33,919 bases of DNA from a virus (IMGVR_UViG_3300027976_000116:1-33919), one strand, 5' to 3'; counted from the first letter of the stretch, positions 1 to 33,919 are shown. Notes: a model not told the origin generated them from the letters alone. A program made the numbers and translations.

Positions 1-322
1 AAGTATCGTAAGATCTAGATGGAAGCATATCCCAAGAAACACTAATTTGAGACTTATCTGCAATGTGATAAGACCTCATCCTGCCATTAATCATTCTTTC
101 CCGTTTTTCAATTCTAACGGGTTTAAAATCTATGGATGACCTATTATCATCTGAAAGGATTAAAAACTCCTCATACTCGTCTTCTAGGCCTGTATTGGCC
201 CCTACTTCGTTACCGTTTGGAATATAAAATCCATTTACCTTTGTTCCAGGGTTGTCTGCAAATAGCATTGCCTGTGGTCTAAAATATTTTTTTCTACCAG
301 ACATATAGCTATTAGTTGCCAT
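1..322 (-). CDS. Distal/minor tail protein, N-terminal part (runs off window)
   Basis: The first 107 codons of a gene continue past the left edge. It begins at the ATG at 322, which overlaps the tape-measure stop by one base (TAATG), so the two are translationally coupled. The N-terminus is basic (MATNSYMSGRKKYFRP) and the visible part ends in HIADKSQISVSWDMLPS. I see no catalytic motif. A gene immediately after the tape measure in a siphovirus normally encodes the distal tail protein or a related minor tail/baseplate component, and that position is the main basis for the call. Without the C-terminal part the family cannot be fixed. Confidence 0.7.
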   Translation of the reverse strand, partial: MATNSYMSGRKKYFRPQAMLFADNPGTKVNGFYIPNGNEVGANTGLEDEYEEFLILSDDNRSSIDFKPVRIEKRERMINGRMRSYHIADKSQISVSWDMLPSRSYDT

Positions 323-3300
323 TAGAATCTAGCCCCCCTAATTCTTTGAGCATCTATGCTCTTTATTTGTACCATAACTGCTCTTGCAATATCGTCTGGC
401 TTGGCATCAGATTTTACATTTAGGTTAAGGTTATAATTATACACTGAATCTCCAACTGACGATCCAGAATTTATAGACTTCATGTTTTCAACACCATATT
501 TTTCTACAGCATACTTGCTCATAACAAATTCTCCAGGAGTAAGCATTGCAGGGACTGTATCAGAGCCTTTGGCATAGCCACCATTAGCAAAATATTTAGG
601 AACAACTCCTCCATCGCTTAAATAGCCAAGAGCTCTTTTTCTTGCTGAGACAATCTGTTCACTTGTTAGTGGTGCTATAGCTGATAAGTCTTTCATCATT
701 TTAACTGTTGATGATTCTGCTAAATTTGTATATCCAGACTTTACTAGTTCTTGAATTTTTGCAGAAGAGGAGCCTAAGAGTTTTGCTTGTTTCTCTGCGT
801 TGGCTGCATCATATCTTCCATCTCCCCCCCTCCCAAGATTAGTATCTGGTTTTGCTATGACTCTATCAATTTGGTTTGCTGTGACAGTTGTAATAGTTAT
901 GGTTTTATCTGTAAGGCCGTTCCAAAGATCTGTTATTGATTTTAATATTATTTGTCCAGCAGTTAATTTAGTATTAAAGTCTTCTGTTTTAGTCAACGCA
1001 AGTTCATACGCAACAGAAGCTTCTTTCCACGCTAATCTTTTTGCATCTAGATCAGTAGTCTGCTTTTTAAGTAGATCTTCTGCTACTTGAATTTCATTTT
1101 TATTAATTGTATAATTATCAAGTTCATATTTAAAAATCTCTGCGATAATAGGTTTTCTTAGTAACTCAATCTGATAAAGTTTCTCTCTAAGTACTTCAAT
1201 TTCTTTTTCAATTAATAGCTTGCTTTGATTTAAAGCAAATGCTTCTCTGTCAATTGCATATTGACGATCAGTTATTTGTTTTTGATTCATACCGTTTGAA
1301 GCCGTTACCCCATTAATTGCATTTTGTCTTGCTTGAGATAATGCTTCTAGTGTATTTTTTGATCCTGATGCAGACTGAGAGGATCTCATATCTTGTGCTG
1401 CTGCTGCTGCAGCAGAAATATCTCCACGAGATAAGGCATCTGCTAGGCCAAGTTGTTGCCTTTGCTGGTTTGCAATTTCTGCATTTATGTCAGATATTTT
1501 GTTAAGTGATTTTTCTTGTTCATCATACTTGTCATTAATTAATCCAACCTGATGATTCATTGCTATTTGATATTCACTAAGCTTATCGGACTCTTCACCT
1601 AGTCTTGCCAAAGACTCACCTATTCCAGGAAGCCCTCCTGCTCCATCTGCGCCAACTGCCACAAGCCTTTCTTTTGCTGCTACTTCATCGTCAATAGAAG
1701 ATATTAATTCATCTCCGTATTCTTTGCTAGTCTTTAATAGGTGCCCTCTACTATCAATTTCTTTTTGGTTAGCATCAATTTTTATTTGTGCAGACTTTAT
1801 TGCTTTATCTGCAACTAATTGATATCCTGCTTCTTCTGCTGTAAATCTTCTTTCTGCATTATTCATTGCATCTTGAAAAGCTTTTTCTGGATCAATAGCA
1901 AGGTCAGTTTTGTTTTGTTCTTTTTTAAGTTTTTTAAAGTCCTCAATTAGAATCTTTAACTCTTTTGAAGTTTTTGCTGAACTAAGGCCTACTGCAAAAT
2001 TTGCATCTGAAACTAATTCTAAAGCTTCTGCAGAGGATGCCCCAGCAACCTTTAATCTGTCAAAGGATACTCTTTGTTTTTGTAGTTGCATTATGGCTGT
2101 TGCAGTAGAGCTTGAAAATGCCCCTATAACTGCTTCTTGATATCCTTTTAAAGCAAGCTTTCCAGTGCTTGTTAGTTCAACAATACCTTTCTTTAATTTC
2201 TTTGCATTTACGTATCCCTTTTCAGTTGCATTATCCATACCGCCAATAAAATCTATAAACCCAGTATCTGCTCCAAGTTTAAGCAGTGCTTGATTTAATC
2301 CAGTAAATACTTTTATATCTCCTCCAGCTTTTTTAAATACTCTTGAAAGTTCTTTGACTCCAAGCTGAGCATTAATGCTCGCATCTCTAGTAAGTTTTAA
2401 CTTTTTAAGCAAGTCATCCAGCGTGGTGTTTCTTGATTTAATTTCACCAGATTTTTTTGGGTCTGAATTTGTATTTGCAAGAGCTTCTGCTTTTGTTACT
2501 TGCTCAGCTCCTGCTGCTGCATAGTCTGCAATAGTATTACGGTCTGGAGGTGCTGTTTTTTGCCAATTTAGGAAAGCTTCAGTATTGTTTCCTACTACAT
2601 CTACAAAAGTTCTCAATACCTGAAGGTATGTTTTTTGTTGTTCTGGTGGTAAAGAGGCAAAATATTCCTGACCTGTTTTAAGTGCTGCCATTTCTTTTTC
2701 ACCTAAGACCCTTGCTGCAACCTCAAGAGATATTTTACCTTTTAAAGCATTAATCTTGTCTATTGTTTCTTGAAATGCTGCTGCTTCTGTAGGGTTGTTA
2801 TTATAAAAATTTAAAACAAGATCTATAGGAAGAACTTGCCCAACTTGAGAAGCTAATGCAAACATCTTTAAATATTTATCTGCATCTGCTGTAGTCATTG
2901 TTGAAATATTTGCTATAAATTTAATTTTTTGAGTTTTGTTTTTAAATAGCTCAGCAATTTGTAAAATTTGATCTGCTTGTGCTCCACCAAATTTAGTAAT
3001 TAAAGTCATAATTTTACTTAGTGTTTTTTTATCTTTGCCAAATGTATCTATAAAATCCATTACTCGAAGTGGGCTAATGTTTCCAGAAACCATTTGAGTT
3101 TTAATTGTATATTGTTGTTCTTTATTTAAGGCACTACCCTTTATCTGATCGTTTACCATTGGAATAACATCTGCAAGAGCTGTGTCTTTATACTTAGCTG
3201 TAAGTTGCTTATCTATTCCTGTTTCAAGGGCTCCCTTTACAGCTCCTCCTGCATTTTTATAAGAGTCTTGAATGCTTTTCACAAGTTTTGCATTTGCCTC

Positions 3301-6300
3301 TAGAAGTTTTACGTTTGAAGTATTATATTCTGTTTCAAGTCGTTGAGCCTCAGCCGCATCCCCTGCTGCTTTTGCAATTGCAATTCTTTTTTCATATTCA
3401 ATTTGCAAGGAGTCTTGCATTCTTTGACTTTGCTCTAGTGCCATATTTTGCAGAGCAACTTGTGCCCCTGAAGATCTTCCTAATTCTTCTTGTGTTTTCT
3501 TTTGAGAAATGAATCCTGATGATGCGCCTATTACCCCGCCCACACCTGCACCAAGAAGTGCAAGTGGTGCACTTAAAATTCCACCAGTTGGCACTCCAGC
3601 AGCTGCGCCAATACTTGCGCCTATAGCTGCACCTCCTGCTGCCATGCCAGCAATACCAATATTAGATTGTGTCTTTGTTGGTGTAAGCATATTATTTTTA
3701 TTAAGTATATTTGATTTATCTTTTATTTTTTTTGTGTCATCCTCAATTAGGTTTAAACGTATCTGCAATGGATCTTTTAATAAATTTTGACCATCTGGAC
3801 CAAAAATTTCATTTAATTTAGCATTTACATTAATACTAAACCTGTAGTCTCCTATTTGTTGACCGATATTTGCAACAATACTTTTTGCTTGATCTGCAGT
3901 AAAAGCTCCAGATGCGACTGAAGATGTCATTTGATTTACAAGTTGTTCTTGTGTTACATCTTTGCCATTTGTTGAAATTGATGACCCAATGTCTTTTACT
4001 AAAGATTTTCCAAATTCACCTTTAACAAAGTTTGACCCAAAGGTAGTTTTTCCAGTTTGTATTGCAAATGGATTTAAAAGGTTTGCTCTTCTTTTATTCA
4101 TGACTTCTCCTGCAGACACTTTTCCAGCAAACTCAGCAAAAGACTGAATTGCTTTGTTTCCGTTTCCTAGAGACTCTGCCATCTTCATTGCAGCATTTTG
4201 AGACTTATCAAAAGCCATTCTTAATAAAACTGACGATGCAATAACTGCAGTTAAGCCTGCCACTACTGCTCCCATTGGGCTTGCAAGCATTGGTCCTAAT
4301 GATGCAAGAACTGAAACTCCCATTAACGCATTTCCTATTCCAGCATTTCCTGAGATATAAGCTCCAGATGCAGCCATTCCTGCAGCCATTCCAACCCCTT
4401 GCATCCTTACTGCTGCAGATGGACTTAGTGCCATTCTAGATTTTGAAGGCGCAATTGTAGAACGCGGCGTTGAAGTGGCCTGTGTTCTATTTTGTTGGGC
4501 TATAACACGTTTTGCAGCATTTAAGCTTACGCCATTATCTTTTGCATATTGTTGTGCTGGAGTTAATCGTGCTTCAGGAGCATCTGCACGCCCTTTCATA
4601 ACTAGTCTAGGGGCAACTCTTAGTTTAGGAGTTTGGACTACTGACTGTCCTTTTGGAACTACTGCTATGCGACTGTCTGCTGGATTATTGCTGGAAGAGG
4701 TTACATTTCTAGGTTTTGGTTTTGAATCAATCTTAGTAATTTTTTCAGTTTTATCGTCCTGCAAAGACTCACCTTTTGTTACAAGCGTTCCAACATGCTT
4801 TGAATAAACAGATTTCCAATCAGCATTCCGTCCATCTTTTAGTCTTTGAAGCATTTTATTATATGCTATTTTTTCTTTTGGATTTAAATTTTCTTCTTTA
4901 ATAAACTTTTGTAGTTTTGGAATTGATTTATTTATTTCTGAAATCATCCTACTTTGATACTGCTCAGGAGACATTGTTGAAATCATTTTACGTGTTGAAT
5001 CTTGGAAAGCCTTCTTTGCTCCTCCACCAGAACCAAGATTAAGAAGAGCCTGCTCTTCCATTGATGGCATTGATTTTGCAAATTTAAAATTACCAGAAGC
5101 TTTATCAAATACTCCTGCTGTTCCAACATCTGTTAATCTTCTTCCAGATAGATTTGAAGCGCTTAAATCTTTGTCTCCTCTTAAAGATGAAGCAACAAGT
5201 TGTGAGAAATAGTCTCTTTCTGTAAATCTTCCTCCCATGTTTGCTGCAGTAAAACGACCTTTTAGTGGAGACTCAAGTCCAATAATCTTTGTTCCTGTTT
5301 TTGGATCTTCCATTACAATCATTTTTTGTTCTGGAGAGTCTAGTCCGTGAACATCTCTTGCAATTTTTGTTCCACGCATTTCTGCTAAAGCAGCAGCCTC
5401 GCTTACCATTGGCTTTACAAATACTCTAGAACCATCAGGTTTTTCAAATGCTCCTCCAACTCCACCAATCCTTACTCCGTCTGGACTAAAAGAGTTTCCT
5501 ATGTTTCTTCCTATTTGTCTTCCAAGATCTGCTGGCTCTATATTATTTAATTTGCTAGACTTAAAGTCTTTTGAAACTTTTGCAAGTGCTTTGCGCTCTT
5601 CAGCGGATCTAGCACTTAATGGGAATCTTTTCCCTCCTCCAACGCCAAGCCTATTCATTGAAATAGGTCCTTGATCATCACCCAGGTAAACAGCAGATAT
5701 AGTCTGTTTTCCTTCAGAGTTTGTTCTTAAAACAATAGTATGCTTGTCTGGATCAATTACAGGTTTTCTAGCTATCTTATCTAATTCTATAATCTTAACT
5801 TCTTTGTTTGTAATATATCCTTCTGCTGATGCTTTTCTTATTAAATTTTCAGTGCCTTTAACGTCTGTTGGCATTCCAGATCTTACAGAAAACTCAGCCA
5901 ACTTATTTTTATAGGCTTCTGCTTTTCTATATGAAGGGCTTTTTTTTATGTCTTCTGGCAGATCATTAAATGCTGCTTCAATTAATCGATCTGTTACAGG
6001 CTTTCCTCCAGAAGATAAGTCTTTAACTTTTTGTCTTAATGCTGAGTCAAAATTTGGAGCATCTTTTGAAGCAATTTGAATGTTTTTATTTTGCCATTTT
6101 TGTGGTCCTTGATTCTTCCACTCTTGTTCAAAGTCTGCATATGGTATACCAACTTCTTTGTTTGCAAGCCTTCTATTTAAATCATCACTAAATGTAAAAC
6201 CCAGACCATGATAAGCATTTGCTATTTCTGGCTTTCCTTGTGCTCTAAGAAGTCCTTCAAATATTTTTGCTCTTCTATAGTTATCTGATTTCTTTCCTTC

Positions 6301-8577
6301 GCTTGCTTCTATCCTTGCCATTAATTCTGAAAGGGGAAGTGTTGACTTGCCTCCTACGTGGGTAAAGTTAGTACCACTAGGCTTAGCCCCAGGTGTTCCA
6401 TCTTCAAAACCTTGTAATCTTCCATTAACCATTGCATCAATAATTGGTTGGAACTTTGGATCTTGGGCAACCTTCTTTGGTATTACTGCTTCTCCAGGAG
6501 TTAAGACTGCTGGGACTGTGTCTTTGTTTCCTCTTCCTGGTACATATGTTGCTCCCGTGGCAAATTTGCGTGGAGGTATTCCAGCTTTTCCTACTCTTCC
6601 AGGGTTCATCATTCCTGGGTTAGATCTTGCAAAGTTTGCTGCTGCTAAAGTTGCATTTATATAAGCTTGTCTAAGTAGGTTAACTGCTGCAGTTTCTGCA
6701 GTAAAAGATTGAGTCAACCTTGTATGTGACTGATTTAAAGATGCTGCAACTGTTGCTGCTTCTAGTTGTTCTGTATTTAAGTAGTTGGTTTGTTCTGCTA
6801 ATATCTTTGTATTTCCACCAACTTTTAAAAACCCAGTTCTTAAAACAAGGAATAGTTTAACTATATTGGCTATACCATTAGCAAGTAGGCCAAATGTCAT
6901 AAGCAAGACTGGTCCAACAACACCAACCAGCGTTGTTGCTACAACAATAAACTTCTTTGTCCCATCTCCTAAGTGATTAAACTTTTCAAGCAACCCTCCA
7001 ATAACTTTAACAATTGGTGTGACTGCTTGCAAAAATGCTTTTCCAACAGGAGCAAGAGAAATTTTTAAGCTTTCAATTGCGTCTTTAAAATTGGTACCAA
7101 CAGCATCTTGCACTGTTTTCATTTCTCTTTCTGAAAGGATTGCAAGCTCCTCCATGCTTGCTCCAGCCAAATCTAAAACCCTAGAAGCCTGAGTTCCATC
7201 TTTAGTTACATTTTGAAAGAGTGTTGAAAGTCGAGAAAATTGAAACTTTCCAAATAGTTGTTCAATTGCTCTTGCACGATTTAACGGATCAAGGGTGTCT
7301 AGTGCTCTTGAAAAATCAATTACAGTGTTTCTTATGTTACCACTATTTCCCTCAACAATTGCGTTAATGTTTACGCCAAGACTAGAAAGCATTTTTGTAG
7401 CTTTTGTAGAAGGGTTAATTAAAGATGCAAGACCAGACTTAAGAGCGTTAGCTCCTTCTGATGCATTGATTCCACCCTCCTTCATTGCTGTAAGGAAAAA
7501 TGCTAAATCTTCTACGTTTCCACCAAGCTGCTTTATAACTGGTCCTGCTTTTGGAACAGCAATTGTTAAATCTTCAATAGAAACAACTGTTTGGTTTTCT
7601 ACTGCGTTAAGAAAATCAATCTTATTTGAAAGTTGATCGGCTGATACTCCAAATGCATTTGTTAAAGATATTGTTGTTTCAAGTGCTTGAGATTGCTCAA
7701 CATTTCCAAGAACTGAAAGTCTTGTGGCTTCTGCCACTTGAGCCATTAGGTCTGCACCAGTTTTACCCATAGCAGCAGCAGCTGCTGCCATCTCCATGGT
7801 TTTACTAACTGCAACCCCATACTTAGTAAAGCTTTTTGCCAACAGCTCAACCTCTTTAAGAGCCTTGTTGGTCTCTTCGCTAGTTGTAAATATGTCTCCA
7901 TATACACGCTTAAATTTAATTGCTTGTGCTTCTAAATCCATAAAGACTTTTGCAGCAGTTGTTCCAAGATATGCAAGAGGTATTGTAAAACCAACCATAA
8001 GCTGACGACCAGCCCATTGAGTATTTTTACCAAAATTTAAAAGACCTGTCGATCCTTGTTTCATCAACTGATTAAAGATAGCCTGCTTCTGTGCGGCCAT
8101 TGCTGTTTTTGTTCCATAGTCCTGCATGTTTAAAGATGTAGGAGTTATGGCCATTGTCTTTATAGCACCATTAGCATCACGACCCATCTTGATGTACTGG
8201 GTTTGCATTTTCTTAACACGGCTTTCGGCTACCTTGCCAATTGTGTCAAACTCTTGTTTGAATAATTTTCCAAAAGTTTTTGAAGCTCCCCCAGCATAAC
8301 GGTAATACTCACGCATTGAAAGTTTGTTAGTTTCAAGGGCATGAGTAAAAGAATCCGATGTTGATCTAACAGTACCCATACTGGCGGAGAATTTGCCAGT
8401 AGCATTAATAGAGTTTAAAAGATTAGTTTGTAGACTTTTTTGTGCAATAGATGCAGCAGCACTACTTTTTGAAATAGATGAGTGAAAAGTTGCAAGCTGA
8501 CGCTGTAACCTTTTAAGTTCTGCCAATGCCGCTGACGCATCAATTTGTACGCCAATATTAGCATTAACATCACTCAT
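322..8577 (-). CDS. Tail tape measure protein with a large internal insertion
   Basis: This 2751-residue protein sets tail length and threads the tail tube. After a coiled N-terminus, residues about 215-440 look like the PhageMin_Tail core (Ala/Gly-rich, many short helices). Hydrophobic stretches lie near 540-580, 1390-1460 and 1636-1692, and long Lys/Glu/Gln-rich helices fill 2200-2600. A DTVPA-x-LTPGE motif occurs twice, near residue 690 and near 2675. Between about 730 and 1310 lies an insertion not typical of tape measures, with features suggestive of a kinase-like fold (see findings). The start is supported by an AGAGGTGA site 8 nt upstream. At about 0.15 nm per residue the tail could reach 400 nm, less if the insertion does not span the tube. 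It follows the short chaperone gene by 17 nt. Confidence 0.95.
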   Translation of the reverse strand: MSDVNANIGVQIDASAALAELKRLQRQLATFHSSISKSSAAASIAQKSLQTNLLNSINATGKFSASMGTVRSTSDSFTHALETNKLSMREYYRYAGGASKTFGKLFKQEFDTIGKVAESRVKKMQTQYIKMGRDANGAIKTMAITPTSLNMQDYGTKTAMAAQKQAIFNQLMKQGSTGLLNFGKNTQWAGRQLMVGFTIPLAYLGTTAAKVFMDLEAQAIKFKRVYGDIFTTSEETNKALKEVELLAKSFTKYGVAVSKTMEMAAAAAAMGKTGADLMAQVAEATRLSVLGNVEQSQALETTISLTNAFGVSADQLSNKIDFLNAVENQTVVSIEDLTIAVPKAGPVIKQLGGNVEDLAFFLTAMKEGGINASEGANALKSGLASLINPSTKATKMLSSLGVNINAIVEGNSGNIRNTVIDFSRALDTLDPLNRARAIEQLFGKFQFSRLSTLFQNVTKDGTQASRVLDLAGASMEELAILSEREMKTVQDAVGTNFKDAIESLKISLAPVGKAFLQAVTPIVKVIGGLLEKFNHLGDGTKKFIVVATTLVGVVGPVLLMTFGLLANGIANIVKLFLVLRTGFLKVGGNTKILAEQTNYLNTEQLEAATVAASLNQSHTRLTQSFTAETAAVNLLRQAYINATLAAANFARSNPGMMNPGRVGKAGIPPRKFATGATYVPGRGNKDTVPAVLTPGEAVIPKKVAQDPKFQPIIDAMVNGRLQGFEDGTPGAKPSGTNFTHVGGKSTLPLSELMARIEASEGKKSDNYRRAKIFEGLLRAQGKPEIANAYHGLGFTFSDDLNRRLANKEVGIPYADFEQEWKNQGPQKWQNKNIQIASKDAPNFDSALRQKVKDLSSGGKPVTDRLIEAAFNDLPEDIKKSPSYRKAEAYKNKLAEFSVRSGMPTDVKGTENLIRKASAEGYITNKEVKIIELDKIARKPVIDPDKHTIVLRTNSEGKQTISAVYLGDDQGPISMNRLGVGGGKRFPLSARSAEERKALAKVSKDFKSSKLNNIEPADLGRQIGRNIGNSFSPDGVRIGGVGGAFEKPDGSRVFVKPMVSEAAALAEMRGTKIARDVHGLDSPEQKMIVMEDPKTGTKIIGLESPLKGRFTAANMGGRFTERDYFSQLVASSLRGDKDLSASNLSGRRLTDVGTAGVFDKASGNFKFAKSMPSMEEQALLNLGSGGGAKKAFQDSTRKMISTMSPEQYQSRMISEINKSIPKLQKFIKEENLNPKEKIAYNKMLQRLKDGRNADWKSVYSKHVGTLVTKGESLQDDKTEKITKIDSKPKPRNVTSSSNNPADSRIAVVPKGQSVVQTPKLRVAPRLVMKGRADAPEARLTPAQQYAKDNGVSLNAAKRVIAQQNRTQATSTPRSTIAPSKSRMALSPSAAVRMQGVGMAAGMAASGAYISGNAGIGNALMGVSVLASLGPMLASPMGAVVAGLTAVIASSVLLRMAFDKSQNAAMKMAESLGNGNKAIQSFAEFAGKVSAGEVMNKRRANLLNPFAIQTGKTTFGSNFVKGEFGKSLVKDIGSSISTNGKDVTQEQLVNQMTSSVASGAFTADQAKSIVANIGQQIGDYRFSINVNAKLNEIFGPDGQNLLKDPLQIRLNLIEDDTKKIKDKSNILNKNNMLTPTKTQSNIGIAGMAAGGAAIGASIGAAAGVPTGGILSAPLALLGAGVGGVIGASSGFISQKKTQEELGRSSGAQVALQNMALEQSQRMQDSLQIEYEKRIAIAKAAGDAAEAQRLETEYNTSNVKLLEANAKLVKSIQDSYKNAGGAVKGALETGIDKQLTAKYKDTALADVIPMVNDQIKGSALNKEQQYTIKTQMVSGNISPLRVMDFIDTFGKDKKTLSKIMTLITKFGGAQADQILQIAELFKNKTQKIKFIANISTMTTADADKYLKMFALASQVGQVLPIDLVLNFYNNNPTEAAAFQETIDKINALKGKISLEVAARVLGEKEMAALKTGQEYFASLPPEQQKTYLQVLRTFVDVVGNNTEAFLNWQKTAPPDRNTIADYAAAGAEQVTKAEALANTNSDPKKSGEIKSRNTTLDDLLKKLKLTRDASINAQLGVKELSRVFKKAGGDIKVFTGLNQALLKLGADTGFIDFIGGMDNATEKGYVNAKKLKKGIVELTSTGKLALKGYQEAVIGAFSSSTATAIMQLQKQRVSFDRLKVAGASSAEALELVSDANFAVGLSSAKTSKELKILIEDFKKLKKEQNKTDLAIDPEKAFQDAMNNAERRFTAEEAGYQLVADKAIKSAQIKIDANQKEIDSRGHLLKTSKEYGDELISSIDDEVAAKERLVAVGADGAGGLPGIGESLARLGEESDKLSEYQIAMNHQVGLINDKYDEQEKSLNKISDINAEIANQQRQQLGLADALSRGDISAAAAAAQDMRSSQSASGSKNTLEALSQARQNAINGVTASNGMNQKQITDRQYAIDREAFALNQSKLLIEKEIEVLREKLYQIELLRKPIIAEIFKYELDNYTINKNEIQVAEDLLKKQTTDLDAKRLAWKEASVAYELALTKTEDFNTKLTAGQIILKSITDLWNGLTDKTITITTVTANQIDRVIAKPDTNLGRGGDGRYDAANAEKQAKLLGSSSAKIQELVKSGYTNLAESSTVKMMKDLSAIAPLTSEQIVSARKRALGYLSDGGVVPKYFANGGYAKGSDTVPAMLTPGEFVMSKYAVEKYGVENMKSINSGSSVGDSVYNYNLNLNVKSDAKPDDIARAVMVQIKSIDAQRIRGARF

Positions 8578-8594
8578 CTACATATCACCTCTTT

Positions 8595-8930
8595 TTAATT
8601 ATTTGCAAGCACTGTATTTAGTAATGTACTTGCATCGCTTAGCTTGATTCCTGAGGCTGCCTCAATAATCTTATATACAGTTGGCAAATCTATGTTTTCT
8701 TCTAAAGCTGCAAGATCTTTAGCAAGTTCTGGTTTGTACTGCTCCATAGCAATCTGTACACACTCAACAAGAAGAGTCATAGACTTATCATTGTCTTCTG
8801 CTACTGCTGCCACCTGTTCAAATTTTTTCATAAACGGACGAAGTAAAGAAACCTTTAAAGGTCTTATCTTGATTGTTGATCCATCCATAAGGGTAATTTC
8901 TTCACCATTATTGATTATTGCTGTTGCCAT
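8595..8930 (-). CDS. Tail assembly chaperone, short form (gpG-like)
   Basis: A 111-residue, mostly helical protein directly before the tape measure, where siphoviruses keep the chaperone that coats the tape measure during tail assembly. It is clearly homologous to the first about 95 residues of the next gene upstream. Shared positions include LMDGSTIKIRPLK versus LLDGSEIEISPLK, MEQYKPE versus MKQYAPE, and ENID-(8)-AASGIKL versus NHID-(8)-FAAGIKI. It has its own extended -10 promoter and an AGGAGG ribosome site 5 nt before ATG. Usually short and long chaperones come from one gene by ribosomal frameshifting; here they appear to be two genes. Confidence 0.85.
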   Translation of the reverse strand: MATAIINNGEEITLMDGSTIKIRPLKVSLLRPFMKKFEQVAAVAEDNDKSMTLLVECVQIAMEQYKPELAKDLAALEENIDLPTVYKIIEAASGIKLSDASTLLNTVLANN

Positions 8931-8961
8931 TTGTTCCTCCTGGTTAGTTTGTTAATAGTTA

Positions 8962-8970
8962 ATTATACCA
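8962..8970 (-). promoter_or_regulatory. Extended -10 promoter of the short chaperone/tape measure genes
   Basis: The minus strand reads TGGTATAAT, a perfect extended -10. No convincing -35 is seen. The box lies 31 nt upstream of the ATG at 8930, leaving a leader of about 24 nt that carries a strong AGGAGG site. Confidence 0.6.
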
Positions 8971-8986
8971 TGACGGAAATGTTTAA

Positions 8987-9667
8987 TTAGATTTTTTCAT
9001 AGTCTAATCCCAGCCCAATTCCAAAGCCAGCACTAGTTGCATTTTGACCCTGTAGAGCTAAAATATCATTTGCATCTGATGCTTGACCTTTGCTATAAAC
9101 CCTAGCCTTCATGTCTTCCCAAGCATTGGAGCTTGATTTATTTTTATCAAGGTCCACCCCCTGCATTGCTGCAAGAAACTTTTTTTGTGAATAGTCTTCT
9201 TCTCTTTTTACATTCAATATAGCTGTTAGTTCTGTCATAGATAGAGATCTCTCTAGCTCTTCATAGTCTTTCCAGATACCCAGCAAAAATACCTCTGACT
9301 CAAGTTGAGCTAGATCTAGGGTCTCCCAGCTATCTCCACCCTTTCCTGCTTGATCTTTTACTGATTCTTTTGATGGTTGATTAATCTTAATCCCTGCGGC
9401 AAAATCTAATATTTGATAGATAGTTTTGATATCTATGTGGTTTTCAAATTCTTCAATATTGGAAGATATCTCAGGGGCATATTGTTTCATGCAGTGCATA
9501 GCGCAAATAGATAAAGCACTAATCGCTTCGTGGTCATCTTTAGCTACTCTAACATTTTCAAACTCATTCATTAATCGTCTTAAATATTTTATTTTTAACG
9601 GAGAAATCTCTATCTCTGAACCATCTAATAGATATATATAGTTTAGGGGATAAAGTTGAGTTGCCAT
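8987..9667 (-). CDS. Tail assembly chaperone, long form (gpGT-like)
   Basis: A 226-residue protein whose first about 95 residues are a paralogue of the short chaperone downstream. The remaining about 130 residues form a separate charged domain containing LLGIWKDYEELERSLS and KKFLAAMQGVDLD, a pattern I associate with the T-like extension of tail chaperones. An upstream in-frame start at 9715 is possible, but it would translate through the terminator hairpin. ATG 9667 is preferred because it aligns with the short paralogue (both begin MAT) and lies 6 nt from a TGGTATACT box, giving a leaderless mRNA. The gene sits between the tail tube gene and the short chaperone. The ratio of short to long protein would then be set by separate transcription and translation signals. 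Confidence 0.83.
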   Translation of the reverse strand: MATQLYPLNYIYLLDGSEIEISPLKIKYLRRLMNEFENVRVAKDDHEAISALSICAMHCMKQYAPEISSNIEEFENHIDIKTIYQILDFAAGIKINQPSKESVKDQAGKGGDSWETLDLAQLESEVFLLGIWKDYEELERSLSMTELTAILNVKREEDYSQKKFLAAMQGVDLDKNKSSSNAWEDMKARVYSKGQASDANDILALQGQNATSAGFGIGLGLDYEKI

Positions 9668-9673
9668 ACTATA

Positions 9674-9682
9674 AGTATACCA
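9674..9682 (-). promoter_or_regulatory. Extended -10 promoter, leaderless start for the long chaperone
   Basis: The minus strand reads TGGTATACT, with 6 nt between the box and the ATG at 9667, so transcription would begin at or next to the start codon. No ribosome binding site precedes that ATG. A terminator hairpin lies immediately upstream, so this promoter restarts transcription after it. Confidence 0.6.
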
Positions 9683-9690
9683 AAGAGAAA

Positions 9691-9713
9691 GGCCCAGATT
9701 ATTAGTCTGGGCC
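9691..9713 (-). terminator. Rho-independent terminator after the tail tube gene
   Basis: A perfect 8-bp stem (GGCCCAGA/TCTGGGCC) closes a 7-nt loop and, on the minus strand, is followed by TTTCTCTTT. It begins about 20 nt after the tail tube stop codon at 9734. It would end transcripts from the strong head/tube operon before the chaperone genes. Confidence 0.75.
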
Positions 9714-9733
9714 AATCTTTATATTAAGTTGTA

Positions 9734-10369
9734 TTATACTGATGGAATAGTGCGATCTACGATTTTACCGTATGATGCACTATCGTTTGGAAGTAAACGG
9801 AATGAAACCTCAAACATTGTTGCTTCATCACGCTTTGCTGATACTGTAACATTCTCAATTGAGAGTGCACGGTATGCAACATAGATACGCTCAATTGAAG
9901 ATCCTATAGCACAGTCTCCTGAACCTGGACCAACTGCAACTAAACCACGCTCAACTGGACATTCTCCGATGTTTCCTGCTGAAAGGTTTAGGGCTTTTGA
10001 ACCTGTACCTGCTGCATTGTACGCATTAAGATCTGCATCTTTTCCTGCTAGTGAGAACAATAAGTTCTCTAGTGTTGCTTCGGCAAATGTGGTATTTAGA
10101 TTTACCTGCATACCCTGCTTGTACAACTTGGCTACGTCAAGAACCTGATCAACCTGAACTTCACCGAAGTCAGGTTGGAACTGGATCTCAAGACCATTCA
10201 TTGTGTATCCAACATTTTCAAAGTCAGCATCATCGCTTAGAGATTCTCTAAATGATGTGGCTGCCTCATATGCTGGAAGATCAGCGTCTGTTAAAACGCC
10301 GTCATTATATGTAAAAAGTGCTGCTGCACCAACGATAATGTTGTTGCTAGTACCTCTTGTATATGCCAT
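9734..10369 (-). CDS. Major tail tube protein
   Basis: A 211-residue protein at the expected place between the tail terminator and the tail chaperones. It begins MAYTRGTSNNIIVGAAALF, has a beta-rich composition with many D/N/G turns, and ends in a segment (VSAKRDEATMFEVSFRLLP) typical of the two-sheet tube fold of siphovirus tail proteins. The family assignment rests on order, length and general pattern, with no single signature residue. A promoter with a 52-nt leader and an AGAGGTG ribosome site precedes it, and a strong terminator follows. This isolates the gene as its own high-expression unit, as expected for a protein needed in hundreds of copies. Confidence 0.85.
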   Translation of the reverse strand: MAYTRGTSNNIIVGAAALFTYNDGVLTDADLPAYEAATSFRESLSDDADFENVGYTMNGLEIQFQPDFGEVQVDQVLDVAKLYKQGMQVNLNTTFAEATLENLLFSLAGKDADLNAYNAAGTGSKALNLSAGNIGECPVERGLVAVGPGSGDCAIGSSIERIYVAYRALSIENVTVSAKRDEATMFEVSFRLLPNDSASYGKIVDRTIPSV

Positions 10370-10421
10370 GTATTTTCACCTCTTTTTTCTTATAGATTAA
10401 AGGGCTTGTTTCCTCAAATCA

Positions 10422-10430
10422 ATTATAACA
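10422..10430 (-). promoter_or_regulatory. Extended -10 promoter of the tail tube gene
   Basis: The minus strand reads TGTTATAAT, 52 nt upstream of ATG 10369. The leader carries an AGAGGTG ribosome site. It lies in the short gap after the tail terminator gene. Confidence 0.55.
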
Positions 10431-10442
10431 CTGGTTTATATA

Positions 10443-11015
10443 CTATACTGTGAAGATAGATGAGTCTTGATGGTATTCAAAATCAATGATCATCTTGTTA
10501 CCGCCATAAGTTCTGGCCGTTCCAAAGTCGATAATATCCCTAACCTCTTCTAGCTGGTATATCTTAAATCTATGAAAATAAAACTTGCATGTCATTCCGT
10601 CTATAGCTCCCTTAGCCTTTGTCCAAGCATTAAGTTCTTCTGCTGATTCGTCTTCACGATCTAAAAGGCGAAGTACTGCTTCTTGTACCTGAACCATAAT
10701 TTCTGTAACATTTTCTGCAGTGGCATAAAAATAATAAAGAATTTGCTCCTGTTTAATATGAGGAAATGGGGACCTTCTCATGCGGATTAACCTATCATAA
10801 GTGCACATAACTCCAGCATATGGGTATCTGATGTCGTTGATTACTACCCACTGCTCAGTTATTTCATCAATAGATGATGGTGTTGAGGGGAAAAACGGAA
10901 CACCTATTCTGTCTCCATCCCCATTGCCCTTTGAAACAAATTCTGATATTTTGTCTTGAAGGTAGCTATTGATCCAAAGCTGTGGTGTGTTATACGTTGA
11001 TACTGATTCTGCCAT
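10443..11015 (-). CDS. Tail terminator / tail completion protein
   Basis: A 190-residue protein between the neck proteins and the tail tube. It begins with a helix (PQLWINSYLQDKISEFV) and continues with strands and a helix (TEIMVQVQEAVLRLLD), then a beta C-terminus. Its place immediately before the tail tube gene matches the tail terminator that caps the tube and joins it to the head (gpU-like fold). The start codon overlaps the preceding stop by one base (TAATG). Function is inferred mainly from order and length; a minor neck protein is the alternative. Confidence 0.7.
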   Translation of the reverse strand: MAESVSTYNTPQLWINSYLQDKISEFVSKGNGDGDRIGVPFFPSTPSSIDEITEQWVVINDIRYPYAGVMCTYDRLIRMRRSPFPHIKQEQILYYFYATAENVTEIMVQVQEAVLRLLDREDESAEELNAWTKAKGAIDGMTCKFYFHRFKIYQLEEVRDIIDFGTARTYGGNKMIIDFEYHQDSSIFTV

Positions 11016-11683
11016 TAAATTGCCCTCGCATTTGCTACCCAGCGATATCCGACATTAAGGCCATAAGGTCTTCCTAATCGAGATCCCTGAGCTAGATTTT
11101 TCTTATAAACAATTGGATTTTCAAAATATTTTGCTAGGCCACTAGATCTTAAAAATGCTTGAGTAAAATATTTGCTAAAGAATGTATCAAAAGTCTTGGC
11201 AAATTGCCCTGCAACATTGCCTCCAGGATTATCTACTACTACTGGGTTTCTAGTATAAACTATTTCGCCTCCAACTTCAAACCTTAATACTTCTCCTGTT
11301 GTTGGAGTAATGGTGACAGACTGCCCAGTTTCCATAATCATTGCTTTATTAAAAAATGGAACGTTTGAGCCATTCTTAATTGTAGAGGACTGTTTAAAAT
11401 CTGTCATAAAAGAAAGTCCAAGGCTACTTACAGTATATTTAATATCAAACAGCCTTGCCGATACATCTCCTGCTCTATACCACTCATAGACATGGTGAAG
11501 GGATTGTTCATCTACCCTTGCATTTGAGTCAATATACTGAGATGCAATTTCTGCTATATCAGGACCTAGATTATTTAAAAAATCTTTTTTACCCAAACTC
11601 ATACCATCTACAAAACCAGAAGAATAGTCAATAATGTTTTTTAGGTCTTTAGTAAAAGACTTTGTGTTAAAGTTTACTATCAT
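11015..11683 (-). CDS. Neck / minor tail completion protein (HK97 gp10-like position)
   Basis: A 222-residue protein with a helical N-terminal half (KSFTKDLKNIIDYSSGFVDG) and a C-terminal region rich in Arg, Tyr and Gly. It sits between the head-closure candidate and the tail terminator, where HK97-type phages carry a gp10-like neck protein. It overlaps the upstream gene by 4 nt (ATGA) and the downstream gene by one base, so the connector genes are translationally coupled. I do not recognise a sequence signature; the assignment rests on gene order. Confidence 0.6.
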   Translation of the reverse strand: MIVNFNTKSFTKDLKNIIDYSSGFVDGMSLGKKDFLNNLGPDIAEIASQYIDSNARVDEQSLHHVYEWYRAGDVSARLFDIKYTVSSLGLSFMTDFKQSSTIKNGSNVPFFNKAMIMETGQSVTITPTTGEVLRFEVGGEIVYTRNPVVVDNPGGNVAGQFAKTFDTFFSKYFTQAFLRSSGLAKYFENPIVYKKNLAQGSRLGRPYGLNVGYRWVANARAI

Positions 11684-12126
11684 ATATCTACCGCCTGGTT
11701 CTCTGATCTACGTATTACAAGATTATAGTACTCTAATCCACCAAATGGACCAACAAATGGGTCCTGTGTTGCTATTTCAAAAATTGTAGACTTGCCTGAT
11801 CTTGGACCAGATGTCTCTTTGTAAATGTCATTGCAGTTTCTATCTCTAATATTAGTCAATATAATATTTGTTATTGAGTGGGGGGAATCAAGGCTGGAAA
11901 TTCTTACGTCGGTTTTTACTCTCCCAACAAGAAGAGCTTTTTGTGTTATATTTACATTTGCAGTTATTTCTTCTTTTGTTGCACTACCTTCTGAATTAAA
12001 ATTAGCAGAGATGGTTTTATCTAGTATCCAAGTCTTTTTTACATTTCCATAAGTTCCCTGCTCAGTTATAGGATAATATATATCAACAATAAGAGGGAAC
12101 ATGAAGTCTGGCTCTTCGCATATCAT
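11680..12126 (-). CDS. Head closure (stopper) protein candidate
   Basis: A 148-residue beta-rich protein. After an early segment (FPLIVDIYYPITEQGTYG) it has a central part on modified or transformed values (ITQKALLVGRVKTDVRIS) and ends YYNLVIRRSENQAVDI. Small beta-barrel head-closure proteins of this length sit between the connector and the tail-side neck proteins in siphoviruses. The gene overlaps the preceding one by one base (TAATG) and the following one by four (ATGA). Position is the main evidence. Confidence 0.6.
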   Translation of the reverse strand: MICEEPDFMFPLIVDIYYPITEQGTYGNVKKTWILDKTISANFNSEGSATKEEITANVNITQKALLVGRVKTDVRISSLDSPHSITNIILTNIRDRNCNDIYKETSGPRSGKSTIFEIATQDPFVGPFGGLEYYNLVIRRSENQAVDI

Positions 12127-13034
12127 TAAATCAAACCTGGTCTAATAATGGTATTTGAATACTTATCTAAAATCTTATCAACAAGAAGATTTCCAGTCCC
12201 TTCAAACAGAGCCTTATCAAATTGAATTCTAAACTGGTCTGTATTATAATTTGTTACATATCTCTTGTAGTAGTCTAATTTTCCACATTTAATGTCTTCC
12301 ATTAATGTTTGTGTTGCATACTCTACATCTGAGGGAATTGTTTTATACCCTGCGTCTACAATAAATGTATAGTCAAAGCCTGCTGGGAAGGCTATAGCAC
12401 TATAACCATAATATCCAAGATCTCCTCTTGCAACGGGTATTGATATTGGAGCAGATTCTGAGCGATTATATAGGTCTAGAATAACACGCTGAACCGCAGA
12501 GTTATCTAGGGTAATTCTATAGTTTTCAGTATTTGTCTCTGGTGTTTCAATATCATAAACTAAAACGTTATTCTCATAAGCTTTTAAAACTTTATTAGTA
12601 TCTTGCCATAGTAAAAAATAATCTGATCCCTGACCAACTGCCTGTATAACTTTTTTAGTATTATAGAATCCATTTGGAATGATCGTGTCAATTATAGCCC
12701 TTGATACAAGCTCTAGCATTCTATATTCTTTTATTTCAGATGCCGTTGTAGAAAGGTCGTTAGCATTAACATATGGTCTTATTATGTCTAGATTATCTTC
12801 ATATAAGACATGAACATGTTCTGCGTCATAGAACTTGATAGCAAAGTTTCTATCGTATGTTACTTTTTCTAATTCTAAAACATAATCTACTAAACCATTT
12901 TCATCTGACATTACTTCTGTTTCTAGAACTGAGTGATCCACCAGATCCTCAACATATTGGATATACGTATAGTTAGGTATAGGTAATTTCCAAGTAGTTG
13001 TAATAGGATAAGGTGGAACTCTCATGATCTCCAT
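12126..13034 (-). CDS. Head-tail connector / adaptor protein candidate
   Basis: A 302-residue protein downstream of the capsid genes. The first two thirds are beta-rich (KLPIPNYTYIQYVEDLVD near the start). The C-terminal about 60 residues are helical (VEYATQTLMEDIKCGKLDYY), resembling the helical tail of head-tail adaptors that dock on the portal. At this length it is larger than the usual about 100-residue gp6-type adaptor, so it may combine an adaptor with an extra beta domain. ATG 13034 has no visible ribosome site; a second ATG at 13025 has GGAG only 3 nt before it, so the exact start is uncertain. Confidence 0.55.
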   Translation of the reverse strand: MEIMRVPPYPITTTWKLPIPNYTYIQYVEDLVDHSVLETEVMSDENGLVDYVLELEKVTYDRNFAIKFYDAEHVHVLYEDNLDIIRPYVNANDLSTTASEIKEYRMLELVSRAIIDTIIPNGFYNTKKVIQAVGQGSDYFLLWQDTNKVLKAYENNVLVYDIETPETNTENYRITLDNSAVQRVILDLYNRSESAPISIPVARGDLGYYGYSAIAFPAGFDYTFIVDAGYKTIPSDVEYATQTLMEDIKCGKLDYYKRYVTNYNTDQFRIQFDKALFEGTGNLLVDKILDKYSNTIIRPGLI

Positions 13035-13037
13035 TAA

Positions 13038-13469
13038 TTAATTACCAAATTCCTTAGCAACTTCTTCTGGAGTGGCAAGTGTAATGTGTGATCTAGTTAA
13101 CCATTTTTCAGACTGAGATTTTGTTACAATGTTGATACCTCTATAGACCTTACCAACTTCTCCCCAACTAACATTTTTTGTTGATCTAATAGCAACCTTT
13201 TCTTCTGTATTTGCTGCTACCTTAGACTTTTTCTTTTCTTTTACTAGGGTAGTCATTTCTACTCCAATTGCTCCATTTACAAGACCAAGGCTTTGAACTT
13301 CTATTACTACCTGCTCTGCTGCTACCTGCTCTGCTGCTGCATGCTCTGCTGCTGCATGCTCTGCTGCTACCTGCTCTGCTGCTGCATGCTCTGCTGCTGC
13401 ATGCTCTGCTGCTGCATCTTGTGCTGCTTCATATATAGATTCTTCAACTGCATTTTCATTATTTTCCAT
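13038..13469 (-). CDS. Ala-rich pentapeptide-repeat virion protein of unknown function
   Basis: A 143-residue protein right after the major capsid gene. Residues about 18-55 are a run of five-residue repeats of the form AAAEH or AAAEQV that should form a continuous alpha-helix. They are encoded by an almost perfect 15-bp tandem DNA repeat. The C-terminal about 60 residues (from KVAIRSTKNVSWGEVGKVYR) look like a small compact domain. Its own promoter and an AGGAGG site 8 nt before ATG point to strong expression. The position suggests a capsid decoration, head-fibre or minor capsid protein, but I do not recognise the family. Confidence 0.7.
   Translation of the reverse strand: MENNENAVEESIYEAAQDAAAEHAAAEHAAAEQVAAEHAAAEHAAAEQVAAEQVVIEVQSLGLVNGAIGVEMTTLVKEKKKSKVAANTEEKVAIRSTKNVSWGEVGKVYRGINIVTKSQSEKWLTRSHITLATPEEVAKEFGN
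13311..13430 (-). repeat. 15-bp tandem repeat encoding AAAEH/AAEQV
   Basis: Seven near-identical copies of a 15-bp unit (plus strand: MTGCTCTGCTGCTRC, M = C or A, R = A or G) run from 13311 to 13415. A degenerate eighth copy reaches 13430. The unit is a multiple of three, so copy-number changes lengthen or shorten the helix without breaking the frame. Confidence 0.9.
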
Positions 13470-13490
13470 TTTATTTCCTCCTAAATAGTA

Positions 13491-13499
13491 TTATATCAT
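13491..13499 (-). promoter_or_regulatory. Extended -10 promoter of the Ala-repeat gene
   Basis: The minus strand reads TGATATAAT, 21 nt upstream of ATG 13469 and directly after a stem-loop. The short leader contains AGGAGG. Confidence 0.5.
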
Positions 13500-13512
13500 T
13501 ATAAGTATTAAG

Positions 13513-13542
13513 GGGAGTAAGAGCGTTAACCCCTACTCCCCC
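13513..13542 (-). terminator. Stem-loop after the major capsid gene, probable weak terminator
   Basis: An 8-bp perfect stem (GGGGAGTA/TACTCCCC) with a 14-nt loop lies about 20 nt past the capsid stop at 13564. On the minus strand only TTAATACTT follows, so the U-tract is poor. It may slow or partly end transcription, or stabilise the 3' end of the capsid mRNA. Confidence 0.5.
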
Positions 13543-13563
13543 TAAAATTTTACTGTTTATAGA

Positions 13564-14709
13564 TTATGAATCTACTGCAGCATCAGCATACGCGATTGCA
13601 TCCTGCTCTTCCCATTGAAGACCGAAACGAACGAATACTGTATATTCTACTGTATCCTTCTTTGGACGGTATTCACGGTTTACAGTGATATCACGCTGGA
13701 ATCCCCATACACGGTTCTGAGGGAATGTAAGGTCTACATAACCTGCAGGGTAGTAAGGAACTTCCTGAACATCTATGCCGAGAACACGAGTTGTGCGTGC
13801 TCCGCCAAATGTTTGTGCTCCGCCATCAAGGTATGCTTGACGGTTGGCAGGGGTACCTGCTGGAGTACCAGCAAATGCCTCTGCGATTGCATCAGCCAAT
13901 GTACCATTATTTTTAATGATACCCTGGAATGCATCTGTACCAGCATAGAACTTCAAGTTAGACTTGATAGCACGATACTTGCGTGGCATTGCAAGAATGA
14001 TCTTCTGCATTGCATCAGTAGTCCAGTTATTGTTTTCAACTGTAACTACTGCTTCGTGTGCGTCTCCACCAGTCGTGACCTTGTTAACAAAGCCCTCCAT
14101 GATAGACGTAAATGCACTGCCTGTACCTGTACCATTAATGGCAAGGTCTTCAATGTCATTACCAAAAGCATTGGTCATTAAACGAACAATGTGATCTTCT
14201 AGTGCTGCACCTTCGATATTATCTTCTAGTGATTCTGCAGATACTTCCCAGTCAAGACGAATTTTCTTTGTAGTCAATTCAACCTTTGAGAATGTTGCAC
14301 CTGCGTTTGTGTAATCTCCAACTGCTTGCGCTGCTGCACGAATTACACGCTCTCCGACGTTTACCTTTTCGAGCTCCATTGTATTGGCTCTCATAGTAAC
14401 ACGGCGACCATCTTTGGCGAGGATTGTAGCATCCCACACGTAGTCTATAAAACGACGTGCCTGCTCTGGGCGGAGAATTCCGCTTCCAGCCTCACCTGAA
14501 GGATTTACTGCGTTTGGACCATCAGTATTACCTAATGTAGCATTTGGGATATTACCCAACACACCACCATCAGTATAATTACCTGGTACGTTCGAACCTG
14601 CTGTTGAGCCTGATGCAAATGCACCCTGTCCCTGATACAATCCTGGTGTTGTTCCACCAAGTTCTCCAGATGCTCCTGGCTGATTCTTGATTATTTCTTG
14701 TTCCGACAT
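13564..14709 (-). CDS. Major capsid protein (HK97 fold)
   Basis: A 381-residue protein following the protease/scaffold gene. The first about 78 residues are low-complexity (G, N, T, P rich), which could be an arm or a segment removed at maturation. From about residue 80 (ILRPEQARRFIDYVWDATIL) the pattern fits HK97-type capsid proteins: an E-loop-like stretch, a spine helix (ALEDHIVRLMTNAFGNDIED) and a C-terminal sheet (VRFGLQWEEQDAIAYADA). The ribosome site AGGAGGTGA is essentially perfect, in keeping with very high expression. A stem-loop follows the stop codon. Confidence 0.92.
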   Translation of the reverse strand: MSEQEIIKNQPGASGELGGTTPGLYQGQGAFASGSTAGSNVPGNYTDGGVLGNIPNATLGNTDGPNAVNPSGEAGSGILRPEQARRFIDYVWDATILAKDGRRVTMRANTMELEKVNVGERVIRAAAQAVGDYTNAGATFSKVELTTKKIRLDWEVSAESLEDNIEGAALEDHIVRLMTNAFGNDIEDLAINGTGTGSAFTSIMEGFVNKVTTGGDAHEAVVTVENNNWTTDAMQKIILAMPRKYRAIKSNLKFYAGTDAFQGIIKNNGTLADAIAEAFAGTPAGTPANRQAYLDGGAQTFGGARTTRVLGIDVQEVPYYPAGYVDLTFPQNRVWGFQRDITVNREYRPKKDTVEYTVFVRFGLQWEEQDAIAYADAAVDS

Positions 14710-14746
14710 ATTGTCACCTCCTGTGATTTTTTACTTATTATTTTTT

Positions 14747-15310
14747 TTAATTAAATAAGTCGGCTGTTTTGAGGAAACTACCGCCCCATAGGGATTTTTC
14801 AACCGTTTCAGGTTGATTCTGTACTATCTCGCCGAGATCGCCAGACTTTCGGAAAGCGGTATCTTGCTCTACAAGTTCTACTCGCTTACCAAATTCATTA
14901 AATCCATTTGATACTGCTGCTATATCTTTTGCAACTGACTCAAATGAATCTTTTACTACTTCAACATCAACCTTTGAAGACTTAAGAAGTTCTACTTCTG
15001 CTTGCAAAGATTTTACTGTTGAGACTAGATCGCTAAAGGCAGATGTTAGGGTATTCTTGATTTCGGCAATTGATTCAACAACTGTCTCATCTGATTTAGA
15101 TACCTCTGTAACTTCAACTACTGCGTCGATTGCTGGAGTCTCTTCAGACTTTACAACCTCCTTAGATGTTGGGACTTCATCAGTCTTAACAACATCTTCT
15201 ACTGGAGTTTCAACTACGGCATCAACCTCTGGAGCGACCTCTGACTTTTTTACTTCTACTGCTGCTTCTGTTTCAATAACTTCTGCAACCATTGTTGTAT
15301 CTTCTGTCAT
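14747..15310 (-). CDS. Nested in-frame scaffold protein (internal start within the protease gene)
   Basis: An in-frame ATG at 15310 (residue 252 of the protease fusion) is preceded by AAGGAGGTAAG, with AGGAGG at 15319-15324 and 8 nt to the ATG. This is as strong as the capsid gene's site. Initiation here would make a 187-residue protein, MTEDTTMVAEVIETE onward, made only of the acidic and coiled scaffold part. The arrangement parallels lambda gene C, whose 3' part is separately translated as scaffold Nu3. The promoter would be shared with the protease. Use of this start is inferred from the site alone. Confidence 0.65.
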   Translation of the reverse strand: MTEDTTMVAEVIETEAAVEVKKSEVAPEVDAVVETPVEDVVKTDEVPTSKEVVKSEETPAIDAVVEVTEVSKSDETVVESIAEIKNTLTSAFSDLVSTVKSLQAEVELLKSSKVDVEVVKDSFESVAKDIAAVSNGFNEFGKRVELVEQDTAFRKSGDLGEIVQNQPETVEKSLWGGSFLKTADLFN

Positions 15311-16063
15311 AGGACTTACCTCCTTGTTAATCTTAGAAGTTTTAATGCCTTTAGCACTATCAACTAAGAATTTTATCATATTTAATTTTTCATCATCCGT
15401 TTTTTCAACGAAACCTATGTTAACCATTGCTTCTCCTGTTACAGGACTAATCTCTGATTCATTTTCAGAAGAAAGGACAACTCCACTTTCTTTGTCATAA
15501 AACACATTTTCTAAAACTGTGGCATCACCTTTAATAATATTTACACCATCTACTTTTTCAACTGAAACAATATTTGCAAATTGATTAGCGGGGGAATCTA
15601 CAAGACTCAACTCTACTAAATCATATTCTTTAATAATTCTAATTTGTGTATCTGATTTTTCATCATAGGCATCATCCCACTTATTCATTCTACCGCCAAT
15701 TGAAAAACCAGTAAGTGTTCCATCAAGAACCTTTTCCCATGTATCCTGGGCACCTTTTGAAACATATGCAGATACATAAACACCTTTATAAAACTTTTTT
15801 GATTCTGGATCAAAATATTTGTCTTCTTTAAAATTAATCATTTTACCAACTGCTAAAGGTTGGTGCATTTCTCTAATGTTTCCACGAAATTTTGCAAATG
15901 CATCCATTGATGCTTCAGATGTTACAATGTCCATCTGCCTGTCTAGATTGTCCAATGAGGCAAATCCAGATACAACTCTGCGCTCTTTATCAACTTTATT
16001 GAATGGCATTGATAGGCGAACAGTATCACCTTCAGTGTTCCATTGAGCCTTTGATATAGTCAT
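14747..16063 (-). CDS. Prohead protease fused to scaffold domain
   Basis: A 438-residue protein. Residues 1-175 match the HK97-type prohead serine protease: VVSGFASLDNLDRQMDIV near 30-47, a His in REMHQP (H67), the nucleophile Ser in LTGFSIGGR (S121), and LVELSLVDSPAN (149-160), which normally follows the third active-site residue. Residues about 250-438 are acidic, Val/Glu-rich and then coiled (FSDLVSTVKSLQAEVELL), as in scaffolds. Protease plus scaffold in one frame resembles lambda C/Nu3, and an internal start is visible (separate entry). A TATAAT box lies 10 nt before ATG 16063, so the transcript may start within a few bases of it. The gene is 40 nt after the portal gene. Confidence 0.9.
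   Translation of the reverse strand: MTISKAQWNTEGDTVRLSMPFNKVDKERRVVSGFASLDNLDRQMDIVTSEASMDAFAKFRGNIREMHQPLAVGKMINFKEDKYFDPESKKFYKGVYVSAYVSKGAQDTWEKVLDGTLTGFSIGGRMNKWDDAYDEKSDTQIRIIKEYDLVELSLVDSPANQFANIVSVEKVDGVNIIKGDATVLENVFYDKESGVVLSSENESEISPVTGEAMVNIGFVEKTDDEKLNMIKFLVDSAKGIKTSKINKEVSPMTEDTTMVAEVIETEAAVEVKKSEVAPEVDAVVETPVEDVVKTDEVPTSKEVVKSEETPAIDAVVEVTEVSKSDETVVESIAEIKNTLTSAFSDLVSTVKSLQAEVELLKSSKVDVEVVKDSFESVAKDIAAVSNGFNEFGKRVELVEQDTAFRKSGDLGEIVQNQPETVEKSLWGGSFLKTADLFN
15317..15326 (-). promoter_or_regulatory. Strong internal ribosome binding site for the scaffold
   Basis: The minus strand reads CAAGGAGGTA inside the protease coding region, 8 nt before an in-frame ATG at 15310. A match this close to the anti-Shine-Dalgarno consensus inside a gene, at the domain boundary, is unlikely to be accidental. 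Confidence 0.65.
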
Positions 16064-16103
16064 GGTATTATCTATTATAGACCCTTTTTTTACAGTGTCT
16101 CAG

Positions 16104-17690
16104 TTACTGAGATGAACGGCCTTCACCCTTTGGATTTCTTCCACTTATTGTAGCAGTTCCATCCGACTGATTGTTTGTTCTTTCTGTATCCCGTTGCCGA
16201 TTTGCATTATCATTTGCTGCTTGTTCTGGCTTAGGCTCAAAAGGATCGTCTCCTCCTTTTCTTTGTGGAAGTCCTAAAATCTGACGACCCTCGTTAGGAA
16301 GCATTACCTGTGTCTTTACCAATCTTTCAATAATCTGAGACTGGGCAATCTCGTCTGTGAGAGTTAGTTCATTAAATTTAAAATCAAGTATGTCTGTTTT
16401 TTCTTTGATGATCTTGCCAATCATTTTTTCAAGGTTTCTTTGTGCTGGTCTAGCAACTTGCTCTTTAAAAGTTCTATCTTGTGCTAAGGCTGCTGCTATA
16501 GATCCAGAATCTCCACCACCAATTTTGGATAATGGGACTTGGTGAGCAACAAGAATATCATCACGATTTTGCTTGCGATATTCTTTAAACGATGCTTCTT
16601 GAATTCCATTTTCGACTGGGTCCATTTTAAACTCAACCTTATTAGTGTCTGAGTCACCAGGAAGGGGGATGTAGAGTGTTCTATGGTTTTGTCCTTTTAA
16701 TCCTGTCTGTAAAAATCTAAACATTTTATCTTCTGCCTCTGGAGAAAGTTTTGCACCCTTTAAGGTAACAACATATCTTGGCGTTGCTTTATTTTGAAAA
16801 TAGTCAATGTTGTATTGTGATGCAAGCTGATCTCCATGAAGAGAGCCAATTGCTGACATAATGTCTGGTACTCCATAAAATGTATTTAATGGTGAGTATT
16901 CTTTAAAGTGAATTATCTCGTTTGGTCGTGCATCTGTTCCTAATGGGTTTGGATTAGTCCCGCCAAAGTTTCTAAAGTAAACAACCTTGTTTCCAATAAC
17001 CTGAACATATCCATCTTTAATTCTTCGAATTCTCATTGTAGTTGATGGTATATGGCCCACATATCCAATTTCATTACGAGTAGTTCTACCAACTTCAAGG
17101 TATCCGTTTCCAGTTGATTGTAGATCAGTAAACACTTTTTCCATAGTTGTAGTAAATGAATCTTCATCATTTAAAGATTCAAGCCAGTCTCTAATTTCAA
17201 TCTTTGCTCGTTCAATTCTCTTTCTTGCATTATCTGATGTCTTAGGCTCTGCCGCTTCTAACTTAAGAAGCGTCCTTGCAGATACTTCAAACTCATATCC
17301 TAGCCCTACAATGTTTTCTACTTTAGCATCGATGGCTGCGTGATTAGCAAAAGATGTATCATAAAAACTTGCAAGTTCATACAAGTTCCAGGGTGGTGTA
17401 ATTACATCAAACAGCCCGTATGCATTTCTATAAATTACTCCTGGATTAATTTCTTTAGACTTTGCACCATCCAGGCCAGTACTTTCTGCTCTTGAACTAT
17501 CTATATATCCTTGGCTTGATTCTGATTTAACTATACGAGAAGTTCTTCTTTTAAAATTATTATCTAAACCATTTAAATCTTTTATAATGTCCCAAGATTG
17601 ATTAAAAGGATCTTGTTTTGCAAAAGTGTCATCCTCTTTAAGAGGAATATCAACCTTGGCCCTAATGTATTCTGATCTATCTTCTGACAT
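16104..17690 (-). CDS. Portal protein
   Basis: A 528-residue portal, the dodecameric ring through which DNA enters and leaves the head. A recognisable run is HFKEYSPLNTFYGVPDIMSA near 255-275, followed by a long helical stem/wing region (EKMIGKIIKEKTDILDF) and ALAQDRTFKEQVARPAQRNL. This pattern is typical of PBSX/HK97-type portals. The C-terminal about 60 residues are Asn/Gln/Arg-rich and probably disordered. The ATG overlaps the stop of the small upstream gene by one base (TAATG). No terminase is found upstream, where it would usually be. Confidence 0.92.
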   Translation of the reverse strand: MSEDRSEYIRAKVDIPLKEDDTFAKQDPFNQSWDIIKDLNGLDNNFKRRTSRIVKSESSQGYIDSSRAESTGLDGAKSKEINPGVIYRNAYGLFDVITPPWNLYELASFYDTSFANHAAIDAKVENIVGLGYEFEVSARTLLKLEAAEPKTSDNARKRIERAKIEIRDWLESLNDEDSFTTTMEKVFTDLQSTGNGYLEVGRTTRNEIGYVGHIPSTTMRIRRIKDGYVQVIGNKVVYFRNFGGTNPNPLGTDARPNEIIHFKEYSPLNTFYGVPDIMSAIGSLHGDQLASQYNIDYFQNKATPRYVVTLKGAKLSPEAEDKMFRFLQTGLKGQNHRTLYIPLPGDSDTNKVEFKMDPVENGIQEASFKEYRKQNRDDILVAHQVPLSKIGGGDSGSIAAALAQDRTFKEQVARPAQRNLEKMIGKIIKEKTDILDFKFNELTLTDEIAQSQIIERLVKTQVMLPNEGRQILGLPQRKGGDDPFEPKPEQAANDNANRQRDTERTNNQSDGTATISGRNPKGEGRSSQ

Positions 17691-18094
17691 TAATCATCAC
17701 TTCCATATTTATTATATGTATCTTGAGCAGCTTTCCAAGCACCCAAATCATTCATAGATGGGATAAAGCCTTCTTCCATTCTTTGTTTTTGTTCTGAGTA
17801 TTCTTCTTCTGAGATTCTAGTTAGTCCTGGTACAAAAATGCACTCTCCGTCTCCTTCATCCCCGTAATATTTTGCAGCGTCACGGAGTTTAGCAATCTGA
17901 GATATGTCACCTTTCATGGATTCAATGTTTAATACAGAGCCATTACCATCTGTAAACCATCGGCCTCCAGATTTTTTGTAAACATATAGGCCCCAGTCAT
18001 AGTGTTTTTCAATAACTTTAGCCCGAGATTCTCCCACTTGCCCCTTCATTTTGGGTAAATTTTTCTTTTTGGGTGGCATATTTGGAGTATTCAT
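17690..18094 (-). CDS. Small conserved-looking protein upstream of portal, unknown
   Basis: A 134-residue soluble protein with a basic N-terminus (MPPKKKNLPKMKGQ) and a central segment (HYDWGLYVYKKSGGRWFTDG). An acidic C-terminus follows. I do not recognise the family. It is translationally coupled to the portal (one-base overlap), so it may be a virion or packaging-related partner. The start at 18094 is supported by a TGGTATACT box 7 nt upstream, giving a leaderless mRNA; there is no ribosome site. The promoter begins directly after the stop of the LamG gene, so this gene likely opens the head operon. Confidence 0.8.
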   Translation of the reverse strand: MNTPNMPPKKKNLPKMKGQVGESRAKVIEKHYDWGLYVYKKSGGRWFTDGNGSVLNIESMKGDISQIAKLRDAAKYYGDEGDGECIFVPGLTRISEEEYSEQKQRMEEGFIPSMNDLGAWKAAQDTYNKYGSDD

Positions 18095-18101
18095 AACAAC
18101 A

Positions 18102-18110
18102 AGTATACCA
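18102..18110 (-). promoter_or_regulatory. Extended -10 promoter, leaderless start of the head operon
   Basis: The minus strand reads TGGTATACT with 7 nt to ATG 18094. It lies within the 18-bp gap after the LamG gene stop and would drive the small protein and portal, and possibly the protease. Confidence 0.6.
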
Positions 18111-18112
18111 TA

Positions 18113-21100
18113 TTAGACAGCATCAACAGTTGTTTTGAACACTAGGATGTCACTATAAACTTTATATTCATAGGAGTTTACCGAAAAAACTTTATCTGTG
18201 TCAATAATAATTTTATTAGTCCCTGTATATGTTTTATAAATTACTGCAGGGTCTACCCCATAATAGCTTGTTGATGCCAATATTAAAACACCATCCCACA
18301 TATATGAGGAAGATTTCCAGTAATCCCACTCAAGGGTAAGTGGTGAAGAATTTTTAACAGCAAACCACGGCCTAACTTCTATCTGTTGGACTTCTTGTAG
18401 GTTTGTAGACTGATAATAGGATATTGTATTAAAGGTTATTGGACCATTTAAGTTTATTGATCCTGACATGTTTTCAAAATTTAGAAGGTTGGGGAAAGAT
18501 ATCCCTAAGAATCCCCACTCTTTTACTGTTATGACTGGCTCTTTTACTATTTTACCGTTCCAATAAAAAGCAATGCCATCCTCAACATTACCAGTTTTGA
18601 CATTTATTGCATAAATTTTTGCCCTTTGTCCAGTTGGGTGGATAGCAGACATATAAAATTTTATATGAGCATTTTTTGATTTAATCTCAAATATTTCTGT
18701 TGCAGCATAGGGAAATGAATCTTGGTCATATCTAATAGCTGACTGCATTGCCATTACTTTAAAATTTGAAGACATTTCTTTATTAATTGGGATAGCTAGC
18801 CCTCTATTAATCAATGGGTCATTTACACCTTTAATCTCAATACCCGTATATCTTGTTAAATAAAGATACGGAGAGCTACCTTTATAAATTGTAAATGGAT
18901 TCTTGTCTTTATAACTATAGTAAAATCCTGCTTTTTTATATGGGTATAGTTGATTTCCAAACTTAGTTCCAATTGGATTTGGAGATGTAGAATTAAATGC
19001 TTGTGATGCATACTCCATATTTCTAATTTCAACTTTATTTTTTAAAATTCTTTTAACATTAAACTCAAGGTGTGTAACAATTGCTAAATCCAAAACTGAT
19101 ACATTTGAGGGAGGATAGATAATCATATTATTAATAACTTCGTACTTTGTGTTAATCCATTCCTCTCCTGGATTGACAATTGAATCGTTAGAGGGTTTTT
19201 GAATATTTGTGAAATTAGACTGTGAAACATTTGCTCCATTTTTTATATATTGAAACGTTATATAAGACCTTACTAAAGATTTAGAAGTATCATATTTATA
19301 GTTTTTATAAACTTTATTTTTTAAATCACTGTAGTCTAAGTACCCAGTAAAAAGTTGATTATCTAAAGAGCTATACGATCTTTCAAGTGGGATTGTATAT
19401 TCATTTTTTAGCTCTTGATAAGTCCAAGATCCAGCCTGCTCTTCTTCAATAAAAATAGATGGGGCTGGATAGTTTACATTAAACTGAATTAAGTCTAAAT
19501 CATAGTAATCTTTATTTTTTTTATTTTTTACATATTGGGCAAAATAAGTTAATGGAATATAGTCTTCCCAATACCCCTGAATATCTATATCCAGAGTATA
19601 CGTATCAAAGTATTTTGATGGAGATAGGGTGTAGCTTGCAGTATGAGATTGAAATTCTTGTTCTGCAAAAGAAGAGATATCTCCGCCATCTATGGCATTT
19701 TCCCACTCTGCAGGATTGTTGCCAAAATAATTTTCCGAAGAGTTAAAAATTACGTCTGGGGTTTCTAAATAGATATCAAAAAGATCTTCATCCCCAATAG
19801 GAATTCCTTTTGCATTAAAAAGATTACTAATTATGTTATGATTTCTATCTGTACATAGCCCAACGCTATACACATTTCCTTTGAAGGTTTGAGTCAGGTT
19901 AGATTTTCCACATACATACATCTTAAGAATGTTTTGATTTCCAAAGAATGATGCAACTTTTCCTCCAAAGTAATTAGAAATATTATCTAAATCAACCCCA
20001 ACTGAAAATACTGTACCTTCTCCTGGATAGGAAAATTTTGCCAATGGCATATCAACCGAACTAAGAACATACTCAATGCCTGTTGTGCTTACTGTTATTT
20101 CAAAATATTCCTGTGAGTTTTGTGCTTCTACTCTAAATAATATTTGTTTGTTTAATGGCTCTTCTAGTATTTTAAATGATCCATAAAAAGATCTTACCTT
20201 TTGTTTTAAAAAATTAAAATCTTTAAATAGCATGTAAGCATTTTCAATAGAAGAAAAAGAAAAAAAATTATCTGACTCACTTTGTTGATTATTTAGTACT
20301 GAGTACAAAGACTCTAAAGATCCTGAGCTTAGTATAATCTCGGGGAGCTCATATTCTGGAGTCTTAAGCCTGTTGCTTTCTACAACTAGGTTATCTATTA
20401 TTGCCTGATTCCATTTTCCAATATTTGGATAAGAATAATTATTTGTATAATCTGCAAAAGAATAATCTATATATACTGAAGACCCACTATAGGCTTGATT
20501 AATTCCTTCGGGAATATCAACTGCTTGCCCAAAAGCAAATCTTTTTTTTGCTAGTAAAAGTGGAACCTGGTAAGTATAGATAGCAACGCAATCAATCTCA
20601 AAAGGGTTAACGTCTTCATAAGAATAAAACCCAATCCAGTCTTGTTCTTTACCTAGGCTATTAATCTTTGGGGGTAGTAAAAGTTCTGATGTCAAGTAAT
20701 TTAAAGATATTACTTCTTCACCATTAATTAACAATGAACTATAGTTTTCTGAAACTCTAATATGAACAAGCATTGGCCTTGTCCACTCCCCTACATAATA
20801 AGATCCAGAATTATTTCCAATTTTTAAAACTAAGAATGGCCCTTCTATATATAGCCCATCATCTGAGCCGATTGGTCCTATTATTCTTTTCTTTATAAGA
20901 GAATCCGAATTTATTCTTACCCAACACTCCAGGGTATAGTTTTTATATTGTCCCTCATCACCAAGGAAGCCTAGGCTTGGAATTATTACTGATGGCTGAC
21001 CATTGTTTGGCAAAATTTTTGTTAAATTTGAAGCCCCATAAACTAATGGAATTCCAGTATTTTTTGCTGCAAGAAAATTATTATTTGCAAGATAATACCC

Positions 21101-21790
21101 TTTTTTATTTTGCAACCCATAAGCATTTGCAACAATTCCCTTTGTTGTATTAATTGCAATTGTGCTAGGAATATTTACTGGATTTATTCCAAGAGATGAC
21201 GAGTTAAACTCTTCAGCCCATTGACCAACAGTAATTCCATTAATTAAGAATTGATAGTCTTCTTCAGAACTTGCTCCACCAATATAGTTTATTTTAATTA
21301 TAATTCTAAACTCAGTATTGTCTTCTGGAATATCAAAAGTCTCAGATATAAAAAACCATTTATCTTTTACAGACGTGGTGTATTTTTTTAATCTTTCAGT
21401 TCTTGCACCACTCGTAGTGTCATAATATTCATAACCTATTTCAAAACTAGAGGCATATGCACTTATAGAATTAAAAAATCCTCCTATAGAAAATGTTGCC
21501 AATGTTTGATTTAGGGTTGAGAAGTTGGTAATATCATTGCTTACGCAAACTATCTGACTAAAGTCATCATCTGTCAAGGTGCCAGTAATTTTTGTTGTTT
21601 GGCTATCAGGAAATGGCTCATCTGATAAAGAATAAACGCTGGCTGATCCATTCTCAATGTTCCAAGTAGTAACATCTCTACCAGGCTCATCTACCAAACT
21701 TATATAGTCAGCCTTGTCATCCAGAGACCATAAAGCAACAGGGTGCTCTGCATATATTTTTTCTGCATAGAGATTAGATGGAGTAGGCAT
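18113..21790 (-). CDS. Large LamG-type structural (adhesin/tail) protein
   Basis: A 1225-residue protein that begins with an AEHPVALWSLDD motif (residues 14-25), the opening seen in laminin-G/concanavalin-like domains of phage structural proteins. A second lectin-like jelly-roll is suggested at about 225-405 (YKNYTLECWVRI, then WTRPMLVHIRVSENYSSLLI). The rest is rich in Tyr, Asn, Ser and beta strands, with no cysteine-rich or catalytic signature. A role in binding host surface glycans is the likely reading. It is unusual in sitting between a ribonucleotide reductase and the head genes rather than with the tail fibres. It starts at ATG 21790, 8 nt from a TGGTAAAAT box. Confidence 0.85.
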   Translation of the reverse strand: MPTPSNLYAEKIYAEHPVALWSLDDKADYISLVDEPGRDVTTWNIENGSASVYSLSDEPFPDSQTTKITGTLTDDDFSQIVCVSNDITNFSTLNQTLATFSIGGFFNSISAYASSFEIGYEYYDTTSGARTERLKKYTTSVKDKWFFISETFDIPEDNTEFRIIIKINYIGGASSEEDYQFLINGITVGQWAEEFNSSSLGINPVNIPSTIAINTTKGIVANAYGLQNKKGYYLANNNFLAAKNTGIPLVYGASNLTKILPNNGQPSVIIPSLGFLGDEGQYKNYTLECWVRINSDSLIKKRIIGPIGSDDGLYIEGPFLVLKIGNNSGSYYVGEWTRPMLVHIRVSENYSSLLINGEEVISLNYLTSELLLPPKINSLGKEQDWIGFYSYEDVNPFEIDCVAIYTYQVPLLLAKKRFAFGQAVDIPEGINQAYSGSSVYIDYSFADYTNNYSYPNIGKWNQAIIDNLVVESNRLKTPEYELPEIILSSGSLESLYSVLNNQQSESDNFFSFSSIENAYMLFKDFNFLKQKVRSFYGSFKILEEPLNKQILFRVEAQNSQEYFEITVSTTGIEYVLSSVDMPLAKFSYPGEGTVFSVGVDLDNISNYFGGKVASFFGNQNILKMYVCGKSNLTQTFKGNVYSVGLCTDRNHNIISNLFNAKGIPIGDEDLFDIYLETPDVIFNSSENYFGNNPAEWENAIDGGDISSFAEQEFQSHTASYTLSPSKYFDTYTLDIDIQGYWEDYIPLTYFAQYVKNKKNKDYYDLDLIQFNVNYPAPSIFIEEEQAGSWTYQELKNEYTIPLERSYSSLDNQLFTGYLDYSDLKNKVYKNYKYDTSKSLVRSYITFQYIKNGANVSQSNFTNIQKPSNDSIVNPGEEWINTKYEVINNMIIYPPSNVSVLDLAIVTHLEFNVKRILKNKVEIRNMEYASQAFNSTSPNPIGTKFGNQLYPYKKAGFYYSYKDKNPFTIYKGSSPYLYLTRYTGIEIKGVNDPLINRGLAIPINKEMSSNFKVMAMQSAIRYDQDSFPYAATEIFEIKSKNAHIKFYMSAIHPTGQRAKIYAINVKTGNVEDGIAFYWNGKIVKEPVITVKEWGFLGISFPNLLNFENMSGSINLNGPITFNTISYYQSTNLQEVQQIEVRPWFAVKNSSPLTLEWDYWKSSSYMWDGVLILASTSYYGVDPAVIYKTYTGTNKIIIDTDKVFSVNSYEYKVYSDILVFKTTVDAV

Positions 21791-21798
21791 TGTACTCT

Positions 21799-21807
21799 AT
21801 TTTACCA
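21799..21807 (-). promoter_or_regulatory. Extended -10 promoter, leaderless start of the LamG gene
   Basis: The minus strand reads TGGTAAAAT, 8 nt from ATG 21790, within the 22-bp gap after the reductase gene. It differs by one base from the TGGTATAAT form. Confidence 0.5.
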
Positions 21808-21812
21808 TACGG

Positions 21813-23843
21813 CTACTTGATTTTTATCTCACAGTAGTCTGTTGTACAATAGGCCTCTCCTTGTGCTTCAAGGTTATCAATACCGTCGTAAATTGCAGTA
21901 AAATCAATATGCTTCAACTTGCCAATATATGACTCATACTCTTCTTCAGTAATTCCTGTATATGGTTGTTGTGGATAAACAGTATTACCCATTGGCAAGA
22001 AAGATACAGCCTTTAGTTGTCCCTCATACATATGAAGGACAGGAGCAACATGCTTAGACTCTGTTTCCTTATCAAAGGATAATGTTACAGATACGCCATT
22101 GTCTGACCAGTACTTTTGAGCAGTTGCTGCAAGAGCAATTTTTTCAAATAAAGTAACTTCTTTTTCAGATCTCTGCTCTCCAGTCTTAACTGGAAAATAA
22201 ACTACTGAAGTATTTGCTGAAACAACATCTGCTTCAATCGTATAGTCTGCTGCTTTAAATAAATGAAGCATTGGATCTGTATTTCCAAAACGAATAGCAC
22301 GAAGATAGAATGCTCCACCAGGCCCCCAGTGAACTCCAGGAGTTGCGCCAGAAAGAATTGAAACAGAACCTGAAGGTTTTACAGTTGTTACACGAATTGA
22401 CTCACGAACACATAGCCATTCTGAGTATTTCTTATCGTAATGACGAATCTTTTTATATCCTTCGTCCATCCATTCACGAACTGCTGGTAAACCATTTTCA
22501 TCAGCAAATGATGCAATACCTGTTAAGGATGTTCCAATACGACGATTACGTTGCATGATACCGTTTGTTTGTGGCCAGTGTGTTGGAAGAAGTGTTACAG
22601 TCTTTCCATAAAGATAAGCAAACTTCAATGTCTTGAGGAAGTCCTCCTTGGAGTCGTGACGATTTAAGTGCACTTCTACAAGTGTACATAATTCGTATGA
22701 TTCCAATGGCTGCTCCGCACAAGGATTGAAGCCCATCACTCGATAGTCTTTGCCATCTGCAGGATCTGCAAGACGACCATAATTACGAGCAACATCAAGC
22801 CAAACAAACCCTGGCTCTCCATTGTCAATAATTAAATCTGTATATTTTTCATAATCCATTCCTACCGTTGCAGAAATAGAATTGTTAGACATCCATGCCC
22901 ATCCTGGATTTTCTGAATCAAAAGAGTTACGCTCTGGAAAAACTTCTGCATTCTTTAGATTAATAAAGTTATCATCTTCTGGTGTACCCAAAGCAAGAGT
23001 TGCTGAGCGACGAACATTTCCAGAAACAACACATGTTCCAATAAGGTTAATAATATCTGTGATCCCACGAGAATCTAGAGTCTCCCCTGCTCTAGAGCCA
23101 ATAACCTTGTCGATCTGCTCATGCATACGAATAAGTGGTGCTGGTCCGCTAGCAACCCCTCCAAAGCCTTTAATGGGGGCTCCTAGAGGACGTATCAAGT
23201 CATAGTTAAACTTTTGAATAGACTGGTTTGGTCTTAGGTATGAGTTAATTAAAATACGAACTGATTCTACCCATCCATCACGAGTGTCTGGGATTTCATA
23301 GATCACTTCTGGCTCTGTAGGTTGACAGATTTGAATATTCTTATCCTGTCCTAAAGTGTCAAAGCCAACACCAATTCCAAGCATCAGCGCATCCATTACC
23401 CATGAAAATAAAGCACCTGGATCATTTTTATCAATATCTTTTGTTGATACCATTGCGCAGTTTTGGAGTGCTGCAGAGTTTTTCTTTTCCATTGTCATAT
23501 GTGTTCCAAATGTCCACATGCCACGACCTGGAGGTGTCCACTTTAATTCAAACATTCTTTGAAATGCTTCTTGTGCTGACTTCTGAGCCTTATAGTCATT
23601 CCATGGTAAACGGTTTTCTTTAGCATGATTTTTTTGAACCGAATACATCCCCTCGATTACACGGCGACAAACCTCATGCCATCTTTCTTTAGTTCCATCT
23701 TCTTTCATACGAGAGTATGTACGAATAAAAGTAATCTCTCCAAGTGAATTTTCTGCTGCATCTTTAAACCCAAATGGGCTCGCTTGGTTTTTATACTTTT
23801 CTATAAAGTCCTCTGGTAATTTAAAACTAAAAAAATCTGACAT
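21813..23843 (-). CDS. nrdJ: Class II (adenosylcobalamin-dependent) ribonucleoside triphosphate reductase
   Basis: A 676-residue monomeric reductase that makes deoxynucleotides using vitamin B12 instead of oxygen or a second subunit. Visible catalytic residues match the Lactobacillus enzyme: the redox pair C129 (LQNCAMV) and C386 (YELCTLVE), thiyl Cys C375 with N373 and E377 in FNPCAEQ, and C-terminal shuttle cysteines C666 and C671 in YCTTDYCEIK. The spacing of 11 between the active cysteine and the second redox cysteine equals that in the reference enzyme. The length is near the usual about 740. It needs cobalamin from the host. A promoter and AAAGGAC ribosome site precede the start, and the LamG gene follows after 22 bp. 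Confidence 0.95.
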   Translation of the reverse strand: MSDFFSFKLPEDFIEKYKNQASPFGFKDAAENSLGEITFIRTYSRMKEDGTKERWHEVCRRVIEGMYSVQKNHAKENRLPWNDYKAQKSAQEAFQRMFELKWTPPGRGMWTFGTHMTMEKKNSAALQNCAMVSTKDIDKNDPGALFSWVMDALMLGIGVGFDTLGQDKNIQICQPTEPEVIYEIPDTRDGWVESVRILINSYLRPNQSIQKFNYDLIRPLGAPIKGFGGVASGPAPLIRMHEQIDKVIGSRAGETLDSRGITDIINLIGTCVVSGNVRRSATLALGTPEDDNFINLKNAEVFPERNSFDSENPGWAWMSNNSISATVGMDYEKYTDLIIDNGEPGFVWLDVARNYGRLADPADGKDYRVMGFNPCAEQPLESYELCTLVEVHLNRHDSKEDFLKTLKFAYLYGKTVTLLPTHWPQTNGIMQRNRRIGTSLTGIASFADENGLPAVREWMDEGYKKIRHYDKKYSEWLCVRESIRVTTVKPSGSVSILSGATPGVHWGPGGAFYLRAIRFGNTDPMLHLFKAADYTIEADVVSANTSVVYFPVKTGEQRSEKEVTLFEKIALAATAQKYWSDNGVSVTLSFDKETESKHVAPVLHMYEGQLKAVSFLPMGNTVYPQQPYTGITEEEYESYIGKLKHIDFTAIYDGIDNLEAQGEAYCTTDYCEIKIK

Positions 23844-23877
23844 AGTGTTTCGTCCTTTCTAAAACGGAATAAGGTTA

Positions 23878-23886
23878 AGTATAGCA
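23878..23886 (-). promoter_or_regulatory. Extended -10 promoter of the reductase gene
   Basis: The minus strand reads TGCTATACT, 34 nt upstream of ATG 23843. An 8-bp inverted repeat abuts it on the upstream side. Confidence 0.55.
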
Positions 23887-23910
23887 GAGTTTTATAAAAA
23901 ACAAAACTCT
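23886..23910 (-). promoter_or_regulatory. Inverted repeat abutting the reductase promoter (operator or weak terminator)
   Basis: AGAGTTTT pairs with AAAACTCT across a 9-nt AT-rich spacer. The right arm ends on the first base of the TGCTATACT box. It lacks the GC-rich stem of a strong terminator, so a repressor or sensor binding site is an alternative. It also lies after the short-chain dehydrogenase gene and could end that transcript. Confidence 0.4.
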
Positions 23911-23972
23911 ACCTAAAGTTATTGTTTATGGTTAGTTTTATAAAAGTGTAACCCAATATATTTTTTATAAAG

Positions 23973-24044
23973 TTATGCAAGTTTATATTCTGTTAAGAAG
24001 TCTTGCACCTCATAGACATCATCATATAATTTATTTATATTCAT
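23973..24044 (-). CDS. Possible 23-residue peptide
   Basis: A short frame (MNINKLYDDVYEVQDFLTEY plus KLA) starts 5 nt after the stop of the dehydrogenase/reductase gene. Its composition is protein-like, with alternating charged and hydrophobic residues suited to an amphipathic helix. No ribosome site is visible, so it would rely on coupling to the gene before it. The 206-bp gap that contains it otherwise holds the reductase promoter and an inverted repeat. This could be a remnant or chance. Confidence 0.3.
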   Translation of the reverse strand: MNINKLYDDVYEVQDFLTEYKLA

Positions 24045-24049
24045 TTTGT

Positions 24050-24718
24050 TTACATATACTTACTGTTAGATATGTGGCTAACCTCTAGATGGTTAATATT
24101 AAAATGTTTAGGTAGAGATCCTACCCATCTAATTGTTTCTGCCATATCTTCTGCAGTTAAAGCATTCTCCTTCTTTTCAATTTGAGTATCTATTGTGCCT
24201 GGACAAATTTCTGTTACTTTAATTCCGTACTCTGGAAACTCCATTCTCATAGTATCAACCAAGGCCATTTCACCTCTTTTTGCATTACTATAATTTCCCC
24301 CGCCTCTAAATGGTATTTTTCCACATAGAGAGGTTATAAATATAATTGTAGCAGATTGTGATTTTTTCATAGATGGCACAAATAATTGAGATAAATACAT
24401 TGGTCCAGACACATTAATATCGTATGCTCTTCTAAAATTATCCATAGTTTCATTAATAATAAAAGTTGGACCTGAGCCACCACCTGCATTATTTACTAAC
24501 AGGTCTAGGGTAATATCTTTATATTTTTCAAAAAAGTTTTTTATTTCTTTTTCTTGAGTAATATCTAATTGATAGACTTCCACATTTTCAGAGACAAGAT
24601 TAGAAATTTTGCTAAGATCTCTTGAAACAGCAATGACCTTGTATCCATTTTCAGATAAAAGTTTTACAGTCGCATATCCAACGCCTTTACTAGCACCAGT
24701 AACTATAGCAGTTTTCAA
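24050..24718 (-). CDS. Short-chain dehydrogenase/reductase (SDR)
   Basis: A 222-residue classical SDR, an NAD(P)-dependent alcohol/ketone oxidoreductase. Visible motifs are the cofactor loop TGASKGVG (residues 7-14), NNAG (76-79), and the catalytic Ser130 with Y143-x3-K147 (YSNAK). The start codon is TTG at 24718 (M-KTAIVTGAS), the usual distance before the Gly loop; no ATG or ribosome site is seen, so it may be coupled to the preceding dioxygenase gene, 5 nt upstream. It closes the dioxygenase island, so oxidation or reduction of a hydroxylated product is one possible role. Many SDRs act on sugars or lipids, so the substrate is open. Confidence 0.9.
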   Translation of the reverse strand: MKTAIVTGASKGVGYATVKLLSENGYKVIAVSRDLSKISNLVSENVEVYQLDITQEKEIKNFFEKYKDITLDLLVNNAGGGSGPTFIINETMDNFRRAYDINVSGPMYLSQLFVPSMKKSQSATIIFITSLCGKIPFRGGGNYSNAKRGEMALVDTMRMEFPEYGIKVTEICPGTIDTQIEKKENALTAEDMAETIRWVGSLPKHFNINHLEVSHISNSKYM

Positions 24719-24723
24719 TTATT

Positions 24724-25410
24724 TTACATATCTTTTTTTATAGTCATATTATTGTGTATCCAGTGTCCTGGAATCATATACTTAAATCCTGATTTTAAAA
24801 GATGCGCTGTATGATAATAAGGAGCAGCAGATGGAAATATAACAATACTTCCTGCTTTTGGTTTTATTGAAAAATCAAAAGAGTTATTATTTTTTGCAAG
24901 TTCATGATCTAATTCAGTTGAAGGTTTGTTGGAATAGTCAGACATCTTAAAAGACAATTCTCCTCCTTCGTAGTCATCATTAAGATAAATATTAAAAGAA
25001 TATCTTAATGTTACATCTCCATCATTTTGATCAAAGTGTGCTCCCATACCCATTCCAGAATTATATTTTTTTATATTAAAAACTGGGAAAAGGTTTGGTT
25101 CATCTTTGTCTCCTAAAGATTCAGCATAATCTTTGCAAACAGCATAAAAAGAATCAAAGATTGTATTATAAACATACAACATTTTACTTTTGTATGGCTC
25201 ACTCATACTATTGATTTTATTTAAATCATAAGTTTTTGTTTTTCCATATATAAATTTTTTATCATTTGAAGCAGTCCAGTCTAGCCATGAAGTTAGATTG
25301 TCTTCTTTTTCCATATTATCAAGATCGTTAATAGTCTTCATCAATTGATCAAAGTCTTTTACACTATCTTCATAGTAATAAACCTTTTCATCAAATATTT
25401 TTTTATTCAT
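24724..25410 (-). CDS. 2-oxoglutarate/Fe(II) dioxygenase 9 (prolyl-hydroxylase-like, Lys type)
   Basis: A 228-residue P4H-like dioxygenase. Iron ligands are H125 and D127 in GAHFDQ and H200 in YYHTAH. K210 is 10 residues after the distal His, the position that binds the 2-oxoglutarate carboxylate. The double-stranded beta-helix core carries the family's YLNDDYEGGELSF. A Ser/Asn-rich insertion of about 25 residues (near 158-180) separates that strand from the KPKAGSIVIFPS strand. The N-terminal 90 residues are helical and may recognise the substrate. It starts at ATG 25410 with AAGGAG upstream, 11 nt after the previous dioxygenase gene. Confidence 0.88.
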   Translation of the reverse strand: MNKKIFDEKVYYYEDSVKDFDQLMKTINDLDNMEKEDNLTSWLDWTASNDKKFIYGKTKTYDLNKINSMSEPYKSKMLYVYNTIFDSFYAVCKDYAESLGDKDEPNLFPVFNIKKYNSGMGMGAHFDQNDGDVTLRYSFNIYLNDDYEGGELSFKMSDYSNKPSTELDHELAKNNNSFDFSIKPKAGSIVIFPSAAPYYHTAHLLKSGFKYMIPGHWIHNNMTIKKDM

Positions 25411-25421
25411 TTTTTTCTCCT

Positions 25422-26081
25422 TTAGTATTTATTTTTTTCATAAAAATTTTTTTCTTTAACAAATCCTACTAGAACATATCTTGTTGGACCATCACCAACA
25501 TATTTTACACCATGTTCGTATTCTTCTGTTCCTGGAAAAAACAAAAGAGTTCCTGGTTTTGGCTTTAATTCTATTCCTAGTTTTGGAAAAAAAATGTTTC
25601 CTTCGGAATAGTCGTCATTTATATAAACAATAGTAGCATACCTAATCGATGGGTCAGTGTGTTGATCTGTGTGTGATTTTAATTCAACTCCACTCTGCAT
25701 TCTTTGAATTGTAGCAAGACCGCTTAATTCTAAAGAATCGTATGACTCTGATATCATAGAGTTTAGTTTATTGTATATTGGTCTGTATATTTCATGATTA
25801 GTTATGTTAAAATTTTTATCTAACCAGTTTTGAGTAATCTCAAATTTTCCTTCAGCAACAAGATTATCAACATCCTCTCTGCCAAATTTTTCTAAACAAA
25901 AAGTTTTTAAATTTCCCATGTATTCTACTTCCCAGTCTGACTGAGATGTATTGTTTATTATTTTCCAAAAAACATCTAAATCTTCTTTTAATAAAAAATT
26001 TTCAACAGATATTAAACTATCTGTAATTTCTTTAAATTTAAAACCATTTTGTATTAATTGTTTTTTAAAAGAATCAAGCAT
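25422..26081 (-). CDS. 2-oxoglutarate/Fe(II) dioxygenase 8 (Arg type)
   Basis: A 219-residue member. Iron ligands are H137 and D139 (SHTDQHTD) and H190 (YEHGV). The 2-oxoglutarate anchor is R201, here 11 rather than 10 residues after the distal His because of one extra residue in the loop (GDGPTRYV). The strand usually reading NDDYEGGEL is NDDYSEGNIFF. It overlaps the previous gene by 8 nt (ATGCTTGA), so the two are coupled. A helical N-terminal domain of about 120 residues precedes the core. Overall it looks intact and catalytically competent. Confidence 0.87.
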   Translation of the reverse strand: MLDSFKKQLIQNGFKFKEITDSLISVENFLLKEDLDVFWKIINNTSQSDWEVEYMGNLKTFCLEKFGREDVDNLVAEGKFEITQNWLDKNFNITNHEIYRPIYNKLNSMISESYDSLELSGLATIQRMQSGVELKSHTDQHTDPSIRYATIVYINDDYSEGNIFFPKLGIELKPKPGTLLFFPGTEEYEHGVKYVGDGPTRYVLVGFVKEKNFYEKNKY

Positions 26082-26832
26082 CTTTTACCTTATCTGCTTT
26101 ATATTTATTTCCGTCTTTATCTAATTTCCATCCTTGCTTAAGCAACTCTTGCCATTCGGCTCTTTCAATATCTTGTTTTGCTCTGGTTTCTTTCATCTCT
26201 GCTGCCCAAGCGTCTCTTAATTCTTGAGGGTAAGCGCTTTCTTCTCTGTCATCCCAGAATGAACCAATCGTGTACCTAACACCTTCTGTAATTAAAGATA
26301 CTTCATGCATATTATTAAATCCACCGTCAAAAACAGCAAGCATTCCAGTTTCAGGAGTTATTGTAATATCTTGATTTGGAAATCTTAATGTTCCTCCTTC
26401 AAAATCTCTGTTCAAATAAAGAAATGCAGCATACCTACTTCTTGTAAATGCTCCAGAGTTTCCTTCTGCATCTGTATTGTCTGAGTGTATTCTTGCGTAT
26501 GCTCCTGGCTCCCATTTTTGTGTATGGTATCCAATTTCAGAAATTATAGAGGGATCTTTATCGTGAACGGAGGCAATGCCTTCAATGATCCCAGTTTTAA
26601 TTTGAGAAAAAATATCTGCAGGAAGACCTTCTTGTTCAATCTCTAAATCATTATCTTGTGGCAATATTGATGAGTAAGACTCATAAAATGAAATTGGAGT
26701 CCAGTTAATTTTACTAGAGATTGCCTGCTTATCTAAGACATTAATTATTTTTTGGCATTCTTCATGAGTTAAAATATTTTCATATAAAACAATGTCTTTT
26801 GTTAATCTTTTTTTGTTTGACAAATTTATCAT
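26074..26832 (-). CDS. 2-oxoglutarate/Fe(II) dioxygenase 7 (Arg type, C-terminal extension)
   Basis: A 252-residue member. Iron ligands are H116 and D118 (ARIHSDNT) and H176 (NNMHEVSL), and R186 is the 2-oxoglutarate anchor. The core contains YLNRDFEGGTLRFP. About 55 extra residues follow the core, highly charged and helical (WAAEMKETRAKQDIERAEW), an extension its siblings lack that may bind a partner or substrate. It starts 2 nt after the preceding stop, without a clear ribosome site, which suggests coupled translation. Confidence 0.88.
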   Translation of the reverse strand: MINLSNKKRLTKDIVLYENILTHEECQKIINVLDKQAISSKINWTPISFYESYSSILPQDNDLEIEQEGLPADIFSQIKTGIIEGIASVHDKDPSIISEIGYHTQKWEPGAYARIHSDNTDAEGNSGAFTRSRYAAFLYLNRDFEGGTLRFPNQDITITPETGMLAVFDGGFNNMHEVSLITEGVRYTIGSFWDDREESAYPQELRDAWAAEMKETRAKQDIERAEWQELLKQGWKLDKDGNKYKADKVKDA

Positions 26833-26834
26833 AT

Positions 26835-27584
26835 CTACACCCCTAGCCTTGGATTTAATCTAGCAGATTCTTCATCTGTTAAAAATATTCTGTAATACTC
26901 TTCTGATGCATCTGGTTGTTTTTTTCCAGTATGTTCAGTTATTTCCCAAAAAAATGGACAGGTATATCTTATTGAACCTTTTACTTCTGTTACTCCATGA
27001 ACATAGTTCATATCCCCTGGAAAAAAATATGCTGCACCTTTTTTTGGCTTAAACTTAATTCCCTGATGAGGAAAATATAATTCTCCACCCTCATAATCAT
27101 CGTTTAAATAAAACAAGCTAGATAAATCATAGTTTGGAAAATCATTTGGCAATCCTGCATCTCTACCCTCATGAAGTTCTTTGTCTGCATGAGGATTTTG
27201 AAATTGTCCTGGAAGCCACCTGACTATAGTTGTTCCCGTTGGAATAACTTTAACATTAAAAAATTCTTCAACTATTGGTTTTAGCCTTTTAAATAGTCCT
27301 GCAATAATGGGAGCAATTGTTGGGTCATTTTTATTTAAAGTTGGACTGGTTGCAACTCTATCTTTCCAGTACTCGGAATCATAAACTACTGTTCCATTTT
27401 CATTAATATGACTTTCTGTTACATCCCAAATAGTAATTTTTTTTGCAGCTTTTTCTAAAAACTCTATCTCATCGCTTGTCATAAAGTTTTCTAGCTCAAC
27501 AATATTTTCTTTGCCGCTTCCAAAAAATCCTGATGGAGTAATTGATGCTATTCTATTTACAAGCAAAGGATTATTATTATTCAT
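26835..27584 (-). CDS. 2-oxoglutarate/Fe(II) dioxygenase 6 (Arg type)
   Basis: A 249-residue member. Iron ligands are H132 and D134 (NPHADKE) and H196 (YVHGVTEV), with R206 as the 2-oxoglutarate anchor. The core strand NDDYEGGELYFPHQGIKF is very close to the family consensus. A longer frame from 27620 exists, but ATG 27584 is preferred because a TGGTATAAT box lies exactly 6 nt before it, fitting a leaderless mRNA. The stop codon of the preceding gene is part of that same promoter box. It is the first gene of a second transcription unit in the island. Confidence 0.88.
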   Translation of the reverse strand: MNNNNPLLVNRIASITPSGFFGSGKENIVELENFMTSDEIEFLEKAAKKITIWDVTESHINENGTVVYDSEYWKDRVATSPTLNKNDPTIAPIIAGLFKRLKPIVEEFFNVKVIPTGTTIVRWLPGQFQNPHADKELHEGRDAGLPNDFPNYDLSSLFYLNDDYEGGELYFPHQGIKFKPKKGAAYFFPGDMNYVHGVTEVKGSIRYTCPFFWEITEHTGKKQPDASEEYYRIFLTDEESARLNPRLGV

Positions 27585-27590
27585 ACTAGT

Positions 27591-27599
27591 ATTATACCA
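27591..27599 (-). promoter_or_regulatory. Extended -10 promoter overlapping a stop codon, leaderless start
   Basis: The minus strand reads TGGTATAAT. The TAA inside the box is the stop codon of the preceding gene, and 6 nt separate the box from ATG 27584. It provides a fresh start for dioxygenases 6-9 and the SDR. Confidence 0.65.
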
Positions 27600-28305
27600 G
27601 ATTTCTTTTATCGTTAACATGGAGTTTTAAAGTTTTTGTTTCATGGTTGCCCAAAGACTCTCCATTTTCATTTACAGCGTTTCTATACCAGTCTGTCCAT
27701 TCCCCTGATTGATTTAAAACTTGTGATGCCTCCCCATAACTTTTATTAGCCTTTTCCCTTGTTCTATTTTTATCAGCGTACTCAACTATATCTATTGTTG
27801 AATTATCTAAATTAGTTAAAGAAATTGGAATAAGTGTGGCAAGAGGTGTTCCTGCTTTTATCTTTACTTTTTTATGTGCAGACTTTACCTTAATTGCAAG
27901 AGGTAGAGGATTACCATAAAATGATGTACTTATTAAAGATGACATGGTTTCAAAGTCTTCATTAAAATAGTTTACGGGGTTAATAGATAAAAGGCTTACC
28001 TGCTCATCTGTTTTAAAAATTAAACCTGTGTTAAAACTAAGTGTTGCCTGGCCCCTTCCTGTGTAACATACACTTTGGCCATTAAGGATAGAAACATTAT
28101 TGTCGCCTTGATCACTTATACCATTCCAAGTAAAAATAATATCAAGGGAGCAAGATAGATCCCATCCAACCATATTTGCCTGAGTTACTGGAAAGCAGCG
28201 ATAGGCATGTTTCTCTGAAGTCTTGTCCATCCAATCTCTTTTAATTGACATAGGGGATATATCAATTTTTGAATCTAATGTTTTTTCAACAGAAATATTT
28301 AACAC
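27592..28305 (-). CDS. DUF6065-like beta-rich protein of unknown function
   Basis: A 237-residue protein without the dioxygenase iron signature. It reads like the DUF6065 family known from phages and oxygenase gene clusters: AYRCFPVTQANMVGWDL near 34-50, then a Trp-Asn-Gly turn (FTWNG), a GRGQATLSF strand, a FKTDEQVSLLSINP strand and KIKAGTPLATLIPI near 150. The match is from memory of the family's appearance. It starts with GTG overlapping the previous stop by one base (TAGTG). Its place inside the dioxygenase operon suggests a partner or substrate-handling role. Confidence 0.65.
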   Translation of the reverse strand: MLNISVEKTLDSKIDISPMSIKRDWMDKTSEKHAYRCFPVTQANMVGWDLSCSLDIIFTWNGISDQGDNNVSILNGQSVCYTGRGQATLSFNTGLIFKTDEQVSLLSINPVNYFNEDFETMSSLISTSFYGNPLPLAIKVKSAHKKVKIKAGTPLATLIPISLTNLDNSTIDIVEYADKNRTREKANKSYGEASQVLNQSGEWTDWYRNAVNENGESLGNHETKTLKLHVNDKRNLV

Positions 28306-28961
28306 TAGTCTGAATCCGAAACATACATCTGGGGGGTGTGAAACTTTTCATTATAATCTAGCATTGTTACAATAGAATACTTTGTTCCAGAATGAACCTC
28401 CATAGCTTGATGTGGGTACATAAAGTTTGAGGGGAATATGTATAAATCTCCAGCCTGTGGTTTTACTTTTAAATTTTGCAGCCTAAAATAAAGCTCTCCC
28501 CCTTCATAGTCATCATTTACATAAGCAACTAAAGATACTGTGCAGTTATAAGAAAAACCATGATCATGGTGCTCCATAAAGTGCTGTCCTGGACCATACT
28601 TAATAAAATTAAAAGCTTCCCAGTATTTTAACCCATTAATGTTATAGTGTTTTGCATAATCTTCAACGGCTGGGCTTTGAGCATCATAAACATCTTGCCA
28701 TAGTGACTGAAGGTTTAAAGATACGGGCCTTTTATCCTTTTCAATATCTATTTTCTTAAATTTAAAATCATTACAGTCTCTATACTCTGGCATTAACTGC
28801 TGATATCCTACGTATGCTGGAAGCCAACTATATCCCGTCTTATCTCCAACTGGTTTTAAATTCTGTTCAAGTTTATTAATTACATCGATTTCTTTTTTAA
28901 TTACACCTTTGTAGCAAATGATGCCATTGCCCAAATCAATCTTTTCTGTCCATGTTTGCAT
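28305..28961 (-). CDS. 2-oxoglutarate/Fe(II) dioxygenase 5 (Lys type, paralogue of dioxygenase 1)
   Basis: A 218-residue member. Iron ligands are H131 and D133 (MEHHDHGFSY) and H184 (YPHQAMEV), with K194 as the 2-oxoglutarate anchor. It closely resembles the first dioxygenase of the island (32153-32842): both share an N-terminal TWT...DLG opening, a RDC-x-DFK motif, GFSYN-x-TVSLV and KPQAGDLYIFPS. A longer frame from 29021 would overlap the preceding gene by 50 nt. ATG 28961 is preferred because it aligns with the paralogue and has AAGGA 7 nt upstream. A TGGTAAACT box inside the preceding gene (29054-29062) could be an extra promoter. Confidence 0.88.
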   Translation of the reverse strand: MQTWTEKIDLGNGIICYKGVIKKEIDVINKLEQNLKPVGDKTGYSWLPAYVGYQQLMPEYRDCNDFKFKKIDIEKDKRPVSLNLQSLWQDVYDAQSPAVEDYAKHYNINGLKYWEAFNFIKYGPGQHFMEHHDHGFSYNCTVSLVAYVNDDYEGGELYFRLQNLKVKPQAGDLYIFPSNFMYPHQAMEVHSGTKYSIVTMLDYNEKFHTPQMYVSDSD

Positions 28962-28971
28962 AACATATTCC

Positions 28972-29763
28972 TTATCTATACTCTCTCTTTGACCATATCT
29001 TATTCTTATATATCCCGCCATCAGGCTGACGATAAAAGTTTGCGTTCTCTACTAGTTTACCATAAATTTTGTTTTGATTTGACACTTCTATTTGGTGATC
29101 CCAGTCTTCTCTTTTAAATGGAAGAATTTGCAAGTATGGGGTTCCAGCAGGAATGGTTCCTTCCCAACCATTAGCAACAAAAAATGGAAATGTTCCAAGA
29201 ATATGCACTTTATCAGAGTCAACAATACCTGTTGTGTTCATAAATGGAAGATCAAACCTGTTCATGGGTGTCATAAATAAAGCACTGTAGCCATCTGGAA
29301 GCTCTAGGCCCCATTCAGAATACCAAGCAAAGTGATCTTTATAAAACCCTGCAGGGTGTTGAAACTGTGGCATTTCTGGTCTTTGCGTGCAAAAATCCTT
29401 ATACTTTAGATCATCTATTTTTACATCAATCTTTTCTTGTTGATTTATAAAAAAGGTAATATCGCATGGTGTTTTTAAAACATATCCAGTTAAGAAACCA
29501 TCTAAAATTGCAGGACAAGCTTTCCAAGTAGGAATTTTGCCGTAGTCATCAACCGTACCTTCTTTAGGGAATGGACAAACTTCTTTAGTAGCTTTATAGT
29601 ATTCATCTGTGTATGGGTTTTTTGCAAATCTATCAGCATCCTTATACCAATTCGGAAGTACAGACTGAGTTGAATCGGGCATGTGGGGACTGTCTTTTTT
29701 AATCCAAGGTCTATAAGATTTAAAGATAATTAAATTTTTTATTTTTTGAGATGGATCACTCAT
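28972..29763 (-). CDS. Unknown beta-rich partner protein in the dioxygenase operon
   Basis: A 263-residue protein without an HxD...H signature. It has many aromatic residues and prolines (SVLPNWYKDADRF near 33, then GFYKDHFAWYSEWGLELPDG), and a C-terminal part, NGWEGTIPAGTPYLQILPF, that echoes the AGTPLATLIPI strand of the DUF6065-like neighbour. The two may be distant relatives with the same jelly-roll strand order. It starts one base after the preceding stop and precedes dioxygenase 5 by 10 nt. I do not recognise the family with certainty; a cupin-like or substrate-presenting protein is possible. Confidence 0.75.
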   Translation of the reverse strand: MSDPSQKIKNLIIFKSYRPWIKKDSPHMPDSTQSVLPNWYKDADRFAKNPYTDEYYKATKEVCPFPKEGTVDDYGKIPTWKACPAILDGFLTGYVLKTPCDITFFINQQEKIDVKIDDLKYKDFCTQRPEMPQFQHPAGFYKDHFAWYSEWGLELPDGYSALFMTPMNRFDLPFMNTTGIVDSDKVHILGTFPFFVANGWEGTIPAGTPYLQILPFKREDWDHQIEVSNQNKIYGKLVENANFYRQPDGGIYKNKIWSKREYR

Positions 29764-29764
29764 C

Positions 29765-30490
29765 TTATTTATGGCCTATATCATTTATGTCTGTCATAAC
29801 GACTACGCAGTATTTTGTTCCAGAAACCATGGGTAGGGATGCGTGCTCATATATATAGTTAGAGGGACATAAAACAATATCTCCAACTCTTGGCTTATGT
29901 GTAAAGTTGTCCATTCTCGGAAATTTTAATTCGCCTCCTAAATAGTCATCATTGATGTAAACAACTGCAGAAACTGTACAATTATATGCAGGTCCGTGGT
30001 CTGCATGAATATTGAAGTGTGTACCCTCTCCTTCATACTTTACAAAATTAAATGCTTCATAATACACAACATTAATACCCCAATACCCAGCATAGTCATC
30101 TACACAGTATTTAAGTTTTTGATAAATTTCTTCATGGAGATCTAACAACTCCTCGTTAGTACTATTTCTTGCACCAAGATTTTCTTGTTTATATTTAAAA
30201 TCTACACAGTCTCTTGCTTTCTTAATTGGAGTTGTAGAATTTGTTACTGTTGCTTCTGACCACTTATACGTTTTTTTTTCATTTAAGTTTGACTCAAGAG
30301 TTTTAATATATCTTTCAGAGTCCTCTTGAGAAAAGGTATTTCTATAAATATTAATGCCAAGAGAGGGATTTTCAACAATAAAACCATTTTCTAAAACTTT
30401 TGAAGCAAATCTGTTACTTGACGTCTCAGACCTATCTTTTAAAAACCAAGCATTATTATTTTCATCATACGGCTGATCTACTAAATTCAT
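29765..30490 (-). CDS. 2-oxoglutarate/Fe(II) dioxygenase 4 (Lys type)
   Basis: A 241-residue member. Iron ligands are H162 and D164 (NIHADHGPAY) and H216 (YEHASLPM), with K226 as the 2-oxoglutarate anchor. It belongs with dioxygenases 1 and 5 in sharing RDCVDFKYK (residues 93-101) and the YNCTVSAVVYINDDYLGGEL core. It has an extra N-terminal segment of about 40 residues. An AAGGAG ribosome site and a TGGTAAACT box 35 nt upstream of ATG mark the start of a transcription unit. The 104-bp gap upstream holds only that promoter. Confidence 0.88.
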   Translation of the reverse strand: MNLVDQPYDENNNAWFLKDRSETSSNRFASKVLENGFIVENPSLGINIYRNTFSQEDSERYIKTLESNLNEKKTYKWSEATVTNSTTPIKKARDCVDFKYKQENLGARNSTNEELLDLHEEIYQKLKYCVDDYAGYWGINVVYYEAFNFVKYEGEGTHFNIHADHGPAYNCTVSAVVYINDDYLGGELKFPRMDNFTHKPRVGDIVLCPSNYIYEHASLPMVSGTKYCVVVMTDINDIGHK

Positions 30491-30525
30491 TTTTATCTCC
30501 TTAAATATAATTCTTGATACTTACT

Positions 30526-30534
30526 AGTTTACCA
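30526..30534 (-). promoter_or_regulatory. Extended -10 promoter before dioxygenase 4
   Basis: The minus strand reads TGGTAAACT, 35 nt from ATG 30490. A TTGACA hexamer lies upstream but only 10 nt from the -10 core, too close for standard -35 spacing, so it is probably coincidental. Confidence 0.5.
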
Positions 30535-30594
30535 CTATTTTTGTCAAATGTGGTTTTCTAAATTTTTAATAATCATATTTATCTTCTTTTCTTT

Positions 30595-31077
30595 TTATTT
30601 TTCATCTCTAATAAAGGTAGTAAGCGTATACCTTTCTCCGTCTGTAACTGGTAGCACTGTATGCGTGTACTCCAAACTTGATGGATGAATTACTAGTTGA
30701 CCAGATTTTGGCTGATGGGTTAACCCTAGATTTTTATAAAATATCTGACCTCCTAAAAAATTATCATTAATATATAAAACAACTCCATATTTAATTCTTT
30801 GATCTTTGTTGCTATCAAAATGATCTTCCCAAACCGTTTCTTTGTCCGTCATATTTATATGTCTCATTATTTGAGTATGAAAACTTTTATCAAACAATAG
30901 TTCTATTCTAGATTTAATATTTTTCATAAGCTTGTGTTCATTTGAGTTTAATATTTTAGTCTTAATATAGTTGTCCTTTTGTTTAAACTCTTTATGTCTT
31001 TTCTTGCATTCATTAGTTAAATACTTTATTTCTTTTTTTGACAAAAAATCATTAATTATTAATATGTCGTTATCCAT
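30595..31077 (-). CDS. 2-oxoglutarate/Fe(II) dioxygenase 3 (Arg type, compact)
   Basis: A 160-residue protein, the shortest intact member of the set. Iron ligands are H86 and D88 (WEDHFDSN) and H139 (YTHTVLPV), with R149 as the 2-oxoglutarate anchor. It consists of the catalytic core plus only about 80 lead residues. ATG 31077 overlaps the previous stop by one base (TAATG), which is preferred over a TTG at 31089 lying inside the upstream gene. The gene is coupled to dioxygenase 2. Confidence 0.86.
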   Translation of the reverse strand: MDNDILIINDFLSKKEIKYLTNECKKRHKEFKQKDNYIKTKILNSNEHKLMKNIKSRIELLFDKSFHTQIMRHINMTDKETVWEDHFDSNKDQRIKYGVVLYINDNFLGGQIFYKNLGLTHQPKSGQLVIHPSSLEYTHTVLPVTDGERYTLTTFIRDEK

Positions 31078-31637
31078 TATCTCATCCAACTTGCTATTGA
31101 GTATCTTGTTCCTTTTGTAACTTCCGTCACAAAATGAGAAAAAACGTAACTAGAAGGAAACACAACCATATCTCCAGATTCTGGTTTAATTTTTACGTCA
31201 AAGTTTTTAAAATGTAATTCTCCACCCTCATAATTATCGTTTAAATAAAAAATAGTTGATATTCTTTTAAAATTAGCTCCCCCATCATCCATATGCAAGT
31301 CAAACTTCCCTCCTACTTCATATTTTAATATTTTATATGGGTCTTTAGATCTAAGGGCAACGTTATACTGAGAACAATAGTCTTTCTCTACTCCCCCTAA
31401 CAATACATTTAAATTATTGCATAGGATATTTAGTGTATCTGAACTATCTTCATTTACTTTTCTAGGAACATTAAAAGCTAAAGTGTTTCTAGTATTCTTG
31501 TCTAGCTCAAGAATACCATTTTTTTGTATATACTCAAACTTCCAAAGATCTTCAGGTATATTTTTAATATTTTTTAAAATTTGAGTATCTATACCTTTAT
31601 ATAAAATTATTCCTGGATAAAGTTCTACACTATTCAT
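31077..31637 (-). CDS. 2-oxoglutarate/Fe(II) dioxygenase 2 (Arg type)
   Basis: A 186-residue member. Iron ligands are H115 and D117 (DLHMDDGG) and H168 (FSHFVTEV), with R178 as the 2-oxoglutarate anchor. The core carries FYLNDNYEGGELHF followed by KPESGDMVVFPSS. It overlaps the upstream gene by 8 nt (ATGAATAG) and the downstream gene by one base, so three consecutive genes are translationally coupled. The length is close to the minimal P4H catalytic unit. It ends ten residues after the anchor, with no C-terminal extension. Confidence 0.87.
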   Translation of the reverse strand: MNSVELYPGIILYKGIDTQILKNIKNIPEDLWKFEYIQKNGILELDKNTRNTLAFNVPRKVNEDSSDTLNILCNNLNVLLGGVEKDYCSQYNVALRSKDPYKILKYEVGGKFDLHMDDGGANFKRISTIFYLNDNYEGGELHFKNFDVKIKPESGDMVVFPSSYVFSHFVTEVTKGTRYSIASWMR

Positions 31638-32127
31638 AATATTTTCTTAAAAATTTACTCATAAACCAATTTGGATACATCTTGTTTCTTTCTTTTGACC
31701 AAAACATACATATGGCATATACATCTTTGTTGTTATAGATAGAACTCAATAAGTCTTTGTTATTATCAAAAATAAATGTTTTTCCTTCATTGTCACCAGA
31801 TAAAAATGTAACAGTTTTACAAATAAAAGATTTTGTATTTTTTGTTTCTAATACTGAATCTTTGTTAATTTTTACCAACTGAGAGTAATCTGGAAATATA
31901 GTATCAGAAATATCAAATAAATTAGATACGGACAGTTGTAGGCTAAGTCCAAACTCTTCTAAAAATCTTTGAAGAATGCGACTTACTTTATAAACAAAGT
32001 CTACATCAATATAAAAAGTAGACCAGTAGTTTGTATTTCTTCCAATTTGCCAATTATCTATTTTTAATAAATTTTCATTGACATCTATAAGTGTATTTTT
32101 ATCAATAATATTGTCTACTAAAATCAT
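31630..32127 (-). CDS. Probable degenerate (pseudo-enzyme) relative of the dioxygenases
   Basis: A 165-residue protein in the same coupled gene string. It contains TVTFLSGDNEGKTFIFDN, which lines up with the siblings' FYLNDNYEGGELHF strand, but it has no HxD before it and no distal His or Arg/Lys anchor after it. The first half (NWQIGRNTNYWSTFYIDVDF) is short and helical/beta mixed. If the relationship is right, it has kept the fold and lost the active site, as scaffolding or regulatory pseudo-oxygenases do. The start at ATG 32127 has AAGGAAG upstream, 25 nt after dioxygenase 1. An unrelated small protein is the alternative. Confidence 0.6.
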   Translation of the reverse strand: MILVDNIIDKNTLIDVNENLLKIDNWQIGRNTNYWSTFYIDVDFVYKVSRILQRFLEEFGLSLQLSVSNLFDISDTIFPDYSQLVKINKDSVLETKNTKSFICKTVTFLSGDNEGKTFIFDNNKDLLSSIYNNKDVYAICMFWSKERNKMYPNWFMSKFLRKYYE

Positions 32128-32152
32128 TTATACTTCCTTATTGTATTGTTTC

Positions 32153-32842
32153 TCATTCGTCTGCCGAATAAAACCTTGAACTGTGAAACTTGGAGTTGTA
32201 GTCCAACATTGTAACTATAGAATATTTTGTCCCATTAGATACTGGCATAGCTCTGTGTGGATGAGTAAAAGAAGATGGGAAAATATATAAATCTCCTGCT
32301 TGGGGCTTTAAGTTTAAGCCTTGTAATCTAAAATAAAGCTCTCCACCATCAAAATTATCATTTAAATATCCAACTAAAGATACTGTAGAGTTATATGAAA
32401 ATCCATGATCTACGTGCTCTTGAAAATGTTGACCTTCTCCATATTTTACAAAATTCATTACTTCCCAATATTGCAAATCAATAATTTGATTTTTGTAACA
32501 ATAGTCTTGAGTTGCTTGATACATCCTATCATAACAATCTTGCCATATCTGCTTTAATTCTTCAGTATCTGGATCTACTGCGTGCAGGTCTTCTTTCCTG
32601 TATTTAAAGTCTACACAGTCTCTATACCCTGGAACTTTTCTACTATAGCCAACTAAAGCATCTTGCCATTTGTATTTATTATCACTAAAAATAACTTTTT
32701 CAAGTCTATTAATTATGTCCATTTCTGGAGTATAGATATTCCTGTAAACATAAATACATTGTCCAAGATCCTCAACAGCAGTCCAAGTATTTATAATCAA
32801 ACCTGGATCTACTGCCTCTGGAACTACTTTTGACTTATACAT
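32153..32842 (-). CDS. 2-oxoglutarate/Fe(II) dioxygenase 1 (prolyl-4-hydroxylase-like, Lys type)
   Basis: A 229-residue dioxygenase and the first of the island. Iron ligands are H143 and D145 (QEHVDHGFSY) and H196 (HPHRAMPV). K206, ten residues on, is the 2-oxoglutarate anchor, the same His-to-Lys spacing as in animal collagen prolyl-4-hydroxylase. Upstream of the core is RDCVDFKYRK (74-83), shared with dioxygenases 4 and 5. Enzymes of this fold hydroxylate protein side chains using O2 and 2-oxoglutarate, with Fe(II) bound. A promoter and GGAAG ribosome site precede the start. The gene directly upstream encodes the proline-repeat/Hint protein. Confidence 0.9.
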   Translation of the reverse strand: MYKSKVVPEAVDPGLIINTWTAVEDLGQCIYVYRNIYTPEMDIINRLEKVIFSDNKYKWQDALVGYSRKVPGYRDCVDFKYRKEDLHAVDPDTEELKQIWQDCYDRMYQATQDYCYKNQIIDLQYWEVMNFVKYGEGQHFQEHVDHGFSYNSTVSLVGYLNDNFDGGELYFRLQGLNLKPQAGDLYIFPSSFTHPHRAMPVSNGTKYSIVTMLDYNSKFHSSRFYSADE

Positions 32843-32863
32843 AGAACTTCCAATCTTTATTCT

Positions 32864-32872
32864 AGTATATCA
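32864..32872 (-). promoter_or_regulatory. Extended -10 promoter of the dioxygenase island
   Basis: The minus strand reads TGATATACT, 21 nt from ATG 32842, just after the stop of the Hint-domain gene. It separates control of the island from the fibre gene. Confidence 0.55.
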
Positions 32873-32882
32873 TAAAAGCTTT

Positions 32883-33919
<1,037 letters not shown>

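Follow-up and report, generated by a model that had tools for sequence, protein, structure and literature searches.

The window, that is, the whole 33,919-base stretch of DNA analysed here, is a complete IMG/VR record. It is probably a piece of a larger tailed phage genome, since it encodes a portal, an S78 protease and a capsid protein, and capsid relatives reach >100 kb. The nearest cultured capsid relatives are Streptomyces phages (~40%); no near-identical DNA was found in isolated phages, and neither tRNAs nor Rfam families were detected in the window.

Nine ORFs within 24724-32842, all on the minus strand, exceed the Pfam gathering cut-off for PF13640 (2OG-FeII_Oxy_3), with scores of 37.7-67.6 bits against a gathering score of 27. 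His-x-Asp, a distal His and an Arg/Lys are retained in all nine. An initial annotation had described nine such oxygenases, and its ORFs and residues were confirmed, nine of nine proteins lying above the PF13640 gathering score. The genes of the array and its flanks are as follows.

24050-24718, minus strand: short-chain dehydrogenase (SDR, c5), far end of cassette; PF00106, 150 bits
24724-25410, minus strand: 2OG-Fe(II) oxygenase 1 (P4H-like), 228 aa; PF13640, 41.2 bits; H125/D127/H200/K210
25422-26081, minus strand: 2OG-Fe(II) oxygenase 2, 219 aa; PF13640, 39.2 bits; H137/D139/H190/R201
26074-26832, minus strand: 2OG-Fe(II) oxygenase 3, 252 aa; PF13640, 38.5 bits; H116/D118/H176/R186
26835-27620, minus strand: 2OG-Fe(II) oxygenase 4, 261 aa; PF13640, 39.3 bits; H144/D146/H208/R218
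27592-28305, minus strand: DUF6065 protein, type a, predicted dUTPase-like beta fold, tandem-array marker; PF19541, 106.7 bits; model, fold match Z 9.4
28305-29021, minus strand: 2OG-Fe(II) oxygenase 5, 238 aa; PF13640, 54.4 bits; H151/D153/H204/K214
28972-29763, minus strand: DUF6065-like protein, type b; phrog_7084, 110.6 bits; profile seeded with types a and b
29765-30490, minus strand: 2OG-Fe(II) oxygenase 6, 241 aa; PF13640, 38.3 bits; H162/D164/H216/K226
30595-31089, minus strand: 2OG-Fe(II) oxygenase 7, 164 aa (shortest); PF13640, 37.7 bits; H90/D92/H143/R153
31077-31637, minus strand: 2OG-Fe(II) oxygenase 8, 186 aa, modelled; PF13640, 67.6 bits; H115/D117/H168/R178; AlphaFold pLDDT 96
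31630-32127, minus strand: conserved orphan of cassette (c9), 165 aa; no family; relatives in L180, L181, L183, L185
32153-32842, minus strand: 2OG-Fe(II) oxygenase 9, 229 aa; PF13640, 59.1 bits; H143/D145/H196/K206
32883-33917, minus strand: proline-rich repeat virion protein, C-terminal part, with Hint-like domain, putative substrate; gene continues past window end

Counting from the distal His, the Arg/Lys comes at the 10th residue in eight of the oxygenases and at the 11th in 25422-26081, leaving 9 or 10 residues between them; the eight alike had been described as having ten residues between, a count that differs only by convention (10th residue = 9 between). Intergenic distances of -50 to +104 bases are operon-like; the array is not strictly contiguous, with two DUF6065-family genes (27592-28305 and 28972-29763) and one orphan (31630-32127) interleaved. 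The short-chain dehydrogenase is a recurrent neighbour, found at the matching place in L193, L194, L195 and L197. An assembly artefact was ruled out by a second contig carrying the array at 99.8% identity (IMGVR 3300007722_002441; 99.79% over 9533 gapless bases against window positions 23468-33000). Placing the array "in one phage" proved too narrow, as the search of related contigs recovered many other viral contigs with 5-11 oxygenase copies.

Enzyme family, fold and paralogue divergence

One of the nine oxygenases, the 186-residue product of 31077-31637, was modelled with AlphaFold from 66 aligned sequences (pLDDT 96). The model has a double-stranded beta-helix fold with Z of about 20 to P4H structures, and protein prolyl hydroxylases make up almost all of its nearest solved folds. 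The top match is an algal P4H with (Ser-Pro)5 (PDB 3gze; Z 21.0, rmsd 2.1, 170 aligned, 19% identity), tied with others: this enzyme, the P. putida P4H-EF-Tu complex (Z 20.6) and the PHDs all fall within about one Z unit. Further matches are vCPH of PBCV-1 (PDB 5c5t, Z 17.8) and OGFOD1 (Z 17.4). Among these, algal P4H acts on proline-rich cell-wall proteins, vCPH on proline-rich repeat peptides, and OGFOD1 is a ribosomal prolyl hydroxylase. Catalytic residues are present in all 66 sequences of alignment A3 (63 with HxD and 3 with HxE). The nine genes, their iron-site residues, the P4H-like fold of one protein, the conservation of orthologues and the enzyme type are shown, and the label prolyl-hydroxylase-like holds, by residues for all nine proteins and by fold for the single one modelled. 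The predicted fold cannot name the substrate, because the P. putida P4H, equally close in fold, was solved with EF-Tu; EF-Tu or other host targets would stay compatible with it.

A tree of 86 array members was constructed, in which the window paralogues cluster with position-matched counterparts in other contigs; those sharing orthologue groups at matching array positions include G009, G018, G024 and G047. Window paralogues are up to 82% identical to orthologues elsewhere and share 23-31% identity with the paralogue that heads their alignment. Given this low identity, and with most paralogues having their own orthologues elsewhere, recent tandem duplication was ruled out. For orthologues of G031 and G034, dN/dS was 0.015-0.15 where dS, which is near saturation, could be estimated, indicating purifying selection. 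The paralogues thus appear to be old, distinct and retained, which argues for separate roles rather than recent amplification. The suggestion of one chemistry applied to several substrates or sites would fit such deep, conserved divergence.

PF19541 (DUF6065) exceeded its cut-off in 19 of the 23 records that have at least five oxygenases and in none of the remaining 22, the records not being independent. The type a model has a dUTPase-like core (Z 9.4, rmsd 5.3, 104 aligned against dUTPases). The type b protein (28972-29763) was not matched by PF19541; its tie to DUF6065 is only through phrog_7084 and a custom profile, which, seeded with types a and b, recovers both. Type b homologues were also seen close to fibre genes in tailed viruses of haloarchaea; in bacteria, DUF6065 gave one Verrucomicrobia match only, an uninformative context. 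The orphan 31630-32127 matched no family searched. Its origin as a decayed oxygenase is possible, not proven, and was unsupported by hhalign comparison with the oxygenases (just 8% probability).

PF11397, the family to which the GlcNAc transferase acting on hydroxyproline of Skp1 belongs, is present in 9 of 45 records and was not seen in the window, itself a fragmentary record. In G028, G031, G032 and G036 its gene is part of the fibre module or close to it. An apparently broad spread of PF11397-like matches among repeat loci was discarded as mostly a separate small zinc-ribbon protein; true domains were found at 7 repeat loci and at none of the controls (among the matches listed).

Linkage to phenylalanine- and proline-rich repeat genes

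The gene at 32883-33917 sits 40 bases upstream, in the sense of transcription, of the first oxygenase of the array. It encodes proline-rich repeats (PIPAPFFPPIPAPFF; 33369-33593 and 33708-33791) followed by a Hint-like region (32886-33368), for which Hint/intein Pfam matches were below cut-off. The protein matches phrog_38766, "virion structural protein" (E 3.6e-8), and belongs to a cluster (c0) common to relatives. In these relatives the equivalent place is taken by a protein that has fibronectin-III domains and repeats of the FFPPFFPP or FFSPPGFFAPPG type, whose gene adjoins Mtd_N-type fibre genes and in several cases lies 15-51 bases from the first oxygenase. The repeat types found were FFPP, PPGFF, PIPAPFF and FPVDPG, about equally rich in Phe and Pro, with proline the residue common to all. 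The repeat protein of L187 had no match in isolated phages, searched with the low-complexity filter on.

Linkage was examined by searching viral contigs with repeat DNA patterns alone, oxygenases being ignored, and counting a repeat locus only when the contig continued for 3 kb or more on its downstream side. Among the matches listed, a same-strand oxygenase lay within 3 kb downstream of 56 of 69 FFPP loci and 37 of 40 PPGFF loci, against 2/46 and 0/38, respectively, with an oxygenase upstream. Control repeats listed in the same way had a downstream oxygenase at 0 of 41 loci (acidic proline repeat PEPE) and 3 of 41 (collagen-like GPQG), a difference from the F/P repeats of Fisher p <1e-14 among loci that are not independent. 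After similar loci were merged, an oxygenase remained in 36 of 49 FFPP and 24 of 26 PPGFF clusters among the matches listed. A DUF6065-family gene was also present at most of the oxygenase-bearing repeat loci (FFPP 48/56, PPGFF 37/37, among the matches listed). The repeat can occur without a nearby oxygenase, since none was found within 3 kb downstream at 13/69 FFPP and 3/40 PPGFF loci among the matches listed.

Because the PEPE control was unmatched for environment, 25 records were added as a lineage-matched set, with the capsid as the sole criterion of choice. An F/P repeat was found in all four records with tandem arrays (G006, G009, G018 and G024) and in 0 of 21 others, many of which are fragments, which weakens the test. 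The G006 repeat is a variant, PFFPYFPPYFPP, missed by the exact pattern. G023 has six oxygenases, scattered, and no F/P repeat. Array oxygenases are specifically linked to F/P-rich repeat genes. Linkage alone does not prove a substrate, and fibre loci may gather cargo genes; still, these tests point to the adjacent proline-rich fibre protein as the candidate for a substrate that the initial annotation had left open.

Candidate substrates and related systems

We regard it as moderately probable that the array is a virion-maturation cassette hydroxylating the F/P-rich fibre protein, with DUF6065 as an accessory. The first gene would encode the proline/phenylalanine-rich repeat protein of a tail-fibre module, and the co-directional P4H-like 2OG/Fe(II) oxygenases downstream would hydroxylate repeat residues, most likely prolines, consuming 2-oxoglutarate and oxygen. 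The paralogues would not be redundant but would differ in which repeat context, or which nearby fibre protein, they recognise; hydroxylation may stiffen or stabilise the repeat stalk or offer sugar attachment points, and DUF6065, with its predicted dUTPase-like fold, would be an accessory protein. We infer the substrate (the linked repeat protein), the residue (proline) and any consequence for the virion. Nine enzymes for one substrate is a point against such a cassette and needs explaining.

That the enzymes instead hydroxylate host proteins (EF-Tu, ribosomal or surface proteins) for cell takeover, the fibre locus merely taking up cargo, is unlikely. The P. putida P4H with EF-Tu and OGFOD1 are among the fold matches that would suit it (Z 20.6 and 17.4), yet the linkage is specific to F/P-rich repeats, collagen-like loci reaching only 3/41, and directional, 56/69 downstream against 2/46 upstream (both among the matches listed), and capsid-matched phages without the repeat have no arrays. 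We consider it quite improbable that the array modifies fibre protein otherwise than by proline hydroxylation of this repeat, for example at another residue or on the collagen-like S74-chaperone protein at the opposite flank of the array in relatives L181, L183 and L185. The substrates of PF13640 enzymes are diverse and Phe is about as abundant as Pro in the repeats, but proline is shared by every repeat type and the closest solved folds are prolyl hydroxylases. Action of divergent oxygenases on a small molecule, lipid/glycan or nucleic acid is very improbable: the adjoining SDR gene, PHROGs labels (phrog_2297 and phrog_274, DNA endonuclease among them) and earlier proposals of DNA repair or 2OG draw-down for cyanophage 2OG oxygenases (PMC3037559) speak for it, but Tet_JBP (PF12851) reaches at most 20.6 bits in the window oxygenases, far below its cut-off of 34.9, the best fold matches are protein prolyl hydroxylases, and the repeat-protein linkage would be left unexplained.

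A more elaborate form of the fibre-hydroxylation proposal can be put forward only tentatively: a dedicated phage hydroxyproline-rich fibre system, combining an F/P-repeat protein with a set of sequence-specific P4Hs and with DUF6065 as a helper, followed in some phages by hydroxyproline O-glycosylation. Its analogues would be the Skp1 pathway or the hydroxyproline-rich glycoproteins of plants and algae. The co-occurrence of PF11397 is no more than suggestive of glycosylation of hydroxyproline. In the Skp1 pathway of Dictyostelium and Toxoplasma, the prolyl hydroxylase PhyA is followed by the GlcNAc transferase Gnt1, acting on hydroxyproline (PMC11570480). The likeness lies in proteins of the Gnt1 family, PF11397, in the fibre modules of some of these phages; unlike that pathway, PF11397 occurs in just a minority of the phages and was not seen in the window.

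The PBCV-1 viral collagen prolyl hydroxylase vCPH (Eriksson et al. 1999, as cited in PMC7019647) is a P4H encoded by a virus and shares its fold with window oxygenase 8 (Z 17.8), but the virus infects an alga. As a chlorovirus review cites it, PBCV-1 encodes a P4H, yet its purified particles are without hydroxyproline, which by analogy would count against hydroxylation of the phage fibre. The algal P4H, the closest solved fold, differs from the window enzymes in being eukaryotic and 19% identical. We know of no tandem oxygenase array in PBCV-1.

Multi-copy oxygenases have been reported in the cyanomyoviruses S-SCSM1 (24 2OG-Fe(II) oxygenase genes, PMC9602691) and S-SZBM1 (nine, PMC9146016), neither paper assigning them a function. 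As in the window, many divergent PF13640-type paralogues occur per phage, and in S-SCSM1 four lie in a row immediately ahead of the tail-fibre genes; unlike in the window, the oxygenases are scattered or in shorter runs, and the phage lineage is different. An F/P-rich repeat was absent from the S-SCSM1 fibre and virion proteins checked. The array had been called exceptional, which is apt for its tight tandem layout and not for its number of genes. A literature search, with most subscription papers outside its coverage, found neither a report of proline hydroxylation of phage fibres nor an account of an equally large, tight array that includes DUF6065. The novelty is the specific linkage to the repeat fibre protein and DUF6065, not the copy count.

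In these aquatic phages, up to about eleven different prolyl-hydroxylase-like enzymes encoded in close succession behind an F/P repeat gene suggest that a phage chemically hardens or decorates its own fibre protein. The linkage supplies a concrete candidate substrate, making the question directly testable. If this is true, phages would possess their own post-translational hydroxylation system for fibre building, dependent on oxygen and 2-oxoglutarate.

Genes flanking the oxygenase arrays

Two genes were noted at the borders of the 2OG-Fe(II) oxygenase cassettes.

21813-23843, class II (B12-dependent) ribonucleotide reductase, adjoining the cassette
L181:4816-5967 (related contig), collagen-like (Gly-X-Y) fibre protein with an S74 chaperone domain

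A gene of this reductase's cluster also adjoins the arrays of four related records (G006, G009, G018 and G024). Homologues of the DUF6065-like type b protein (28972-29763) were found in the haloarchaeal tailed viruses HF1, HF2 and HJTV-3 (about 27-29%). The neighbourhood of the HJTV-3 homologue includes a class II ribonucleotide reductase as well as tail-fibre/adhesin genes. The collagen-like fibre protein, which occupies the opposite end of the array in relatives, is another candidate substrate, beside the proline/phenylalanine-rich (F/P) repeat proteins.

Orphan and small proteins

Relatives of the orphan 31630-32127 occupy a comparable position within the PPGFF-type cassettes of L180, L181, L183 and L185. 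Profile comparison of the orphan with the oxygenases gave no significant match. The orphan's TFLxGxxE stretch is similar to the oxygenase motif YLNDDYEGG.

Small zinc-ribbon proteins (4-Cys, 65-86 aa) occur repeatedly in contigs carrying F/P-repeat genes:

L387:1580-1777
L389:838-1038
L321:12426-12680
L252:885-1145

Elsewhere, the same ribbon is fused N-terminally to a PF11397 transferase (L180:4495-5679). Another small protein (13038-13469), encoded immediately downstream of the capsid gene, contains AEHAAAEQVAAEH repeats.

Hint-like end of the proline-rich virion protein

The C-terminal part of the proline-rich virion protein (32883-33917) is a Hint-like (intein/hedgehog-like) region, which begins directly after the repeats (Cys codon ~33366-33368) and ends in HNK. 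Self-cleavage by this region would leave the repeats as a new C-terminus, perhaps for use in attachment.
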